From: Chitinophagaceae bacterium
GTDB lineage: Bacteria; Bacteroidota; Bacteroidia; Chitinophagales; Chitinophagaceae
Direction of reading: 5' to 3'
Length of the DNA: 64,000 nucleotides
Assembly: GCA_004173235.1 (NCBI GenBank)
Contig: SEAC01000016.1
Location: 1-64,000, forward strand
Under the pieces are notes generated by a model that saw only the letters and a list, made by a program, of their open reading frames with translations, was not told the DNA's origin and did not search any database. The first letter of the stretch is position 1. Every line of letters begins with the position of its first letter. Positions 1 through 64,000 of the stretch are shown here, piece after piece. Position numbers and translations under genes: made by a program.

Positions 1-520
1 CGGAGGGCTGCCGGGCAGCAGCGAGTCGCTGTGGAGGGGAAGTCAACTCTTTTCCCGTTGCAGGTTCTGCATGGTGCGGCGTATTAGTTCCCGGCGGCAA
101 GCGCCGGGATGACGGGCGCGCCCTTGGGAAAAAGGGTGGCGCGGCCGGGGGCGAATACCACCAATGCCCCATGGCCGCGCCCATTGCACTCCCCCGTGCG
201 GGCCGTCATCCCGCTGCGCAGCAGCGGGATCTTAGTTCCCAGCGGCAAGCGCCGGGATCACGGGCGCTCCCTTTGGAAGAAGGATGGCGCGGCCGGGGGC
301 GAATACCACCAATGCCCCATGGCCGCGCCCATTGCAGCAGCGAGTCGCTGTGGAGGGGAGGAGTAAACTCTTTTTCCGTTGCAGGTTCTGCATGGTGCGG
401 CGTATTAGTTCCCGGCGGCAAGCGCCGGGATGACGGGCGCTTCTTTGGGAAAAGGATGGCGCGGCCGGGGGTGTCAGTGAATTTCTCCCTGGCCGCGCCG
501 TTGAACTTCCCACTTTTCCG
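1..520. repeat. Gene-free block of hairpin-containing direct repeats
   Basis: No credible gene is visible in these 520 bases. A unit beginning TTAGTTCCCGGCGGCAAGCG occurs near 84-119, 232-267 (one or two changes) and 405-440. Each copy contains the hairpin CCCGGCG-GCAAG-CGCCGGG. A longer direct repeat starts near 17 and again near 337, covering a GTTGCAGGTTCTGCATGGTG stretch and the hairpin unit. A GGCGCGGCCGGGGGCGAATA tract also recurs near 137 and 289, and a related hairpin CCCGCTGC-GCA-GCAGCGGG lies near 211-229. The structure resembles REP/BIME-like clusters. It lies downstream of the leftward batC-like gene and could act as its 3' end. Confidence 0.85.
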
Positions 521-1069
521 CTACCAGTCTTTGTTCGGCTGATCACCGCCGCCGGGCGCCTTTTTGCTCTGCTGCAGCTTCCGCTCCTTGTCCTGCAGCT
601 GCTTCAGCTTGCGGTCGGCGTCGCTGTCGTTCTTGTCGTTAGAGGAACCGCCACCACCGCTGTTCTGCTTCAGCTCGAGCAGCGCCTTCTGCAGGTTCTC
701 TCGGGCCTGCTTATCGTAAGGAGCGAGGCGCAGCGCGGATTTGTAGGCTTCGATGCTTTGTTCGAGGGCTTTCTGGCGGGTATACACCACGCCCATATTG
801 TACCAGGACTTGCTCCGCAGCGACGCGTCCACGCCGGGCGTGGTGAGGGGAGCCAGCACCGCCAGCGCTTCGTCGTAGCGGTTCTGGCGAATGAGGGCGC
901 TGGCGAGGTTGTACTGCGCCAGCGGATGGTTGCCGGCGCGCCGGTACTGCGTTTCGGCATAGGTCCAGTCGCCGCTGCGGTAAGCTGCATTGCCCTCGCG
1001 GATCGCCTCCTGCTGCGCCATCCCGGGAAGGCTGCAAACGAGCGCGACGAGGATCAGGATCATTTTCAT
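521..1069 (-). CDS. batC: BatC-like periplasmic TPR protein
   Basis: A 182-residue protein with an N-terminal signal peptide (hydrophobic residues 3-18 ending GMAQ). Two to three tetratricopeptide repeats follow from about residue 20 to 120 (AAYRSGDWTYAETQYRRAG, then ALIRQNRYDEALAVL). The tail is charged and probably coiled (DADRKLKQLQDKERKLQ). In Bacteroides-type Bat operons a small TPR protein follows a VWA-domain membrane protein and is linked to aerotolerance or envelope stress. Here it overlaps the upstream VWA gene by the four bases ATGA, so the two are probably translationally coupled. No batD or batE follows within the window; repeats begin right after the stop. The family call rests on fold and neighbourhood. 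Confidence 0.75.
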   Translation of the reverse strand: MKMILILVALVCSLPGMAQQEAIREGNAAYRSGDWTYAETQYRRAGNHPLAQYNLASALIRQNRYDEALAVLAPLTTPGVDASLRSKSWYNMGVVYTRQKALEQSIEAYKSALRLAPYDKQARENLQKALLELKQNSGGGGSSNDKNDSDADRKLKQLQDKERKLQQSKKAPGGGDQPNKDW

Positions 1070-2085
1070 GCGCGGATCTTTTTACGTTCGGGAATGAAGG
1101 CTTCGAGCAGCAGCAGGAAGATCATCGGGCCGATGAGCCAGTAATAAAACGTTTCGTAGCTCAGTTGCGTTTTGTCGATCAGGCTCGTGTTCTTCACGGT
1201 AGACAGCTGCGCCATCAGCGCGGATGATGCCGAGGAAGCGCCCGTTGCACCTGCATCCATCCGGATGTATTTGCCCTTGCCGGCAGCTGCAAGCTGCTGG
1301 AGGATGGGTTCGTTGAGTTTGGAAAGCACGACGTTGCCCGACTCGTCTTTTTTCGGCGCCTTCGTTTTCGGGTCGATGATGGTGCTGCCACCCGGCGAGC
1401 CGATGCCGATGGTATTGATCATCACGCCGCGGTCGATGAGCTCCTTGGCGGCATCGGTGGCCTGCTCGTCGTGCGTTTCGCCATCGGTCACCAGCAGCAC
1501 GGTGCGGTAGCGCCCCTGCTCGTTGCCAAAGGACAGCAGCGCCTGCTGCAGCGCCTCCCCGATGGCGGTGCCCTGCCCTGGTACCTGCTGCGGGTTGGCG
1601 GTTTCGATAAAGAGCGTAGCCGCGCCGTGGTCGTAGGTGAGGGGCAGCTGCGCGTAGGCGTGTCCGGCAAACACCACCAGCGCCACGCGGTCGTTGGGAC
1701 GTGCTTTCAAAACATTCTTCAGCAACGCTTTCGCGGCATCGAGTCGGCTGGGTACCACGTCGGTAGCCAGCATCGAGTTACTCACATCCAGCAGAAAAAC
1801 CTGGTCGATGCCGGAGCGGGCTTCCAGGTCGCCTGCCGCGGGGCGCCGCGGGTTGGCCAGCGCCAGCACGCCCAGGGTAAACGCAAGCGCGAAAAGCACG
1901 AACCGAACCGCAGCCCGGGCCGGCGCCGCATCGGGCAGCAGGCGCTTCACATTGCCTCCCATGGCCTGCAATGCCTTCTTCCGCTTGCTGCGGTGCAACA
2001 GGTACACGCCGGTAAGGGGCACCAGCAGCGCCAGCAGGTACAGCGCTTCGGGCCGCTCCAGCTGTATGTCGAAAGGCAGGGTCAT
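1066..2085 (-). CDS. batB: BatB/BatA-like VWA-domain membrane protein
   Basis: A 339-residue inner-membrane protein. Two hydrophobic segments lie near the N terminus (about 14-30 and 60-80) and one near the C terminus (about 312-330), bracketing a von Willebrand factor A domain. The metal-site motif DxSxS is intact (FLLDVSNSM, about residue 98), as is the later LLVTDGETHD element. Such proteins are thought to form membrane complexes with TPR partners, and the next gene encodes one with a 4-bp overlap. In complete Bat operons a MoxR ATPase, a DUF58 protein and a second VWA protein precede it. None is seen here; a repeat-filled gap and an unrelated beta-lactamase-like gene lie upstream. The symbol batB is by analogy only. 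Confidence 0.75.
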   Translation of the reverse strand: MTLPFDIQLERPEALYLLALLVPLTGVYLLHRSKRKKALQAMGGNVKRLLPDAAPARAAVRFVLFALAFTLGVLALANPRRPAAGDLEARSGIDQVFLLDVSNSMLATDVVPSRLDAAKALLKNVLKARPNDRVALVVFAGHAYAQLPLTYDHGAATLFIETANPQQVPGQGTAIGEALQQALLSFGNEQGRYRTVLLVTDGETHDEQATDAAKELIDRGVMINTIGIGSPGGSTIIDPKTKAPKKDESGNVVLSKLNEPILQQLAAAGKGKYIRMDAGATGASSASSALMAQLSTVKNTSLIDKTQLSYETFYYWLIGPMIFLLLLEAFIPERKKIRA

Positions 2086-2119
2086 TAGCGGGGCTTTGTG
2101 TAAATATCAGGCCAAAGGC

Positions 2120-2282
2120 GGGAATGTGCTAATGCCTGCCCGACGAAGCAAGGCGACGGCGGGGGGTAATGCCTGTCGGACGAAGCGAAAGGAGATGCTT
2201 GCTGGTTCCCCTTCCCTTAGGGAAGGGGTTGGGGGATGGGTCTGGCGAATGGGGTAGGAAAGGCTTGGGGGATGGGTCGGAA
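2120..2282. repeat. Direct repeats with a 9-bp-stem palindrome
   Basis: This gap upstream of the VWA gene holds two copies of a TAATGCCTGnCnGACGAAGC unit (near 2130 and 2168). It also contains the perfect hairpin CCCCTTCCC-TTA-GGGAAGGGG at 2208-2228 and two copies of TTGGGGGATGGGTC (near 2229 and 2264). The hairpin followed by a G-rich tract resembles the termini of the DUF559 cassette at 62575 and 63548. No gene is visible. Confidence 0.7.
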
Positions 2283-2291
2283 GCACACTCA

Positions 2292-3098
2292 TTACTTCTT
2301 TCCTTCCAGGAACCCTAGATCTTTCAGCATCCCCTTGAGTATTTGGAGACGCAAGGTTTGCACATCCGTACCCGGCTGCGTGGTTTCGAAATTCAGCACG
2401 AAGAAGTAGGGGTGGTTATTTTCTTCTACCCAACCCACTACCCACGCCAGCTCGCGGCCGTTTTCTTTGATGCCGAGGCCGGTTTTGTAGGCGAGTCGGT
2501 AGGCGGGCGTGCTTTCCAACAGCATGGCGCGGCGCACGATCTCCTGGTTGGTTTTGAAGAAAGGAAGCTGGTTGAAGTAGAGCCGCTTTACGAGCCCAAG
2601 CTCTTCGTCGGGGCGCACCTTGAGGCTGTTGTCGAGCCAGAAGCTGTCCACCTTTGATATCTTTTTGTTGCCGTAAGAAAGCGAGTCGAGCCAGCCCTGC
2701 ATTGTGTCGCGGCCAATGCGGCGCGCGAGCTCCTGGTACCACGCGGGGCACGAGCGGCGAAAGGCGGTGTACATGCTCATGTTCTCGTTGCACTCGGTGC
2801 GGGGGGAGGCCACGCCGTTCCAGTTGATCACCATCGAATCGTTGGTGATCTTGCCGGTTTGCAGCCCGATCAGCGAATGGACGATCTTGAACGTAGATGC
2901 CGGCGTAAAGGCGCTGTCGCGATAGCGGGCGAGGTTATACATCGTAAACTCGCCGTTGGCGTTGTTCAGCAGGGCGAAGCACCCTTCGGTCTTACTGTCG
3001 GTGAAGTACTTGCCAAGCGAGTCGTCGGTAGTTACGTTGTTGGTGGAGCAGCCGGCAAGGAGGGATGCGGAGAAAAGGAAAGCGAGGAAGTGGCGCAT
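2292..3098 (-). CDS. Class D beta-lactamase-like (OXA-family) lipoprotein
   Basis: A 268-residue serine beta-lactamase/penicillin-binding-fold protein. It begins with a lipoprotein signal ending LLAGC (lipidated Cys17), so it is probably membrane-anchored. Class D signatures appear in order: STFK with the nucleophilic serine (PASTFK), YGN (SLSYGNKKI), KTG (YKTGLG) and the downstream WVVGWVE stretch. The motif-II position normally S-x-V reads SCP before WYQELARRIG, which is atypical. I chose the start at 3098 because it gives a clean lipoprotein signal and a family-typical length; an in-frame extension to 3437 runs through intergenic repeats. Whether it hydrolyses beta-lactams or is a BlaR-sensor-like relative cannot be told from sequence. 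A -7 promoter box lies five bases upstream. Confidence 0.85.
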   Translation of the reverse strand: MRHFLAFLFSASLLAGCSTNNVTTDDSLGKYFTDSKTEGCFALLNNANGEFTMYNLARYRDSAFTPASTFKIVHSLIGLQTGKITNDSMVINWNGVASPRTECNENMSMYTAFRRSCPAWYQELARRIGRDTMQGWLDSLSYGNKKISKVDSFWLDNSLKVRPDEELGLVKRLYFNQLPFFKTNQEIVRRAMLLESTPAYRLAYKTGLGIKENGRELAWVVGWVEENNHPYFFVLNFETTQPGTDVQTLRLQILKGMLKDLGFLEGKK

Positions 3099-3103
3099 GC
3101 GCG

Positions 3104-3111
3104 CAAAGTTA
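3104..3111 (-). promoter_or_regulatory. -7 promoter box of the class D beta-lactamase-like gene
   Basis: TAACTTTG on the minus strand matches the Bacteroidota -7 consensus TAnnTTTG. Only five bases separate it from the ATG at 3098, so transcription would start at or next to the start codon. No clear -33 TTTG is visible. Confidence 0.5.
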
Positions 3112-3124
3112 TGCGCACGGAACT

Positions 3125-3234
3125 CACGGAAAACACGGAATGCGGGCAGGGAAGGGTGGTCGGCCGAACTAAAACACGCTTTGCATCGTGCGCAGCCAAA
3201 CTTTTTTCTTTCCGTGCATTCCGTGTTTTCCGTG
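3125..3234. repeat. 19-bp perfect inverted repeat built of ACGGAA words
   Basis: The left arm 3125-3143 (CACGGAAAACACGGAATGC) is exactly complementary to the right arm 3216-3234, separated by about 72 bases. Flanking words ACGGA/TCCGT extend the similarity imperfectly. The pair sits between divergent genes, so it is unlikely to be a simple terminator. Confidence 0.8.
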
Positions 3235-3297
3235 CGCCCCTCCCGGCCGAAGGCCGCTATATGCCGATTTTTGTTCATCTTTAGGCCACCAAAACTT

Positions 3298-4218
3298 ATG
3301 AGTAACATGCGTTTTCTCTCCGCGATGCTCCTGGCGGGCGTCGTTGCTTTTGCCAGCTGCAAAAAAGACGACCGCGCCGAATACCGGGCGTCGCTCATCT
3401 TCAAGTTCCGCTTCGACAGCACGCAGGTGCGGCTCAATAACGTGGGTCAGCCAACGGGCCTTGCCATGAACAACGCGGCGCAAAGCCCTGTGTTCAATTC
3501 AATGAGCGCGCACTACCTCGAGCTGGCGCCAACGGCGCACACGGCGCTGGGCAGCGGCGTGGTGCTGTACCGCGCAGCCGAAACCACCGCGGGCGGCCCC
3601 AATGCCATCGACTTCAGCCAGGCCAACATCGTGGGCAACGGCGGTGTCTTCCTTTCCGTGCCGCTCACCGACGTGCCTCCCGGCGAATACGAGTGGTTGC
3701 GCACATCGCTTTCGTACCAGAATTTCGACGTCAAGTTTTATGTAGACGATACCATCGCCACGCTTCCCATCCGCCAGGAATTCATGGGCACGGTTGCCGG
3801 CTTCCTCGGTTTCAACAATTACATCGGGTCGTTCCGCATCAAAGACACCAGCATCGCCGTGGGCAAGAACCGCCCGCAGGGCTTCTGGGGCTTCGAGTCG
3901 CTGGTGCGCTACCAGGGCTACAATTTCCGGTTTGTTGATACCGCTACCGCCATGGCCGGTGCCACCACGGTGGTCAACCCGCTCTTCGCCACATCGCCCA
4001 TCCCGCCGGGCTCCTGCGTGGTAACGGCTTCCTTTGCCCCGGGCAAGCTGGTCATCCGCGGCGACGAAACAAAGAACATCGTCGTGGAAGTATCGCTCTC
4101 TACCAACAAAAGCTTCGAGTGGTACGACCTGGTGCGCGACGGCCGCTGGGAGCCGGGCAAGGGAGAAACCGTGCAGGATATGGGTGTGCGCGGGATGATC
4201 CCGAAAGTGGTGCAATAG
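3298..4218 (+). CDS. Hypothetical surface lipoprotein
   Basis: A 306-residue protein of unrecognised family. The N terminus is a lipoprotein signal with lipobox-like FASC (Cys21) followed by KKDD. A short charged run after the lipidated cysteine is typical of Bacteroidota lipoproteins sent to the outer surface. The mature part is rich in aromatic and beta-prone segments (KFRFDST, VKFYVDDTIATLP, NFRFVDT) and is probably a beta-sandwich. No catalytic motif is apparent. The start at 3298 is preferred over an in-frame ATG at 3307 only because it comes first; both keep the signal. Upstream in-frame sequence runs through the inverted repeat and is not coding. The gene stands alone. Confidence 0.8.
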   Translation: MSNMRFLSAMLLAGVVAFASCKKDDRAEYRASLIFKFRFDSTQVRLNNVGQPTGLAMNNAAQSPVFNSMSAHYLELAPTAHTALGSGVVLYRAAETTAGGPNAIDFSQANIVGNGGVFLSVPLTDVPPGEYEWLRTSLSYQNFDVKFYVDDTIATLPIRQEFMGTVAGFLGFNNYIGSFRIKDTSIAVGKNRPQGFWGFESLVRYQGYNFRFVDTATAMAGATTVVNPLFATSPIPPGSCVVTASFAPGKLVIRGDETKNIVVEVSLSTNKSFEWYDLVRDGRWEPGKGETVQDMGVRGMIPKVVQ

Positions 4219-4224
4219 AAATAA

Positions 4225-4307
4225 GCAATTTTCAATGGTCAATGCTCAATGTTCAACGGGATCTTCCTTGAATATTGGGCATTGTGCGTTGAGCGTTGAA
4301 AATTTCT
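4225..4307. repeat. Imperfect inverted repeat of TTTCAATGCTCAATG words
   Basis: The left half (4225-4255) is made of TTTCAATG/GTCAATG/CTCAATG/TTCAA words. The right half (4269-4307) reads as their complement (TTGAATATTGGGCATTG, GCGTTGAGCGTTGAAAATTT). The right arm overlaps the proposed sigma-factor promoter. Confidence 0.65.
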
Positions 4308-4320
4308 ACGCCTATCTTCG
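4289..4320 (+). promoter_or_regulatory. Putative promoter of the ECF sigma gene
   Basis: TTG at 4289-4291, a 21-base spacer, then TATCTTCG at 4313-4320 fits the Bacteroidota TTTG-N19..21-TAnnTTTG pattern with small deviations. The ATG at 4326 follows after five bases, so the message would be nearly leaderless. The same TATCTTCG box precedes the gene starting at 11844. Confidence 0.45.
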
Positions 4321-4325
4321 CCCTA

Positions 4326-4880
4326 ATGGCCTTGACGAATCAGGATGATGCCGAGCTGCTGCGGAAATTCCGCGAGCCTGCCACGCGGGAGGCGGCGTAT
4401 ACGTTGCTTATCCGCAAATACCAGGAGCGGCTCTATTGGCATGTGCGCCGGATCGTGGTGCACCACGAGGACGCCAACGATGTGCTGCAGAACGTGTTCA
4501 TCCGCGTATGGAACGCCCTCGCGAATTTCAAGGAAGAATCGCAACTCTACACCTGGCTCTACCGCATCGCCACCAACGAATGCCTCACCTACCTCGAAAA
4601 CCTGAAGAAGCGCGCTTCCGTTGCGCTCGACGATGTGGCTTCCGGCCTTGAGAACCGCGTGCGGGCCGAAACCGGCTTCGACGCCAACAAACTCGAGTGG
4701 AAACTGCAGCTGGCCATCCAGAAATTGCCCGAAAAGCAGCGGATCGTATTCACCCTCCGGTATTACGACGAGATGCCTTACGAGGAGATGAGCCGCGTGC
4801 TGGAAACCAGCGAGGGAGCCCTCAAGGCGAGCTACCACCATGCAGCCAAAAAAATCGAGGATTATATACTGAATCATTAA
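4326..4880 (+). CDS. ECF-type RNA polymerase sigma factor
   Basis: A 184-residue sigma-70 family factor of the small extracytoplasmic class. Region 2 is recognisable around residues 25-90 (core contact DANDVLQNVFIRVWNAL; -10 melting/recognition LYTWLYRIATNECL). Region 4 lies around 125-180 (LPEKQRIVFTLRYYDEMPYEEMSRVLETSEGALKAS is the helix-turn-helix stretch, shown as LPEKQRIVF and SEGALKAS). I start it at 4326 because an in-frame ATG at 4296 lies upstream of the predicted -7 box and adds non-family residues. The next two genes encode a membrane-anchored VPxGYF protein and a Spy-like protein, an arrangement typical of envelope-stress sigma operons in this phylum. Confidence 0.92.
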   Translation: MALTNQDDAELLRKFREPATREAAYTLLIRKYQERLYWHVRRIVVHHEDANDVLQNVFIRVWNALANFKEESQLYTWLYRIATNECLTYLENLKKRASVALDDVASGLENRVRAETGFDANKLEWKLQLAIQKLPEKQRIVFTLRYYDEMPYEEMSRVLETSEGALKASYHHAAKKIEDYILNH

Positions 4881-4913
4881 ACCCCGGAGCCCTTTTTGCG
4901 TCTGAAAAAAGCA

Positions 4914-5609
4914 ATGGAACCCCGTAAAAACATAGCACAGGAGCTGCAGGAGGCCGGAGTGAACCTCCCGGCGGGCCTCAATGCGCGGCCCTACGCCGTG
5001 CCGGCAGGCTACTTTGCTCTCTTTGCGGAAGCCGTGCTGCGCGAGATCCGCCGCCGCGAGGCCTCGGACGAACTGCAGCAAGTTTCGCCGCTGCTGGCGG
5101 GTTTGCAGCGCTCCATGCCCTATTCTGTACCCCCGGGATACTTTGGCGAGGCAGTCGTTCCGTCGCTGCTCGACGGCCTCGACCGTACGATGCCTTTTGC
5201 CGTGCCTGCGGGTTATTTTGAAGGGTTGCCGCAACAGTTGCTTTCCAGGGCCAATGCCGTTGCCGAACCGGTGGAAGAAGCGCCTGTGCAGGCACGCGTG
5301 CTCCGTATGCGTCCCCGCTGGATGCAGGTGGCTGCCGCGGCCGTGGTGGCCGGCGCGCTCGCCGTGGGCGGCTGGCTCTACGAAGGCAATTCCGGCTCCA
5401 GTGGTCCGGAGGTGGTGATGCAGAGCGGCCTCCGAACCGTATCCGACCAGGCCCTGGAGGATTTCATACAGAATACCGCCCCGAATGCCTCTGCCAGCAC
5501 GGCAACGGCGCAGGGTGAAGTGAAAGCGATGTTGAAAGATGTTCCGCTGTCGGAAATGGACGCCTTCCTCGAGCAGGTGCCCCTCGACGACGTGTCGGAT
5601 ATGAACTAG
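4914..5609 (+). CDS. Anti-sigma-factor-like protein with three VPxGYF repeats and one membrane helix
   Basis: A 231-residue protein encoded 33 bases after the sigma gene. The cytoplasmic N-terminal part has three repeats of the form P-[YF]-[AS]-VP-x-GYF (YAVPAGYF, YSVPPGYF, FAVPAGYF) about 40-45 residues apart. A single hydrophobic segment follows at about residues 135-155 (MQVAAAAVVAGALAVGGWLY), then a periplasmic tail ending in several leucine/aspartate pairs. The gene order and single-span topology suggest it sequesters the upstream sigma factor at the membrane. It lacks a recognisable zinc-binding anti-sigma motif, so the role is inferred from position. The start at 4914 (MEPRKN) is chosen over 4896 because the latter adds only a short unconserved stretch. 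Confidence 0.75.
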   Translation: MEPRKNIAQELQEAGVNLPAGLNARPYAVPAGYFALFAEAVLREIRRREASDELQQVSPLLAGLQRSMPYSVPPGYFGEAVVPSLLDGLDRTMPFAVPAGYFEGLPQQLLSRANAVAEPVEEAPVQARVLRMRPRWMQVAAAAVVAGALAVGGWLYEGNSGSSGPEVVMQSGLRTVSDQALEDFIQNTAPNASASTATAQGEVKAMLKDVPLSEMDAFLEQVPLDDVSDMN

Positions 5610-5634
5610 ATAGTACCCTGAAACCTGAGAAACC

Positions 5635-6048
5635 ATGAAACGCTTTATTTACATATGCACGATGATCCTGGGGCTGGCCTTCAGCGCGTCTGCCCAGGGC
5701 GGCGACCGCGGCCCCGGCGCGCGGATGCGGCAGCGCATGCAGGAATACCTGCAAACCCGCCTCAGCCTGAGCAGCGCCGAAGCGGAGCGTTTCACCCCCG
5801 TATTCATCAACTATTTCAACGAGCTGCGCCAGGTGAACCAGCAATATCGCGGCGACCGCCTCGTGCTGCAGCAGAAGATCGTAGACCTCAGGCTTCGCTA
5901 CCGCGAGCAGTTTCGACCCATCATGGGCGAGAAGCGGAGCAACGACATTTTTGTGTACGAGCACGACTTCGTAGACCAGGTAAAGAAGATCCGCGAGGAG
6001 CGTTTGCAAAACCGGGCTGACCGCGAACGCCCCGGAAAAAGATTTTAG
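5635..6048 (+). CDS. Spy/CpxP-like periplasmic stress protein
   Basis: A 137-residue secreted protein with a signal peptide (hydrophobic 4-20, cleavage near SASAQ). The rest is almost wholly helical and rich in arginine, glutamine and glutamate (RMRQRMQEYLQTRL, QQYRGDRLVLQQKIVDLRL). This composition is typical of small Spy/CpxP-like periplasmic proteins, which act as chaperones or stress sensors. It follows the anti-sigma-like gene by 25 bases and completes a sigma / membrane regulator / periplasmic sensor trio. LTxxQ repeats are not clear, so the family assignment is by composition and context. A terminator hairpin follows at 6115. Confidence 0.7.
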   Translation: MKRFIYICTMILGLAFSASAQGGDRGPGARMRQRMQEYLQTRLSLSSAEAERFTPVFINYFNELRQVNQQYRGDRLVLQQKIVDLRLRYREQFRPIMGEKRSNDIFVYEHDFVDQVKKIREERLQNRADRERPGKRF

Positions 6049-6114
6049 GCGGCTGTTGCTGAAAAGCACAAATTCCATTATATTTGAAATTGGTGTTTTT
6101 CATAGGTTAGCAAC

Positions 6115-6149
6115 GGCCGGCTCTTTTTAGGGCAGGCCTTTTTTCTTTT
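6115..6149 (+). terminator. Rho-independent terminator of the sigma operon
   Basis: A stem GGCCGGCTC / GGGCAGGCC (eight of nine positions pair, one G-T) encloses TTTTTA and is followed by TTTTTTCTTTT. It lies 66 bases after the Spy-like stop codon. Confidence 0.65.
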
Positions 6150-6393
6150 AAAGCCTAACACTTCTTTAACAGTTCAACACATCATTTGCGCGAAGCCTTG
6201 TCCCGCCTGAATTTCAGCGGGATTTGTCATTTTAAAGGCGATGTCTTCAGCAAGTGATTCTACGCGTGTTTGAAGCGTACTTTTCACGTCTTTTTGCTCC
6301 TTCCACGCGTGCATCCACCCGGTGCCGGCAGCGTAAAAACGACCCCCGCAGGGGTGATTTTCACCGGTGGACAGGAAATTTTTTCAAAAAAAA
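6150..6393. other. Non-coding gap between the sigma operon and the kinase remnant
   Basis: With the terminator region this makes a stretch of about 345 bases (6049-6393) without a gene. It contains a bulged hairpin at 6202-6221 (CCCG...CTGA-ATT-TCAG-CGGG) and the small palindromes CCCC-GCA-GGGG and GGTGA-TTT-TCACC just before 6370. No promoter, RNA gene or reading frame is convincing. Confidence 0.5.
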
Positions 6394-7233
6394 TCAGTCA
6401 GCAGCCCCTGCATCGGGGTGATGCACAGGGAGGAGCACTTTGAAAACGGCTCCAAGGTCTTCGTGACCCTCGGCACGGATGGTGCCGCCGTGATTTTCCA
6501 CCACTTTTCGGCAAAGGGCGAGGCCAATCCCCGAACCACGAACTTGGCTACCTCGAAAAACTGATGCGCTCCGCCGAGCGGATGACCCTGCTCATTCACG
6601 ACCTGCTGGCCTACTCCGCACTGCGCAAGCAGCATCTTCTGCCTTCGCCATGCACTGCGCGCAGCAAAGTAGGCGCTCAGCAGCATCGCAAGCGCGATGA
6701 AAACGAACAACCACGAAAGAATGGAATTCAGATGAACGAAGTGCTGCAGCTATTCCTGGCGCTGCAGCAAGAGGTTTTGTTCGCGGGCGATGGCCGTGCG
6801 GATGCGCTGGTGCATTGTGAAGAGCGTGATGAGGCGCTTGCTGTCGCCACTTTCCACCAGCTCGCTGATGTTGTATTTCAACAACACGGGAACCTGCTCG
6901 CGCAACTGCGCGGCGAGCGTATCCATTTCGGCGCGTTGCTCCGGACTGTTTGCAAACAGCAATTGCAGTTCCTCCATCCGTTGGGAATGGCCGCGGCCTC
7001 TTGCAACGACAGGCGATAGAAGGAAAGACCGGTCTTGTTGGCAAGCCGTTCGGAATAGATCTGCGCGCTTTTGAAATGATTGGAAAGCTGCTCCAGCCGC
7101 CCGATGATCTCGTGCGTGCGGGCCACCTGCGCCCCGTGATTTCTACCCGCCAGAACGTAACCCTGTTGAGGATGATCACGCTGAGGAGCAGCAGCAAGGC
7201 TACGCCAAACGATACGATCGGTTTTTGATTCAT
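6394..7233 (-). pseudogene. Remnant of a CHASE3 sensor histidine kinase with an internally inverted segment
   Basis: Pieces of a hybrid-membrane histidine kinase are readable but not joinable. From the ATG at 7233 there is a first membrane helix (VSFGVALLLLLSVIILN). After a frameshift comes a CHASE3-like helical stretch (ARTHEIIGRLEQLSNHFKSA). After another shift this continues as MEELQLLFANSPEQRAEMDT to LLQRQE. Another shift precedes a second helix (LFVFIALAMLLSAYFAA). The HisKA-like piece (EKLMRSAERMTLLIHDLLAY) is encoded on the opposite strand at 6540-6632. The minus strand then resumes at the ATPase G2 box (GSGIGLALCRKVVENHGG) to a stop at 6394. The N, D and G1 boxes are missing, so no functional kinase can be made. 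Confidence 0.8.
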
Positions 7234-7271
7234 GGGGTTAGGGGCTGTGTTAAAGATACGGCATTGCCCCC

Positions 7272-9284
7272 TTAGCGAATGAGCACCACCGTGCCCTTGC
7301 GCAGCACGGGTGCACCCGTGTCGCGATCGATGTAGCGGCAGAACCATACGTAGGTGCCGGTGTTCTGCTCGATGCCTTTGATGCGTCCGTCCCAGCTCTC
7401 CTTCCAGTTGCGCGATTGAAACACCACCTGGCCCCAACGGTTATATACCATGAACTCGAAGTCGACGGCCTTCACTGCGTTGAGCACATGGAACCGGTCG
7501 TTGCGGCCATCGTTGTTGGGTGTGAAGGCATTGGGCACATCGATCTGGCAGCTGGGGTAGATGACGATGCGCCTGCTTACCGTAGAAATACAATTGAATG
7601 AATCGGTGACCATGAGCGTCACGGTGTAGCGTGCTTCACGCGATGGCGTCGCATATACAGGCCTTGGGTTTTCGGCAGTGGAGCGGCTGCCGTTGCCAAA
7701 GTCCCAGTCGTAGCGCAAACGGCGGCCCACCGATGTATTCGTGAATGGCACCGGCTCGTTGGGACACTGGTCTTCGAGCACGTCGAAGCCGGCTTTCAGG
7801 TAGTTGATCAGCACCACCTGCGCACTGGACGTGTCGCGGCAAAAGCCGTTGCTCACCGCCAGCTGTATGTTCTTTGGTTGATCGAACACGCGGTAGTAGG
7901 CCGTAGGCGCCTGCAGCGTGCTCGTTTGTGCTTCGCCGAGTACCCAGTTCCAGCTGTCCACGCGGTTGCCGCCCGGATGGCTGAAGTGCACCGAATCGAT
8001 TGCGCAGCCGTAGTCGATGCTGTGGGTGAAGTTGGCGTTGACGGTATCCTTCACGCTGAAGTCGATGAACGAACCTGCAGGCGTTTGCTCGCCGCATTCA
8101 TCGAAAATGGTGTTGCCGTCGCTGCCCGTGCGCAGCGTGATGCGGAAGTTGCCTTCGTTGAAAAGCGGCGCCGAGAGCGTTACGATAATCTCCCTGCTCA
8201 CGGTTGCCGATCCGCTGCAATCGCCCCGAGCTGCAGTTACGGTAACGGGATAGGTTCCTGTAACAGTGAAGTCGCTGCCATCGGCGGCAACGGAGGAGCA
8301 AAGCATCGGGCGGCGGAAGGCCAGCCTCAGCTGAACGGGCGCACAGGTGGGCGGCACGAGGCTGTCCATGGGTGTTGGTGCGCGCGGAAGCAGGATGAAG
8401 CCCAGTTTGTTGGTGTCGGGGATGTTGCGGTCGCACACGTCGAGGAGCGTGTTGTTGTCGCTGCCATTGCGTATGCCGAGCGTGTAGGTGCCGGGGCTGA
8501 GGAAGGTGCTGAGGCGCAATTCGATCGAGTCGGTGTCGAAGCCGGTATCGCAGCCGAAGCCGCGCGCCGACGTGACGGTGGCCACGGCCGGGGTGATGAA
8601 GAACTCCGTGCCCGCCGTGGTGAGTGAGGTACACTTCATTTTCTTATTCAGCTTCACGCGGAGGATATCGCCGCCGCAGGAGGCCTCCACGTACTTCATC
8701 CGCGGCGGAGTGGTGTCGGTGATCACGGCACTGCCGCCGCCGAACGAAAGGCTGTAGCCATCGGTGGTGCGGGTGAAGTGGCTGATCAGGAGCAGGTAAT
8801 TGTGTCCTTCTTCGAGCTGCGGCATCCGGCTGAACCGCGGGCGGCCGGGACCATCGCATACGAATTGCTGCGTGCCGGCATTGGAGCAACCGGTGGTGCC
8901 GCCATCTGCGCTCCAGTTGTCGGAGATGGTGAGCGATGCGTCGTTGTATACGTCGTTGGGATTGCGGCCCGTGATGTCGTAGAGCGCCCAGTCGTAGTCG
9001 TCGCGGATATTGTCGGGGGTGATGACGAAGGCGAGTGTGCCCGACTGGTAGCAGGTGAACTTATACCAGAAAGGGTTGAGGTCGGTGAGCTCGGCGCCGC
9101 AATGCTGGTAGCCCACCAGCCGGCCGCCGCACTGGGGCACGGTAGTTTGCGCAAAGGCGCTGGTGCCGCAGACCGGGAAGGCCGTGGAAGGGTTCTGGCC
9201 CGCCGTGCTGCAGGTTTGTGCGTGCGGACGCAAGGAGGCCAGCAGCAGTATCAGGCAGGTTAGCGGTCGCAGGAGGAACTTCAT
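7272..9284 (-). CDS. Secreted PKD-domain protein with gliding-motility-associated C-terminal domain
   Basis: A 670-residue exported protein. It begins with a signal peptide (MKFLLRPLTCLILLLASLRPHAQ). A disulfide-rich N-terminal region of about 200 residues has many cysteines (VCGTSAF, QCGGRLVGYQHCGAEL). Two Ig-like repeats follow with matching phrases (LSPGTYTLGIRNGSDNNTLLDVCD and NEGNFRITLRTGSDGNTIFDEC, near 310 and 420). PKD-like domains come next (SVGRRLRYDWDFGNGS). The C-terminal roughly 90 residues match the CHU_C/T9SS sorting type (PNAFTPNNDGRNDRFHV, VYNRWGQVVFQS, GTYVWFCRYID). Proteins of this type leave the cell by the type IX system and act as adhesins or surface enzymes; no enzyme domain is seen. 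The start at 9284 is chosen for its signal peptide. Confidence 0.88.
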   Translation of the reverse strand: MKFLLRPLTCLILLLASLRPHAQTCSTAGQNPSTAFPVCGTSAFAQTTVPQCGGRLVGYQHCGAELTDLNPFWYKFTCYQSGTLAFVITPDNIRDDYDWALYDITGRNPNDVYNDASLTISDNWSADGGTTGCSNAGTQQFVCDGPGRPRFSRMPQLEEGHNYLLLISHFTRTTDGYSLSFGGGSAVITDTTPPRMKYVEASCGGDILRVKLNKKMKCTSLTTAGTEFFITPAVATVTSARGFGCDTGFDTDSIELRLSTFLSPGTYTLGIRNGSDNNTLLDVCDRNIPDTNKLGFILLPRAPTPMDSLVPPTCAPVQLRLAFRRPMLCSSVAADGSDFTVTGTYPVTVTAARGDCSGSATVSREIIVTLSAPLFNEGNFRITLRTGSDGNTIFDECGEQTPAGSFIDFSVKDTVNANFTHSIDYGCAIDSVHFSHPGGNRVDSWNWVLGEAQTSTLQAPTAYYRVFDQPKNIQLAVSNGFCRDTSSAQVVLINYLKAGFDVLEDQCPNEPVPFTNTSVGRRLRYDWDFGNGSRSTAENPRPVYATPSREARYTVTLMVTDSFNCISTVSRRIVIYPSCQIDVPNAFTPNNDGRNDRFHVLNAVKAVDFEFMVYNRWGQVVFQSRNWKESWDGRIKGIEQNTGTYVWFCRYIDRDTGAPVLRKGTVVLIR

Positions 9285-9500
9285 ACGGGGATGATGTGCA
9301 AATATCCCCCTTTGCTGCCGCGGCCGTGCTAATTGTATGTGAAAAGCAGCGCCTCGGCGGGCGGGTTGCATTTTTAAACGGATGAATCGGCTTGTTCGAA
9401 GGGAAATTGGCCTTAGCACCCGAAAGATCGCCTGTAAGCATGCGAATGCACTATTTTAGCGCCTCTACTGGCCAAACATTAGTGAACGGGGGTTGTATTT

Positions 9501-10499
9501 ATGCAGCATGGGAAATTTGTGATCTCGCTGGACTTTGAGTTGTATTGGGGCGTGCGGGATACCTTGAGCCTTGAAAATTATGGCGCCCACATCCGGGGCG
9601 AGCAAACGGTCATTCCCCGGCTTCTGGATCTTTTTCGCAAATACGACATCCGTGCAACTTTTGCCGTGGTCGGCTTTTTATTCTTTGAAACAAAAAGCGA
9701 CCTGCTGGCGCACATCCCCGCCCGCGTGCCGCGCTACCAGGATCCAGCCTTTTCGCCCTACGATGGCTACTTTGACGAACTGGGCGCCGATTACCACGAA
9801 GACGTGCTGCATTTTGCGCCGCACCTCATCGACCAGATCCGCGCCGAGCCGCAGCACGAGCTGGCCACACATACCTATTCGCATTATTATTGCCTCGAGC
9901 CCGGGCAAACAGTAGCTGATTTCGAGGCCGACCTCGAGATGGCCATCCGCGTTGGTGCTGACCGCGGCGTGCATTTCCGCAGCCTCGTATTCCCGCGCAA
10001 CCAGTTCAACGACGACTATCTGGCAGTTTGCCTTCGCCACGGTATCGCCTGCGTGCGCAGCAACGAGCAATCGTGGCTGTACGCTCCGCGCAACCGCAAG
10101 CAGGAAACGCTCGTACGTCGGGGCCTCCGGCTGATCGATGCGTACCTGCCGCTTTCCGGCGATCACAACTGGAACCCGCGCGAGGTGTCGCCGGAGAAGC
10201 CGGTGAGCATTCCCTCAAGTGCATTCCTGCGCCCCTACCTGCCCGCCCTGCGCATGCTGGAACCGGTGCGGCAACGGCGCATCTGCACCGCAATGACCCA
10301 CGCCGCGCGCAACGGGCGCGTTTTTCACCTGTGGTGGCACCCCCATAATTTTGGAGTGCACCAGGATGAAAACTTCGCTTTCCTCGAAGGCATCCTGCGG
10401 CACTACCGCCACCTCAACGAGCGCTACGGCTTTACTAGCTGCACGATGCACGAGATGGCCGAAGAAATACAGGCGCTCCATGGAAAATCGCTCCAATAA
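9501..10499 (+). CDS. Polysaccharide deacetylase-family (NodB-fold) protein
   Basis: A 332-residue cytoplasmic protein without a signal peptide. The NodB-type metal motif 1 is visible (SLDFELYWG at about residue 9, with conserved Asp), as is the later H-x3-H motif (ELATHTYSHYY, about 120). FPRNQF and HLWWHPHNFG near the end are further family hallmarks. Such enzymes remove N- or O-acyl groups from sugars. The next gene, for a GNAT acyltransferase, overlaps it by 20 bases, so the pair could exchange one acyl group for another. The same gene pair recurs at 30523-32465 inside the polysaccharide locus. The substrate is unknown. Confidence 0.85.
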   Translation: MQHGKFVISLDFELYWGVRDTLSLENYGAHIRGEQTVIPRLLDLFRKYDIRATFAVVGFLFFETKSDLLAHIPARVPRYQDPAFSPYDGYFDELGADYHEDVLHFAPHLIDQIRAEPQHELATHTYSHYYCLEPGQTVADFEADLEMAIRVGADRGVHFRSLVFPRNQFNDDYLAVCLRHGIACVRSNEQSWLYAPRNRKQETLVRRGLRLIDAYLPLSGDHNWNPREVSPEKPVSIPSSAFLRPYLPALRMLEPVRQRRICTAMTHAARNGRVFHLWWHPHNFGVHQDENFAFLEGILRHYRHLNERYGFTSCTMHEMAEEIQALHGKSLQ

Positions 10500-11415
10500 C
10501 CTCACTTTCCGACCGGCGCAGCTTGAAGATGCGCCTGCCCTGTATTCGCTGGCGCGTGCCGAAGGCGGCAATGAGCGGCTCACACCGGAATTCATCCGGC
10601 ATTGGTATTTCCACAATCCATCGGGGTCTTTTTCGATCGAAACCGCCTGGCTGAACGGCCAACCCGCGGGGATGGCCACCAGCAACAATTTCCGGTTCCG
10701 CATCAACGGGGAGGAGCGTATCGTAGCGATGCCGCAAAACGTGCTGACCTCTGGCGCCGTACGCGGCAAGGGTGTCTTCGGAAAGCTGTACTTCCGGACC
10801 GAGGAAGCCAATCGGGCGTCGGGCGCCGACACGTTTCTTACGTTCACCAACGAGCTGAGCACTCCGATCTTTCTTCAGAAATTCGGCTACCGGCGTGGCC
10901 GCTGCCCGGATGTGCTGTTGTATCCGTTCCGGCCCGGCGCACTGTTTTCCACCTACCGATTCCGGCAGCTCGAAATGGACTCGCTGTCGCTCGAAACCCT
11001 TTACGGGCCTGAAAATGCGCTGCAGAAAGATGCCGAATGGTTTCAATGGCGTTACCAGCGCTATCCCCCGGGTATCATCCGTTTTATAGAGGTTTCGAAA
11101 GACGGCGAGGTGAGCGGCGTGCTCGTATTCAAAAAAGAAAAGAAGAAGGGGCTGCCATTTTTGCTACTGATGGACGTACTCGCGGGGGATGAAAAGTCGT
11201 TTGGAGCAACCCTTAAAGCTGCGCCGGTTGCGGCCAGCCGCTGCGGAGCGCTTTTCCTCCTGGCTTTTGAAAACCCGCTCGCGCCGCCCAGGGGTTTGCA
11301 CAAGCGGATCCTGAACCGGTTCAACTTTTTGGTAAAGGGGCGCAACGAGGCCGACACGCAGCGCCTTGCCACCACCGATTACACCTTGTTTTTTGGTGAT
11401 ATGGATATCGTGTGA
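10480..11415 (+). CDS. GNAT-type N-acyltransferase
   Basis: A 311-residue protein starting inside the deacetylase gene (20-base overlap), a sign of translational coupling. The N-terminal half has the GNAT-like pattern FRPAQLEDAPALYSL, then FHNPSG, then NVLTSGAVRGKGVFGKLY, the acyl-CoA-binding R/Q-x-x-G-x-G/A region. A second half-domain follows. It shares the same order of landmarks (F-x(3)-NPSG-x-F; R-x(2)-G-x-ER; R-x(2)-G-x-F) with the protein at 31497-32465. Both probably transfer an acyl group to an amino sugar, but this is inferred from the deacetylase partner. The substrate is unknown. Confidence 0.75.
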   Translation: MENRSNNLTFRPAQLEDAPALYSLARAEGGNERLTPEFIRHWYFHNPSGSFSIETAWLNGQPAGMATSNNFRFRINGEERIVAMPQNVLTSGAVRGKGVFGKLYFRTEEANRASGADTFLTFTNELSTPIFLQKFGYRRGRCPDVLLYPFRPGALFSTYRFRQLEMDSLSLETLYGPENALQKDAEWFQWRYQRYPPGIIRFIEVSKDGEVSGVLVFKKEKKKGLPFLLLMDVLAGDEKSFGATLKAAPVAASRCGALFLLAFENPLAPPRGLHKRILNRFNFLVKGRNEADTQRLATTDYTLFFGDMDIV

Positions 11416-11421
11416 GCAACG

Positions 11422-11844
11422 TTATTCGATGATCTGCACGTTGTAGCGATTGCGCAGCAGGTAGGTGGTGAGGATGCTCCGCATCAGCTCTACCGAGATG
11501 GCCAGCGAGAGCGCGCACAGGCCAACGAGCTCCGAGCTCGATTCCGGCAACTGGCCGTCCTGCGTCATCAGTTCACAAACCATGCAGAAGAGCGTTTCCC
11601 GGAATTCGGGCGTAACGAGCGGTGCCGCGCGCTCGATGAGCGGACGGGCGCCTTCCTGCGTAAACAACTGAAGCGCTGTGGCCGAAAGCTCGCTCAGGTT
11701 GTTGCCACGAAAGCGCGAGCAAAGCACCAGCATCCGCGAAAGCTGCTCGATCTGCGCTTCGCCGGGCTGGGCCGACTGGCTGAAGAGGCAGGAAAATAAT
11801 ATGGCGACGGAAGCTTCTTGCTCGTTTTTCAGGTCGGGGGTCAT
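11422..11844 (-). CDS. Small TerB-like helical protein
   Basis: A 140-residue all-helical cytoplasmic protein. The pattern (ASVAILFSCLFSQSAQPGEAQIEQLSRMLVL, later FRETLFCMVCELMTQDGQLPESSSELVGLCAL) resembles TerB/TerB-like proteins, in which two related helical halves each carry an acidic D/E-G turn. Here the turns read QPGEAQ and QDGQLPESS, so acidic residues are only partly kept. The start at 11844 is chosen because it lies four bases after a -7 box; the longer in-frame extension to 11976 runs through the GGGGTAATG repeats. It converges with the GNAT gene, with a six-base gap. Its role is unknown. Confidence 0.6.
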   Translation of the reverse strand: MTPDLKNEQEASVAILFSCLFSQSAQPGEAQIEQLSRMLVLCSRFRGNNLSELSATALQLFTQEGARPLIERAAPLVTPEFRETLFCMVCELMTQDGQLPESSSELVGLCALSLAISVELMRSILTTYLLRNRYNVQIIE

Positions 11845-11848
11845 GGGG

Positions 11849-11856
11849 CGAAGATA
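11849..11856 (-). promoter_or_regulatory. -7 promoter box of the TerB-like gene
   Basis: TATCTTCG on the minus strand, four bases before the ATG at 11844, is identical to the box preceding the sigma gene at 4326. The spacing implies a leaderless message. The -33 element is not clear. Confidence 0.45.
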
Positions 11857-11872
11857 GATTGAATGTGCTAAC

Positions 11873-11922
11873 GGGGTAATGAGGTAATGGCGTGATGGGG
11901 TAATGGGATGATGGGGTGATGT
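11873..11922. repeat. Tandem GGGGTRATG words
   Basis: About six copies of a loose 8-9-base unit (GGGGTAATG, AGGTAATGG, CGTGATGG, GGGGTGATG) lie between two leftward genes. The same word family recurs at 41402-41470. A different direct repeat (CCAAAACCTTTCAAAACCCTT) follows near 11971. Confidence 0.75.
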
Positions 11923-11993
11923 GGGAACTATGGAAGCGGTTCGCGGGTGGTCTATCGGCGGACGGCAACCCTCCAAAACCTTTCAAAACCCTT

Positions 11994-13241
11994 CTAAACT
12001 TTAATGTAGATCTTCTTCCGATCGAGCCAATAACAAACGGCCCACATAAAAGCGATGACGGTAAGGGCAAAAAGCAGCGAGCCGAGGCGCTCGTCGCCGG
12101 GAACGAATTTGTAGACCTTGTCGTAGATGAAGTTCCAGGGATTGGTATAAACAGGCGCTCCCTGCTCGTTGACCCCATTGGGAATGCGGATCAGGCGCAG
12201 CCCGCGTGGGAGGAAGGCGCTCAGGGCAAATACGAAGAGCGCATTCTTTCCAAACACGTCGAAGAAGCGCGTCCAGCCGCCCCGAATCCCGCGCAGCTCG
12301 ATTGCATACAGGAGCGTGCAAAGCACCAGGATAGCCATGCCGGTGGTAGTAACGACGTAGGAGGAGGTCCATATGCGCTTGTTGACGGGAAACACGAGGC
12401 TCCACATATAGCCTGCAGCCAGCAAACCGACGGCCGTGATAAAAAGGCCCGTAAGCGTGCGGTAAAGCGCGGCCTGCGGGTCGGCATCGCCCAACTGTTT
12501 TGCGTTTTTGATGATGTAGTCGCCCACGAGGTAGCCAAAGATCACCTGTGTAACGGCCGGTAGCGTGCTGGCGAGGCCTTCGGGGTCAAACACCTGCGGA
12601 ACGCCTTCCCAGGTTTCGCGGTTATACATGTGCGGTACCCCGAGCACGGATTCGTCGAGGTGATTGCCGAAAAAGCCCGGCATCGTGTAATCGCCCAGCG
12701 CAAAGCAAAGGCCCCAATAAACAAGGAGGATGATCATTCCCGCCAGCATAGCGCCGCGGGGCTTGAGGTAGTAAACGAGCACGGAGGCCACGAGATAGCA
12801 GATGGCGATCCGCTGAAGTACGCCGAGCAGACGGATGCCGAACAATTGGTCTGCGCCCTCCCTGATTCCTGCCACGGCTGCCTGGACGGGCGCCCACCAG
12901 GTCCAGCCGTTTGGAAGCAGCTGGTTGTCCTGCCACCGTACAAAGGGCCACCAGTTGAGGAACAGGCCGATGCCGAAGATGAGCAGGCTGCGGCGGAGTA
13001 CTTTTTTCCAGAAGGCGGCATCGCCCGCTGCCACGAAGCGCGGCATCACGAAGGCCATGGCGTTGCCCACGGCAAAGAGGAAAAAGGGGAAAACGAGGTC
13101 GGTGGGGGTGAGACCATTCCATTCGGCATGCTCCAGGGGCTCGTAAATATGGCTCCAGCTACCGGGATTGTTCACGAGGATCATCAGGGCCACGGTTGCC
13201 CCGCGAAAGACGTCGAGAGCATAGAAACGGGCGGATTTCAT
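11994..13241 (-). CDS. Multi-pass membrane acyltransferase (DUF5009 / HGSNAT-like, COG4299 type)
   Basis: A 415-residue polytopic inner-membrane protein with about ten hydrophobic segments. The N terminus (ALDVFRGATVALMILVNNPG, then GLTPTDLVFPFFLFAVGNAM) is the signature of the family that includes heparan-alpha-glucosaminide N-acetyltransferase and bacterial DUF5009 proteins. These carry acetyl groups across the membrane to sugars. The C terminus ends in a short basic tail (DRKKIYIKV). The start at 13241 opens the recognisable domain; upstream in-frame codons to 13391 are intergenic. It faces away from the polysaccharide locus, so a role in glycan acetylation is plausible but not shown. Confidence 0.8.
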   Translation of the reverse strand: MKSARFYALDVFRGATVALMILVNNPGSWSHIYEPLEHAEWNGLTPTDLVFPFFLFAVGNAMAFVMPRFVAAGDAAFWKKVLRRSLLIFGIGLFLNWWPFVRWQDNQLLPNGWTWWAPVQAAVAGIREGADQLFGIRLLGVLQRIAICYLVASVLVYYLKPRGAMLAGMIILLVYWGLCFALGDYTMPGFFGNHLDESVLGVPHMYNRETWEGVPQVFDPEGLASTLPAVTQVIFGYLVGDYIIKNAKQLGDADPQAALYRTLTGLFITAVGLLAAGYMWSLVFPVNKRIWTSSYVVTTTGMAILVLCTLLYAIELRGIRGGWTRFFDVFGKNALFVFALSAFLPRGLRLIRIPNGVNEQGAPVYTNPWNFIYDKVYKFVPGDERLGSLLFALTVIAFMWAVCYWLDRKKIYIKV

Positions 13242-13591
13242 ACAGGAAAGGTCGGAGAGAAAGTTGGAAGTAGGAGCGGGGACGGGGAAAAATATCGGGT
13301 TGGAAGGGCGCGCGTGCGCGAACCCGGGAACGCCTGCCGGGCTTCCCGGGCTACCACAGTGTAACGGGCGCTCCCAAAAGCTGCGGGCCACTAAGAAGCT
13401 TCCCTTAGTGGCTCATTATCAGTAGTATATGCAATCACCGTACTATTTTGGCCTTTCTTAATAGTAACTTATTCATAATCTGTATATTTTATTAGTTTGT
13501 CAGTCCCACAGGGCCGACTATATTTGCAGCGCAAAACGTCTCTCAGATCGCCGGTTTTTTGAAAAAAACGTGGGACTGAGGTGGCGAAGCT
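13242..13591. other. Divergent intergenic region upstream of the polysaccharide locus
   Basis: About 350 bases without a gene. It holds a perfect 9-bp hairpin GCCACTAAG-N8-CTTAGTGGC at 13387-13412. The locus promoter is at 13496-13526. A 9-bp inverted repeat CAGTCCCAC (13501-13509) / GTGGGACTG (13570-13578) has its left arm in the promoter spacer and its right arm just before the first gene. Just inside the right arm, GTTTTTT-GA-AAAAAAC could form an AT-rich hairpin in the roughly 60-base leader. Confidence 0.65.
13496..13526 (+). promoter_or_regulatory. Canonical Bacteroidota promoter of the polysaccharide locus
   Basis: TTTG at 13496-13499, exactly 19 bases, then TATATTTG at 13519-13526 matches the -33/-7 consensus TTTG-N19..21-TAnnTTTG. 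It would start transcription near 13532, giving a leader of about 60 bases before the NusG-like gene. It is the best promoter match in the window. Confidence 0.75.
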
Positions 13592-14116
13592 ATGCCTAAG
13601 CCAATGTCGATGAGTCAGAAGTGGTACGCAATATATACGAGGCCCCGATGGGAAAAGAAGGTACATCACCTTCTGATCCAGAAGGGTATTGAAAGCTATT
13701 GCCCGCTGAATAAGGTGCACCGTAAGTGGAGCGACCGCGTAAAGCTGGTAGAGGAGCCCATGTTCAAATCGTATGTATTTGTACGTGCGGCCGAGGACAT
13801 CCGTACGGAAGTGCGGATGACAGATGGGGTGATCAATTTCGTGTACTGGGACGGAAAGCCGGCGGTGATCAAGGACAAAGAGATCCAGGCGATCCGCCGC
13901 TTTCTCGACGATCACCACAATGTGGAGCTGGTGAAAGTGAACTGGAAGGCGGGCGAGAAGGTGGCTGTGCTGGCAGGACCGCTCATGAATGCGGAAGGGC
14001 GCGTGGTGCAGGTGAACGGCAAAACCGTAAAGGTTCTGATTGAAAGCCTTGGCTACCTGCTGTTGGCCAGCGTTGATAAAACAAAGATAATTTCACTGGA
14101 AACCCTTAAATCGTAA
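13592..14116 (+). CDS. NusG-like transcription antiterminator (UpxY/LoaP-type)
   Basis: A 174-residue NusG paralogue. The NGN domain spans about residues 8-110 (KWYAIYTRPRWEKKVHHLL, then ESYCPLNKVHRKWSDRVK and MFKSYVFVRA). A KOW-type C-terminal domain follows (VAVLAGPLMNAEGRVVQVNG). Specialised NusG paralogues of this kind sit first in Bacteroidota capsule/exopolysaccharide operons and let RNA polymerase read through very long transcripts. The 35 kb of co-directional genes that follow fit that role. The start could be 13592 or the in-frame ATG at 13610 (MSQKWY), which is closer to the family N terminus. A canonical promoter lies about 65 bases upstream. Confidence 0.88.
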   Translation: MPKPMSMSQKWYAIYTRPRWEKKVHHLLIQKGIESYCPLNKVHRKWSDRVKLVEEPMFKSYVFVRAAEDIRTEVRMTDGVINFVYWDGKPAVIKDKEIQAIRRFLDDHHNVELVKVNWKAGEKVAVLAGPLMNAEGRVVQVNGKTVKVLIESLGYLLLASVDKTKIISLETLKS

Positions 14117-14122
14117 ACAGAT

Positions 14123-14890
14123 ATGCGTTTTTTTCTCTATATATTTGTAGTGGCTTTGCTGGCCGCCAGCTGTCGTCCTCAGCGTGTATTGCACAATTAC
14201 CTCGAGGATCTGCAGGACACGTCTTTCAAAAAGGAAGTTGTGGTGACAGAAGCGGTGATTCAGAAGAACGACCTCCTATCGATCAAAGTAAGCAGTGCGA
14301 GTTTGAACCCGGAAACGGATCAGTTGTATAACCTGACTGCAACCAGCCAGGGAAGCAGCATTCAGCAGGAGCCTGGCTACCTCGTGGATGTATTTGGAAA
14401 TATTGAAATGCCGCGCCTCGGACAGGTGCACGTAGAGGGCCTGACCAAGAAGGAACTGGAGAAGACGATCAAGGCGAAACTGAAAGATGTGCTGGCCCAA
14501 CCTACGGTGCTGATCCGCTTCCTGAATTTCCGGGTGACGGTATTGGGCGAAGTGACCCGGCCGGGGGTGCAAACGATTCAAACGGAGCACCTGAACATCC
14601 TCGAAGCTGTTGGCCTCGCCGGCGGCATCACGGAGTTCGGAACGATCCAGAGGGTGCGGGTGCTTCGCGAGAACAACGGTCGCCGCGAGACGGCGATGTT
14701 AGACCTCACCTCGAAGAAGGTGTTTGAAGATCCCTTCTACCAGCTCCAGCAGAACGACGTGGTGCTGATCGATCAGACGGATTACAAGCTGCGGCTTGGA
14801 GAACAACAACGGAGAACACAGCAGATCACCTTCGCCCTGGCGATCGTGACGAGCCTGACACTCATTTATAACGTGTTACGACGCAATTAA
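14123..14890 (+). CDS. wza: Wza-like polysaccharide export lipoprotein
   Basis: A 255-residue outer-membrane polysaccharide export protein. The N terminus is a lipoprotein signal with LAASC (Cys17). The export domain follows (VIQKNDLLSIKVSSASLNPE at about 48, then VDVFGNIEMPRLGQVHVEGL). One SLBB-like segment lies near 135-185 (VTVLGEVTRPGVQTI, EAVGLAGGITEFG). A C-terminal hydrophobic helix (ITFALAIVTSLTLIYNVL) resembles the barrel helix of Wza. It works with the Wzc partner encoded 14 bases downstream to carry polymer across the envelope. At 255 residues it is shorter than enterobacterial Wza and lacks a second clear SLBB domain, as is usual in this phylum. Confidence 0.92.
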   Translation: MRFFLYIFVVALLAASCRPQRVLHNYLEDLQDTSFKKEVVVTEAVIQKNDLLSIKVSSASLNPETDQLYNLTATSQGSSIQQEPGYLVDVFGNIEMPRLGQVHVEGLTKKELEKTIKAKLKDVLAQPTVLIRFLNFRVTVLGEVTRPGVQTIQTEHLNILEAVGLAGGITEFGTIQRVRVLRENNGRRETAMLDLTSKKVFEDPFYQLQQNDVVLIDQTDYKLRLGEQQRRTQQITFALAIVTSLTLIYNVLRRN

Positions 14891-14904
14891 CCCTAATCAA
14901 CTGT

Positions 14905-17346
14905 ATGGCTTCACAGGCAACACGCAGCGATCAGACCGGATTCAATCTGAAGGAGTTCTTCCTGAAATACCTCCGCTTTCTTCCGCTGCTCATTCTATCG
15001 GTGGTTCTTTCCTTGATCATCGCTTTCTTCTACCTCCGATACACTTCGCCGATCTTCCAGTCGAAGGGTGCACTCGTTTTAACCGAAGACAAGGCCGGCG
15101 CGAACCCGAACGACAAGTTTGCGCAAATGTTCGTAGACGACCGTTCCAAGAATATCAACAACGAGCTGGAATACCTGAAGTCGAAAGCGCTGATGACCCG
15201 TGTGGTCAACGCCCTCGACCTCAACTGGCAGTATTATGCCAAGGGTAAAATCAAGGAGCTGAACGTGTACCGCGATGCGCCCTTCCGCCTGGAAGCGGCT
15301 TCCCTGAAGGATTCCACGCACTCGTTCGAGCTCGTGATCGACTTCATCGACGCCAACACTTTCAACGTTAACAACAACCACAAACGCCTCTTCCGCGTGG
15401 GCGAGTATTTTGAAACACCGCAGGGTCGCTTCCGCGTGACGCCTGCCGGTATTCCGGGCAGGAACAGTCAGTACAGCGTGCGCTATGCTACCGTAGCCAA
15501 CATCGTGAGCTCACTGAAGTCGGGCCTTACGGTGATCAACAAAGCCGGTTCGTCGGGTATCATCATCATCACCGTTGAATCCGACAACGCCAAGATGGCT
15601 ACCGACGTGGTGAACCGCATGATGGAAGAGTACCGCGTGGGTACCATCGAAGACAAGAACGCAAAAACGCGCAATACGCTCGACTTCCTCAACGGCCGCC
15701 TGGCCATTGTTAACCGCGAAGTGGACAGCATCACTGCGCAGATCAACCAGTATCGCCGCGTCAACGGACTCACCGATGTGCAGGCGCAAACCACCAGCTA
15801 TATCTCCCGTGCAAGCGCTACCGACGAAAAGGTGCGCGACCTGCGCCTGCAGATCAGCGTTCTGGACGACATCACCAACTACCTCAGCAACGAAGCGCAT
15901 ATCTACGACCTCGTTCCCTATTCGCTTAATATAGAAGACGTGACCCTGCAGGCGCAGATTCTTGCCTTCAATACCGCACAGGCTGAGCGCAAAAAACTCA
16001 TCTCAGAGCAGAATGTTCCGCGCGCCAACCCGATGGTAAAGCAACTGGAAGACCAGCTGAGCAAGACGCGCTCCAACATTCTTGAGAGCCTGCGCAACGT
16101 TCGCCGCGCTTACGTGGCCAACGCCTCTCAGCTGGCACAGGTAAGCAACTCGCTTCAGGGCGACCTGAGCTCGCTTCCTGCCAAAGAGCAGGGATTCCAG
16201 GAGCTGAAGCAGAGCCTGCAGACCAAAGCCGACCTCTATAAGTTCCTCAACGAAAAGAAAGAAGAAGCCGCGATCTCGCTTGCTGCCACGATCTCCAACA
16301 CCCGCGTGCTGGAGCAGGCAGAAGTGAACCGCACGCCCGTTCGCCCTACTTCCGGAAAAGTGCGCAGCATCGCGCTTGTTTTTGGGCTGCTCATCCCGCT
16401 CCTCTTTGTGCTCGTGCTCGAAATGATGGATGACAAGATCACTTCGCGTACCGACATCGAGCGCCAGACGGCTGCTTCGGTACTGGGTGAGATCGGGCAC
16501 GCTTCCGCAGAAGATACACTGGTAGTGAAGCCGCGCAGCCGCAGCTTTATCGCCGAACAGTTCCGTATCGTCCGCTCCAACCTGCAGTATGTGCTCAACG
16601 AGCCGCCGCGAAGGGGCAAGGCGCACGTCCTGCTCATTACGTCTTCGTTCTCGGGAGAGGGTAAGTCGTTCGTTTCTACCAACATGGGTGCTGTAATGGC
16701 GCTCACCGGCAAGCGCACCGTGATCCTTGAGTTCGACGTTCGCAAACCGAAGATCCTTTCAGGCCTCGGCATCACGAAGAAGCCGGGCCTCACCAACTAC
16801 CTGCTGGGCAAGGCTACCATCGAAGAGGTGCTTGTGCCGGTTGAGGGAATGGAAAATCTTTTTGTACTCCCTTGCGGACCTATACCTCCTAACCCAGCCG
16901 AACTGCTCCTTGATAAGAAACTCGATGACCTTTTCGACTACCTCACTTCGAACTACGATTTCCTGGTGATGGACACCGCGCCTGTAGGCATGGTGGGTGA
17001 TGCGATGACACTGGCTTCCCGCTATGTAGACATGACGCTCTACATCCTGCGCCAGGGTGTAACGCACAAGAAGCAGCTCGAAATGGTGAACGACTTTTAC
17101 AAGAGCGAGAAGCTTCCGAAGATGAATATCATCCTGAACGATGTGAAGCTCCGCGCCGGTTACGGTTACTACGGCTATGGCCGCTACGGCTACGGTTACG
17201 GCAGCTCGTACGGCTACGGTTACGGCTATGGCTACGGATATTACGATGATGATGTGGAAGGAAGCTCCTTCATGCGCCGTTGGTTTAGCTGGGCAATGCC
17301 CGCGTCGAAAGGTAAGAAGAAGGCAAAGAAAGAAAAGGCAGGATAA
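14905..17346 (+). CDS. wzc: Wzc-type polysaccharide co-polymerase / BY-kinase
   Basis: An 813-residue inner-membrane protein. An N-terminal helix (FLPLLILSVVLSLIIAFFYL, about 25-45) and a second helix (IALVFGLLIPLLFVLVLEMM, about 490) enclose the Wzz-like periplasmic domain with coiled coil and the ANPMVKQLEDQL motif region. A BY-kinase domain follows with Walker A SSFSGEGKS at 580-588, Walker A-prime VILEFDVRKPK and Walker B FLVMDTAP. Near the C terminus (about 752-785) is an unusually dense Gly-Tyr tract of roughly 17 tyrosines, the expected autophosphorylation cluster. The very tail is basic (KGKKKAKKEK). The cognate phosphatase is probably the CpsB/YwqE-type protein at 47439. It controls chain length and export with Wza. 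Confidence 0.95.
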   Translation: MASQATRSDQTGFNLKEFFLKYLRFLPLLILSVVLSLIIAFFYLRYTSPIFQSKGALVLTEDKAGANPNDKFAQMFVDDRSKNINNELEYLKSKALMTRVVNALDLNWQYYAKGKIKELNVYRDAPFRLEAASLKDSTHSFELVIDFIDANTFNVNNNHKRLFRVGEYFETPQGRFRVTPAGIPGRNSQYSVRYATVANIVSSLKSGLTVINKAGSSGIIIITVESDNAKMATDVVNRMMEEYRVGTIEDKNAKTRNTLDFLNGRLAIVNREVDSITAQINQYRRVNGLTDVQAQTTSYISRASATDEKVRDLRLQISVLDDITNYLSNEAHIYDLVPYSLNIEDVTLQAQILAFNTAQAERKKLISEQNVPRANPMVKQLEDQLSKTRSNILESLRNVRRAYVANASQLAQVSNSLQGDLSSLPAKEQGFQELKQSLQTKADLYKFLNEKKEEAAISLAATISNTRVLEQAEVNRTPVRPTSGKVRSIALVFGLLIPLLFVLVLEMMDDKITSRTDIERQTAASVLGEIGHASAEDTLVVKPRSRSFIAEQFRIVRSNLQYVLNEPPRRGKAHVLLITSSFSGEGKSFVSTNMGAVMALTGKRTVILEFDVRKPKILSGLGITKKPGLTNYLLGKATIEEVLVPVEGMENLFVLPCGPIPPNPAELLLDKKLDDLFDYLTSNYDFLVMDTAPVGMVGDAMTLASRYVDMTLYILRQGVTHKKQLEMVNDFYKSEKLPKMNIILNDVKLRAGYGYYGYGRYGYGYGSSYGYGYGYGYGYYDDDVEGSSFMRRWFSWAMPASKGKKKAKKEKAG

Positions 17347-17353
17347 TTAGCTT

Positions 17354-18322
17354 ATGCGCATACTGGTAACTGGCGGGGCCGGCTTCATCGGCTCCAACCT
17401 CGTGGAGGAACTGCTGAAGCATCCGCAGGTGACGGCGGTACGCGTGCTCGATAACCTGAGCACGGGTTTCGCCCACAACCTCAAAGAGTTCGAAAAGGAT
17501 GACCGCTTCGAATTCGTGCAAGGCGATATCCGCGACTACGAAACGTGCCTCGCTGCCTGCAAGGATGTGCAGCGCATCTCGCACCAGGCTGCGCTTGGTT
17601 CGGTGCCGCGCTCCATCAACGACCCCCTCACCACCAACGCGGTGAACATTACCGGAACGTTGAACATCTTCACTGCTGCAAAAGAAAGCGGTATCGACCG
17701 TGTGGTGTATGCCGCATCTTCTTCCACCTACGGCGACCACCCAGGACTGCCCAAAGTGGAAGACCAGATCGGTCGCCCGCTGTCGCCCTACGCTGTAACC
17801 AAATATGTAAACGAGCTCTACGCACGCGTGTTTGCCGATGTATACGGCACCGCCTTCGTGGGGCTTCGTTATTTTAACGTGTTCGGGCCGCGCCAGGATC
17901 CGGGGGGCGCTTATGCCGCCGTGATTCCGCTGTTCATGAAATCGGTGCTCGACAACGAGCCGCCGAAGATCAATGGCGATGGCGAAACGAGCCGCGACTT
18001 CACCTTCGTGATCAATGCCGTGCACGCCAACATCTGCGCGTTGTTTACGGAGAACGCGGAAGCCCTCAACCAGGTGTATAACATCGCTTTCGGCGAGCGC
18101 ACCACGCTCAACGAGCTTTTTGAGACCATTAAAGGCATAGCGGGTTCCGACCTCGCGCCGATCTACGGCCCCGAGCGCAGCGGCGACGTGCGCCACAGTC
18201 TTGCCGACATCAGCAAAGCCCGCACGATGCTCGGCTACGACCCGGCTATTTCGGTACGCGAAGGACTCAAGATCGCTTTTGCATGGTATCGCCAACACCA
18301 CAACTACTCTTACTCGGTATGA
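17354..18322 (+). CDS. UDP-hexose 4-epimerase-like extended SDR (WbpP type)
   Basis: A 322-residue NAD-dependent epimerase. The Rossmann motif [10 protein letters not shown] starts at residue 7. The substrate-proximal stretch [15 protein letters not shown] and the serine-rich [10 protein letters not shown] precede the catalytic YAVTK. The [12 protein letters not shown] motif is typical of UDP-GlcNAc/GalNAc 4-epimerases of the WbpP group. The likely reaction is UDP-GlcNAc to UDP-GalNAc, although UDP-uronic acids are possible. It overlaps the next gene rfbB by four bases (ATGA), so the two sugar-nucleotide enzymes are co-translated. Confidence 0.85.
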
Positions 18323-19377
18323 ACAAGACCCTGATCATCACGGGCGGTGCCGGTTTTATCGGATCGCATGTTGTCCGTCTCTTCGTTACGAAGTACCCGG
18401 ACTACCGCATCGTCAACCTCGACGCGCTGACATATGCCGGTAATCTCGAAAATCTTGCAGACATCCAGGATGCGCCCAACTACGTGTTTGAGCACGCCGA
18501 CATCACCAATGCCGCGCGTATGCAGGAATTGTTTGCGCAATACCGGCCCGACGGCGTGATCCACCTGGCCGCCGAGTCGCACGTGGACCGCTCCATCGAG
18601 TCGCCGCTGGACTTTGTAATAACCAACGTTATCGGCACCGTGAACCTGCTCAATGCGGCCCGCCAGCAATGGAAAGGCGCTTTTGAAGGAAAGCGGTTCT
18701 ACCATGTGTCTACCGACGAAGTGTATGGCGCGCTGGGGGCAGAAGGCCTCTTTACCGAGCAAACGCCATACGATCCGCACTCGCCTTACTCGGCTTCCAA
18801 AGCATCTTCCGATCACTTCGTGCGCGCTTACCACGACACTTACGGCCTCCCGGTGGTGATCACGAATTGCTCCAACAACTACGGGCCCAACCACTTCCCC
18901 GAGAAGCTGATCCCGCTGTGCATCCACAACATCATCAACAACAAGCCGCTGCCGGTGTACGGCGACGGCAAGTATACGCGCGACTGGCTTTTCGTAAAAG
19001 ACCATGCGCGCGCCATCGACCTTGTTTTCCACGAAGGCAAGAATGGAGATACGTACAATATCGGCGGCTTCAACGAGTGGCAGAACATCGACCTCGTGCA
19101 GTTGCTTTGCAAGCAAATGGACGAGAAGCTGGGACGGCCCGAAGGCACCAGCGCCCAGTTGATCACGTTTGTGAAAGACCGCCCCGGTCACGACCTGCGC
19201 TATGCCATCGATGCGGGCAAGATCAACAGGGAACTGGGCTGGTTGCCAAGCGTGACGTTCGAGCAAGGCCTTTCGCTGACCATCGACTGGTACCTCGCGA
19301 ATGAAGAGTGGCTGCGTCATGTAACCAGCGGCGCGTATCAGCAGTATTACGCGGCGCAATACCAGGTTCAATCCTAA
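18319..19377 (+). CDS. rfbB: dTDP-glucose 4,6-dehydratase
   Basis: A 352-residue extended SDR that forms dTDP-4-keto-6-deoxyglucose from dTDP-glucose. The Rossmann motif [12 protein letters not shown] starts at about residue 9. The diagnostic [35 protein letters not shown] and catalytic YSASK stretches are all intact, as are the later [18 protein letters not shown] and [13 protein letters not shown]. The start at 18319 overlaps the previous stop (ATGA); an upstream in-frame ATG is less likely. With rfbA (21919) it supplies the intermediate used by the 2,3-dehydratase at 37459. No rfbC or rfbD is seen, so rhamnose is probably not the product here. Confidence 0.95.
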
Positions 19378-19386
19378 CACTAGCAC

Positions 19387-20733
19387 ATGCTGGGAAAGCT
19401 GAAGCCTTTCTACGTTTATACGTTCAATACTTTTTTCAACGCTGGGATATCCTTCCTGGTTTTCTCTTTCCTCACGCACTACCTGTCGGCAGAGGATTAT
19501 GGGATCATCAACCTTTACGCGGGCTTCAGCATCCTGATCACACCCTTCATTGGTGTGGGGATGCAGGTGATGCTGGGAGTTGATTTCTTCAAGCTTTCAA
19601 AGAGCGAATTCAAACACCAGTTTGTAAACGCCATGGCCCTCCCCGTGGCGTCCACGCTCCTGCTCACCGTGCTGTTTGTGCTGCTGCACAAGCAGATCGA
19701 GGAGCTGCTTCACATCAATACCTTTTTCGCCATCACCTTCCCGGCGTGTTGCTTCATGATCATCGTGAGCGACATCATGCTGATCCTGATGCGCGACAAG
19801 GGCCTTCACCTCGGTTTCGCAGGTTTCTCGATAACGAAAAACCTGGTGGAGATCGTGGTGACGGTGATCTTCGTTTTCATGATCCCGCTGGCCTGGAAAG
19901 GCCGCCTCATCGGCAGCAACGCCGCGCTGCTGGCAGGACTGCTGATATCGGTCTACCTCGTTCGCCGCTGGCGCCTTCACGAAGGGCGCTTCAACAAAGC
20001 GCGGTTCCGCGAAAACCTCCGCATCGGGCTTCCGCTGGTGCCGGAACGGCTTGCGATCTTTGTTTTTTCTTTCTCCGACCGCTTCTTTATCGAGCACTTC
20101 AGCACGGTAAAAGATGTGGGTGAATACAGTGCGGGTGCGCAGGTGTCGGTGATCGTGCGCCTCACCATCGTAACGCTCATCACCACCTTTCAGCCCAACG
20201 TGCTGCGCGAACTGGCCCGCGACGTGCCCAACGTAAAAGAGCTGCAGAAGCAGACGCTCCGCTTTATTGTTGCGTGCGCTGGCACTACGCTGCTGATGCT
20301 GGCCATAACGCCGGTGGTGTTTCATTTCTTTATCGGAAAGGAGTTCAAAGCCGGCCAGTATTATGCGTTCTTTCTTACACTCGGCATGTTCTTCTCGGGT
20401 ATGCAGACCATGTTCAATACGTACCTGCTGTTTTTGAAGAAGAACCGCCTGCTGATGCTGACCTCGATGATCGGGGTGGTGGCCTGCTGCCTGCTTCACT
20501 ACGTCAACGTTTCGAATTTCGGCCCTATCGGCGCCACGTATACTAGCCTCGCGGTCTACATCCTTATCTCGTCGATCACACTGTATAATGTGCATCGCTT
20601 TTATGGCCTGGGCCCGATCTTTCTCGGAAAGGGTAGTTTCAAAAACCGCCCCGGCACCCAATCTTCGGTGACGTCGACACTGGCACAAACGGGCGCCGAA
20701 ACGATCGAAGAATCAACGGCTCCGCACCAATAG
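19387..20733 (+). CDS. wzx: Wzx-type lipid-linked oligosaccharide flippase
   Basis: A 448-residue polytopic membrane protein with about twelve to fourteen hydrophobic segments, characteristic of the MOP/PST exporter family. The N terminus (YVYTFNTFFNAGISFLVFSF, LTHYLSAEDYGIINLYAGF) has the amphipathic start and the LS-x(2)-DYG motif common in Wzx proteins. A polar hydrophilic tail follows the last helix. It would flip undecaprenyl-linked repeat units to the periplasm. A second member of the family lies at 24400, so one locus encodes two flippases. Confidence 0.88.
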   Translation: MLGKLKPFYVYTFNTFFNAGISFLVFSFLTHYLSAEDYGIINLYAGFSILITPFIGVGMQVMLGVDFFKLSKSEFKHQFVNAMALPVASTLLLTVLFVLLHKQIEELLHINTFFAITFPACCFMIIVSDIMLILMRDKGLHLGFAGFSITKNLVEIVVTVIFVFMIPLAWKGRLIGSNAALLAGLLISVYLVRRWRLHEGRFNKARFRENLRIGLPLVPERLAIFVFSFSDRFFIEHFSTVKDVGEYSAGAQVSVIVRLTIVTLITTFQPNVLRELARDVPNVKELQKQTLRFIVACAGTTLLMLAITPVVFHFFIGKEFKAGQYYAFFLTLGMFFSGMQTMFNTYLLFLKKNRLLMLTSMIGVVACCLLHYVNVSNFGPIGATYTSLAVYILISSITLYNVHRFYGLGPIFLGKGSFKNRPGTQSSVTSTLAQTGAETIEESTAPHQ

Positions 20734-20795
20734 CAGCCGAAAGCAACGCTCCGCAGCGCTGCCCACCCGCCAACGATGGCGCTCAAACCAAGCAA

Positions 20796-21914
20796 ATGAA
20801 AGTAACCCTAGTGGCCGGCGCACGGCCCAACTTCATGAAGATTGCCCCGATCATCGATGCCATCCGCGCGGCACAGTCGGAAGGCAAACCCATCTCGTAT
20901 CGCCTGGTACATACGGGTCAGCACTACGATAAGAACATGAGCGACAGCTTCTTTACTGAGCTGGGTATTCCGCATCCCGACGCCAACCTCGAGTGCGGCG
21001 GGGGCACGCAGGCCGAGCAGGCTGCGAATATCATGGTGCGCTTCGAGCAGGAGCTTTTCGCCCATCCCACCGACCTGGTGCTGGTGGTGGGCGATGTGAC
21101 CTCGACCATGTCGTGTTCCATCGCGGCCAAAAAACTAAATATCGACGTGGCTCACGTAGAAGCCGGCATCCGCTCGGGCGATATGACCATGCCCGAAGAG
21201 GTGAACCGCATCGTAACAGATTCCATCACCGATCTCTTCTTCACCACTTCGGAAGTTGCCAACGGCAACCTGCGCCGCGGTGGTGTGTCCGACGACCGGA
21301 TCCACTTCGTAGGCAATACCATGATCGACACGTTGCTGAAGCAGCGTGCGCGTTTTTCGGCGCCTGCCTTCTGGACGGAGCTTGCCCTGCAGCCTCAACA
21401 GTATTTCGTAATGACCCTCCACCGGCCGGCCAACGTTGACGATGCGGAAGGTCTGCGCGCGCTGATCGCGACCATTACCGACACGGCGCGCGGGCTCCCG
21501 GTGATCTTCCCGGTGCATCCTCGTACGGTACGCAACCTGAAGCAGTTTGAGATCAGCGCCCCGAACCTGCACCTGGTAGAACCCATGAGCTACCTCCAGT
21601 TCAACTACCTCGTGGAGCGCGCCCGCGCCGTCATCACCGACAGCGGCGGCATCACCGAAGAAACCACCGTACTGGGTGTGCCGTGCATCACCCTGCGCAA
21701 CAGCACGGAGCGCCCCGAAACGGTTACGATGGGCACCAACGAGCTCATTGGCACCGACCCGGCTGCGCTGCCTCCTTACATGGATAAACTTTTTGACGGA
21801 AGCTGGAAGCAGGGACGCATCCCCGACCTCTGGGACGGCCGCACGGCTCCGCGCATCGTAGATATATTGCTCCGGAAATATGCCGCTCAAGCAGCGGCGC
21901 TTCAACAAAACTGA
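20796..21914 (+). CDS. wecB: UDP-N-acetylglucosamine 2-epimerase (non-hydrolysing)
   Basis: A 372-residue GT-B-fold epimerase. Landmarks are [12 protein letters not shown] at the N terminus, [45 protein letters not shown] and the C-terminal [17 protein letters not shown]. The family interconverts UDP-GlcNAc and UDP-ManNAc. A second, divergent member at 28300 follows the acetamidino genes and is the better WbpI candidate, which leaves this one as the general WecB-type enzyme. It is 62 bases from the flippase gene and five bases from rfbA. Confidence 0.9.
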
Positions 21915-21918
21915 TCGC

Positions 21919-22788
21919 ATGAAAGGAATTATCCTCGCCGGCGGTAGCGGCACGCGCCTGTACCCCATCACCAAGGCCATCTCCAAGCAGCTGATGCCCA
22001 TCTACGACAAGCCGATGGTGTACTATCCGCTATCGATCCTGATGATGGCCGGCATCCGGGAGATACTGATAATCACTACTCCTGAAGACAGCGAGCAGTT
22101 TCGCCGCCTCCTTGGCGACGGAAGCCAGGTAGGATGCCGCTTCGAATACGCAGTGCAGCATGTGCCCAACGGGCTCGCCCAGGCATTCGTGATCGGGGCC
22201 GACTTCATCGGCAACGATAAGGTAGCGCTCGTGCTGGGAGATAATATTTTCTTCGGCTCCGGTCTTGGCCGCCAGCTGCAGGAACTGAATGAGGTGGAAG
22301 GCGCTTACGTTTTTGCCTACGCGGTGAGCGACCCCGAGCGCTACGGCGTTGTTGCGTTCGACGAGGCGCAAAACGTCCTTTCCATTGAAGAAAAGCCGGC
22401 GCAGCCCAAAAGCAATTATGCGGTGCCCGGCCTGTATTTCTACGATAATGCCGTGGTGCAGATCGCCCGCGACCTGAAGCCTTCGCCCCGCGGCGAATAC
22501 GAGATCACCGATGTGAACAAAGAATACCTGCAGCGCAGGCAGCTGAAGGTTTCCGTGCTTCCGCGCGGCACAGCCTGGCTTGATACTGGTACTTTCGACT
22601 CGCTGCATGACGCATCGGAATTTGTTCGGGTGATCGAAAAGCGGCAGGGCACCAAGATCGGCTGCATTGAGGAAGTGGCTTACCGCATGGAGTTCATCAC
22701 TGCGGAGCAACTTTCTGCACTTGCCGACTCGCTCGTGAAAAGCGGTTATGGCCATTACCTGCACCAGGTTTTAACAATGCCGCGATGA
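21919..22788 (+). CDS. rfbA: Glucose-1-phosphate thymidylyltransferase
   Basis: A 289-residue nucleotidyltransferase, the usual RfbA length, making dTDP-glucose from dTTP and glucose-1-phosphate. The signature [18 protein letters not shown] opens the protein, followed by [18 protein letters not shown], the metal-binding [30 protein letters not shown] and [10 protein letters not shown]. The start at 21919 is chosen because it opens directly on the conserved signature. It overlaps the following wbpD-like gene by ATGA. Together with rfbB it feeds the dideoxyhexose branch. Confidence 0.95.
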
Positions 22789-23378
22789 GCGCCACCGACT
22801 ACTTTATACATCCATCGGCCATTGTAGATGAAGGCTGCCAGATTGGCGCCGGCACCAAGGTGTGGCACTTCAGCCATATCATGGGCGGCTGTATCATCGG
22901 CGAAGGCTGCAACCTCGGTCAGAATGTAGTTGTATCGCCTAAAGTGGTGCTTGGCCGCAATGTTCGGGTTCAGAATAATGTATCCATCTACGAGGGCGTG
23001 CTTTGCGAAGACGATGTCTTTCTCGGCCCTTCGATGGTGTTTACCAACGTCATCAACCCGCGGAGCGCGGTAAGCCGGAAGAATGAGTACAGGCAAACGC
23101 TGGTGCGCCGTGGTGCCTCGATAGGGGCCAATGCCACCATCGTGTGCGGCAACGAGATCGGCGCTTTTGCATTTATCGGTGCCGGCGCCGTAGTAACGCG
23201 GCCGGTGCCCGCATACGCGCTCGTGGTAGGCAACCCGGCTCGTCATACCGGCTGGATGAGCGAATTTGGTCACAGGCTTCACTTCGATGCCTCCGGCATC
23301 GCTGTGTGTCCCGAAAGCGGCGAAAGGTATGCGCTCCAAAACGGCGCCGTGCGCAAGCTCGAAACGCCTTCCATTTAG
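22785..23378 (+). CDS. wbpD: Left-handed beta-helix N-acetyltransferase, WbpD/WlbB-like
   Basis: A 197-residue hexapeptide-repeat acetyltransferase. Hexapeptide turns run from about residue 10 to 150 ([47 protein letters not shown]). The stretch KVWHFSHI and the internal [11 protein letters not shown] loop are characteristic of the WbpD group, which acetylates the 3-amino group of UDP-GlcNAc3NA. The C terminus ([18 protein letters not shown]) fits the same family. It is linked by ATGA overlap to rfbA and precedes a WbpB-like oxidoreductase by six bases. No aminotransferase (WbpE) is encoded nearby to make its substrate. Confidence 0.85.
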
Positions 23379-23384
23379 AATAAA

Positions 23385-24419
23385 ATGACTGACAAAAAGA
23401 TCCGCTTTGCCGTCATCGGCTGTGGGCACATCGGTAAGCGCCATGCAGAGATGATCGTGCGCAACCCCGAATGCGCGCTCGTAGCATTGATCGACGTGCG
23501 CGAGCGGGAGGCGCTGGGCATCGGTCAATATGATGTTCCCTTCTTCCGGTCGCTCGAGGAGTTTTTTTCTGCCGGCATTGAAGTAGACGTGTTGAACATC
23601 GCCACGCCCAACGGCTTTCACGCCCGCCAGGCACTTCTTGCGCTCGAACATAAGATACACGTGGTGATCGAGAAGCCGATGGCACTCACCCGCAGCGATG
23701 CGGAGAAGGTCATCTACCGGGCGCTCAACGAACACCGCCATGTATTTACGGTGATGCAAAACCGCTATTCGCCTCCATCTATGTGGCTCAAGGAGTTGCT
23801 TCGCTCGGGCCGCCTGGGGCGTGTCTTCCAGGTACAGCTCAATTGCTTCTGGAACCGCGACCACCGCTACTACACTCCCGATAGCTGGCATGGCCGGAAG
23901 GAACTAGACGGCGGAACACTCTTTACGCAGTTTTCCCACTTCGTCGACCTGCTCTACTGGCACTTCGGAGATATTGAAAATATTCGCGGCCGCCTTGCTG
24001 ATCACAATCACCAGGGCATCACCGAATTCGAAGACAGCGGCATCGTGACCTTCGACTTTACAGACGGCGGCGGCATGGGGGTGCTCAACTTTTCCACCTC
24101 TGTTTGGGATTGCAACCTCGAAAGCTCCATGACCATCATTGCCGAGAACGGCAGTGTGAAGCTGGGCGGTCAATACATGGATAAGGTGGAATACTGCCAC
24201 GTGAAAGACTACCAGTTGCCCGAACTCGCCCCTACGAATCCGGGCAACGACTACGGTGCGTACAAAGGCTCGGCACAGAACCACCATTTCGTGATCAACA
24301 ACGTAGTAGACGTGCTGAAAGGCCGCGCCAGCATCACCACCAATGCGTTTGAAGGATTGAAAGTAGTGGATATCATCGAGCGTATTTATAAGGAGTCAGA
24401 TGCTCGGAATGATCGCTAA
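23385..24419 (+). CDS. wbpB: Gfo/Idh/MocA oxidoreductase, WbpB/WlbA-like
   Basis: A 344-residue NAD-dependent sugar oxidoreductase. The Rossmann motif IGCGHIGKRH is at about residue 11. The EKPMAL motif (about 97) and HRYYTPDSWHGRKELDGG, with the catalytic Lys/His region, identify the WbpB/WlbA subgroup. This subgroup oxidises the 3-position of UDP-GlcNAcA before transamination. It sits between the WbpD-like gene and the second flippase, whose start lies inside its last 20 bases. The matching dehydrogenase WbpA and aminotransferase WbpE were not found in the window. Confidence 0.85.
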   Translation: MTDKKIRFAVIGCGHIGKRHAEMIVRNPECALVALIDVREREALGIGQYDVPFFRSLEEFFSAGIEVDVLNIATPNGFHARQALLALEHKIHVVIEKPMALTRSDAEKVIYRALNEHRHVFTVMQNRYSPPSMWLKELLRSGRLGRVFQVQLNCFWNRDHRYYTPDSWHGRKELDGGTLFTQFSHFVDLLYWHFGDIENIRGRLADHNHQGITEFEDSGIVTFDFTDGGGMGVLNFSTSVWDCNLESSMTIIAENGSVKLGGQYMDKVEYCHVKDYQLPELAPTNPGNDYGAYKGSAQNHHFVINNVVDVLKGRASITTNAFEGLKVVDIIERIYKESDARNDR

Positions 24420-25740
24420 GAAGCTGGTGCGGTCGGATTTCTCCCGAAATACGGCTGTGATCATGCTGGGTACCGTGTTCGCGCAGTTCCTCCTGATCGG
24501 AGCGACGCCCTGGTTGTCGCGCCTGTACGCCCCCGAGGCTTTTGGCCTTTACGGGGTGTTTGTGGGCGCCGCAACGCTGCTCGGTTACGTGATGACGCTG
24601 CGGTACACCAATGCCATCATGCTTGCCGACGGTACCGAACTGGCCTGGAGCGTGGTGCGCCTGTGTGCAAAGCTGACAGCGGCGGTTGCTGCGCTGTGTT
24701 TGGTGCTGACGTTTGTGGCTGCCGCACCGTTGCAGCGCTGGCTGCACCTCGAAGGCATCGGCCGGGGCTTCTGGCTCCTCCCGGTTTACGGGGCTATCCT
24801 CGGGCTGAACGAATCGCTGTTCTGCTGGCTCAACCGCAACAAAGCCTATCGCCAAATCGCACTGAACCGGATCGTCACTTCCTGCCTCACGCTGGCCACC
24901 ACCGTGCTGTGGGGCTACTTCCGCGACCGGTCGGCACACGGCCTGATCGCTGGATCGCTGCTCGGGCAGGGGCTCGGCACACTACTGCTTTTTTCGCTCG
25001 GCCGGCGCTTTGTAAGCGGCAGCGCTTCGGCCCCCGGCACACAGCGCTTGCTCGTCCGTCAATACAAGTCGTTCGCACTCTATACGCTGCCTTCCGACCT
25101 GATCAACATTTTGACCAACCAGCTTCCGGTTTTCCTGCTCAACGGACTGATGAAAAACCCTGCGGCGGCAGGTCATTACAGCATGACCAACCGCGTGCTC
25201 GGCGCGCCGCTGGTATTCGTTTCTTCGTCGATCAGCGAGGTATTCCGGCAAAGGGCGGCCGACGACTATCGTCAGCACGGAACCTGCCGGCCGATCTTTT
25301 TGAAAACGACAGCGCTGCTTGCCGTGCTGGGCATTGTGCCGTTCGCACTCATCTTCCTTTTTGGGCCGCAGCTTTTTTCGTGGGCGCTGGGTGCCGAATG
25401 GGAACAGGCCGGCCGCTATGCACGGGTGCTTGCGCCGCTTTTCTGCCTTAAGTTCATCGTAAGCCCCATGACCGTAACGTTCTTTATCGCCGAGAAGCAA
25501 CGCAGCGACTTCTACCTGCACATTGCAATGCTGCTGCTCACGGCACTGCCTTTCTATATCATTCATTATTATTGGGGGAATGCGTCGTACGCGCTGATCG
25601 GCTATTCGCTTTCCTATTCACTGATCTACCTCCCGTATTTCTACTTGTCGCTGCGCTACACGCACAACCCGCTGCAAGGGCCGCCTGCCACAGCGGAACC
25701 TTCGCCGGTAGACGATGGGCCGAAAGCCTTAATGTTATGA
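24400..25740 (+). CDS. Second oligosaccharide flippase (MOP/PST family)
   Basis: A 446-residue polytopic protein with about twelve hydrophobic segments. The opening SRNTAVIMLGTVFAQFLLIG, then PWLSRLYAPEAFGLYGVFVG, matches Wzx/RfbX-type exporters. It begins inside the preceding gene and is preceded by AGGAG four bases upstream, one of very few Shine-Dalgarno-like sites seen here. An in-frame ATG at 24409 is an alternative start. It overlaps the HisH-like gene by ATGA. Two flippases in one locus suggest either two glycans or the merging of two gene clusters. Confidence 0.85.
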   Translation: MLGMIAKKLVRSDFSRNTAVIMLGTVFAQFLLIGATPWLSRLYAPEAFGLYGVFVGAATLLGYVMTLRYTNAIMLADGTELAWSVVRLCAKLTAAVAALCLVLTFVAAAPLQRWLHLEGIGRGFWLLPVYGAILGLNESLFCWLNRNKAYRQIALNRIVTSCLTLATTVLWGYFRDRSAHGLIAGSLLGQGLGTLLLFSLGRRFVSGSASAPGTQRLLVRQYKSFALYTLPSDLINILTNQLPVFLLNGLMKNPAAAGHYSMTNRVLGAPLVFVSSSISEVFRQRAADDYRQHGTCRPIFLKTTALLAVLGIVPFALIFLFGPQLFSWALGAEWEQAGRYARVLAPLFCLKFIVSPMTVTFFIAEKQRSDFYLHIAMLLLTALPFYIIHYYWGNASYALIGYSLSYSLIYLPYFYLSLRYTHNPLQGPPATAEPSPVDDGPKALML

Positions 25741-26339
25741 TCGCCATAATTGATTACGGAATCGGCAACCTCCAGTCGGTGAGGAATATGCTGCGCAAGG
25801 CGGGCACTACCGACGTGTGCATTACCGGTGCAGCCGAAGACGTGGCACGTGCCGACCGGATCATTCTCCCGGGCGTAGGCCACTTCGATTATGGCATGCG
25901 CCGCCTACGGGAAGTGCCTTGCTATGAAGTGCTGCAACAAAAGGCCCTTGTAGAGAAAGTGCCTGTGCTGGGTATCTGCCTGGGCGCGCAGTTGCTGACA
26001 CGCGGAAGTGAAGAAGGAACCGAGCCGGGCCTTGGATGGGTGGATGCAGACACGCTGCGCTTCCAGGTTGAAGGGTTGCCCGTGCCGCATATGGGTTGGT
26101 CGGACGTGACCTTTGGCGACCACCCGCTGTTTCGCGATATGTATCCCGAGCCACGATTTTATTTCGTGCATTCCTACTACCTGAAGCCCGCGCAGCCCTC
26201 GGGAGCGCTTTGCCGCGCCGAATACGGGCAGCCCTTTGCAGCCGGCATTGTTCGCGATAATATTTTCGGTGTCCAGTTTCATCCTGAAAAGAGCCATAAG
26301 TTCGGGATGAAGCTGCTGCAAAACTTTTCTACCCTGTGA
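25737..26339 (+). CDS. hisH: HisH-like glutaminase subunit for sugar amidination
   Basis: A 200-residue class I glutamine amidotransferase. The nucleophile motif GICLGAQL and the His-Glu pair in GVQFHPEKSHKFG are intact, and the N terminus IIDYGIGNLQSV is HisH-typical. No other histidine-biosynthesis gene is nearby. Instead a HisF-like gene overlaps it by four bases and a WbpG-type amidotransferase follows. In Pseudomonas O-antigen loci this trio delivers ammonia from glutamine to convert an acetamido group to an acetamidino group. I infer the same use here. Confidence 0.9.
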   Translation: MIAIIDYGIGNLQSVRNMLRKAGTTDVCITGAAEDVARADRIILPGVGHFDYGMRRLREVPCYEVLQQKALVEKVPVLGICLGAQLLTRGSEEGTEPGLGWVDADTLRFQVEGLPVPHMGWSDVTFGDHPLFRDMYPEPRFYFVHSYYLKPAQPSGALCRAEYGQPFAAGIVRDNIFGVQFHPEKSHKFGMKLLQNFSTL

Positions 26340-27097
26340 GCCGCCGGATCCGTGTCATTCCCGTATTGCTGATCCAGGGCGGGGGCCTTGTAAAATCGGT
26401 CCGCTTCAAAAATCACCGCTATGTGGGCGATCCCATCAACGCGGTACGCATCTTCAACGACAAGGAAGCAGACGAGATCTGCATCCTCGACATATCCGCC
26501 ACGCGTGAGGGCCGCGGCCCCGACATTGCGCGTGTGGCCAACATCGTGAGCGAAGCTTTCATGCCTGTTGCCTATGGCGGAGGCATCAGCACGATGGCAC
26601 AGGCCGAGCAGCTTTTTTACAATGGCGTGGAAAAGGTGGTGCTCAACCGGGCCGCCATTCAACAGCCATCCCTCATCACCGAGGTCGCACAGCGCTATGG
26701 CAACCAGGCGGTGGTGGTGAGCATTGATTATAAGTCGGGATTGCTCGGACGCAAGCAGGCCTACACCCGCAACGGCAGCGAAAAGGCGGGGGTTACACCC
26801 ATCGAGCTCGCGCGGCGCGCCGAGGAACTGGGAGCAGGGGAGATCCTGCTGAACAGCATCGACCGCGATGGCACCTATGGCGGCTACGACCTCGAAACAC
26901 TGGCAGCAGTGAGCAAGGCAGTGCGCATACCCGTGATCGCCTGCGGCGGCGCTTCCGGCCCCGACGACTTTAGCAAGGCCATAGGGAACGGCGCCTCGGC
27001 TCTTGCCGCGGGTAGCATGTTCGTGTACCAGCGGCCGCACAACGCCGTTCTTATCTCTTACCCGTCGCCGGACGAGCTCCGGAGCATCCGTTCCTGA
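26336..27097 (+). CDS. hisF: HisF-like ammonia-channel subunit (HisF2 type)
   Basis: A 253-residue TIM-barrel protein, with a GTG start overlapping the hisH stop (GTGA). The barrel signature is present (PVAYGGGIST, VVSIDYKSG, LLNSIDRDGTYGGYD, VIACGGA). The first-strand catalytic aspartate of true HisF (CLDV in the usual RIIxCLDVKDG) is replaced: the sequence reads RVIPVLLIQGGGLVK. The second aspartate, in SIDYKSG, is kept. Loss of the first acid argues against cyclase activity in histidine synthesis. It supports a role as the ammonia conduit for the WbpG-like protein encoded next. Confidence 0.9.
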   Translation: MSRRIRVIPVLLIQGGGLVKSVRFKNHRYVGDPINAVRIFNDKEADEICILDISATREGRGPDIARVANIVSEAFMPVAYGGGISTMAQAEQLFYNGVEKVVLNRAAIQQPSLITEVAQRYGNQAVVVSIDYKSGLLGRKQAYTRNGSEKAGVTPIELARRAEELGAGEILLNSIDRDGTYGGYDLETLAAVSKAVRIPVIACGGASGPDDFSKAIGNGASALAAGSMFVYQRPHNAVLISYPSPDELRSIRS

Positions 27098-27118
27098 CAA
27101 CTAATACACCCTACAACC

Positions 27119-28303
27119 ATGTTTTCCTGGACCTATAACGAAAAAGCATTGCAAGCCGACCCCGGGGCCAACAACGGAAGGCCCTATCAGCGTTGCACCA
27201 GGACGGTGATGGATACCATCGCCGACCCGGATGTGCAATTTGATGAAGAGGGCGTATCACAGTATTTCTACAAGTACCGGGAAGTAGCAAAGCAGCAACT
27301 CTTCTTCGGAGCCGAAGGGCAGAAAAAGATCGAAGCCATGATCGCCGAGCTCAAGGCGAATCAGAAAGGCAAATACGATTGCGTGATCGGCCTCAGCGGC
27401 GGTGTGGACAGCACGTACCTCGTTTACAAAGCGAAGGAGTGGGGGCTGAACCCGCTCGTAGTGCACTTCGACTACGGATGGAACCTGGAGCTGGCCGTGC
27501 AGAATATCGAGCGTACGCTGAAATACGCAGGCTTCGAGCTGTATACCCATGTGATGAACTGGGAAGACTTCAAGCAACTCCAGCGTGCTTACTTCAAGGC
27601 AGGTGTGCTGGACCTCGACGTGCCCGCCGACCACCTGATCTTCGCAGCGCTCAACATGGTGTGCCGCAAGTTCAACATCAAGTACGTGCTCAAGGGCTTC
27701 AATGTGCAGTCGGAAGCGATTCTTCCGCGCACCTGGAACTATCATGGCAAGTTCGACCTTATGAACCTGCAGGACATCTACGCGCAATACGGTCCTGGCC
27801 GCAGGATCAAAAACCTCCCGAAGCTGGGCATCTGGCAAAGGATCTACTACGACCGCGTGTTCCGGCTGCGCTCGTTCACACCACTCAATTATTTCGACTA
27901 CGATAAAACCCTTTCGAAGCAGGAGCTTATCGAAAAGGTGGGCTGGGTAGACTATGGTGGCAAGCACTTCGAAAATGTTTTCACCCGTTTTTACCAGGGC
28001 TATATCCTGCCTACACGCTTTCACATCGACAAACGCAAGGCACACCTGAGCACACTAATCTGCTCGGGACAAATGACCCGCGAAGAAGCCCTCGCCGAAT
28101 TGGAAAAACCTCCTTACGACCTGAAGCTGATGGAGGAAGACTACAACTATGTTTCGAAGAAGCTGGACTTCACGCCGGCGGAGTTTGACGCCGTGCTCCG
28201 TGGGCCCATCCGAAAGCACAGCGAGTTTCGTGAAGAAGCGAAGCTGCACGCCCTCCTTTCGAAACTAACGAGGCCTTTCCTTGGCAAGAAGAACAACCCG
28301 TGA
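27119..28303 (+). CDS. wbpG: WbpG-like N-acetyl sugar amidotransferase
   Basis: A 394-residue PP-loop ATP pyrophosphatase-type amidotransferase. The PP-loop GLSGGVDSTYLVY lies near residue 90. The N-terminal PYQRCTRTVMDT and VQFDEEGVSQYF align with the usual CxxC...CxxC zinc-binding region of this family, but only one of the four cysteines remains. The enzyme adenylates the 2-acetamido carbonyl so that ammonia from HisH/HisF gives an acetamidino group. It is followed by a WbpI-like epimerase starting in its stop codon (GTGA). The cysteine loss may be lineage-specific rather than inactivating. Confidence 0.88.
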   Translation: MFSWTYNEKALQADPGANNGRPYQRCTRTVMDTIADPDVQFDEEGVSQYFYKYREVAKQQLFFGAEGQKKIEAMIAELKANQKGKYDCVIGLSGGVDSTYLVYKAKEWGLNPLVVHFDYGWNLELAVQNIERTLKYAGFELYTHVMNWEDFKQLQRAYFKAGVLDLDVPADHLIFAALNMVCRKFNIKYVLKGFNVQSEAILPRTWNYHGKFDLMNLQDIYAQYGPGRRIKNLPKLGIWQRIYYDRVFRLRSFTPLNYFDYDKTLSKQELIEKVGWVDYGGKHFENVFTRFYQGYILPTRFHIDKRKAHLSTLICSGQMTREEALAELEKPPYDLKLMEEDYNYVSKKLDFTPAEFDAVLRGPIRKHSEFREEAKLHALLSKLTRPFLGKKNNP

Positions 28304-29349
28304 AGAAGATCGTATCCATCATAGGCGCCCGGCCGCAGTTTATCAAGCACGCACCCGTATCGCTCGCGCTTTCCAAGCACTTCCGCTCGGTATCAATCCA
28401 CACCGGGCAGCACTACGACGAGAAGATGAGTGCCATCTTTTTCAACGAACTGCAGATCGCGCGCCCCGAGCACCTGCTCGACATCGGGAAAGCAACGTTG
28501 CATGGCGCACAAACGGCACTGATGCTGCAGCAGATCGAAGCGATCCTGCTGCAGGAATCGCCCGACGCGGTGCTTGTGTACGGCGATACCAATTCGACAT
28601 TGGCGGGCGCGCTCGCAGCCGTAAAGCTGCGCATACCGGTCATTCATATCGAAGCAGGGCTGCGCAGCTTCAACCGCGAAATGCCCGAAGAGGTGAACCG
28701 CGTGATGACCGACCATGTAAGCAGACTGTTGTTCGCACCTACGGAGGCGGCCATCGACAACCTCGCTGCAGAAGGGATCACAGAAGGCGTGCACCGCACG
28801 GGCGACGTGATGTGCGATACCCTCAACATGATGCGTCCGTTTCTTCAACGTCCGCTGGAAGGCGACTACTTTTTTGCAACGCTTCACCGGCCTTATAATA
28901 CCGATGATCCGCAACGGTTGGCGAAGATCCTCGATGTTATGAACAGGCTTCCGTCGCCGGTGGTGTTTCCCATTCACCCGCGCACGGCCAACAACATGAA
29001 CCGCTGGGGTGCGGGCACCGATGCCTATAGCAATATTCGCTTCGTGGATCCTGTGGGGTATGGCGACTGTCTTTCCTACCAGTCGGCAGCACGCACCGTC
29101 ATCACCGATTCGGGCGGCATTCAGAAAGAGGCGTATATGCTGCATGTTCCGTGCATCACCGTGCGCTCCGAGACGGAATGGGTGGAAACGCTCGAGGGCG
29201 GCTGCAACACGCTCGTTTTCGAAGACCTGGAATCCATCCTCGCATTGGCGGGCCGTAGCAGCCAGCCGGTCTTCCGCGATCTTTACGGCGACGGTCATGC
29301 ATCGGAGCAGATAACAGACATCATCGCCACCCAACTGCAAAAAGCTTAA
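28300..29349 (+). CDS. wbpI: WbpI-like UDP-sugar 2-epimerase
   Basis: A 349-residue non-hydrolysing 2-epimerase with a GTG start overlapping the wbpG stop. The family landmarks are [56 protein letters not shown] and TDSGGIQKEAYMLHVPC. The FNREMPEEVNR form and the wbpG neighbour suggest the WbpI subgroup acting on UDP-GlcNAc3NAcA to give the manno epimer. It is clearly distinct from the WecB-type paralogue at 20796, which reads [12 protein letters not shown] at that position. The assignment between the two is by context. Confidence 0.85.
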   Translation: MKKIVSIIGARPQFIKHAPVSLALSKHFRSVSIHTGQHYDEKMSAIFFNELQIARPEHLLDIGKATLHGAQTALMLQQIEAILLQESPDAVLVYGDTNSTLAGALAAVKLRIPVIHIEAGLRSFNREMPEEVNRVMTDHVSRLLFAPTEAAIDNLAAEGITEGVHRTGDVMCDTLNMMRPFLQRPLEGDYFFATLHRPYNTDDPQRLAKILDVMNRLPSPVVFPIHPRTANNMNRWGAGTDAYSNIRFVDPVGYGDCLSYQSAARTVITDSGGIQKEAYMLHVPCITVRSETEWVETLEGGCNTLVFEDLESILALAGRSSQPVFRDLYGDGHASEQITDIIATQLQKA

Positions 29350-29378
29350 TTGCTGCAGAGCGCTTAATACCACCATAC

Positions 29379-30503
29379 ATGAAAGGACTTTTGATTTTTC
29401 CGATTATCCGCAACCTCGGCAAGGCAGACGGTATCGTTATCAAGAACGAAGGGATCAAAAACGGCTTCATTCACAACGGGGCTGATATTGACACCATCGA
29501 ATACTTCGCCGACGGAATGCGCCTGAACGGAGAACTGTTCTACGATTTTTCGAAAAATAAATACCAGCGTATTTTTCAATACCACTATAAGGCGCGGAAC
29601 GCGATCCGCCGCTTTGTGAAAGACCGGCACTACGATTTCATCTGGTACCGTACGCCCATCATGAACCGTCGCATTGCCGACTTCATTGAAGGACTCCACA
29701 AAGAGCACCCCGGCGTTCAGATCATCATTGAATACGGTTACTACCCCTACGTCAACGAGCTGACACGCATCGGCAAAGTGCGCTACAAGATGAACCGCGG
29801 CCACGAGCTGCGCGCGCACAGGAATGCAGCCTTCGTGGTAACCTACGCGGGCCAGCAGCAGGTAGACAATCTTACCGTTCTGCCCATCAACAACGGTGTT
29901 GACCTCAGCGACCTGCCCGTGGCACACCCGCGGTCGGACGTGCAGCAGATGGTGAAGTTCGTGTCGGTATCGAGCCTGAAGAAATGGCATGCCTACGAGC
30001 GGCTTGTTGCCGGCCTCCCTGCTTACCTCGCACAACCCGGCCACACGCCCGTTCACTTCAACATCGTTGGCTTTGGTCCCGAATACGACAAGATCGTGAA
30101 CATGACCCGCGAGCTTGGTGTGGAATCGAGCGTAACCTTCCATCACTTCAAGACCGGGCAGGAACTGGACGACATCTACAACGACAACCACGTCGCCATC
30201 GGCACACTTGGTTTTCACCGCATCGGCATTACTTTCTCCAGCTCGTTGAAGAACCGTGAGTATTTCGGCCGCGGCCTTCCTATTGTGCTCTCCACCCCCG
30301 ACGAGGATATGCCGGCCGATCTTCCCTATGTGCTCTATGTGCCCGAAGGAGAGGAGCCGCTTGATATTGCACCACTCGTTTCTTTTGCCCAGAACCTCTA
30401 TCGAAATACTTCTGTCAACGACGACATCCGGCAGTATGCAGAGGAAACAGTTACCTGGAACAGCAAGATCAAGACAGTAATGGAATATCTTTCGCGCAAG
30501 TGA
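29379..30503 (+). CDS. GT-B family glycosyltransferase, copy 1 of a duplicated pair
   Basis: A 374-residue cytoplasmic glycosyltransferase of the GT4-like GT-B fold. The linker region has PINNGVDLSDL, and the donor-side domain has SVSSLKKWHAYERL, then HFNIVGFGPEYDKI and YVPEGEEP. It is closely similar to the protein at 32462: both share GTLGFHRIGIT, SSSLKNR, YF-x-RGLPIVLSTPDEDMP and VTWNSKIKTVMEYL with small changes. The two copies flank the deacetylase-GNAT pair, suggesting local duplication followed by specialisation. Donor and acceptor sugars are unknown. Confidence 0.85.
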   Translation: MKGLLIFPIIRNLGKADGIVIKNEGIKNGFIHNGADIDTIEYFADGMRLNGELFYDFSKNKYQRIFQYHYKARNAIRRFVKDRHYDFIWYRTPIMNRRIADFIEGLHKEHPGVQIIIEYGYYPYVNELTRIGKVRYKMNRGHELRAHRNAAFVVTYAGQQQVDNLTVLPINNGVDLSDLPVAHPRSDVQQMVKFVSVSSLKKWHAYERLVAGLPAYLAQPGHTPVHFNIVGFGPEYDKIVNMTRELGVESSVTFHHFKTGQELDDIYNDNHVAIGTLGFHRIGITFSSSLKNREYFGRGLPIVLSTPDEDMPADLPYVLYVPEGEEPLDIAPLVSFAQNLYRNTSVNDDIRQYAEETVTWNSKIKTVMEYLSRK

Positions 30504-30522
30504 TCACTAACTAACTGCACTT

Positions 30523-31500
30523 ATGCGCACACAGATTTTCAAATGGCTCTATCGTTTCGGCACTGCCCGCGTGCTTCGGCGCGCTAAGCAGGACCAGCTC
30601 ACTATCCTGAGCCTTCACCGCGTGACGGAAGACCGCGACTATTACTTCCAGCCAATCAGGCCTGCCACCTTTGATGCGCTGCTCCGCCACCTCGCCAGGC
30701 ACTATACCATCGTGCCTTTCGCAGATGTTTCGAGCCTGAAGAAGGGCATGAAGAAGCCACCTTTAATTCTGTCTTTCGACGACGGGTACTACGATTTCGT
30801 GCAGTTCACGATGCCCATCCTCCAGAAACACAAGCTGGGCGCCAACGTTAATATCGTGAACGAGTGTGCCAACAGCAATATGCAGATATGGACGCAGCGT
30901 CTCAACTGGCTGTTTATTGCAGCATGGGATGGCGGGCTCGTGAACATGCGCATTGAGCTCAACGGCCAACCTTTCACGGTTGCTGATTTCAATGGCGACT
31001 GGCATCGCTTTTACCTCAAGGTGTTCACTACACTGCTCACCTACCCACGCGAGCCGCGGCTGGCGCTCATCCGCTCTCTTGAAGAAGAACTGGGCCAATC
31101 TGCGAACTACCGCATGATGAACTGGGATGAGGTTCGCCAGTGCGCAGAGGCCGGAATTGAAGTGGGCTGCCACACCTATACCCACGATGTGATCTCCACG
31201 ATCACCGACGCGGAACTGCTGCACAAAGAGATCACGTTGTCAAAACTGGAAATGGAAGCGCAGTTGCGCCGGCCCGTTACGCTCGTTTCGCTGCCCAACG
31301 GGCAGGGCAACGAAGCTGCCGAAGCCGAAGTGCGCCGTGCCGGATACGAATACATGTTATATGTCGATAATCGCACCAACCCTTTACCAATCACAGGGGC
31401 GGAGATGAAGGTGATGTATCGAATCGGATTGCTTGACGAATGCCTGGAAGAAACCGCGCTCCGCGTGGAATTGTTTCACAATAAATTTAGCAAGCCATGA
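30523..31500 (+). CDS. Polysaccharide deacetylase-family protein within the locus
   Basis: A 325-residue NodB-fold protein. The metal-binding motif SFDDGYYDF (about residue 84) with two aspartates and the H-x3-H motif GCHTYTHDVIS (about 217) are intact, and SLHRVTEDRDYYF near the N terminus is family-typical. There is no signal peptide, so it would act on a lipid-linked or nucleotide sugar in the cytoplasm. The following GNAT gene overlaps by ATGA. This repeats the deacetylase-GNAT arrangement at 9501-11415, and together they could replace an acetyl group with another acyl group. Confidence 0.85.
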   Translation: MRTQIFKWLYRFGTARVLRRAKQDQLTILSLHRVTEDRDYYFQPIRPATFDALLRHLARHYTIVPFADVSSLKKGMKKPPLILSFDDGYYDFVQFTMPILQKHKLGANVNIVNECANSNMQIWTQRLNWLFIAAWDGGLVNMRIELNGQPFTVADFNGDWHRFYLKVFTTLLTYPREPRLALIRSLEEELGQSANYRMMNWDEVRQCAEAGIEVGCHTYTHDVISTITDAELLHKEITLSKLEMEAQLRRPVTLVSLPNGQGNEAAEAEVRRAGYEYMLYVDNRTNPLPITGAEMKVMYRIGLLDECLEETALRVELFHNKFSKP

Positions 31501-32465
31501 GTGATTACTCGATCAAGCAACTCGGTGCAGATGAATTTCACCTCATTGTTCCGTTGATGAAGGACTGTTTCGGAATGGATGTGAACATTGATTATTTCCG
31601 CTGGAAATTTCTCAACAATCCGTCCGGTCCCTTCCTCGGTTTCGTAGCGGTTCATAACGAAAGCGGCGAAATCGGCGCCTACTACGGCGTCATTCCCGAA
31701 ACGTACCGGATCGATGGGCAGGAGCGCATCGTTTACCAAAGCTGCGACACGATGACGGGCACCCGCCACCGCCGCCGCGGACTGTTTCAACTTCTTGCGC
31801 TCCATTGTTACGAGCACCTCCGCCAGCAGGGCAAGCTGTTCATCGTTGGCTTCAGCGGCGGTCAAAGTACTCCGGGCTTCATCAAGTTCGGGTGGAAGCA
31901 TGTGTTCAGCTTCCAGAATTTTTTTATACCACGCGCACTTTGTTACCTCAATCGCGCCTTCCTTACACCGGCGTCACGCGTAGCAGCTATCGGCGACGTT
32001 GCTGAAATTGCACCGTTGCTTGAAAAGGCACCGCGCAACACCGTGCATTCGGTGCGCAGCGTGGAGCTCGTGCGCTGGCGCTTCGGCAACCCGCGCAATG
32101 CTTACCAGGTGCAGGCTTACAAAGGTGCCAACGGCTATGAAGGCTATATCTGCTACTACGTGGAGCAGAATAAAATATTGCTTTTCGACTTTCATTTCCT
32201 GAACGGCCGTTCGCGGCGTGCCTTGCTCGGCTTTCTGAAACGGCTTGCCGTGCGCGAAGGATACAAAGCGATCATCGCCTTCGCACGCGTGGATAGCCCC
32301 ACCGCACGCGCCCTGAGCAGCGGCGGATTTTTGCGGAATCCTTTCAGGAAGGGACCTCTTCACGAGCAAACGCCTTTTATCTTTTTTGCAGATGAGCCCA
32401 CGATGGCCCGGCTCAATAACGAGGAAAGCTGGTATGTGGAAAGTTTCGACCACGATTCTTTATGA
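31497..32465 (+). CDS. GNAT-type N-acyltransferase, partner of the deacetylase
   Basis: A 322-residue acyltransferase, overlapping its neighbours by ATGA on both sides. The GNAT pattern is FRWKFLNNPSGPFLGFVAV, then QERIVYQSCDTMTG, then RHRRRGLFQLLALHCYEHL (acyl-CoA-binding loop), then GFSGGQSTPGFIKFGW. A second partial domain follows. Landmarks match those of the GNAT at 10480. Both neighbours in the duplicated block (glycosyltransferases at 29379 and 32462) suggest it modifies the residue those enzymes transfer. The acyl donor and acceptor are unknown. Confidence 0.78.
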   Translation: MSDYSIKQLGADEFHLIVPLMKDCFGMDVNIDYFRWKFLNNPSGPFLGFVAVHNESGEIGAYYGVIPETYRIDGQERIVYQSCDTMTGTRHRRRGLFQLLALHCYEHLRQQGKLFIVGFSGGQSTPGFIKFGWKHVFSFQNFFIPRALCYLNRAFLTPASRVAAIGDVAEIAPLLEKAPRNTVHSVRSVELVRWRFGNPRNAYQVQAYKGANGYEGYICYYVEQNKILLFDFHFLNGRSRRALLGFLKRLAVREGYKAIIAFARVDSPTARALSSGGFLRNPFRKGPLHEQTPFIFFADEPTMARLNNEESWYVESFDHDSL

Positions 32466-33589
32466 TTAGAAAAGGACTTCTTGTTTTCCCGATTTACACG
32501 GACCTGAAGCGACTGGATGCGATCGTGATCAAAAACGAAGGCATAGCAAAAGCATTTGTTCATAATGGAGTTGCAGTAGATGTACTGCGGTTTCGCACTT
32601 CGGGTATTTACTGTGGCGATACCGAGGTGTTCCGCTTTTCAGCCAACCGGTACAAGCGGGCCTGGCAGCTCTTTGCAGGCGCCTGGCCGGCTATAGCGCG
32701 CTTCGCCGTTCGCAACAACTACGACTTTGTGTGGGTGCGCCTGCTCCTGGTTAACCCGGTTGTAACCAGGTTCTTCCGTATTATCAGGAAAGACGCACCA
32801 AAGCTCAAAGTGCTTATCGAATACGGTGCTTATCCTTTCGAAGCAGAACTGGACAAGTGGCGCCGCCGGTTTTATAAGCTCAATAAAGCTTCCGAACGGA
32901 AGGTGCATAGCCTCTCCGACCTGATCGTAACCTATTCCGGCCAAACCCAGCTCGATGGCGTTCCCGTTGTTCCTATCGACAACGGCGTAGACCTTGAGGG
33001 CATTGGCCTGGTGCATCCGGCAACCGATGTGCAGCAATGCGTGCGCCTCATCAGTGTATCGAGCCTCCAGAAGTGGCACGCCGTGGAGCGGTTGCTCGAG
33101 GGCATGGCCCTTTACCAACAGAAGGCATCGGGAACTCCCGTGCTGCTCGACATTGTAGGCAGCGGGCCCTTCTACGAGGCATTACAGGAGCGCGCGCGCA
33201 CGCTCGGCCTCAGCGACGTTGTCGTGTTTCACGGGCATTGCGTGGGGCAGCGTCTCGATGAGTTGTACAACCGGAATCACATCGCTATCGGCACACTCGG
33301 CTTTCACCGCATCGGCATCACCAATTCGAGCTCACTGAAAAACCGCGATTACTTTGCACGCGGCCTTCCCGTGGTGCTGTCCACACCCGACAAGGATATG
33401 CCGGCCACGCTTCCATTCGTGCTCTATGTGCCCGAAGGGGAGGAGCCCGTTGACATGGCGCCCATCGTTGCCTTTGCGCAGCGGGCCTACAACGACCCGA
33501 ACATCAACCAGCAGGTGCGCACGTATGCCGAGGGGCGCGTGTCGTGGAACAGCAAGATCAAAACCGTACTATCCTACCTCAATAAATGA
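32462..33589 (+). CDS. GT-B family glycosyltransferase, copy 2 of a duplicated pair
   Basis: A 375-residue glycosyltransferase starting in the GNAT stop codon (ATGA). The N terminus (KGLLVFPIYTDLKRLDAIVI, NEGIAKAFVHNGV) mirrors that of the copy at 29379, as do PIDNGVDLEGI, SVSSLQKWHAVERL, GTLGFHRIGIT and VSWNSKIKTVLSYL. It differs enough to have a separate specificity. Its own stop overlaps the following methyltransferase start by ATGA, so five genes from 30523 to 34593 form one tightly coupled run. Confidence 0.85.
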   Translation: MIRKGLLVFPIYTDLKRLDAIVIKNEGIAKAFVHNGVAVDVLRFRTSGIYCGDTEVFRFSANRYKRAWQLFAGAWPAIARFAVRNNYDFVWVRLLLVNPVVTRFFRIIRKDAPKLKVLIEYGAYPFEAELDKWRRRFYKLNKASERKVHSLSDLIVTYSGQTQLDGVPVVPIDNGVDLEGIGLVHPATDVQQCVRLISVSSLQKWHAVERLLEGMALYQQKASGTPVLLDIVGSGPFYEALQERARTLGLSDVVVFHGHCVGQRLDELYNRNHIAIGTLGFHRIGITNSSSLKNRDYFARGLPVVLSTPDKDMPATLPFVLYVPEGEEPVDMAPIVAFAQRAYNDPNINQQVRTYAEGRVSWNSKIKTVLSYLNK

Positions 33590-34593
33590 ACAATCAACCA
33601 GCCACTGTTGCTGCTTCACACAACACGGGGATTCAATTCATGGATCCGGTTAGCGGCGAGCCGCTCTACGAAACTGAAAAGGGCCTCGTAAACAGTGAGG
33701 GCGGGGTGTGCTTTCCGCTTACCGGCGGCGCTGTGCGCGTTGTGGGTGGCAAAAATTATACAGAGAACTTCGGTTTCCAGTGGAACACGTTTACCACAAC
33801 GCAGATCGATGAAGTGAATGCTACGCAGCAGTCGAAAGACCGATTCCTCGCCGCCACCGGGTGGGACAAGGAAGACCTTTCGGGCCAGACCATTCTTGAA
33901 GTGGGATCCGGCGCCGGCCGCTTCAGCCGCGTAGTGCTCGACGAAACGGATGCGACGTTATTCAGCGTGGATTATTCCGACGCCGTAACAGCGAACCATC
34001 GCAATAACGGCCACTACCAGAAACGCCTGCACTTATTTCAGGCCAGTGTGTACGAGCTTCCTTTCGCACCGGCGCAGTTCGACAAAGTGTTTTGCTTCGG
34101 AGTGCTCCAACATACCCCCGACGTAAAGAAGTCGGTGGAAGCCCTTGCGGCCATGGTGCGCCCCGGAGGGGAGTTGATCGTAGACTTCTATCCACTTCAT
34201 TGGTACACGAAGCTGCACATCAAATACCTGCTCCGCCATTTTACGCGGAAGATGGAGCACAAAAAGCTGCTCGGATTGATTAAGAACAACATCGATTGGA
34301 TGATCCGTTCGTCGCGGTTCTTTAACCGCATCGGTTTGGGAAGCATCACCAACCGGATCATACCGATCGTCAATCTCGAGAATACCTATTTCAAACAACT
34401 CTCGCCCGAGTTGCTGCGCGAGGCCTGCATCCTGGATACCTTTGATGTATATTCTCCCGAGCACGACCAGCCTCAGCCGCTTCAGCGCGTGCGCCGCTGG
34501 TTTGAAGAGCTTGGCTTTGAGCAGGTCTTTGCCGGCTACCTCGAGCATGGTGGACGGTCGAACCTGCCCATCGTGAAAGGAATGAAAAAATAA
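33586..34593 (+). CDS. Class I SAM-dependent methyltransferase
   Basis: A 335-residue protein. The SAM-binding glycine-rich motif ILEVGSGAGRFSRVV lies near residue 100, followed by the acidic residue region LFSVDYSDAV. The post-motif FGVLQHTPDVKKSVEALAAM and VRPGGELIVDFYP are of the Methyltransf_11 type. The N terminus (DPVSGEPLYETEKGLVNSEG) resembles Trm112-like preludes but without cysteines. Such enzymes in polysaccharide loci methylate sugars. It ends the coupled run; a short AGTCCC-GA-GGGACT hairpin sits between it and asnB. Confidence 0.85.
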   Translation: MNNQPATVAASHNTGIQFMDPVSGEPLYETEKGLVNSEGGVCFPLTGGAVRVVGGKNYTENFGFQWNTFTTTQIDEVNATQQSKDRFLAATGWDKEDLSGQTILEVGSGAGRFSRVVLDETDATLFSVDYSDAVTANHRNNGHYQKRLHLFQASVYELPFAPAQFDKVFCFGVLQHTPDVKKSVEALAAMVRPGGELIVDFYPLHWYTKLHIKYLLRHFTRKMEHKKLLGLIKNNIDWMIRSSRFFNRIGLGSITNRIIPIVNLENTYFKQLSPELLREACILDTFDVYSPEHDQPQPLQRVRRWFEELGFEQVFAGYLEHGGRSNLPIVKGMKK

Positions 34594-34629
34594 AGCAGTC
34601 CCGAGGGACTTCACTAATACAAAAAAACT

Positions 34630-36474
34630 ATGTGCGGCATCGCCGGATTTTTCACACAGGGCAGCACGCGCCCGCAGCTGCAGGAGGCCACCGACACGAT
34701 GGTGCACCGCGGCCCCGATGCGGGCGGCTATTTTTATGAAGACTGCGGCATCGGCCTTGGTCACCGCCGCCTTTCCATCATCGACCTTTCGGAAGGCGCA
34801 CACCAGCCGATGTATTCGGCGGATGAACGCTACGCGATGGTGTACAACGGCGAGGTGTACAACTTCCAGGAGCTGCGCAACAAACTGCCCGGCCACAACT
34901 GGAAGACGCACGGCGACTCGGAGGTAGTGCTCGAGCTTTTTGTGCGCTACGGTGCCGAAAGCTTTGCGTGGCTCAACGGAATGTTTGCCGTGGCCATCTT
35001 CGACAAGCATTCGCAGCTGCTTACCATCGCCCGCGACCCGGTTGGCATCAAGCCACTGTATTATTACTATGATGGAAAGTCGTTCAGCTTTTCTTCGGAG
35101 CTGAAGTCGATCAAACAACTCTATCCCAATCTTGCCATCAACCGCGAGGCGATCCCTTACTTCCTGCACCTGGCTTACATCCCGGTGCCGCTTACCATTT
35201 ACAAAGACGTTTACAAGTTCCCTTCCGGCCACTACCTCGAAGTGTCGCTGAACGATGGCGCACCGAAGCTTTCGGAAATGCGCGCCTTCTGGCAGGTGAG
35301 CCAGCATATCAAAGCCGAAACGATCTCCGACGAGGCGCAGGCGAAGAAGCAACTCAACGACATCCTGTTTGGCGCCGTGGAGCGGCAGCTTATTTCGGAT
35401 GTTCCTTCCGGAACCTTCCTCAGCGGCGGCATCGACAGCAGCGCCGTCACGGCCATTGCATCGAAGGTTTCTTCCACGAAGATCAAGACCTTCTCCATTG
35501 CAGTCGTGGATGGCAAGGTGAACGAGGCTCCCTATGCTGCGGCGATTGCGAAGTACCTCGGCACCGAGCACTACGAGCTGCCCATTCATCAGAAAGACAT
35601 TCTCGACATGGTGCCCGAACTGCTGGGCGTTTATGACGAGCCCTTTGGCGATACATCTGCCTTTCCCACGATGCTTGTGAGCAAGCTCGCGCGCGAGCAC
35701 GTGACCGTTGCCCTCAGCGGCGATGGCGGCGACGAGCAGTTTTACGGCTATGGCACCTACACCTGGGCGCAGCGCCTGCAAAACCCGATGCTGCGCGCTT
35801 TGCGCAAGCCGCTGTATGCTGCAAGCCGCATGGCTCCCGACTACTACAAGAAGGCGGGCCGCATGCTCGGTTATGAAAAAGATTCGATCCTCAAAAGCCA
35901 TATTTACGGACAGGACTACTTTCACACCAATGAGCTGAAGAGCCTGCTCACCTTCAACGGTTATTCGTTTGATGCGCTCAACCGCGATGTGGAAAGCATT
36001 CGCCCGCTGAGCGCGCGCGAGAAGCAATCGTTCTGGGACATGGTGTACTACCTGCAGGACGATCTGCTGGTGAAAGTGGACCGCGCCTCGATGAAGTACT
36101 CGCTCGAAACGCGGGTGCCCCTGCTGGACCTGGAAGTGCTGAAGTTTTCGCTCAACCTCCACGAAAGCCTTAAGGAAAAGAACGGCGAGCGGAAGTACCT
36201 GCTCAAGCAGGTGTTGTACGACCTCGTGCCGGCGCAATACTTCGATAGGCCCAAGTGGGGCTTCGGCATTGCGCTCGACAAAGCTTTGCAGAATGAGCTG
36301 CGCCCGCTGGTAGAGCAATACCTCACGAAAGCCGTGATCGAGAAGCACAACATCGTGCACGCCCGCGAAGCGCTCGCACTGAAAGACCGCTTTTACAAAG
36401 GTGAAAATTCTTCGTATTTCCGCCTGTGGCTGCTCACGGTGCTGCACTGGTGGCTCGAGGAGAACGGTAAGTAG
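34630..36474 (+). CDS. asnB: Asparagine synthase (glutamine-hydrolysing) family amidotransferase
   Basis: A 614-residue two-domain protein. The N-terminal class II glutaminase domain starts MCGIAGFF with the nucleophilic Cys2 intact, then MVHRGPDAGGYF, HRRLSIIDLS and YNGEVYNFQEL. The synthetase domain has the ATP motif FLSGGIDSSAVTAIA (about 263), YDEPFGDTSAFPTM and LSGDGGDEQFYGYG. In polysaccharide loci such proteins often amidate uronic acids rather than aspartate. The presence of uronate-derived sugars in this locus makes that attractive but unproven. It starts 36 bases after the methyltransferase. Confidence 0.9.
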   Translation: MCGIAGFFTQGSTRPQLQEATDTMVHRGPDAGGYFYEDCGIGLGHRRLSIIDLSEGAHQPMYSADERYAMVYNGEVYNFQELRNKLPGHNWKTHGDSEVVLELFVRYGAESFAWLNGMFAVAIFDKHSQLLTIARDPVGIKPLYYYYDGKSFSFSSELKSIKQLYPNLAINREAIPYFLHLAYIPVPLTIYKDVYKFPSGHYLEVSLNDGAPKLSEMRAFWQVSQHIKAETISDEAQAKKQLNDILFGAVERQLISDVPSGTFLSGGIDSSAVTAIASKVSSTKIKTFSIAVVDGKVNEAPYAAAIAKYLGTEHYELPIHQKDILDMVPELLGVYDEPFGDTSAFPTMLVSKLAREHVTVALSGDGGDEQFYGYGTYTWAQRLQNPMLRALRKPLYAASRMAPDYYKKAGRMLGYEKDSILKSHIYGQDYFHTNELKSLLTFNGYSFDALNRDVESIRPLSAREKQSFWDMVYYLQDDLLVKVDRASMKYSLETRVPLLDLEVLKFSLNLHESLKEKNGERKYLLKQVLYDLVPAQYFDRPKWGFGIALDKALQNELRPLVEQYLTKAVIEKHNIVHAREALALKDRFYKGENSSYFRLWLLTVLHWWLEENGK

Positions 36475-36520
36475 TTTACTGGTTCATTGGTAAACATATT
36501 CTTCGCAAGTAAAAAACATA

Positions 36521-36567
36521 GCGTCTTCGCGTCTTTGCGACTTCGCGTGAAAAGGCCGCCTGCGGCC
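36521..36567. repeat. TCTTCGCGTCTTTGCG word repeat plus a 14-base palindrome
   Basis: GCGTCTTCGCGTCTTTGCGA is a run of near-identical 8-base words. A perfect palindrome GGCCGC-CT-GCGGCC at 36554-36567 follows, eight bases before the next start codon. No promoter is visible in this 100-base gap. Confidence 0.65.
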
Positions 36568-36574
36568 ATCTTAT

Positions 36575-37474
36575 ATGATGAGCAACGTTGCAGTATTCGG
36601 ATGTAATGGTTACCTCGGTCAGCACATGGTGCACACGCTCCTGTTGCAGAAGGAATTGGCCGTAACGGGCTTTGACCTGCAAGAGGCCTATGCAGGTACC
36701 GATTACATTACGTACCGCAAGCTCGACATCACCGATGTAGCACAGGTCAAAACGCTCGGCGAAGACTTCGATACCATCTATTATTTCACCGGGCTTACGG
36801 GCACCGACATCTCCTTCGAGCGCTACGAGCTTTTTGTAAACGTGAACGAGATGGGGCTGCTGCACCTCCTGCAACACCTGCGTGGCTTTAGCAAGCGTCC
36901 GAAGATCGTTTTCCCCTCCACGCGCCTTGTATATAAAGGTGTGGCCGACAAGCCCCTCGCCGAAGACGATGAGAAAGAATTTAAAACGATCTACGCCTCT
37001 TCGAAATACAACGGCGAGCAGTACCTCGAAATGTACCGCAACCTTTTTGGATTTGACTACACCGTATTCCGTGTGTGCGTGCCCTACGCCAACATCGTTG
37101 CCGGCGCGCTTTCTTATGGAACGGTTGGTTTCTTCCTCGGCAAAGCCCAACAGGGCGAACCGATCTCCCTGTTCGGCGATGGCGAACTGAAGCGCACCTT
37201 CACCCACGTGATGGACATCTGCCGCCAGATCCTTCTCGTGTCGGCGATGCCCGAAAGCAATGGCCGCGTTTTCAACATCGATGGCGAAACCTACTCGCTG
37301 AAGGACGTTGCTTCGCTCATTGCAGAAAAGTACGGCGTGCCGCTGCAGTTCGTGCCCTGGCCCCCAAAGGCACTCCAGCTGGAGTCGGGCGATACCATCT
37401 TCGACGGCAGCCGCATTCGCAGCCTCTTGCCCCAAACCATAAAATATTCACTCCAAGAATGGATACACGCTTAG
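36575..37474 (+). CDS. NAD-dependent sugar reductase/epimerase (extended SDR), candidate 4-ketoreductase
   Basis: A 299-residue SDR. The Rossmann motif reads VFGCNGYLGQHMV, a variant of GxxGxxG. The catalytic pair is YASSK (about residue 141), with PSTRLVYKG upstream supplying the serine/threonine. The C-terminal half (FGDGELKRTFTHVMDICRQI, GRVFNIDGETYSLKDVA) is typical of nucleotide-sugar reductases and epimerases. The 2,3-dehydratase gene starts 16 bases inside its 3' end and a Gfo/Idh/MocA reductase follows. The simplest reading is a 4-ketoreductase finishing a dTDP-2,6-dideoxyhexose. An in-frame ATG at 36578 is an equally good start. Confidence 0.75.
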   Translation: MMSNVAVFGCNGYLGQHMVHTLLLQKELAVTGFDLQEAYAGTDYITYRKLDITDVAQVKTLGEDFDTIYYFTGLTGTDISFERYELFVNVNEMGLLHLLQHLRGFSKRPKIVFPSTRLVYKGVADKPLAEDDEKEFKTIYASSKYNGEQYLEMYRNLFGFDYTVFRVCVPYANIVAGALSYGTVGFFLGKAQQGEPISLFGDGELKRTFTHVMDICRQILLVSAMPESNGRVFNIDGETYSLKDVASLIAEKYGVPLQFVPWPPKALQLESGDTIFDGSRIRSLLPQTIKYSLQEWIHA

Positions 37475-38916
37475 GCGCTTCCCCGCAAACCGCATTCAAC
37501 CAGGACGCGCAACTGCTTTTCCTCCAGTCGGCACTCACGCTCGACAATCCATTCAATGGCACGCAAAAGGTGCTGGAGTGGGTGCAAGAGCGCAACCGGC
37601 AGGTAACGGTCAACATCGAACGCATTCCCTTTGCGCAGATGCGGAACTGGTTCATCGATGAGGCGCGCACGAAGCTGCAACACAGTTCGGGCTCTTTCTT
37701 TTCGATAGAAGGGATCAACGTGCAAACGAATGCGGGCCCCGTTGCCGAGTGGGATCAGCCCATTATCAACCAGCCGGAGATCGGTTACCTCGGCATCATC
37801 ACCAAAGAGTTCAACGGCATCCTCTATTTCCTGCTGCAGGCCAAGATCGAACCGGGGAACGTCAACAACGTGCAGTTGTCGCCCACGCTGCAGGCAACGA
37901 AGAGCAACTATACAAAAGTGCACAAGGGCAAAACGCCCAACTACCTCGAATACTTCACCGACCGCGGCCGCTGCGAGATCCTTTTGGATCAGCTGCAAAG
38001 CGAGCAGGGCGCCCGCTTTTTGAAGAAGCGCAACCGGAACATCATCATCAAAACGAGCGAAGACATTCCGGTGCTCGAAGATTACTGCTGGCTCACGCTG
38101 GGGCAGGTGAAAGAACTCATGCGGATGGACAACGTGGTGAACATGGACACACGCACGGTGATCTCCGGCATTTCTTACGGCAACCATTCCGATGAGACCG
38201 TTCGCTTTTACAATCTTGTAAACCGTACCGAAGGCTCTGCTGGGCCGCAGTTTCTTGCGTCGGAACTCAATGCCGAACGTTCGCTGCATAGCCCCGATGC
38301 CATCATCCACTGGTTTACCAACCTGAAGGCCCGCTACGACCTCAACATCAAAAGCCTGCCGCTGCACGCCGTGCGCGACTGGCATATTGAGGCCGATTCG
38401 ATCCGGCACAAGGATGACAAGTTCTTCCGGGTGATCGGCGTGCACGTGGAGATCGCCAACCGGGAGGTGACGAGCTGGGACCAGCCGCTCATTGAGCCGG
38501 TGCAGGAAGGCATCTGCGCATTCATCGTAAAAGAGATCGGTGGGATCGTTCACTTCCTCGTGCAGGCTAAAGTGGAGAGCGGCAACTTCGATATTCTCGA
38601 AATGGCGCCCACGGTGCAGTGCATCACGGGTTCGTATCGCAACGAGAACAGCCTGCAAAACCTGCCCTACCTCAGCTACGTGCTGGATGCAAAGAAGGAG
38701 CAGGTGATCTTCGATACGCTGCAGTCGGAAGAAGGCGGACGCTTTTACCGCGAGCAGAACCGCAACATGATCCTGCTTGCCGACAAGGACTTCCCCGAAG
38801 AAGTTCCGGAGAACTACACCTGGATGACGCTCAACCAGCTGAAGACATTTATCAAATTCAACAATTACCTCAACATCCAGGCGCGGAGCCTTATTGCGGC
38901 CATCGCGTTCCGGTAA
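37459..38916 (+). CDS. NDP-hexose 2,3-dehydratase
   Basis: A 485-residue protein made of two homologous halves of about 220 residues, the standard architecture of the EvaA/TylX3/DnmT family. Each half has matching landmarks: MRNWFIDEA...FFSIEGINVQTN...EWDQPIIN...YLGIITKEFNGILYFLLQAK in the first, and VRDWHIEAD...FFRVIGVHVEIA...SWDQPLIE in the second. Family members remove water across C2-C3 of dTDP-4-keto-6-deoxyglucose, the committed step to 2,6-dideoxy sugars. They are best known from antibiotic glycosides. The start at 37459 overlaps the previous gene by 16 bases and restores the normal length. Confidence 0.92.
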   Translation: MDTRLGASPQTAFNQDAQLLFLQSALTLDNPFNGTQKVLEWVQERNRQVTVNIERIPFAQMRNWFIDEARTKLQHSSGSFFSIEGINVQTNAGPVAEWDQPIINQPEIGYLGIITKEFNGILYFLLQAKIEPGNVNNVQLSPTLQATKSNYTKVHKGKTPNYLEYFTDRGRCEILLDQLQSEQGARFLKKRNRNIIIKTSEDIPVLEDYCWLTLGQVKELMRMDNVVNMDTRTVISGISYGNHSDETVRFYNLVNRTEGSAGPQFLASELNAERSLHSPDAIIHWFTNLKARYDLNIKSLPLHAVRDWHIEADSIRHKDDKFFRVIGVHVEIANREVTSWDQPLIEPVQEGICAFIVKEIGGIVHFLVQAKVESGNFDILEMAPTVQCITGSYRNENSLQNLPYLSYVLDAKKEQVIFDTLQSEEGGRFYREQNRNMILLADKDFPEEVPENYTWMTLNQLKTFIKFNNYLNIQARSLIAAIAFR

Positions 38917-39042
38917 AGAGAAAGAACGCAGATGCCGCGAGCGGCATACGCAGATCTATTAAGATTTGTTATGATTTGCTTAGGCACGCAATAGAAAATC
39001 TGCGCTAATCCTGACAATCATAAGAATCTGCGTTCTTTCTCT
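38917..39042. repeat. 17-bp perfect inverted repeat of AAGAACGCAGAT words
   Basis: The arm at 38917-38933 (AGAGAAAGAACGCAGAT) is exactly complementary to 39026-39042. Between the arms are related words (CGCAGATC, AAATCTGCG, GAATCTGCG). It occupies the gap between two same-strand genes. The following stretch to 39077 repeats ACATC-type words (CATCTCACATCACACATC) that recur, complemented, near 61126-61180. Confidence 0.8.
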
Positions 39043-39077
39043 CTATATCCAACATCTCACATCACACATCTTACATC

Positions 39078-40046
39078 ATGAAATGGGGAGTACTCGGAGC
39101 CGCCAACATCGCGCTACGTTCGGTAATGCCGGCCATCCAGGCCATAAAGGAAAATGAGCTTGTGGCTGTTGCAAGCCGCAGCCAGGCGAGCGCCGATGCG
39201 GCCGCAGCACCCTTCGGCATTGCAGCCGTCGGCAGCTACGAGGCCTTGCTCGATCGCAACGACATCGACGCGGTATATGTGCCGCTGCCTAATAGCCTCC
39301 ACTACGAGTGGGTGACGAAGGCACTGGAAGCGGGTAAGCATGTATTGGTAGAAAAATCGGCATTCGTGTCGCTCGAAGAAGCCGAGAAGGCCGTGGCACT
39401 TGCACAGAGCAAAGGACTTGCCATCGTAGAGAACTTCCAGTTTCAGCACCACAGCCAGCACCGGGCCGTCAAGCAATTGCTCGACGAAGGCGCCATCGGT
39501 GCCGTGCGCTCTATCCGTGCTTCGTTTGGCTTCCCGCCCTTTGGTGGCGATGCCAACATCCGCTATAAAAAAGACCTGGGCGGCGGTGCGCTGCTCGACT
39601 CAGGCGCGTACACGCTGAAGGCAACATCTTTTCTCTTCGGAAACCACTTCGAAGTAAAGGCCGCGCATCTGTCGTACAACGAGCAGTATGACGTGGACTG
39701 GTTCGGTGGCGCCTTCCTGGTGGACGAACAACAGGGTTTGTTTTCCGAGGTGGCCTGGGGTTTCGAAAACTTCTACCAGTGCAACTACGAGATATGGGGC
39801 AGCACGGGCAAGATCACTGCCACGCGTGCCTATACGGCCAAGGCCGACTTCCAGCCTTCCGTGCTGCTTGAGCAGAATGGCGGTGCACAGGAGTTGAAGA
39901 TGGAGGCCGACGACCACTTCACTAATATGCTGCTGCACTTCAACCGTATTTGTACGGATGGCCGCGCCGGCGAGGAACTGGAGAAGATACTGGTGCAGGC
40001 GCGCCTGATTGACGGCGTTCAGCAGCTGGGAGGCTGGCGTTCGTAA
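39078..40046 (+). CDS. Gfo/Idh/MocA oxidoreductase, candidate dTDP-dideoxyhexose 3-ketoreductase
   Basis: A 322-residue oxidoreductase. The Rossmann motif WGVLGAANIALRSV is at the N terminus, with the EKSAF motif (normally EKP) near 93 and ENFQFQHHSQHRAVKQLL (about 118). DLGGGALLDSGAYTLKATSFLF is the signature of the 3-ketoreductase subgroup that includes TylC1/SpnN-like enzymes. Lying next to the 2,3-dehydratase and an SDR reductase, it most likely reduces the 3-keto group formed after dehydration. It is unlike the WbpB-type paralogue at 23385. The proposed reaction is inferred from this context. Confidence 0.82.
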   Translation: MKWGVLGAANIALRSVMPAIQAIKENELVAVASRSQASADAAAAPFGIAAVGSYEALLDRNDIDAVYVPLPNSLHYEWVTKALEAGKHVLVEKSAFVSLEEAEKAVALAQSKGLAIVENFQFQHHSQHRAVKQLLDEGAIGAVRSIRASFGFPPFGGDANIRYKKDLGGGALLDSGAYTLKATSFLFGNHFEVKAAHLSYNEQYDVDWFGGAFLVDEQQGLFSEVAWGFENFYQCNYEIWGSTGKITATRAYTAKADFQPSVLLEQNGGAQELKMEADDHFTNMLLHFNRICTDGRAGEELEKILVQARLIDGVQQLGGWRS

Positions 40047-40059
40047 TGCTCACTCAGGT

Positions 40060-40187
40060 CGTCATTGCGAGAAGGCGACCGGAGGGAGACGACGAAGCAA
40101 TCTCATGAATCTAAAGATCGGCCAGCATTACCGCATACTTTGAGCAGATTGCTTCGGGCTCCGCTTCGCTACACCCTCGCAATGACG
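40060..40187. repeat. Inverted pair of CGTCATTGCGAG...CGAAGCAATCT elements
   Basis: The left element runs 40060-40103 and the right element, inverted, 40146-40187. Outer 12-bp arms (CGTCATTGCGAG) and inner 11-bp arms (CGAAGCAATCT) both pair perfectly. I recognise this sequence type as a dispersed repeat seen in many unrelated bacterial genomes. It fills the gap between two same-strand genes. Confidence 0.85.
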
Positions 40188-40200
40188 CATTAACAACAAG

Positions 40201-41418
40201 ATGAACATACTCGTACTTGTACAGGAATTTGGCCAGGGCGGTGCCGAAAAGGTGGCCGCCATGGTGGCGCAGTTGCTGCAGGAGCGGGGCGAAGGCCGCG
40301 TGTTCTTCTATGCACTGAATCGCGAAGGGAAGATTCCCGTACTCGACGGCGTGGAGTGCGGCTCGCTCGATATCGTTCCGCAGGGCGGCATCAAGGGAAA
40401 GATCGCAACCTACCGCGCGCGCTTTTCGCGCCTTGCACGACTGAAGAAGGAAAAACGCATCGATCTGACCATCTCGCAACTGTGGCCGGTGGATTGGATC
40501 TCCGCACTTACCGGCAACGAACGCAAGGTGGCAGTGATGCAGATCAATATTCTCAACAACGAGCAGAACAAAGCGATGGTGAAGATGCGTCCGCTCGTTA
40601 CGTATATCTACAAGAAGTTCGAACGCATCGTGCTGGGTTCTTCTAACCTCGTGCCCGAGCTCGAAGGCTTCTTCCGCATACCGAAGAAGAAGCTGCAGGT
40701 GATCTACAACCCGATCGATACCGTGCTCATCGACCGCAATAGAACGCAGCCGCTGCCTTATCGTCTTGAACAGATCTTCTCAAACCACCGCATGCTGGTA
40801 GCTGCCCATCGCCTTGCACCCATCAAGAATACCGAGGCACTCTTCCCGATCCTGAAAGGCCTGCCCGCAGAGGCCAACCTCAAGCTGTTGCTCATCGGGG
40901 AAGGTGAGGAGAAAGAAGGCCTCTTGCGTGATGCCGCAGCCGCAGGCTTGAAGACCACTCAGTGCGAAAGCGCCGACTTCAACCCGCAGGCGGATGTGTT
41001 CTTCCTGAACTTTCAAAAGAACATTCATAACCTGATCGGCCGCGCCGCCGCGTTCGTTTTTCCCACGAAAGGCGAGGGACTTCCGCTCGGCTTGCTGGAG
41101 GCTTTGTATAGCGGCACGAGCGCCATTGTAAGCGACTGTTCCAATGGCGGTGTGTTTGAAGTGCTGCAGGGCAAGGGCACCTGGCAGCCGGGCCGCCGCC
41201 AGCCCGAAGAAGCAAGCGGCTCCTTCCTAATGCCCGTGCCATCCGCACAGGACGGCGAAAGCATCGCCACATGGCAACGCATCATTCTCGATGTGGCCAA
41301 TGCCGATGACGCATTGCGCGCCACCCGCAGCGAAAGCGCCCGCACCCGCGCACGCGCCTTCGACAAGGAAAGCATCCGGAAGGATTGGTATGCGGTGGTT
41401 GATGGGGTAATGGGGTAA
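40201..41418 (+). CDS. GT4-family glycosyltransferase
   Basis: A 405-residue GT-B glycosyltransferase. The N-terminal domain opens NILVLVQEFGQGGAEKVAAM, with the GGAE acceptor-side motif of GT4 enzymes. The linker is VIYNPID, and the donor domain has AAHRLAPIKNTEALFPIL and the E-x7-E-type stretch PTKGEGLPLGLLEALYSGTSAIVSD. The last codons (VDGVMG-stop) are part of the GGGGTAATG repeat that continues beyond the gene, so the natural C terminus has probably been altered by repeat insertion. Donor and acceptor are unknown. Confidence 0.87.
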   Translation: MNILVLVQEFGQGGAEKVAAMVAQLLQERGEGRVFFYALNREGKIPVLDGVECGSLDIVPQGGIKGKIATYRARFSRLARLKKEKRIDLTISQLWPVDWISALTGNERKVAVMQINILNNEQNKAMVKMRPLVTYIYKKFERIVLGSSNLVPELEGFFRIPKKKLQVIYNPIDTVLIDRNRTQPLPYRLEQIFSNHRMLVAAHRLAPIKNTEALFPILKGLPAEANLKLLLIGEGEEKEGLLRDAAAAGLKTTQCESADFNPQADVFFLNFQKNIHNLIGRAAAFVFPTKGEGLPLGLLEALYSGTSAIVSDCSNGGVFEVLQGKGTWQPGRRQPEEASGSFLMPVPSAQDGESIATWQRIILDVANADDALRATRSESARTRARAFDKESIRKDWYAVVDGVMG

Positions 41419-41550
41419 TGGGATAATGGGGTAATAGGGTGATAGGGTGATGGGGTGATAGGGTGATGTGTGGCGAACAAGGATGGTAGCGCGAAAATTT
41501 GGTAGCGCATGAGTTACCAATAAACCAATAGACCAATAAACCAATAAACG
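41402..41550. repeat. GGGGTAATG and ACCAATAA tandem word arrays
   Basis: About eight units of GGGGTAATG/AGGGTGATG run from the end of the previous gene to about 41468. After roughly 45 bases there are four copies of a 9-base ACCAATAAA/ACCAATAGA unit (41514-41550). The first word family is shared with 11873-11922. No gene lies in the gap. Confidence 0.8.
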
Positions 41551-41557
41551 TTTCCTC

Positions 41558-42772
41558 TTGTCTGATAAAACTGTATTGTATCTCTCCTACGATGGCCTTT
41601 CCGATCACATCGGGCAGTCGCAGGTGCTGCCGTATATCGTGTCGTGCGCAGAGCGCGGGGTACAATTTCACCTGCTAACGTTTGAGAAGGCAGCCAACGC
41701 CGCCAAAGTGGAAAAGATCCAGCAGCTGCTCGACAAACACGGTATCGTGTGGCATCGCCTGGAATTCACAACGGGCCGAAGCATTCGCTTCAAGGTGCAG
41801 GACTTCCGCAACTTCGTGAGCAAGGCATTTGCCATTACGCGCAAGCATCGCTTTGCGGTGATCCATAGCCGCTCCTACATCGCCTCCTGCGTGGGCTACC
41901 TGGTCAGCCGCCGGTTCAAGGTGAAGCAGATCTTCGACAAGCGCGATTTTTGGATCGATGCCGTAGTGGAAACGGGACGCCTGCGCACCAGCGGCGTGCC
42001 GCACGGGCTTGTGTATCGCGGCCTTCGCTGGTTTGAGCGCAACCTCTTTGAAAAGTCGGCACATATCATTTCGCTCACGCACCGCGCAAAAGATATCGTG
42101 TTGCAGAAATACCCCTCGCGCAAGGCGGACGACATCACGGTCATTCCCTGCTGCGTGGATCTCGCCCTCTTCGACCCGGCAACGATACCGCCGGCGGAAA
42201 CCGAGGCGCTGCGTGCGAAGCTTGGATTGAGCGGCGCCACCGTGTTCGGCTACGTCGGCTCGATTGGCGTTGCCTATATGGTGCCCGAGTTGCTCGAGTG
42301 CTTCAAAGCCATCAAGGCGAAGGTGCCCAATGCAAAGCTGTTCTTCATGGTCAACAACGATCGGGAAGAAGTACTGCGCGTTGCGGAGAGCGCCGGCATC
42401 GCACGCGAAGACGTGGTAGTTACATCGGTGGCACGACCCGAAATGCCGCTGCATATTTCCACGCTCGACTACGGGCTCTTTTTCATCATGCCCTCCTTCG
42501 CCAAGAAAGCCACATCGCCTACAAAGCAATACGAGATGCTGGCAATGGGCAAGACGATAATTACCAACGAAGGTGTTGGTGATGCGGAGAAGATATTTGC
42601 CGAACTTCAGTGCGGCTATCTCCTGCCCGAGGCCAATGAAGCCGAATATGCCCGGGCAGCCGATTGGGTGGCCGCCCAAAAAGTGCAGCCCCGCAGCTAC
42701 GACCTTTCACACTACTCGCTTGCCTATGGCGCCGAGAACTATTTTCAGGTTTACCAGAAACTCCTTTCCTAA
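41558..42772 (+). CDS. GT4-family glycosyltransferase
   Basis: A 404-residue GT-B glycosyltransferase. It opens VLYLSYDGLSDHIGQSQVLPY, a phrase I associate with Bacteroidota GT4 enzymes. It continues with VIHSRSYIASCVGYLVSRRF, the linker VIPCCVDLALFDP and the donor domain VFGYVGSIGVAYMVPELL and SPTKQYEMLAMGKTIITNEG. The reading frame has no ATG near the conserved N terminus, so a TTG at 41558 is the likely start, directly after the ACCAATAA repeats. The stop is immediately followed by the next start, so the two are coupled. Confidence 0.83.
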   Translation: MSDKTVLYLSYDGLSDHIGQSQVLPYIVSCAERGVQFHLLTFEKAANAAKVEKIQQLLDKHGIVWHRLEFTTGRSIRFKVQDFRNFVSKAFAITRKHRFAVIHSRSYIASCVGYLVSRRFKVKQIFDKRDFWIDAVVETGRLRTSGVPHGLVYRGLRWFERNLFEKSAHIISLTHRAKDIVLQKYPSRKADDITVIPCCVDLALFDPATIPPAETEALRAKLGLSGATVFGYVGSIGVAYMVPELLECFKAIKAKVPNAKLFFMVNNDREEVLRVAESAGIAREDVVVTSVARPEMPLHISTLDYGLFFIMPSFAKKATSPTKQYEMLAMGKTIITNEGVGDAEKIFAELQCGYLLPEANEAEYARAADWVAAQKVQPRSYDLSHYSLAYGAENYFQVYQKLLS

Positions 42773-43870
42773 ATGAGCAGTACCAAGAAGCGCATCCTCT
42801 TCATCAACCCCTACCCGCACGATAAGGCGCCCAGCCAGCGCCTGAAGTACGAGCAATATTACCCGCACATCCGCGAAGCGGGCTACGAGATCGAATACTC
42901 TTCGTTTTACGACGATGAGATTTGGAAGGTGCTGTATAAGCCCGGGCACATTTTCGCAAAGGCAGCAGGCTTCGCGCGGGGCTATGCGCGCCGCATCAAA
43001 GACCTCTTTCGACTCGGGCAATACGACATCGTATATATCCACCTGTGGGTCACACCCATCCGCCCGGCGTTCTTCGAATGGCTGTACGGCAAAGTAGCGA
43101 AGCGGATCATCTACGACATCGACGACCTGGTGTTCCTGAAGGAAGCGAAGCACATCGCCTGGTGGCGCGGAATGCTCAAGAGCCGCAAGAAGCCCGTGCA
43201 CCTGATGAAAAAGGCGAAGCACGTGATCACGTGCACGCCCTTCCTCGACGAGTTCACGCGCAAGTACAATCAGAATACGACCGACATTTCTTCTACGATC
43301 GATACGGAAGCCTACAAGCCCGTCAATAACTACCAGAACGACCACAAGCTCATTCTCGGATGGAGCGGTTCGCACAGCACCGTGGCCTACCTGAAGCTGT
43401 ACAACGATATGTTGCAGCAGCTCGCCAAAACGCACGCGTTCAAACTGGTGGTGATGGGATCAGCCGATTACAGCATTGAAGGCGTGGACTACGAAGCGGT
43501 GGCCTGGACGGCAGAGCGCGAGATCCCGACGCTGCAGCGCTTCGACATCGGCCTTTATCCACTTCCGCTCGACGACCAGTGGGTGATGGGCAAGAGCGGA
43601 CTGAAAGCATTACAGTATATGTCGCTGGGCATTCCCACGGTGGCCACCGGCATTGGTGCCAACTACCGCGTGATCGAAGAAGGCGTATCCGGCTACCTGG
43701 TGAAGAGCAAAGAGGAATGGATCGAAAAGCTGAAGTACCTGATCGACAATCCGGCGGAACGCCGACGCATAGGCACCGCCGCTCACGATCGTGTTGAGTC
43801 GCTTTACAGTATCAGGACGAATGCGCCGGTATACCTTCAGATCCTTGATCGTGTAGCTCAAGAAGCTTAG
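42773..43870 (+). CDS. GT-B family glycosyltransferase
   Basis: A 365-residue glycosyltransferase abutting the previous stop. The N terminus reads KRILFINPYPHDKAPSQRLK. An acidic YDIDDLVFL segment (about 118) is typical of a GT4-like subgroup. The donor domain carries LGWSGSHSTVAYLKL and GKSGLKALQYMSLGIPTVAT with the conserved glutamate-like region IEEGVSGYLV. The last 59 bases overlap the 3' end of the leftward membrane-protein gene at 43812, an unusual convergent overlap. Specificity is unknown. Confidence 0.85.
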   Translation: MSSTKKRILFINPYPHDKAPSQRLKYEQYYPHIREAGYEIEYSSFYDDEIWKVLYKPGHIFAKAAGFARGYARRIKDLFRLGQYDIVYIHLWVTPIRPAFFEWLYGKVAKRIIYDIDDLVFLKEAKHIAWWRGMLKSRKKPVHLMKKAKHVITCTPFLDEFTRKYNQNTTDISSTIDTEAYKPVNNYQNDHKLILGWSGSHSTVAYLKLYNDMLQQLAKTHAFKLVVMGSADYSIEGVDYEAVAWTAEREIPTLQRFDIGLYPLPLDDQWVMGKSGLKALQYMSLGIPTVATGIGANYRVIEEGVSGYLVKSKEEWIEKLKYLIDNPAERRRIGTAAHDRVESLYSIRTNAPVYLQILDRVAQEA

Positions 43871-45212
43871 CCTGGTCCCGCTCATTCTTTTCGGCCACCT
43901 TCACCTGATACAGATACACGAGGAACAGGAGATAGAACGGCAGGCAAGGGATCTTATAGCGCACCAGCGTGCCGAAGTTGGCCGCAGCGATGCCGGTCAT
44001 GAACGCGAAGAGTCCGGTGAACATCAGGCAGAACTGCAGGATGGGCGTTTTGCGGATGATTTTGAACGTGCTTAGAATGCCCCCCTTGAACAGAAGCATG
44101 ACGGTGAAGTACAGCACGATCATACTCTCGATCGAAGAGAAGAAGATAAAGACCTTGGCATATTCCCATGGGTAGGGGCGGAACAAAGTGAGGTTGATAC
44201 CGACCGGAATGGCTGCAAGGATGCCCGCGGGCGACGAGAAATCTACATCCAATTCGTAGGCCGAACCAGCCGAACCGCCATACATCGTGATACTGTTGTA
44301 AGTGTTGGCAGCGGTGTCGAGGGCGTTCTCCACCGAATAACGGCCCAGCAGTTCGTCGGCGTTCTGCAGAAAGAGCATGATGGCCCCTCCGGCAAGCATC
44401 AGAATGAACGGTGCCGCCATGAAGCGCACGGCGTCGTTGCGGATCCGGTCTTTATAGGAGTTGAATACGAAAAGCAGGAAGAAAGGCACGAAGGCCGCGA
44501 AGATGTAGATCTTAACGCTGATGATCAGGTAGGCGGCCAGGGCAAAGCCCAAAAGGTTGAAGTACACCTTCCGCGGCTTCACAAAGGCATAATAGCCCGT
44601 TACGAACAGCCAGCAGAGGGAGCTGAAGGTGATGGTATCCTTGAATATCGAGGAATCCCAAACCATTACGGAAGGAATAAATAGCGTGCAGAACGCAGCC
44701 AGGTTCCGCCGGATGCCGAACTCCCGCTGGATGAAGATGAAGAAGTTCCACAGCGCAACATAAGCGAAAGTGCAGAAGAACATCGACAGCGGCAGGAACA
44801 TGTGGAAGGCACCAAAGTTGAAAAGCGCTCCCACCTTTGCCACAAAGAATGATTCGTTGGCGAACAGGAAATACTGGGTCATGTTCAGGCCATCGAGGTT
44901 GGTGTCGTTGAAATCCTTGATGGTATTGAAAAGCACGTGTGGGATTTCGCCCGGATGCCTGCCGAAATAGGTATTGAGCACGTTGGCGCCTTCAAAATAC
45001 CAGCGCCCGTCGTAAGTTCCCTTGTAATAGTGTTCGTAAATGAGGCCGATACCCACGCAGCCTACGAACTTGCAGATCATCCCCCACATGAAGAATTTCT
45101 TCAGCTCCGGCTCGTTCCTGTGCTTCCGTTGAAAGTAGGCCAGCAGGATCGCCCCCAGAATGACGAGATAAATGGGAAGGGCGACGTAATCGTACCAAAA
45201 AATAAAATACAT
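43812..45212 (-). CDS. Polytopic membrane protein, candidate Wzy-like O-antigen polymerase
   Basis: A 466-residue inner-membrane protein with about eleven hydrophobic segments and a large loop between about 280 and 345 (ADELLGRYSVENALDTAANT). It is the only leftward gene in the polysaccharide locus. Wzy polymerases show this topology with little sequence conservation, and none is recognisable elsewhere in the locus, so it is the best polymerase candidate. Integral-membrane glycosyltransferases are the main alternative. The phrase ANFGTLVRYKIPCLPFYLLFL near the C terminus is notable, with arginine and lysine at a membrane boundary. A perfect -7 box lies upstream at 45241-45248. Confidence 0.65.
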   Translation of the reverse strand: MYFIFWYDYVALPIYLVILGAILLAYFQRKHRNEPELKKFFMWGMICKFVGCVGIGLIYEHYYKGTYDGRWYFEGANVLNTYFGRHPGEIPHVLFNTIKDFNDTNLDGLNMTQYFLFANESFFVAKVGALFNFGAFHMFLPLSMFFCTFAYVALWNFFIFIQREFGIRRNLAAFCTLFIPSVMVWDSSIFKDTITFSSLCWLFVTGYYAFVKPRKVYFNLLGFALAAYLIISVKIYIFAAFVPFFLLFVFNSYKDRIRNDAVRFMAAPFILMLAGGAIMLFLQNADELLGRYSVENALDTAANTYNSITMYGGSAGSAYELDVDFSSPAGILAAIPVGINLTLFRPYPWEYAKVFIFFSSIESMIVLYFTVMLLFKGGILSTFKIIRKTPILQFCLMFTGLFAFMTGIAAANFGTLVRYKIPCLPFYLLFLVYLYQVKVAEKNERDQAKLLELHDQGSEGIPAHSS

Positions 45213-45240
45213 AGGAACCGCAGGCTTTTCTGTAAGGGAG

Positions 45241-45248
45241 CAAAGGTA
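45241..45248 (-). promoter_or_regulatory. -7 promoter box of the Wzy-like gene
   Basis: TACCTTTG on the minus strand is a perfect TAnnTTTG match, 28 bases before the ATG at 45212. No good -33 element is seen at the expected distance. The box shows that this gene is probably transcribed independently of the rightward operon. Confidence 0.5.
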
Positions 45249-45312
45249 CTAAGCCCTGACGGAACCGCATTCCGCCACACTTTATAATTTCTTTAAAACC
45301 GTTTTCCCACGC

Positions 45313-46521
45313 ATGCCCCGAGTACTTTGTGTTTTGAATCGCCTCATTATCGGCGGCCCCTCTATCATTGCCGCCTACCTGACCCACTATGCCCAGCCCG
45401 AATTTGAGACCCTCATGGTCATCGGCGGCAAGGACGACCACGAGCAGGACGCCAACTTCATTACCGACCAGTTTGGCATCAAGCCGGTAGTGGTGCCCGA
45501 AATGCGCCGTGCCATCAAGTTCCGCGACGACCGCGCGGCCTACCGCCGGCTAAAGGAGATCATCCGCGATTTCAAGCCCGACATCGTGCATACCCACGCA
45601 GCCAAAAGCGGCGCGCTGGGCCGGCTGGCAGCCTTCGCCACCAGGGTTCCGGTCACCATCCACACCTTTCACGGCCACGTCTTCCACAGCTACTTTTCTC
45701 CGTTGAAAACGCAGGCTTTTATACGAGCGGAACGGTACCTCGCCGGCCGCTCTTCCGGCATTATTGCCATTTCCGACCTTCAAAAAGAAGAACTGGCAGG
45801 TGAGTTCAAGATCTGCGCGCCTGAAAAAATCCGCGTCATCCCCCTTGGGCTCGACCTGAAACCGTTCCAGGAAGGACAGGAGGAGAAGCGCGCGGGCTTC
45901 AGAAACCGCTATGGCATCGCCGACGATGAGCTCGTGATCGGGCTGGTTGGCCGCATCGTGCCCGTTAAAAATCATAGCCTCTTTCTGCAGATGGCTGCCC
46001 TCCTTGCTGCTTCCACCAAGCAAAAGCTTCGCTTCTTCCTGGTGGGCGATGGCGATGAGCGCCCTGCCGTGGAAGCGGAATGTCGCAGCCTGGGGCTCGA
46101 TTACGCTTACTTCCCCGACACGCAGCGCCTCGGCCTTGTGACCTGCACCTCCTGGCAAACAAAGATGGACGAGGTGTACGCCGCAATGGACATCGTGGCG
46201 CTTACCTCGCACAACGAGGGCACTCCTGTGTCGCTGATCGAAGCGCAGGCTGCCGGCAAACCGGTGGTGGCCACCGCCGTTGGCGGCGTTGCCGATACAA
46301 TGGTGAATGGCGAAACGGGGTTCCTGGTTCCCGCGGGTGCTGCAGCCGAAGGTTCCGCCTTCCTGAAGCAGCTCGTGGAGGATGAAGCACTGCGCGGGAA
46401 AATGGGCAATGCCGGACGCAGGCTTGCTGAAGAGCGCTTTTCTGTGCAAAAGATGGTGCGGGAAACCCTTGATTATTACCACGAGTTGCTCGAAAAAAAC
46501 AAGCGCAAGGCAATGCGTTAA
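45313..46521 (+). CDS. GT4-family glycosyltransferase
   Basis: A 402-residue GT-B glycosyltransferase. The N-terminal domain shows VLCVLNRLIIGGPSIIAAYL, then DIVHTHAAKSGALGRLAAFA and HTFHGHVFHSYFSPLK, a combination common in capsule glycosyltransferases. The linker is VIPLGLDLKPF and the donor domain has GLVGRIVPVKNHSLFLQMAA and the E-x7-E motif region SHNEGTPVSLIEAQAAGKPVVATAVGG. It begins a final rightward group (glycosyltransferase, transglutaminase-like, phosphatase) after the leftward Wzy-like gene. Confidence 0.9.
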   Translation: MPRVLCVLNRLIIGGPSIIAAYLTHYAQPEFETLMVIGGKDDHEQDANFITDQFGIKPVVVPEMRRAIKFRDDRAAYRRLKEIIRDFKPDIVHTHAAKSGALGRLAAFATRVPVTIHTFHGHVFHSYFSPLKTQAFIRAERYLAGRSSGIIAISDLQKEELAGEFKICAPEKIRVIPLGLDLKPFQEGQEEKRAGFRNRYGIADDELVIGLVGRIVPVKNHSLFLQMAALLAASTKQKLRFFLVGDGDERPAVEAECRSLGLDYAYFPDTQRLGLVTCTSWQTKMDEVYAAMDIVALTSHNEGTPVSLIEAQAAGKPVVATAVGGVADTMVNGETGFLVPAGAAAEGSAFLKQLVEDEALRGKMGNAGRRLAEERFSVQKMVRETLDYYHELLEKNKRKAMR

Positions 46522-46548
46522 ACCCCACGCCCTCTGGCCAAAACAAAA

Positions 46549-46556
46549 TACCTTTG
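46549..46556 (+). promoter_or_regulatory. -7-like box before the transglutaminase-like gene
   Basis: TACCTTTG matches TAnnTTTG exactly, 20 bases before the GTG start at 46577 and within a 55-base gap. No -33 TTTG is seen at 19-21 bases. It is a possible secondary promoter inside the locus. Confidence 0.4.
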
Positions 46557-46576
46557 TTGCCCTTCAACGTCTTCCT

Positions 46577-47425
46577 GTGAACAACCTGCGCACCTATCCA
46601 CGTCTGGCCCGCTATTGCCTCTACCTCGCGGCCGTACTCCTGCTGCTCAATTTTCTCCCTGTTGAGCTCGACTACTTCCACCTGCACCCGATGCCGGGCG
46701 AAAAGTTCGACAAAAGCCTCGCGGCAAGAACCCGCTCAATGGACGAGCTGTTGCAGGTGGGCGATCAGCGCACCGCCGCGGCCGGGCTGCAAAAGGGAAG
46801 CATCGGTTACGCATTGGAATGGCAGCGCCTCGTTTCCGAGCGGTTTACGCAGGGATACAGCTGTTACCGCCTGTCGCAAAACTGGATGGCCTCGCTTGCA
46901 GGCATCGTGCGGCCCGATCTCGCCGCCATCGTTACTCCTAATGATCTCCTGAAATTTCCGAAGGCTGCCTGCAGCCAGCAAAGCATCGTGCTGATGGAAG
47001 CCCTGCGCAAGCGGGGCTACGATATCCGCACCGTATTGTTTACTTCGCACTTTGCCCTCGAAGCCCGTGCCGAGGGCCGCTGGGTGCTGCTGGATCCCCA
47101 AATGGAACCGCCGCTTACCATCGCTAACGCTGCCGACGTGCTTACCATTGCCGCACCCGATTACTGTCATAACGTGTACCATGGCGTACTCACGACCTGG
47201 CGTTTCGAGAATAACCTGCGCCGTCCCATTCAGTTCGGGGCCGTCAACGCACCAGTGGCACCCAACCTGCGCCGCCTCCACCAGGCAACACGCATCGGTT
47301 CGCGGATCGCATTCCTCTTACCGCTTGGCCTGGGGCTGATGCTCATTCGCCGCAGCCGCAAGCGCAGAAATGCGGGTGTCGGCGGGCAACAACCCGTTCC
47401 CATCGCAGCAGAACCCGTTGAATAA
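46577..47425 (+). CDS. Membrane-anchored transglutaminase-like protein
   Basis: A 282-residue protein with a GTG start. One hydrophobic helix lies at each end (ARYCLYLAAVLLLLNFLPV at 11-29; RIAFLLPLGLGLMLI near 255), followed by a basic tail. The central domain has a Cys-His-Asp order typical of the transglutaminase-like fold: ACSQQSIVLMEALRKRGYD (Cys132), TSHFALEA (His158) and WVLLDPQ (Asp173). The fold includes proteases and cross-linking enzymes. It lies between a glycosyltransferase and the polysaccharide phosphatase gene, so it may be a processing or anchoring factor for the polymer. That role is inference; I do not recognise a named family. Confidence 0.65.
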   Translation: MNNLRTYPRLARYCLYLAAVLLLLNFLPVELDYFHLHPMPGEKFDKSLAARTRSMDELLQVGDQRTAAAGLQKGSIGYALEWQRLVSERFTQGYSCYRLSQNWMASLAGIVRPDLAAIVTPNDLLKFPKAACSQQSIVLMEALRKRGYDIRTVLFTSHFALEARAEGRWVLLDPQMEPPLTIANAADVLTIAAPDYCHNVYHGVLTTWRFENNLRRPIQFGAVNAPVAPNLRRLHQATRIGSRIAFLLPLGLGLMLIRRSRKRRNAGVGGQQPVPIAAEPVE

Positions 47426-47438
47426 CTACATTCGCTAA

Positions 47439-48173
47439 ATGTTCTTCTGGAAAAAAAGCAAGCCTGCACGTGCCGACCTTTCGTGGCTGGTGTCTGATAT
47501 GCACTCGCACCTGGTGCCGGGCATCGACGACGGAGCGCCCGATACCGACGCCAGCATCGAGCTGATCCGGGGTTTGCGGGCGCTCGGTTACCAGAAGTTC
47601 TTTACCACGCCGCATATTCTCTCGGATATGTATCCGAACACACCCGAAACCATCGGCGCCGGTCTCGATCGCCTGAAAGCCGCACTCACAGAGTCGGGCG
47701 ATGAAGTGGAGATCAGCGCAGCCGCGGAATATTTCGTGGATGCACAATTTGCCGAAATGGTAAAGGAGCAGGTCCCGCTGCTGACGCTGCCCGGGAAGCT
47801 CATTCTCGTAGAAGCGTCCACTTTTTCCGCCCCAATGGAGTTCAAGGAAGTGCTCTTTGATCTGCAACTCCAGAATTTCACCCCCGTGGTAGCGCATCCC
47901 GAGCGCTATGTCTACCTGAAGCAGGATCCTTCCTACCTCGACGACCTCCGCTACAATGGCTGCCTTTTTCAGCTCAACCTGATGGCCCTCTCCGGCCACT
48001 ACGGTGTATTGAGCAAAGAGCTCGCCGAGCGGATGATCAACAAGGGCTTCTACGATTTTGTCGGTACCGACATTCATCATCCCCAACACCTCCCTGTTCT
48101 CGAAAAGGCAGCTGCCTCACCGCTGCTCGAAAAATTGAAAGATTCCGGTTCGCTGTTGAATGCTACATTGTAA
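47439..48173 (+). CDS. CpsB/YwqE-type tyrosine-protein phosphatase (PHP fold)
   Basis: A 244-residue PHP-superfamily metallo-phosphatase. The first motif is DMHSHLVPGIDDGAPD (about residue 23). Further metal ligands appear in FFTTPHIL, AAAEYFVD (about 100), VVAHPERYVYL and the C-terminal FVGTDIHHPQHL. Proteins of this family (CpsB, CapC, YwqE) dephosphorylate the tyrosine cluster of BY-kinases. The Wzc at 14905, with a Gly-Tyr-rich tail, is the obvious partner, at the opposite end of the same locus. Together they should cycle phosphorylation needed for polymer synthesis. Confidence 0.93.
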   Translation: MFFWKKSKPARADLSWLVSDMHSHLVPGIDDGAPDTDASIELIRGLRALGYQKFFTTPHILSDMYPNTPETIGAGLDRLKAALTESGDEVEISAAAEYFVDAQFAEMVKEQVPLLTLPGKLILVEASTFSAPMEFKEVLFDLQLQNFTPVVAHPERYVYLKQDPSYLDDLRYNGCLFQLNLMALSGHYGVLSKELAERMINKGFYDFVGTDIHHPQHLPVLEKAAASPLLEKLKDSGSLLNATL

Positions 48174-48212
48174 ATCTGAACGATTTGCCGTTTCGTTTGT
48201 ATTACATCGGCT

Positions 48213-49088
48213 ATGGGATTTACCATCAAAGAACTCGAGACGCTCACCGGGATCAAGGCACACACGATTCGCATCTGGGAACAACGCTACAGGTTCCTCA
48301 GGCCTTCCCGTACCTCCACCAACATCCGCACCTACAACAATGAGGAGCTGAAAACGCTGCTCACAGTGGCCCTGCTGAACAAGTACGGCTACAAGATCTC
48401 GCGCATCGACGGGATGGATGCCGAGCAGCGCCACCGCGAAGTGTTGCAGCTGGGCTACGACGACGCCAACCAGGAACATCTCGTGAACGAGCTTATTGGC
48501 TGCATGATCGACCTCGAAGCAACGGGCTTCACGCGCCACATAGATCGCTACCTGCAGCGTCACGGGCTGGAGCAAACGATCACCGGGCTGGTGTTCCGCT
48601 TTCTCGAAAAGACCGGCATCCTCTGGCAAACGGGCCGCGTTAACCCGGCGCACGAGCACGTGGTGTCCAACATCATCCGGCAGAAAATCATCGCGGCCAT
48701 CGAAGGTCTTCCCCTTGCCGACGGGGGCTCTCCGCTTCTACTTCTACTGCTGCCCGAAGGCGAATTCCACGAGCTGGGGCTCCTCTATGTGAGCTACCTG
48801 CTGCGCCGCCGCGGCCTCCCGGTGCTGTACATTGGCGCCAATACTCCCCTCAAAGACACGCTATACGTAGCGAATTTCAAGAAGCCGGCTTTCATCTACA
48901 TGCACCTCACCGCTGTGCACCACAAGCCGCATTTCCAGCGGTTCCTGCAAGGCCTCGCCACCGGAGCTCCCGACGTGAAGGTGCTGCTCTCCGGCTATGT
49001 TGCGCTCGACCAGCCCAAAGCCGTCGGCGAAAACATCGTGCTGCTGCAATCGCTCTCTGCCGTCCATACGTATATCTCCGAAATCTGA
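48213..49088 (+). CDS. MerR-family regulator with B12-binding domain (CarH/LitR-like)
   Basis: A 291-residue regulator. Residues 1-70 form a MerR-type winged helix (FTIKELETLTGIKAHTIRIW, then EQRYRFLRPSRT). The middle is a helical bundle containing the signature W-x9-E-H (Trp138, Glu148, His149), which in CarH caps the upper face of adenosylcobalamin. A Rossmann-like cobalamin domain follows with the E-x-H-x-x-G motif EFHELG (His186 as candidate lower ligand). CarH/LitR proteins repress carotenoid genes in the dark and release DNA when light breaks the cobalamin bond. The neighbouring sigma and crt genes fit that role. Light response itself is inferred. Confidence 0.88.
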   Translation: MGFTIKELETLTGIKAHTIRIWEQRYRFLRPSRTSTNIRTYNNEELKTLLTVALLNKYGYKISRIDGMDAEQRHREVLQLGYDDANQEHLVNELIGCMIDLEATGFTRHIDRYLQRHGLEQTITGLVFRFLEKTGILWQTGRVNPAHEHVVSNIIRQKIIAAIEGLPLADGGSPLLLLLLPEGEFHELGLLYVSYLLRRRGLPVLYIGANTPLKDTLYVANFKKPAFIYMHLTAVHHKPHFQRFLQGLATGAPDVKVLLSGYVALDQPKAVGENIVLLQSLSAVHTYISEI

Positions 49089-49137
49089 GCGGCACCGCCT
49101 TCTCCCCGCATTGTGTTTAGTCTTTTTTTAAAAAAGT

Positions 49138-49179
49138 TACACAAAAAGATTTTCGGGAAAGGGTTTTTGTGTAGCTTTG
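49138..49179 (+). promoter_or_regulatory. Promoter of the carotenoid-locus sigma gene with overlapping inverted-repeat operator
   Basis: A perfect -7 box TAGCTTTG lies at 49172-49179, 21 bases before the ATG. A 10-bp inverted repeat TACACAAAAA (49138-49147) / TTTTTGTGTA (49164-49173) with a 16-base spacer spans the expected -33 region and touches the -7 box. TGTG-containing sequence also occurs near 49110. The position is ideal for a repressor such as the adjacent CarH-like protein. The -33 TTTG itself is poor. Confidence 0.6.
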
Positions 49180-49200
49180 GGTTCTCAAAGATTAAACAAG

Positions 49201-49686
49201 ATGGGTATTCAGGAGTTCAACAGCTTGGTGGTGCTTAGTGCCGAAGGCCTCAGACCCTTTGCCATCACGCTCACCAAAGACCGCGAGGCAGCACAGGATC
49301 TGTACCAGGAAACCGTTTTCAAAGCGCTTGCCCACCGCGACAAGTACCAGCCGGGAACCAACATCAAGGCCTGGCTCAGCACGATCATGCGCAACATCTT
49401 CATTAACGAATACAGGCGCGCCGAGCGCAAGCGTACCGTTTTTGATACCGTGCAGTACGCCGCCCGCAACGATGCACCCCAGATGGGCGCGGAGAGCAAG
49501 CTGCGGCTGAAGGAAATTAATACCGCACTTTACCAATTGCCGGTTATTTTTAAGCAGGCATGCCTCCTTTACCTGCAAGGTTACAAGTATCAGGAAATCG
49601 CTGAGGCATTGGGTGAACCGCTCGGTACGATCAAAAGCCGGATCCACTTTGCCCGTAAGATGCTGCAAAAACAACTCGATAGATGA
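49201..49686 (+). CDS. ECF-type sigma factor of the carotenoid locus
   Basis: A 161-residue sigma-70 family factor. Region 2 includes DREAAQDLYQETVFKALAH and NIKAWLSTIMRNIFINEYRR. Region 4 has YQLPVIFKQACLLYLQGYKY and the recognition stretch EPLGTIKSRIHFARKML. There is no adjacent anti-sigma gene; control probably comes from the CarH-like regulator upstream. The crtI start overlaps its stop by ATGA, so sigma factor and carotenoid enzymes are co-translated. The start at 49201 is chosen because the upstream in-frame ATG at 49177 overlaps the -7 box. Confidence 0.92.
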   Translation: MGIQEFNSLVVLSAEGLRPFAITLTKDREAAQDLYQETVFKALAHRDKYQPGTNIKAWLSTIMRNIFINEYRRAERKRTVFDTVQYAARNDAPQMGAESKLRLKEINTALYQLPVIFKQACLLYLQGYKYQEIAEALGEPLGTIKSRIHFARKMLQKQLDR

Positions 49687-51164
49687 AGCGTACGGTATTA
49701 GTGATCGGCGCCGGCTTTGCCGGACTTTCGGCGGCGGCGTTCATGGCGCGTGCAGGGTGGACGGTGACGGTCATCGATAAGAACGCCACTGCGGGCGGCC
49801 GTGCGCGGCGCCTGCAGGAAGACGGTTTTACGTTTGATATGGGGCCGTCGTGGTACTGGATGCCCGACGTGTTCGAGCGCTTCTTCGCACAGTTTGGAAA
49901 GAAAGTCACCGACTATTACACGCTCACCCGCCTCGACCCGTCGTATCGCGTTTATTGGAACGATGGACACACCGACATACCTGCCGATTATGACGCTTTT
50001 CGTGCCCTCTTCGAGCGCTTCGAACCCGGCTCCGGCGCACGCCTCGATCACTACCTCAAAGAGGCTGCGCACAAATACACCATCGGCATGCAAAGGCTGG
50101 TATACAAGCCAGGCCGCTCACTTACCGAGTTCCTCGATTGGGACGTGGTGCGCAACGTACTCCGCCTCGACGTATTTACCTCCATCAAAAAACACATAGC
50201 ACGGCACTTCAAGAACGAGCGGCTGCGTCAGTTGATGGAGTTTCCCGTGCTCTTCCTGGGCGCGCTTCCGGAGAATACGCCCGCTTTATACAGCCTGATG
50301 AATTATGCCGATATCCGCGGCGGCACCTGGTACCCGCAGGGCGGCATGTGGAGCATCGTTGCAGGCATGCAGTCGCTGTGCGAAGAACTCGGTGTGCAGT
50401 TTCGCTTTGGCGAAGAAGCGCGCGAGATCCGCATCACCAACCATCAGGCGAAAGAAGTGGTGACCGACAAGGACACCTACCGTTTCGATGCGGTGATTAG
50501 CGGTGCGGACTATCACTTCACCGAAACGAATTTGCTGCCGCCAGAGTACCGTAGTTATACGGAAGCCTACTGGCAGCGCCGCGTGCTGGCGCCTTCCTGC
50601 CTGATGTATTACGTGGGCGTGAACAAACGCGTTGAAGGTTTACCCCACCACGCCCTGTTCTTCGACGTTCCGTTCGACCGCCATGCACAGGAGATCTATG
50701 CCGATCCGCAGTGGCCTGCCGATCCGCTCTTCTATGTTTCTGCGTCATCAAAGACCGATGATAGCGTTGCGCCCGAAGGTTGTGAGAACCTTGTGTTCCT
50801 TATACCCGTAGCAGCCGGCCTTACGTCGGACACCGAGGAAGTGCGCGAGCGCTACTTCGACCTGATCCTTCGCCGCCTCGAAGCCCACACAGGTCAGGGC
50901 CTCCGCGACCACATTATTTATAAGAGATCTTTTTCCGTGAGCGATTTCGAACGAGACTACCACTCGTTCAAAGGGAATGCTTACGGGCTTGCCAACACTC
51001 TTTTGCAAACCGCCATCTTTCGACCCACCTGCCAGAGCAAGAAAGTATCCAACCTCTTTTACACCGGCCAGTTTACCGTGCCGGGGCCGGGCGTTCCACC
51101 CAGCCTCATCAGCGGCGAAGTGGTAGCGGCGCAAGTGGTCAAACAATTCAACGGTAAGCCATGA
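49683..51164 (+). CDS. crtI: Phytoene desaturase
   Basis: A 493-residue FAD-dependent desaturase of the CrtI group. The dinucleotide-binding motif VIGAGFAGLSAAAFMARAG opens the protein, followed by GGRARRLQEDGFTFDMGPSW. The C-terminal FAD signature is FYTGQFTVPGPGVPPSLISG. It would convert phytoene to lycopene in four steps, and as the only crtI here it probably performs all of them. It overlaps the sigma gene and crtB by ATGA on each side. Confidence 0.95.
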   Translation: MKRTVLVIGAGFAGLSAAAFMARAGWTVTVIDKNATAGGRARRLQEDGFTFDMGPSWYWMPDVFERFFAQFGKKVTDYYTLTRLDPSYRVYWNDGHTDIPADYDAFRALFERFEPGSGARLDHYLKEAAHKYTIGMQRLVYKPGRSLTEFLDWDVVRNVLRLDVFTSIKKHIARHFKNERLRQLMEFPVLFLGALPENTPALYSLMNYADIRGGTWYPQGGMWSIVAGMQSLCEELGVQFRFGEEAREIRITNHQAKEVVTDKDTYRFDAVISGADYHFTETNLLPPEYRSYTEAYWQRRVLAPSCLMYYVGVNKRVEGLPHHALFFDVPFDRHAQEIYADPQWPADPLFYVSASSKTDDSVAPEGCENLVFLIPVAAGLTSDTEEVRERYFDLILRRLEAHTGQGLRDHIIYKRSFSVSDFERDYHSFKGNAYGLANTLLQTAIFRPTCQSKKVSNLFYTGQFTVPGPGVPPSLISGEVVAAQVVKQFNGKP

Positions 51165-52003
51165 CAGAAGCCCTTTTTCACAAAACCAGCAGCGATTGCA
51201 GCCGGGTGGTCACGCTGAATTACAGCACCTCCTTTTCTTCGGCCATTCGGCTCCTGCACCACGATCTTCGCGGGCCCGTCTTCAATATTTACGGGTTCGT
51301 TCGGCTCGCCGACGAGATCGTGGACACCTTTCACGGCCACGACAAAGTGCAACTGCTGGAGCAGTGCCGCATCGAGACCTTCGACGCCATCGCACGCGGC
51401 ATCAGCCTCAACCCGATCCTGAATTCGTTTCAGAAAACGGTGAATGAATTCGGCATTGACCACGACCTCATCGAAGCGTTCTTCCGCAGCATGGCCTCCG
51501 ACCTCACCGAGCAGGCTTACGACCGGCAGGGATACGAGGAGTATATCTACGGCTCGGCCGAAGTGGTGGGCCTGATGTGCCTTTATGTTTTTTGCAAAGG
51601 CGACAAAACGCGCTACGAACAGCTGGTGCCTTCGGCGCGGGCGTTGGGCGCGGCCTTTCAAAAAGTGAATTTCCTCCGCGACATACAGGCCGACTTCCAG
51701 GCGCTGTCGCGGATGTACTTCCCGGGCTGCGACTTTCACAACTTCAGCGCGCGCGACAAAGAGCAGATCGAGAGCGACATCGAAGCGGATTTCCGGTCGG
51801 CTTACAAAGGCATCCTCGAATTGCCGCTGAAGGCGCGCTTCGGGGTATACGTTGCGTATAAATATTACTACTCGCTGTTTCGCAAGATCAAAGACACGGA
51901 GCCGGCGCACATCCTGCAGAAGCGCATCCGCATACCCAACTATTACAAGGCGTACATTGTGCTGCGAGCCACGGTGAAAAACCGCCTGCGCCTGATCGGA
52001 TGA
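51161..52003 (+). CDS. crtB: Phytoene synthase
   Basis: A 280-residue trans-isoprenyl diphosphate synthase-fold enzyme that condenses two GGPP to phytoene. The two aspartate-rich motifs are present: RLADEIVDTFHG (about 47-58) and NFLRDIQADFQAL (about 170-182). The opening CSRVVTLNYSTSFSSAIRLL is typical. The substrate GGPP must come from a crtE/idsA elsewhere, since none is in the window. Both ends overlap neighbours by ATGA. Confidence 0.95.
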   Translation: MTEALFHKTSSDCSRVVTLNYSTSFSSAIRLLHHDLRGPVFNIYGFVRLADEIVDTFHGHDKVQLLEQCRIETFDAIARGISLNPILNSFQKTVNEFGIDHDLIEAFFRSMASDLTEQAYDRQGYEEYIYGSAEVVGLMCLYVFCKGDKTRYEQLVPSARALGAAFQKVNFLRDIQADFQALSRMYFPGCDFHNFSARDKEQIESDIEADFRSAYKGILELPLKARFGVYVAYKYYYSLFRKIKDTEPAHILQKRIRIPNYYKAYIVLRATVKNRLRLIG

Positions 52004-52599
52004 TGGAACCACACGTTGTTTTGGTGAATGAGCGCGACGAGCCGCAAGGCACGATGGGCAAACTGGAAGCGCACCAGCGCGGTTTGCTGCACCGCGCTCT
52101 TTCGGTGTTCCTGTTTGATGGCGAAGGACGGATGCTGCTGCAGCGACGTGCGTTGGATAAGTATCATGGCGGAGGGCTCTGGAGCAACGCCGTTTGCAGC
52201 CACCCACTTCCCGAAGAGGCGGTCGACGCTGCTGCGGTGCGTCGCCTCCGCGAAGAGCTGGGCATAGAAGCGGACATACAACCCGTTTTTTCGTTCACTT
52301 ACCGCGCCAACGTGGAGAACGGACTGGTGGAACACGAATTCGACCACGTGTTTGCGGGCCGGTATGAAGGCGCTTTCCAACTCAACAGTGAAGAGGTGGC
52401 TGCAGTGCGTTTTGTTTCGATGCCCGAACTGGAACAGGAATTGCGCGACCATCCGGAACATTTTACTCAGTGGTTTCGACTCATTTACGACCGCGTTTAC
52501 CAGGCGTTGGGCACAAACCACCAACCGCAAACGACAAACGACAAACCCCAAAAGACACCCTTCGGCGTCGCTCAGGGTAACAAACCCCAGCATTCTTGA
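52000..52599 (+). CDS. idi: Isopentenyl-diphosphate delta-isomerase, type 1
   Basis: A 199-residue Nudix-fold isomerase that interconverts IPP and DMAPP, the precursors of carotenoids. The pattern HRALSVFLFDGEGRMLLQRR, the cysteine motif NAVCSHP and the Nudix-derived RRLREELGIEADI are intact, as is EHEFDHVFAGRYEG. Residues after about 170 are unrelated to the family. They are encoded by AAACGACAAACGACAAAC and a CCCTTCGGCGTCGCTCAGGG element, both repeat-like. The protein has therefore gained a repeat-derived tail of about 25 residues. crtZ starts in its stop codon. Confidence 0.93.
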   Translation: MMEPHVVLVNERDEPQGTMGKLEAHQRGLLHRALSVFLFDGEGRMLLQRRALDKYHGGGLWSNAVCSHPLPEEAVDAAAVRRLREELGIEADIQPVFSFTYRANVENGLVEHEFDHVFAGRYEGAFQLNSEEVAAVRFVSMPELEQELRDHPEHFTQWFRLIYDRVYQALGTNHQPQTTNDKPQKTPFGVAQGNKPQHS

Positions 52600-53096
52600 C
52601 AACCATTTATTTCATACTCGTCCTCCTCGCCACCTTCCTCGCAATGGAGGGCATCACCTGGCTTACACACCGCTACGTGATGCACGGTTTCCTGTGGTAC
52701 CTCCACCGCGATCACCACCAGGTGGAACCCGGTTTTTTTGAAAAGAACGACTGGTTCTTTGTCATTTTCGCCGTGCCCAGCATGCTGCTCATCGGCTTCG
52801 GCGTGGGTCGGGGCGTCTGGTGGCAGGCTGCCATCGGCTTTGGCATCATGGCTTATGGCGCCGCCTATTTCATCGTGCACGACGTTATCATCCACCAGCG
52901 CTTCAAGTGGTTCAGCCGTAGCAACAGCACCTACGTGCGTGCCATCCGTTGGGCTCACAAGATGCATCACAAGCACCTGCACAAAGAACATGGCGAAAGC
53001 TTCGGCATGCTGATGGTGCACAAGAAGTACTGGGAAAAAGTGCGCCGCGACAAGAAGTTGATGAAGGGGCAAAGGGTGGGGTATGCTCCTGAATAG
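52596..53096 (+). CDS. crtZ: Beta-carotene hydroxylase
   Basis: A 166-residue membrane di-iron hydroxylase that adds 3-hydroxyl groups to beta-ionone rings. Histidine clusters are intact: THRYVMHG, LHRDHHQVE, IVHDVIIHQRFKW and HKMHHKHLHKEHGESFGML. Three or four hydrophobic helices are visible. The likely start is a TTG at 52596 in a TTGA overlap with the idi stop, in line with ATGA overlaps elsewhere in the operon. The first ATG (MEGITWL, about residue 16) would remove much of the first helix. With crtY it should give zeaxanthin. Confidence 0.92.
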   Translation: MTTIYFILVLLATFLAMEGITWLTHRYVMHGFLWYLHRDHHQVEPGFFEKNDWFFVIFAVPSMLLIGFGVGRGVWWQAAIGFGIMAYGAAYFIVHDVIIHQRFKWFSRSNSTYVRAIRWAHKMHHKHLHKEHGESFGMLMVHKKYWEKVRRDKKLMKGQRVGYAPE

Positions 53097-53101
53097 CTTA
53101 C

Positions 53102-53192
53102 AGTTTGCAGTTTAAAGTGAGCTGACGCCAAACGTTATGCGACCCGAACGAAAAACTGGAAACCAAAAACTGGAAACTGTAAACTGCAAACT
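53102..53192. repeat. 13-bp inverted repeat of AGTTTGCAGTTTA words
   Basis: The arm at 53102-53114 pairs perfectly with 53180-53192. Near the right arm are related words AAACTGGAAAC. It fills the 99-base gap between crtZ and crtY and ends three bases before the crtY ATG. Confidence 0.75.
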
Positions 53193-53195
53193 TTC

Positions 53196-54347
53196 ATGCC
53201 GAATGCTTCCAATGTCAATTACGATTTCCTCTTCGCCGGCGCCGGTTGCGCGGGGCTGAGCCTGCTTTACCAAATGATCGGGGCGGGGCTGCTGGAAGGG
53301 AAGCGGGTGTTGCTGGTAGATGCAGATGCAAAGGAAGCCAACGACCGCACCTGGTGTTTTTGGGAAAAAGAGCGGGGGCCTTTCGAGGCAATAGTACATC
53401 ACCGCTGGCAGGAGCTTCATTTCTTTTCGCCGGGTTTCGGCCGTTCGCTCTCCATAGCACCGTATTTCTACAAGTTGATCCGTGGCGCAGATTTTTACCG
53501 CCATTGCAAAGCGGCCGCGGCGCCTTTCCCCAACATTGAATTTCGACAGGCGCGTGTGGACGAAGTCTTTTACGATGCGCGGGGCACCGGGGTGCGCATT
53601 GGTTCGGAACGCATCAGTGCGGATATTGTGTTCAGCAGCCTGTATGATAAGCCCGCGCCCGCACCGGGCGTGCATTGGCTGCTGCAACACTTCAAGGGAA
53701 GGCTTATTGAAACTCCTGAACCCCGCTTTGAACCGGCGCGTGCTACGCTCATGGACTTTCGCATCGGGCAGGAGGAAGGCACCAGCTTCGTATATGTTCT
53801 GCCCTTCAGCGAACGCGAAGCGCTTGTGGAATATACCCTGTTCACCGGAAAACTGTTGGAGCCCGCAGCTTACGACCGGCAGCTGGACTCGTACATTTCA
53901 GGAACGCTTGGCATTACCGATTACACCATCCGCGATGACGAATTCGGAGTGATACCGATGACGAACCACCGCTTTCCGCAACGCCATAACCGCGTTGTCT
54001 ATCTCGGTACTGCGGGCGGTCGCACGAAAGGCTCAAGCGGCTACACGTTTCGCAACGTGCAACGCCACAGCGCCGCGATTGTAGAAAGCTTGCAACGGCA
54101 TGGGCATCCGTTCAACGTGGCAGCTCCGTCGCCGCGTTTTCATTTTTACGATTCAGTGTTACTGGAGATCCTGCAAAAGCGCAGTCTTGAAGGAGCCGAT
54201 ATTTTCACCGACCTCTTCCGCAAGAATGACCCACGCACGGTTCTGCGCTTTCTCGACAACGACACTTCGCTTATGGAAGACGTCGGTATCATCAGCAGTC
54301 TTCCCACGCTGCCCTTTGCAAGGGCGGCAGTGCGGCAGTTGTTCTAA
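53196..54347 (+). CDS. crtY: Lycopene beta-cyclase
   Basis: A 383-residue FAD/NAD-binding cyclase that closes both ends of lycopene to give beta-carotene. The dinucleotide motif FLFAGAGCAGLSLLYQMI is at the N terminus. DRTWCFWEKERGPFE (about 50) and the GVIPMTNHRFPQRH stretch identify the CrtY/CrtL group, and the C-terminal GRTKGSSGYTFRNVQRHS is also family-typical. It is separated from the rest of the operon by a 99-base repeat-filled gap. It ends 12 bases from the convergent thioredoxin gene with no visible terminator between them. Confidence 0.94.
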   Translation: MPNASNVNYDFLFAGAGCAGLSLLYQMIGAGLLEGKRVLLVDADAKEANDRTWCFWEKERGPFEAIVHHRWQELHFFSPGFGRSLSIAPYFYKLIRGADFYRHCKAAAAPFPNIEFRQARVDEVFYDARGTGVRIGSERISADIVFSSLYDKPAPAPGVHWLLQHFKGRLIETPEPRFEPARATLMDFRIGQEEGTSFVYVLPFSEREALVEYTLFTGKLLEPAAYDRQLDSYISGTLGITDYTIRDDEFGVIPMTNHRFPQRHNRVVYLGTAGGRTKGSSGYTFRNVQRHSAAIVESLQRHGHPFNVAAPSPRFHFYDSVLLEILQKRSLEGADIFTDLFRKNDPRTVLRFLDNDTSLMEDVGIISSLPTLPFARAAVRQLF

Positions 54348-54359
54348 AAAGCAATCGAG

Positions 54360-54659
54360 TTACTGCGCAAAGCGCTGCACTACCTGCACCAGCGCCGGTG
54401 CCGGCACCACGCCCGATTGCCGCCATTTGACCTGTCCTTTCTGGAAAAGTAGCAGCGTAGGGACGCTCTGGATGCCGTAATACTCTGCTGCCTGCCGGTT
54501 GCGGTCGATGTCGATCTTTACGATCGTCACCCGCTCGCCCAACTGGCTTTTCGCTTCCTGCAGGATGGGCGCCATCATTTTGCAGGGGCCGCACCAATCG
54601 GCATAGAAGTCAACAAGGACGGGCTTGTCGGAATGGATGAGTTCCTGGAAATTAGCCAT
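54360..54659 (-). CDS. trxA: Thioredoxin
   Basis: A 99-residue thioredoxin with the active site WCGPCK (VDFYADWCGPCKMMAPIL, about residue 22) and the cis-proline segment QSVPTLLLF. There is no signal peptide, so it is a cytoplasmic disulfide reductase. The start at 54659 gives the standard length; in-frame extension to 54812 is non-coding. It is convergent with crtY. Promoter elements upstream are not convincing. Confidence 0.93.
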   Translation of the reverse strand: MANFQELIHSDKPVLVDFYADWCGPCKMMAPILQEAKSQLGERVTIVKIDIDRNRQAAEYYGIQSVPTLLLFQKGQVKWRQSGVVPAPALVQVVQRFAQ

Positions 54660-54855
54660 GGATCGGGGTTTTCGCTCACAAACTGTGCTACAATCATACC
54701 ACCGGGATGCGCTTGGTGCACATTGTCCGTAGAAATACGGTACATTCCTCAACATTTGTCCCGTGGAAACCGCGTGAAACCGGAAGGCATGATTCTTGTG
54801 AAAGTTAAGCAATGCTTCGCTGCGAAGCGCGATTGTTCACCCGAATCTGGCCTTT

Positions 54856-55104
54856 ATGCAATTCGCTGATTTCAAACTACTTCCGATCCGTCACCAGGCC
54901 CGTATCCTGTGCGAGCAGGGCGTGCTGCTCTGCGAGCGACTGGAGGACGCCTACCTGATCGCGCTTTACATGGTGGACGATTTTTATGTAGAGGTTTATT
55001 ACCGAACGCAGGGGCAGGAGATTGAGAAATTCCGCAGCTTTCATAGCAGCGAACTCCTGGCACCCTATATCCCGGCTATCTGTTTTGAGGAGTTGAGAGC
55101 CTGA
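54856..55104 (+). CDS. Small conserved-looking hypothetical protein
   Basis: An 82-residue soluble protein (QFADFKLLPIRHQARILCEQ, LEDAYLIALYMVDDFYVEVY). It alternates charged and aromatic residues, with no membrane segment or catalytic motif. The codon use and ordered composition suggest a real gene. A short protein of this type with the YxxxDDFYVEVYY pattern looks like a member of a Bacteroidota-specific family, but I do not recognise it. It lies between thioredoxin and another small gene. Confidence 0.6.
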   Translation: MQFADFKLLPIRHQARILCEQGVLLCERLEDAYLIALYMVDDFYVEVYYRTQGQEIEKFRSFHSSELLAPYIPAICFEELRA

Positions 55105-55150
55105 CCGGGGCGCGGCACCAAATTAGTAGTGGTTCTGCTAAACCAAGGTT

Positions 55151-55528
55151 ATGGACAGCAATAAAACATGGGACGGCACTCCGAACGACAAGGAAATGAA
55201 GGCCAACGACCGCACTACCGAGATGCTCGATATGGCCCCGCTTATCAACAAGCTTACGCTCGATGGCTACGAGGACCAGTTCCGCGTAGAAAAGGGCCGC
55301 CTGGTGAGTATGGACGATAAGAAATCGTTCAAGGCCAAGGATGTTACATCTGCGAACTTCTATCGTTTCGAAGGCATTTCCAACCCCGACGATATGTCGA
55401 TCATCTACGCCATTGAAACTGCAGACGGTCACAAGGGAACCCTCGTGGATGCATACGGACGCTTCGCGGACGAAGAAGTGACCAGGTTCATGGAAGAAGT
55501 GGAGGTAAAGAAGCAGCTGAATCCGTGA
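55151..55528 (+). CDS. Small protein of a family often mislabelled phosphoribosylpyrophosphate synthetase
   Basis: A 125-residue acidic cytoplasmic protein. The core (LTLDGYEDQFRVEKGRLVSM, then FYRFEGISNPDDMSIIYAIE and KGTLVDAYGRFADEE) matches, from memory, a small Bacteroidota family whose members carry that enzyme name in databases without any of the PRPP-synthetase motifs. I see no PRPP-binding motif here and make no functional claim. The C terminus is charged. A terminator follows at 55589. Confidence 0.7.
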   Translation: MDSNKTWDGTPNDKEMKANDRTTEMLDMAPLINKLTLDGYEDQFRVEKGRLVSMDDKKSFKAKDVTSANFYRFEGISNPDDMSIIYAIETADGHKGTLVDAYGRFADEEVTRFMEEVEVKKQLNP

Positions 55529-55588
55529 GCCGTCAGCAATGACCCGTAACCGACGAGCCAGGCGCACAGAATGGAACAATAAGTAACG

Positions 55589-55615
55589 ACGGATGTCAAA
55601 GGCATCCGTTTTTTT
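55589..55615 (+). terminator. Rho-independent terminator
   Basis: The stem ACGGATG / CATCCGT with a 7-base loop is followed directly by seven T residues. It lies 61 bases after the small rightward gene and a few bases from the end of the convergent lipoprotein gene. Confidence 0.8.
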
Positions 55616-55621
55616 GTGCCT

Positions 55622-56029
55622 TCACCTGGATACGGGCTCAAAGGCTCGCTCATAGTGTACAGGGAACCCGCGCATGTTCTGCATGCATTCAATGACCAGC
55701 TTTTGTTCGCTGTAGTTTGTAATCTCGTACCGGACGCTGTCGAGCAGCAGGCTGCTACCCTCCAGTTGCCATAAGCCGTTGCGGACGAAACTGTTGCCTG
55801 TTGTACAGTGTACGCCGCTGTCGGCAATGGTATAGGTTCCGCGGGCGTCGAAGATCCATTGGTCGTCGAGGCGGCACGGATCGTAATAATAGGGCATCCA
55901 CATTTCTTGTCCGTTGGCGCGTTCGCTCACGGGCCGCCAGCGGCCGGCCAGCGATGGTGGCCCTACCGCCGGGCCGCCCTTGGAGCAGGCGGCCAGCAGC
56001 AGGGTAAGGAAAAAGATGGTGTTCTTCAT
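55622..56029 (-). CDS. Lipocalin-like lipoprotein
   Basis: A 135-residue lipoprotein with signal MKNTIFFLTLLLAACSKGG (Cys15). The mature part reads SLAGRWRPVSERANGQEMWM, then DDQWIFDARGTYTIADSG and NGLWQLEGSSLLLD. This G-x-W plus repeated short beta-strands pattern is typical of Bacteroidota lipocalin-like (DUF4488/lipocalin_4-type) proteins. Ligand and role are unknown. The start at 56029 is fixed by the signal peptide; a very long upstream in-frame extension is antisense to the helicase and is not coding. Confidence 0.75.
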   Translation of the reverse strand: MKNTIFFLTLLLAACSKGGPAVGPPSLAGRWRPVSERANGQEMWMPYYYDPCRLDDQWIFDARGTYTIADSGVHCTTGNSFVRNGLWQLEGSSLLLDSVRYEITNYSEQKLVIECMQNMRGFPVHYERAFEPVSR

Positions 56030-56142
56030 GGCGTAAAGGTGCACCGCGTGAAAGCGCCTTTCCAAGGGCTTTTCAACACGAAGTACTGGTATTTTAACGG
56101 CCGTTTCCTGCTGTTTTTCCCCGCGCATTTTGGCCGGGCGGC

Positions 56143-56150
56143 TACCTTTG
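56143..56150 (+). promoter_or_regulatory. -7 promoter box of the SF1 helicase gene
   Basis: TACCTTTG is a perfect -7 box five bases before the ATG at 56156, implying a leaderless transcript. TTTTGG at 56128-56133 is too close to serve as -33. Confidence 0.5.
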
Positions 56151-56155
56151 GCGCC

Positions 56156-58045
56156 ATGGAATATTTCAAGGAGCTGCAGCGGCTGCTGAGGATGGAGAAG
56201 GACGAAGACCGGCGTGGATGGGAAGCAATGGCGATGTCGGTAGCGCTGACCGATCGCCGCACCAACGGCAGCAGCTGGTTCCCGGTGGCTATCCGCGAAA
56301 CCGAGATCGGCCGCGGCGATTACCTTACCGTGGAGGTTGAGCGCACAACGCACCAGGACATCCAGCACCAGTTTCGCTTCGGTGCTTCGGCGGCACTCTT
56401 TTCCAACCACGATGCGCGCAACGACCGCATCGAAGGCGTGCTGACCCACGTTGGCGGCGACCGCCTCAAGATCGCACTGCGCGTAGACGAGCTCCCCGAT
56501 TGGACGCGCAACGGGAAGCTGGGGGTCGACCTGCTGTTCGATGAGAATTCCTATGAGGAAATGGAACGCGCATTGAAGGTGGCGCCGGAGCGGCTCGAAC
56601 AACGCGAGGAAGGCCGACTTGCAAGAGTGCTCACCGGCGTTGAAGAGCCGCGCTTTCACAATGAAGATGTTTGTAATCCACTGCCGCAGCTGAATGAAAA
56701 ACAGAATGAGGCCGTGTCCAGGATCCTTGCTGCCGAAGATGTTGCCATCGTGCACGGTCCGCCGGGCACGGGCAAAACCACGACGCTTGTTCAGGCCGTG
56801 CGCCTGCTCGTGCAAAAAACCACGGGGCCCATTCTGGTAACGGCGCCCAGCAACGCGGCGGTGGACCTGCTTAGCGAGCGGCTTGCTGCCGAGGGTCTCA
56901 ACGTGGTGCGCGTGGGCAACCCGGCCCGCGTATCTGCGCGGCAGGTTTCGCTCACGCTCGACGAACGCATGAGCGGCCATCCACAAATGAAAGAAATCCG
57001 CCGCATGAAACGCCAGGCTGCCGAATACCGCGACATGGCGCAGAAATACAAACGTTCGTTCGGTGCCGCCGAACGCGAGCAGCGCAAGGCTCTTTTTGCG
57101 GAGGCCCGCAGCATCGCCAGCGAGGTGGAGCGCACCGAAGAATACATCGCACAGGATGTGCTGGGCCGCGCGCAGGTGATCACGGCTACGCTCGTTGGTG
57201 CGGGCCATCGCTCGGTGCGCTCGTTGAAGTATCATACGGTGGTGATCGATGAGGCCGGGCAGGCGCTTGAGCCTGCGTGCTGGATCCCGCTGCTCAAAGG
57301 CCGTAAGGCCATTCTCGCGGGCGACCACTGCCAGCTTCCTCCTACCATCAAATCGCAGGAGGCTGCAAAGGCCGGCCTCGAACGTACGCTGCTGGAGAAG
57401 TGCGTTGCGCTCCATCCTGCATCCGTAGTTCTACTGGAGGAGCAATACCGGATGCACCGGGTGATCATGGGCTTTTCGTCGCGCGAATTTTATGGCGGAA
57501 AGCTGATAGCTGCGCCTTCCGTTGCCGAGCGCACATTGATCGGTCAGTTGCCGCTTGAGTTCATCGATACAGCGGGGTGCGGATACGAGGAAAGGCAGGA
57601 GGGCACACGCATTGCCAACCCCGAGGAAGCTGCTTTCCTGGTGCAGCAGGTGGCCAGGCTTGTGGCGCAACTTCCGGAGGGGGAGCGCCCTTCCATTGGT
57701 GTCATTTCACCTTATCGGCAACAGGTGGAAGTGCTGAAAGAGCTTTGCGCCGCGCACCCTGTGCTGGCTGGGTACGATGCCCTCACCGTAAATACCATCG
57801 ACTCATTCCAGGGACAGGAGCGGGGCGCCATCTTTATCAGTCTTGCGCGCAGCAACTCCGACAACGTGATCGGCTTCTTATCGGAAGTGCGCCGGATGAA
57901 CGTGGCGCTCACGCGTGCGCAGATGAAGCTGGTGGTTGTGGGCGACAGTGCAACGCTGGGGCAGTATTCTTTTTACGCCGACTTCATCACCTACGCACAG
58001 GAGCACGATGGCTACATCAGCGCGTGGGAGCTGATGGATTTCTGA
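56156..58045 (+). CDS. Superfamily 1 helicase of the UPF1/IGHMBP2 (DNA2/NAM7) type
   Basis: A 629-residue SF1B-like helicase. An N-terminal beta-barrel-like region runs to about residue 180. RecA domain 1 follows with Walker A HGPPGTGKTTTLVQAV (about 199-214), TAPSNAAVDLL and motif II VVIDEAGQALEPACW, with the DEAG form. RecA domain 2 has LEEQYRMHRVIMGFSSREFY, VNTIDSFQGQERGAIFISL and VALTRAQMKLVVVGD. Members act on RNA or DNA, and the cellular role in bacteria is poorly known. The start at 56156 gives an N terminus (MEYFKELQRLL) normal for the family. Its stop abuts the convergent gene at 58046 with no gap. Confidence 0.92.
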   Translation: MEYFKELQRLLRMEKDEDRRGWEAMAMSVALTDRRTNGSSWFPVAIRETEIGRGDYLTVEVERTTHQDIQHQFRFGASAALFSNHDARNDRIEGVLTHVGGDRLKIALRVDELPDWTRNGKLGVDLLFDENSYEEMERALKVAPERLEQREEGRLARVLTGVEEPRFHNEDVCNPLPQLNEKQNEAVSRILAAEDVAIVHGPPGTGKTTTLVQAVRLLVQKTTGPILVTAPSNAAVDLLSERLAAEGLNVVRVGNPARVSARQVSLTLDERMSGHPQMKEIRRMKRQAAEYRDMAQKYKRSFGAAEREQRKALFAEARSIASEVERTEEYIAQDVLGRAQVITATLVGAGHRSVRSLKYHTVVIDEAGQALEPACWIPLLKGRKAILAGDHCQLPPTIKSQEAAKAGLERTLLEKCVALHPASVVLLEEQYRMHRVIMGFSSREFYGGKLIAAPSVAERTLIGQLPLEFIDTAGCGYEERQEGTRIANPEEAAFLVQQVARLVAQLPEGERPSIGVISPYRQQVEVLKELCAAHPVLAGYDALTVNTIDSFQGQERGAIFISLARSNSDNVIGFLSEVRRMNVALTRAQMKLVVVGDSATLGQYSFYADFITYAQEHDGYISAWELMDF

Positions 58046-58438
58046 TCAGAAATTGAGAAAACCGAAGACGGACACAAGCTGGAAAAGCAGCAGTATGGAG
58101 CCGATGCAGATGATGGCGGTGCGCCGCGAACTGTTGCGCGTGAAGTAGATGAGCAGCCAGAACTCCGCAACGAGGAAGATCAGGTTCATGGACCGATAAA
58201 AGATCAGTGTGGATGAAGTGCCGCCCATGTGCCGCAGGAACAGCGGGAATACGAGTCCATAAAGGAATGTGCCGATCAGCGCCAGCAGCGCCATCCACAG
58301 GTAGCCCGTATCGGAAACGTCTTCGTTGCGCACGGGTTCTGCAAACAGGTCGCGGTGGCCGGTTGAAAGCTGCGTGCCGCACTTCTTGCAATAGTGCGCG
58401 TCGTGATCGTTGAAGGCAGAGCAGAAGGGGCACATCAT
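58046..58438 (-). CDS. Zinc-ribbon membrane protein
   Basis: A 130-residue protein with an N-terminal zinc ribbon (MCPFCSAFNDHDAHYCKKCG; two CxxC pairs) followed by three hydrophobic helices (about 50-70, 78-98 and 108-128). Such proteins are common small membrane proteins of unknown role. ATG codons at 58438 and 58435 are both possible starts; a TTG at 58447 is less likely. Its stop codon is contiguous with that of the helicase, forming TGATCA at the centre of a 16-base palindrome. Confidence 0.75.
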   Translation of the reverse strand: MMCPFCSAFNDHDAHYCKKCGTQLSTGHRDLFAEPVRNEDVSDTGYLWMALLALIGTFLYGLVFPLFLRHMGGTSSTLIFYRSMNLIFLVAEFWLLIYFTRNSSRRTAIICIGSILLLFQLVSVFGFLNF

Positions 58439-58565
58439 ACCGGCCAAATTACCTAATCCTGCGGTATGTTGCGGTGGGCGCGTATAGATTGCAGCGCACC
58501 CGCCAATTTACCCGCTTCTAGGTATAGGACATCCCCGCGCTTTTCCCGACCTTGCCGTTTATACC

Positions 58566-60518
58566 ATGCACCTGCGCTTACTGTTCGTATCCATATTGAT
58601 CAGCGTTTCCGCTGCTGCCCAGTGGGACAGTGGCCTGCGCGGCCGCGCACTCTTTCTCGAAATAGAAGGGGCCAGGCGCTTGCCTTCCGCCGACATCGCG
58701 CCTGCCCTGGTGCGGATTGCGCGCGATGCCGCCGAGCCCTCCTCCGAACTCCTTCAACTTCTGCGCAGCAGCGCCGGCAGCGAAGAGGCGCTTGGGCGTC
58801 GTGCCTTGCTACAGGCCGCGGAAGCCCGTGTGGCCGCACTCGCCGGCGACCGTAGTTCTACAATCACTGCGGCTGCACTTCGCGCCTTGCCGCTACTCGC
58901 TCCCGATACGGCAACACAGGTGCGCCTGCTGCTTGCCGACGCTACGGCCTTTGCCGGGAATACCGCACAAAGCGCTGCTCTTCGCCTGCAGGCCGATGCC
59001 GCACTCGGGGCGGGTTCTAACCCTCTGGACCGCATTGCCAACCTCGACGCTCTTGGTCGCATCGCCAACGGGCCGGCGGTAAGCAAAGGATACACTGAAT
59101 TGCTACGGGCCGCATCGCTCACCGAAGCCGACCGTGTGCACATTCTTAGCCGGCTGGTGATCAACCTGTGCAGGCTTGGTGCAGGAGATGCAGCAGCTGG
59201 TCCGGCCCGCCAGCTGGAAGCCGCACTGAACGCCGCGCCGCGCGGTTACGATGATGCCGAGGCGTCGCTTGCACGGGCGCTCTTTGCAGAGAGCCGTGGA
59301 AGGCTCATCGAAGCGGCCGCGTGGTATCACCGTATTTCTACGGTGCCGCCATCGCCGTCGGTCACCGAAACGCTCATCGCGTTCGCCGATTTCCACAGCC
59401 GCGGCCTGCGTCCCGACTCGGCGCTTTACTATTTCGCGCGTGCGCGCCAGGGCGCCGGCTGGAGCGAAACTCCCGGCCTCGCCTACCTGTGGCAGCAGGC
59501 ACGTGCTGCCCACGAGGCGCGCTATCGCCAGGGCGCTCTTCCCACGGCCTTCAGCAGCGCGGTGCGCCGACAGGATTCGCTCTATCGCTCCGAACTGCAG
59601 GCCAACACGCGCGAGCTTGCCCTTCAATATGAATTGCTCGAGAGCAGCGCCAAAACGCGCGCCCTCCACGATCAGCAGCAACTGGAAGCGCTTCGCTTCC
59701 GGCAGCAGCGGCAACGCAACTGGATCGCCGTGCTGGCGCTGGGCTGCATCGCACTGTTGGCCGTGGGTGCCGCACTGTTGCTCAACCAGCGCCGCAAGCA
59801 CGCCGCGCGCCTCCACGCCGCCGAACTGGAGCGCCTCGATGCCGAGCACCGCAACCGGCTGATGACCGAGCTGGCACAGGCCCAGGAGTCGGAGCGAGGT
59901 GCGCTTGCGGGACAGCTGCACGACGAGATCGGTACGTTGCTATCGGTAGCAAGGATGAACCTGTCCGCGGGCAACGATGCTGCCCACCTGCAAACTGCCG
60001 GCAAGCTTCTGGGTGAAGTTGCGCAAACCGTGCGCACGATGAGCCACCAACTGATGCCGGTAGCGCTGCAGCAATACGGCTTCCGTGCAGCGGTGGAGCA
60101 GCTGGTGGCCGATATCAATGCGGCGGGAAAGCTCCCGGTTGAACTCGCCATCGTGGGCTTCGACGCGCCCCGTTTCAATGATCTCTTTTACAGCACCTGT
60201 TACCGTATGTTGCAGGAGTTGCTGCAAAACGTGATCAGGCACGCCGATGCGCGGCATGCGTTGTTGCAGTTGGTGGAACACCCTGATTCGGTATCTTTAA
60301 TGGTAGAAGATGACGGACGCGGAATGCCGGAAGGTGGGCGACACGACGGTAGCGGCTTAAAGCTGCTGGCGTCGCGGGTGGCGATTTTGCAGGGCAGCCT
60401 GCATATCGAAAGCGCGGAAGGCGCGGGCACCACGGCCATCATCGAGCTTCCGGTGCAGCCGGTTTTCTTAATCCAGAACGAACATGCCACAACCCGTACG
60501 GATCTTCATCGCGGATGA
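58566..60518 (+). CDS. NarL-type sensor histidine kinase (HisKA_3) with helical sensor region
   Basis: A 650-residue membrane kinase. A signal peptide (LRLLFVSILISVSAAAQ) precedes a long alanine-rich helical periplasmic region of about 370 residues, which looks like TPR-type repeats. One membrane helix follows (WIAVLALGCIALLAVGAALL, about 388-408). The HisKA_3 phosphorylation site is ALAGQLHDEIGTLLSVARM (His452). The ATPase part has ELLQNVIRHADARHAL and VEDDGRGMPEGGRHDGSGLKLL. The response regulator gene starts 35 bases inside its 3' end. The signal sensed is unknown. Confidence 0.9.
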   Translation: MHLRLLFVSILISVSAAAQWDSGLRGRALFLEIEGARRLPSADIAPALVRIARDAAEPSSELLQLLRSSAGSEEALGRRALLQAAEARVAALAGDRSSTITAAALRALPLLAPDTATQVRLLLADATAFAGNTAQSAALRLQADAALGAGSNPLDRIANLDALGRIANGPAVSKGYTELLRAASLTEADRVHILSRLVINLCRLGAGDAAAGPARQLEAALNAAPRGYDDAEASLARALFAESRGRLIEAAAWYHRISTVPPSPSVTETLIAFADFHSRGLRPDSALYYFARARQGAGWSETPGLAYLWQQARAAHEARYRQGALPTAFSSAVRRQDSLYRSELQANTRELALQYELLESSAKTRALHDQQQLEALRFRQQRQRNWIAVLALGCIALLAVGAALLLNQRRKHAARLHAAELERLDAEHRNRLMTELAQAQESERGALAGQLHDEIGTLLSVARMNLSAGNDAAHLQTAGKLLGEVAQTVRTMSHQLMPVALQQYGFRAAVEQLVADINAAGKLPVELAIVGFDAPRFNDLFYSTCYRMLQELLQNVIRHADARHALLQLVEHPDSVSLMVEDDGRGMPEGGRHDGSGLKLLASRVAILQGSLHIESAEGAGTTAIIELPVQPVFLIQNEHATTRTDLHRG

Positions 60519-61122
60519 CCACCAGGTGCTGGTGGACGGACTCATTTCTTTTTTTGAAAAGACGGAACACATCGAAGTTGCCGGCGCCGCCAACGATGGC
60601 CGCACGCTGCTGGAAAGCATACCCGCCACCGACCCCGATATCGTACTCCTCGATCTGAATATGCCCGGCATGGACGGCGTTGCGGCGCTCGAGCAGATCG
60701 TGAAGCGCTTTCCGAAAGTGCGGGTCATCATCCTATCCAATTACCATCAAAGCGGACTGATCAAAAGCTGCGCGCAGAAGGGCGCATGGGGCTACCAGTT
60801 GAAGAACGGCTCGATGGACGACCTGCTGGCCGCCATCGATGGCGTGATGGCGGGCAAGAAACAATTTGCCGACGGCGAGGAAGAAGAAGTAAAAGAGAAG
60901 CCGCACTTCCTCGATTCTTTCCTGCAGCAATACAGCCTCACCAACCGCGAAGTAGACATTATCCGCTCCATCTGCAGCGAGTTAAGCAGCAAGGAGATCG
61001 CCAGCCAGCTGCACATCAGCGAATTCACGGTTAACACGCACCGCCGCAACATCATGCGCAAGCTCAATGTGCGCAACGCGGCCGGCATCATCAATTTTGC
61101 GGCGCAGAATAAAATAGTATAA
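60484..61122 (+). CDS. NarL/FixJ-family response regulator
   Basis: A 212-residue response regulator. The receiver domain has the acidic pair ADDH (Asp11, Asp12), the phosphoacceptor Asp57 in DIVLLDLNMPGMDG, and the conserved lysine in YQLKNGS (about 103). The C-terminal LuxR-type helix-turn-helix reads LTNREVDIIRSICSELSSKE, then HISEFTVNTHRRNIMRKLNV. It overlaps the kinase by 35 bases and is surely its partner. Target genes are not evident. A repeat tract and a terminator follow. Confidence 0.95.
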   Translation: MPQPVRIFIADDHQVLVDGLISFFEKTEHIEVAGAANDGRTLLESIPATDPDIVLLDLNMPGMDGVAALEQIVKRFPKVRVIILSNYHQSGLIKSCAQKGAWGYQLKNGSMDDLLAAIDGVMAGKKQFADGEEEEVKEKPHFLDSFLQQYSLTNREVDIIRSICSELSSKEIASQLHISEFTVNTHRRNIMRKLNVRNAAGIINFAAQNKIV

Positions 61123-61125
61123 GGA

Positions 61126-61228
61126 GGAATGTGAGATGTTAGATGTTAAATGTGAGATGTGAGATGTGAGATGTGAGATGTCGGATGGAGGCCCCGTTGC
61201 CCATATCAGACATCCGATATCCGACATC
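61126..61228. repeat. GTGAGAT tandem words with an inverted GATGTCGGAT pair
   Basis: About six GTGAGAT/GTTAGAT words occupy 61130-61180. GATGTCGGAT (61177-61186) pairs perfectly with ATCCGACATC (61219-61228). The words are the complement of the ACATCTCACATC stretch at 39050-39075. Confidence 0.8.
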
Positions 61229-61271
61229 AGCGATTGTGTTAATGGCTTGTCAATCACTACTTCTAAGTATA

Positions 61272-61299
61272 GGCCCCGCCCGGGGTCTTTTGTTTTTTT
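61272..61299 (+). terminator. Rho-independent terminator after the two-component operon
   Basis: A GC stem GGCCCCG / CGGGGTC (one G-T pair) with a tight loop is followed by TTTTGTTTTTTT. It lies 150 bases after the response regulator stop and 31 bases before the next start, so it separates the two units or attenuates the second. Confidence 0.65.
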
Positions 61300-61330
61300 G
61301 ATGTATTCAAACACATCAAACATCCTGGTT

Positions 61331-62521
61331 ATGAAAAAGATCCTCCTCTCCCTCAGCCTGCTCCTCATTGTGAGCCTGTCTGCATTCGCCGGTCCTTCCG
61401 GAATCCAGTTCGTGCACAACAAGAAGTGGAAAGACATTTTGGCGTTGGCCAAAAGCCAGCGCAAAGCGATCTTCCTCGATGCGTATGCTTCCTGGTGCGG
61501 GCCCTGTAAGTATATGCAGGAGAACGTTTTCACCAAGCCCATGGTGGGACAGTTATACAACGACAAATTCATCAACGTCAAGATCGACATGGAAGAAGGT
61601 GAGGGCCCCGAGCTGGCGAAGCTGCTCAACATCGAGGCTTACCCGACGCTGCTGTTCATCAACGAAAAAGGAGAGGTGCTGCACAAGTCGGTAGGCGCGC
61701 TCAATCCTGTTGCGTTCGTAGAGCTGGCGCGCGTGGCACTTGATCCATCCAAACAATTTTACACGCAAATGCGGCGGGCCGAGAAAGGCAAGCTTACACC
61801 GAAGGCTTTTCATTCCTGGCTGGCCGAAGCGGAGAAGCTCGATAACGGTGCCATCGACAGCACGGTGTCGCGCTACCTCCGCAACGTTTCTTACCCGCTG
61901 CTCGATTCCGACATGGTGCACATCCTCGTAGACTATGCGCGCACCCCAACGCGTGAGCAGGTGGATTTCCTTTTCTCTCACCGCGACGATGTGGCGCGCA
62001 TTCTGCGGCTCAATTCCGCCGAGCTCGAACGCAGCCTTCTGCGCCGCCTGCGTGCTTATGCGCTCAACCTTTCTGCCGTGTCCGACTCGCTCGACTTTCA
62101 CATGTTTGAAGGCATCGTGCAACGCTATGCTCCGGCAAGCGCCTGGGTGGAAACAGAGAAGCTGCGAAGCAACTGGGCCTTCACTTCCGAGAATGACGAT
62201 GCCGGTGTAAGCGCTCTGCTCACGCTGCTCAACCGGCCCAACAGCGGGCTTTATGCCGAAGACCTTGCCGACATTTTTCTGGAGCATGCCAACCGTATCG
62301 CACCGCATCCTCGTGCCGCCGAAGTGGCCACTGCCACCAAGGCTTTTGTGCCGCGCTCCGACGAGACCAAACTCTATTACCGCGACCTCGCCTTGCTGGT
62401 GCTCTACCTGAAGCAGCGCGATGCGGCTGGCATCCGGAGTTATGCAAAGACACTGTACGACAACCCGCAGGTACCCGAAGAACTCCGCGAGCGGATCAAG
62501 GACCTGCGTGACTATGAATAA
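61331..62521 (+). CDS. Secreted thioredoxin-fold protein with helical C-terminal region
   Basis: A 396-residue exported protein. A signal peptide (KKILLSLSLLLIVSLSAFAG) precedes a thioredoxin domain with active site ASWCGPCKYM (about 57) and the cis-proline segment IEAYPTLLFI. The remaining 250 residues are helical, with no recognised domain. It probably acts as a periplasmic thiol-disulfide protein of the DUF255/thioredoxin_7 type. The start at 61331 is chosen for its signal peptide; an upstream in-frame ATG at 61301 lies within the terminator tail. A strong terminator follows. Confidence 0.85.
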   Translation: MKKILLSLSLLLIVSLSAFAGPSGIQFVHNKKWKDILALAKSQRKAIFLDAYASWCGPCKYMQENVFTKPMVGQLYNDKFINVKIDMEEGEGPELAKLLNIEAYPTLLFINEKGEVLHKSVGALNPVAFVELARVALDPSKQFYTQMRRAEKGKLTPKAFHSWLAEAEKLDNGAIDSTVSRYLRNVSYPLLDSDMVHILVDYARTPTREQVDFLFSHRDDVARILRLNSAELERSLLRRLRAYALNLSAVSDSLDFHMFEGIVQRYAPASAWVETEKLRSNWAFTSENDDAGVSALLTLLNRPNSGLYAEDLADIFLEHANRIAPHPRAAEVATATKAFVPRSDETKLYYRDLALLVLYLKQRDAAGIRSYAKTLYDNPQVPEELRERIKDLRDYE

Positions 62522-62545
62522 ACCAGGGTTTCTGTTTGATAGACG

Positions 62546-62571
62546 AGCCCCGCCTTTTGGCGGGGCTTTTT
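62546..62571 (+). terminator. Strong rho-independent terminator
   Basis: A perfect 9-bp stem AGCCCCGCC / GGCGGGGCT with loop TTTT is followed by a T tract. It lies 25 bases after the thioredoxin-fold gene and abuts the left end of the inverted-repeat cassette. Confidence 0.88.
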
Positions 62572-62597
62572 ACACCCCACCCCGTCCCTCCCCGAAG

Positions 62598-62764
62598 GGG
62601 AGGGTGGCTGGCGCGCGAGACGTTCTGAGTCGGGAGGGTGGCTGGCGCGCGAGACGTTCTGAGTCGGGAGGGTGGCTGGCGCGCGAGACCGTTCTGAGTC
62701 GGGAGGGTGGCTGGCGCGCGAGACGTTCTGAGTTGGGAGGGTTGCTGGCGCGCGTGAAAGTTCG
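62598..62764. repeat. Left tandem array, five copies of a 34-base unit
   Basis: Units begin GGGAGGGTGGCTGGCGCGCG at 62598, 62632, 62666, 62701 and 62735 (spacing 34, 34, 35, 34). The rest of the unit reads AGACGTTCTGAGTC with few changes; the last copy is degenerate. There are no unique spacers. Confidence 0.9.
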
Positions 62765-62789
62765 AACGCCACTGTTTAGAAGACGTGCA

Positions 62790-63179
62790 TCATTCGATCG
62801 CGGCTGCTATTGCAGCCACAACCGAATTGATCTCCTTCATCACCTGTTCGTTTGTGAAGCGCAAAATGCGGAATCCTTTACTGCGAAGCTCCTGGTCGCG
62901 TTCCGCGTCTGCAGCTTGTTGACTTGCCGAGCGGTGGTAGCCGCCATCGACTTCAATGACTAACTTCTGGGAAAGGGAAACAAAATCAACGATGTACTTA
63001 CCGATGATATGCTGTCGCCGAAAGCGGCATCCTTTGATCTGGTCTTTGCGGATTCGTTGCCATAGGCGTTTTTCCGCTTCTGTCATATCCCTGCGATTCT
63101 CTCGGGCGAACCCAGTTCGGTGCATAAATTCCCGAACGGAAGCTTTGTAGTAGCCGAATGTTTTTCGTGGCGTTTCCAT
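62790..63179 (-). CDS. DUF559-type endonuclease-like protein
   Basis: A 129-residue protein. The fold of the Vsr/restriction-endonuclease-like group is suggested by ARENRRDMTEAEKRLWQRIR, then KGCRFRRQHIIGKYIVDFVS and KLVIEVDGGYHRSASQQ. These give the D...E-x-D-type acidic residues typical of DUF559. FRILRFTNEQVMKEINSVV closes the domain, as is usual. Function in the family is unproven; nuclease activity is inferred from the fold. The start at 63179 is an ATG; a TTG four codons upstream is possible. It is the only gene inside the inverted-repeat cassette and may act on or depend on those repeats. Confidence 0.85.
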   Translation of the reverse strand: METPRKTFGYYKASVREFMHRTGFARENRRDMTEAEKRLWQRIRKDQIKGCRFRRQHIIGKYIVDFVSLSQKLVIEVDGGYHRSASQQAADAERDQELRSKGFRILRFTNEQVMKEINSVVAAIAAAIE

Positions 63180-63317
63180 TTTACAAATCAACCATTCGTC
63201 TTTTGCATTACAAGGTGAATAAAAACATCATTTTCTGATGTTTAAATCAACAACCGCAATCCCGCTTCGATCTCCGTTTGCTCGCGACCAGGCTCTTTCA
63301 TACTCCATCCTATTTGT

Positions 63318-63520
63318 GCGCCAGCACTATTTGGTGCGTCAGCCACCCTCCCGCGCCAGCCTATTTGGTGCGCCAGCCACCATCACGCGCCAGCACTATT
63401 TGGTGTGCCAGCTACGCTCACGCGCCAGCACTATTTGGTGCGCCAGCCACCCTCACGCGCCAGCACTATTTGGTGCGCCAGCCACCCTCATGCGCCAGCC
63501 TATTTAATGCGCCAGCCACC
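63318..63520. repeat. Right tandem array, about 5.5 copies of a 35-base unit
   Basis: Units start with GCGCCAGC at 63318, 63353, 63387, 63422, 63457 and 63492. Each reads GCGCCAGC, ACTATTTGGT, then GCGCCAGCCACCCTCAC, with small changes. The GCGCCAGCCACCC box is the reverse complement of the box in the left array. With 63180-63317, where I see only a small TGATGTT hairpin near 63230, this makes a gene-free stretch of about 420 bases. Confidence 0.9.
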
Positions 63521-63550
63521 CTCCCCTTCGGGGAGGGACGGGGTGGGGTC

Positions 63551-63580
63551 AAAAAAACCCCGGCACGATGGCCGGGGCTT
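63551..63580 (-). terminator. Rho-independent terminator of the secreted protein gene at the right edge
   Basis: On the minus strand a 7-bp stem GCCCCGG-like (CCCCGGC at 63558-63564 pairing with GCCGGGG at 63571-63577) is followed by seven T residues (63557-63551). It lies 23 bases past the stop codon of the leftward gene at 63603. Confidence 0.8.
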
Positions 63581-63602
63581 CAGATCCTTGCGGATAAATT
63601 GG

Positions 63603-64000
63603 TTATTGCAGTTTGTAAGTAACGCTTGTGTCGTTGCAGCTGCCGGAGTCGTTCCACTCGCGTGTGCCACCAACAGATACAGCGTAAACGGTAGTGTAGC
63701 CGTTACCAACAGTTACCGTGCCCTTACCCCAGCCATCAACGGTGCCACGGTAGGTGCCGTCCACATAAACTTTGATTGTGAGGCTCGTCCAGTTGTCGAA
63801 AGTGATCGAGCAGGCACCGCGGCTCTTGGTGCCTTTCGTTACTACGTCAGTTGTCGGAACATCTTTTTTGATGTTGGGGTTTGCACCACGGCTCTTGGCT
63901 ACTGCCTTGCCCTGAACGGTGCGTGTAGTTTGTGCGCTGGCGTCAACTGAGGAGGCCATCATGAGACCGCCGGCGATAAGCAGGCCAAAGATTACTTTTT
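63603..64000 (-). CDS. Secreted small protein, 5' end beyond the window
   Basis: The reading frame is open to the right edge. Its N-terminal part reads KVIFGLLIAGGLMMASSVDA followed by SAQ, a signal peptide whose first residues lie outside the window. ATG codons at 63962 and 63959 are therefore internal rather than the start. The mature part of about 110 residues has two SRGA motifs near residues 45 and 70 and a threonine/glycine-rich beta region (KVYVDGTYRGTVDGWGKGTV) with two or three cysteines. No family is recognised. It has its own terminator at 63551. Confidence 0.7.
   Translation of the reverse strand, partial: KVIFGLLIAGGLMMASSVDASAQTTRTVQGKAVAKSRGANPNIKKDVPTTDVVTKGTKSRGACSITFDNWTSLTIKVYVDGTYRGTVDGWGKGTVTVGNGYTTVYAVSVGGTREWNDSGSCNDTSVTYKLQ

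Follow-up and report, generated by a model that had tools for sequence, protein, structure and literature searches.

In REP/RAYT systems, dispersed palindromic repeats are accompanied by a small dedicated gene for a DNA enzyme that lies between inverted copies of the repeat, and repeats and enzymes are paired type by type. Rickettsia palindromic elements are palindromic repeats which occur in frame in protein genes, and we know of no nuclease gene linked to them. Among repeats of the BoxC/PIT/TM type, BoxC was described in the 1990s; triplex formation in vitro has been shown by others for the E. coli motif, and in the main paper of Holder et al. 2015 no mobility activities were found around triplex-repeat sites (PMC4666352). 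With regard to enzymes, EDxHD proteins are counted among the homing-endonuclease families (PMC3943268). Within DUF559, a large family of unknown function, the Caulobacter protein VsrA was reported to be needed for the DNA-damage response in cells without a cytosine methyltransferase and was proposed to be a mismatch-repair endonuclease (PMC12907096), and strong conservation of ycjD was reported for E. coli phylogroups A, B1 and C (PMC12817139). YcjD, NGO0050 and VsrA, which are DUF559 members like the protein analyzed here, are not known to belong to a mobile repeat system. In the openly licensed literature we found no report of a link between DUF559 and BoxC or of in-frame DUF559 modules, which is no proof of absence.

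The locus analyzed here lies in a window of 64,000 nucleotides, the whole stretch of DNA that was examined, from a Chitinophagaceae genome (G000; 41 contigs, 3.76 Mb). It is a cassette at positions 62574-63549. The most likely reading is that it represents a copy of a widespread mobile module which lacks a transposase and is driven by a homing-type nuclease. Its features, and one related motif elsewhere in the window, are as follows.

2208..2245, plus strand: solo triplex motif CCCCTTCCC-tta-GGGAAGGGG-ttg-GGGGATGGG, of another family, outside the cassette
62546..62571, plus strand: terminator-like hairpin of the upstream thioredoxin-domain gene (61166-62521), read from sequence
62574: cassette start, directly past the T-tract of the thioredoxin-gene hairpin, read from sequence
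62574..62614, minus strand: left terminal inverted repeat, 41 nt, exact, from sequence comparison
62586-62604 (hairpin), 62583-62585 (second loop) and 62575-62582 (third block), minus strand: left-terminus triplex motif, read from sequence
62575-62582, minus strand: left third block GGGTGGGG, the mirror of stem arm GGGGAGGG with T replacing A, read from sequence
62598..62754, no strand: tandem array, period 34, 4.6 copies, 96% matches; the unit opens with the G-rich arm of the hairpin
62790..63191, minus strand: endonuclease-like gene of family DUF559; 133 aa if translation starts at TTG, but likely 129 aa with ATG at 63179 as the start
63318..63523, no strand: tandem array, period 35, 5.9 copies, 90% matches; GGGTGGCTGGCGC box inverted
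63509..63549, plus strand: right terminal inverted repeat, matching the left one as an exact complement over all 41 nt
63530-63548, plus strand: right-terminus triplex motif, tail outward, from sequence
63551..63580, minus strand: terminator-like hairpin of the convergent gene 63603-63962, read from sequence; the cassette stops directly before its A-tract

The preliminary description had reported exactly complementary 40-base termini with a hairpin in each, opposed arrays of 34/35 bases sharing a box, and a single endonuclease-like gene with no transposase. All of these were borne out. The termini proved to be complementary over 41 nt, one base beyond the claim. No exact pair in the window is longer: among other exact inverted repeats, positions 1-62500 contained none above 19 nt (arms within 2 kb), and 200 dinucleotide shuffles of 62501-63600 gave none above 14 nt. 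When mismatches were allowed, the arms reached 57 nt at 93% identity, the outer portion being the terminator-like hairpins of the two neighbor genes, which are convergent and enclose the cassette between these hairpins. The same hairpin is found 3' of the same thioredoxin-domain gene in the sister species G001; the small convergent gene at 63603-63962 (minus strand) had no Pfam match. Each terminus contains an 8-bp hairpin, CCCTCCCC-gaa-GGGGAGGG, and the GGGTGGCTGGCGC box is common to both arrays in opposite orientations. Besides the DUF559 gene, seven further mechanically called ORFs of at least 60 aa overlap the cassette, and no Pfam match above the cut-off was found in them (one weak match, 17.2 bits against a cut-off of 25, was taken as chance). 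Within the cassette there was no transposase ORF or family match of the kind a classical IS carries and no Y1 HUH transposase (TnpA_REP), DUF559 (PF04480) being the sole family match over cut-off. Rfam gave no match in the window.

The protein matched DUF559 with 131.7 bits (E 1.3e-38, curated cut-off 20.6), and judging from the alignment its start is probably the fifth codon. The nuclease residues E, D, E and H are present; they are also kept in 67 of 68 free-standing DUF559 domains and in 104 of 105 domains located inside host genes. An AlphaFold2 model (mean pLDDT 82.5) had as its best fold match 3hrl, the N. gonorrhoeae endonuclease-like protein NGO0050 (E 3.5e-08), which itself fits the DUF559 profile (E 7.6e-36). 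The next match was 3r3p_B, the catalytic domain of homing endonuclease I-Bth0305I (Foldseek E 4.0e-05, probability 1.00), and its sequence also matched the DUF559 profile (E 3.4e-06); PvuRts1I and Vsr were weaker. On the predicted model and the profile, the window protein has the fold of an EDxHD homing-endonuclease catalytic domain. I-Bth0305I is the nearest solved fold and sequence after 3hrl and shares the logic of a selfish nuclease; it differs in being intron-linked and in having extra DNA-binding regions (PMC3943268), whereas DUF559 modules have hairpin ends and no recognized intron or intein.

Both ends of the cassette match a triplex motif, GGGGAGGG-ACG-GGGTGGGG, that is, a hairpin followed by a mirrored purine third block in which A may be T. 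The same anatomy, a G-rich arm, about 3 bases and then the mirror image with T allowed for A, was seen at many other ends. It resembles that given for BoxC/PIT/TM, with a pyrimidine stem, a short loop, a purine arm, a short second loop and a mirrored G-rich third block (PMC4666352). The likeness extends to TTA and CCG second loops, which also occur here, to solo copies and inverted pairs, and to motifs directly downstream of E. coli ycjD. In contrast, the E. coli motif was reported to be always intergenic (PMC4666352), and the motifs described here bracket a nuclease gene and occur in frame in genes.

For flanking inverted repeats, 350 bases upstream of each gene were locally aligned with the reverse complement of 350 bases downstream, with a threshold score of at least 15. 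DUF559 genes lie between inverted hairpin repeats far more often than neighbor genes or random intervals. The first set comprised 39 regions, each from a different genome, that headed the ranked list; a 40th, L069, duplicated L061 and was left out, and 2 of the 39 were too short for scoring. The threshold was reached at 22 of 37 DUF559 sites, compared with 3 of 122 neighbor genes and, among random intervals drawn from these regions, 3 of 642. Among 80 named loci, which were the best 80 of at least 519 found with motif patterns and nearly all Bacteroidota by record title, 36 DUF559 sites reached it versus 9/256 neighbor genes and 8/1208 random intervals, and the other 44 had no strong inverted repeat. 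Four of these loci (L171, L175, L180 and L186) represent one site in related species, all over threshold, and L149 and L150 share an identical core, neither over threshold; when repeats were dropped, 33 of 76 remained. Many sites without strong repeats or a triplex motif are in MetH, where the modules may be old and inherited. In other phyla (Pseudomonadota, Deinococcota and Cyanobacteriota; 21 of 39 plasmid records hand-selected, 20 used) the threshold was reached at 12 of 20 DUF559 sites and 14 of 453 random intervals. Here DUF559 was found within operons, for example sufB-DUF559-sufC and paaD-DUF559-paaZ, and in three Deinococcus it occupied different places of the hpa cluster. Phage records with DUF559 matches were few (5). 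In the phylum sample, DUF559 matches were present in 170 of 296 genomes; 25 of 29 phylum loci were used (L045, L054, L058 and L065 were truncated), as were 26 of 31 genus loci (L016, L024 and L037 were cut by contig ends; L025 and L035 were weak matches).

Triplex motifs were similarly concentrated near the gene. The zone up to 350 bp from DUF559 (124,071 bp in all) contained 240, and the remaining 938,642 bp contained 62; with four repeated loci dropped, the numbers were 238 in 121 kb and 62 in 914 kb (ratio 28.9). Of 178 sites, 109 had a motif within 350 bp of the gene (106 of 172 once repeated loci were removed); 71 had it on both sides, 38 on one side and 69 on neither. Outside Bacteroidota, 41 motifs occurred in 14,000 bp near DUF559 versus 52 in 128,000 bp; the second Azospirillum strain (L259) was included in the motif count over 178 sites and left out of the tree and of the score and motif counts for other phyla. 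In 43 elements the stems on the two sides both had a length of at least 8. Of these, 24 had an identical stem arm at both ends, compared with a shuffled-partner mean of about 1.3 and a maximum of 6 (23 of 42 with six repeated loci removed); both tails pointed outward in 24 and inward in 6, and the orientation was mixed in 13. Repeat similarity rose with nuclease identity across 77 elements, same-host-site pairs being left out (Spearman 0.26, with 0 of 999 permutations as high), a correlation to which shared genome composition could add. The 170-site set contains duplicates with identical cores (L036 and L117, L021 and L152, L014 and L114); dropping duplicates left motif and matched-stem counts nearly unchanged, each rerun having dropped part of the repeats. 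A bias of the repeats against stop codons was considered and rejected, as 139 distinct motifs had on average 4.68 of 6 frames open and shuffles 4.64; because shuffles of the same letters were equally open, frame tolerance is a matter of composition and not of letter order.

In G000 each of the four DUF559 genes is flanked by GC-rich repeats that contain hairpins and are inverted relative to each other (alignment scores 61.5, 30, 35 and 30). Their end types are distinguishable, those of L002 and L003 having similar stems. The hairpin at 2208-2245, which the preliminary description had taken for a dispersed copy of the terminal element, is real and solo, but its type is that of the termini around another DUF559 gene, on contig C30, and not that of the cassette. 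A degenerate pattern built from the G000 end types, counting element ends and no other end types, gave 23 matches in G000, 45 in G001, 11 in G003, 4 in G015, one each in three genomes and none in 11 of 18; apart from G000 and G001, 14 of 16 genomes had 0-1. The reversed pattern, used as a control, gave 3 matches across 18 genomes. Two non-cassette terminus types together have 23 matches in G000, where the cassette's own type was represented by its two ends and one copy with 1 mismatch on contig C15, with no exact third copy. In G001 the cassette type had 16 matches, 9 of them exact, and two copies flank a DUF559 gene on contig C40. Since the reversed control for this type itself gave 17 matches in 18 genomes (11 in G016 and 2 in G001), the 9 exact matches are the telling ones. 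Dispersal of the terminal element was seen for other types in G000 and for the cassette type in G001; the latter scarcely occurs elsewhere in G000. As in a REP/RAYT-type system, an enzyme gene was found between inverted cognate repeats that are dispersed elsewhere, for the cassette's own type in G001 and not in G000. It had been set beforehand that finding terminus and gene mostly apart would speak against a nuclease-driven element. The search in relatives did recover the G001 matches with the pair around a DUF559 gene, and a motif was near the gene at the 109 sites given above, but the terminus is often without the gene, a mixed co-occurrence as any REP/transposase pair would give.

A gene-less form was also found. 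The locus L294 (contig C22, about 611090-611400) is a derivative of the L003 element, in which the left end and leader match in 115 of 155 columns and the right end in 61 of 76, and the DUF559 gene is absent; its intergenic site in G001 and G003 showed no triplex motif. Another locus, L287, has the same composite ends (68/72 and 75/80) around other DNA, and the corresponding interval in G001 holds the DUF559 gene L027. Within the genus, 15 of 18 genomes had DUF559 matches, 0 to 7 each, a few of them weak.

Translations also placed DUF559 domains within longer proteins. Of the 170 sites, 111 were in long open frames, six of which were not counted as hosts (L018, L042, L055, L070, L071 and L090), and 105 of 173 domains received a host label, being in frame and mostly inside host genes; in five of the 105 (L020, L030, L166, L029 and L038) only a short host piece was present, on one side. 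The in-host share was 12 of 39 in the less selected regions and 11 of 26 among genus loci; among the 80 named loci it is no census, because these were the best 80 of at least 519. Hosts confirmed by Pfam, with DUF559 inside, were MetH (L119, L126, L122), MetRS (L108, L112), LeuRS (L148, L168), CinA (L181) and a SpoIIE-type protein (L124). All other hosts were named by eye, including IspG, tryptophan dioxygenase (TDO), M23 peptidase, ArgB, CoA transferase, adenine deaminase, urocanate hydratase, HsdR, HsdM and more, and L072 was left without a host name. MetH and MetRS were each entered at at least two separate places, and 40 MetH modules share one common site. In several cases the linkers are translated hairpins; for example, the inverted copies in the LeuRS of L013 are identical at 40 of 40 positions. 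In the 18 genus genomes the IspG loop carries a plain linker, one repeat, two or three repeats, or a whole module, that of G000 having one repeat, CTCCCCTTCCCTTAGGGAAGGGGTCGGGGGATGGGTC; LeuRS and M23 peptidase likewise showed empty, repeat-only and full forms in the genus, varying by species. The tree (173 of 177 sequences kept; those with stops or short were dropped) contained monophyletic groups for some insertion sites, which inheritance fits as well as homing. It also contained a clade of 19 (support 0.907) with modules at six sites in five host genes, namely MetRS (two sites), TDO, adenine deaminase, CinA and acetyl-CoA synthetase. The module can therefore sit in frame within translation and metabolic enzymes with no recognized intron or intein, which bears on the origin of new protein domains and on the annotation of inserted "DUF559" domains. 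Rickettsia palindromic elements are alike in being palindromic repeats in frame in protein genes, and differ from DUF559 repeats, which come with a nuclease gene.

The preliminary description had proposed a comparison of occupied and empty sites. In G001 the two genes flanking the cassette are likewise neighbors, and their terminators, the same as here, enclose about 290 bp of other DNA, which has its own 17-nt inverted repeat, AGAGAAAGAACGCAGAT, and no triplex motif. An empty site in a relative was thus found in the sense that the cassette is absent, but another inverted-repeat element is there. No target-site duplication was seen at the cassette (versus G001), whose flanks are too diverged to show one, at L294 (versus G001 and G003), where the empty sites are diverged, or in the M23, TDO and LeuRS pairs, which are too diverged. 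Clean empty sites within one species were likewise not found; in the closest pairs of occupied and empty sites, DNA identity was about 72-90%. At the one-site Bacteroidales loci L171, L175, L180 and L186, the DUF559 genes differ at 0-5 of 363 nt. Their two neighbors vary more, one at 47-169 of 1215 positions and the other at 12-81 of about 500. Further downstream, however, 437-470 nt of an ATPase gene have 1-8 differences, so ordinary recombination could also have produced the near-identical DUF559 genes, and their identity was rejected as proof of homing.

The DUF559 gene of E. coli, ycjD, lies between sapF and fabI, and 3362 of 5426 genomes had a place covering at least 80% of the query region. 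Its triplex motifs are all downstream, two in strain KE47 and one in K-12, with none upstream, and the inverted-repeat score of the flanks gave no strong flanking repeat at ycjD. Two genomes without ycjD have an efflux operon after sapF, in agreement with what is reported in PMC12817139; because this operon takes the place of ycjD, there is no clean empty site in E. coli, and the species was rejected as an empty-site case.

The frequent location of DUF559 between repeats, together with the presence of the whole package in frame in enzyme genes, suggests the enzyme as the spreader of the repeats. The reading of the cassette as a nuclease-driven selfish or REP-type element was well supported with regard to association (inverted-repeat counts, matched ends, pairing by similarity, and dispersed solo and gene-less forms), but not by the motif at 2208-2245, which is of another type, nor by a target duplication, as none was found. 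The sequences themselves display association, matched ends, type pairing, dispersal, a gene-less derivative, in-frame insertion, a conserved active site and a homing-endonuclease-like fold; from these we infer recognition, cleavage, a copying mechanism and present activity of the module. In such a model the core of the module is the DUF559 gene, coding for a small nuclease of the Vsr/EDxHD type, with a hairpin on each side; the two hairpins are inverted relative to each other and are often intrastrand-triplex motifs (BoxC/PIT/TM type). The nuclease would recognize its own hairpin type, or the fold-back form of it on single-stranded DNA, and cut the hairpin and/or a target, and repair of the break would copy the hairpin-ended segment elsewhere, much as homing elements or REP/RAYT repeats spread. 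Gene-less and solo copies could then arise by internal deletion and gene loss, and a module that lands in frame in a host-protein loop may persist as an inserted nuclease domain, since the repeats are often open in several frames. With REP/RAYT systems, DUF559 modules share dispersed repeats, an enzyme gene flanked by inverted copies and type pairing; they differ in that the enzyme is a Vsr-like DUF559 protein and not the HUH Y1 transposase of RAYT, and in that they insert in frame. In its working the DUF559 module would resemble REP/RAYT and homing endonucleases; it is not a RAYT, having no HUH enzyme. These data offer a role for DUF559, and a candidate cognate nuclease makes the origin of BoxC-type repeats testable, even in E. 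coli K-12, which has ycjD.

It seems rather unlikely that the triplex repeats spread by other means, such as replication slippage or recombination, with DUF559 inserting into or beside them in the way some IS do with REPs. The greater number of repeats than of DUF559 genes (23 matches versus 4 in G000) would be expected if this were so, insertion of an IS into REPs has been published for ISPpu9, and triplex repeats have been linked with genomic instability (PMC4666352). However, the stem type is matched at both ends, repeat similarity tracks nuclease relatedness, and the gene-less L294 keeps the leader as well as the ends. A resident Vsr-like repair nuclease that acts on triplex or hairpin structures or on mismatches, with the hairpins as regulators or substrate, would agree with the DNA-damage role of VsrA (PMC12907096), the conserved active site and the conservation of ycjD in phylogroups A, B1 and C (PMC12817139). 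We regard such a service to the host as unlikely, given that DUF559 matches vary from 0 to 7 per genome in one genus, that the domain is inserted in frame in unrelated enzymes at several sites, and that repeat types differ within one genome.

Selection by the host for the inserted domain, with the linkers being merely low-complexity sequence, is quite improbable as an explanation of the in-host DUF559 domains. A nuclease fusion could be useful in those hosts that resemble restriction-modification proteins (HsdR and HsdM, by eye), and the 40 MetH modules at one site fit a functional fusion as well, but linkers are translated hairpins in several cases, as in the LeuRS of L013 (40/40), the hosts include MetRS, LeuRS, MetH and CinA, and the IspG loop has repeats without the domain. 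Perfect terminal inverted repeats and a gene-less, MITE-like form would also suit the remnant of an ordinary IS, bounded by terminal inverted repeats and mobilized by a transposase in trans, with DUF559 as cargo. This origin is very unlikely: the cassette has no transposase, and DUF559 is the gene between matched ends in the compared elements, where other cargo would be missed because sites were chosen by the DUF559 gene.

The reading as a nuclease-driven module may extend to a second family. We tentatively suggest, as a wider proposal, that small PD-(D/E)XK nucleases beside repeats may drive a class of transposase-free mobile elements, in which DUF559 would mobilize BoxC-type triplex-hairpin repeats across phyla and insert modules in frame into essential enzymes, and GxxExxY would act likewise with different repeats. 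Genes of GxxExxY (PF13366) were present in 16 of 18 genus genomes in multiple copies. Of 30 GxxExxY loci 29 were scored, one being too short, and strong flanking inverted repeats were found at 19 of them (L333 and L344 among these are near copies), compared with 0 of 288 random intervals from the same loci. The GxxExxY repeats are of other sequence types than those of DUF559. One of them contains GAAAGAACGCAGAT, as does the element of G001, and one GxxExxY repeat type bounds the element that occupies the cassette's site in this sister species.

Tandem arrays (counted at a period of at least 15) clustered near DUF559 genes: their density in the surrounding 400 bp was roughly five times that further off (18 in 135 kb versus 25 in 915 kb). 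Arrays of this kind included the following:

Window 62598-62754, tandem array
Window 63318-63523, tandem array
Loci L089, L104, L092 and L059, further tandem arrays

Many of the DUF559-near arrays contained the hairpin repeats. At one site of related Bacteroidales (L171, L175, L180 and L186; 3956-4321), the DUF559 gene was nearly identical, with 0-5 differences over 363 nt, while the genes on both of its sides diverged far more and the number of upstream repeat units was variable.

By eye, a leader between the left end and the DUF559 gene was common to three elements (L002, L003 and L004) and was also present in L294, a gene-less derivative of the L003 element. It included a GGGAAAAA(C/T)AC-like stretch, and a GTGCTTTG-like stretch preceded the start codons. 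The leader possibly acts as a promoter or has some regulatory role.

Inverted repeats also flanked genes of a second nuclease family, GxxExxY (PF13366), at 19 of 29 scored loci in genomes of the genus (L321-L350), and 0 of 288 random control intervals. Several non-triplex types were seen among these repeats. GxxExxY genes and their flanking repeats possibly represent a second nuclease-driven repeat system.

In the sister species G001, a different element of about 290 bp (L301 2840-3140, G001:C8) occupied the cassette's position; it had inverted AGAGAAAGAACGCAGAT as its ends and was bounded by the same two terminators as the cassette. Elsewhere, a G003 site corresponding to a DUF559 element site in G001 (L379, G003:C2:116060-117210) contained several tandem copies of the palindromic repeat CCTACGGTGYGTAGG, accompanied by a further triplex motif. 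Within the window, the start of the thioredoxin-domain gene region held 7.6 tandem copies of the 7-nt unit ATGTGAG (61129-61181).
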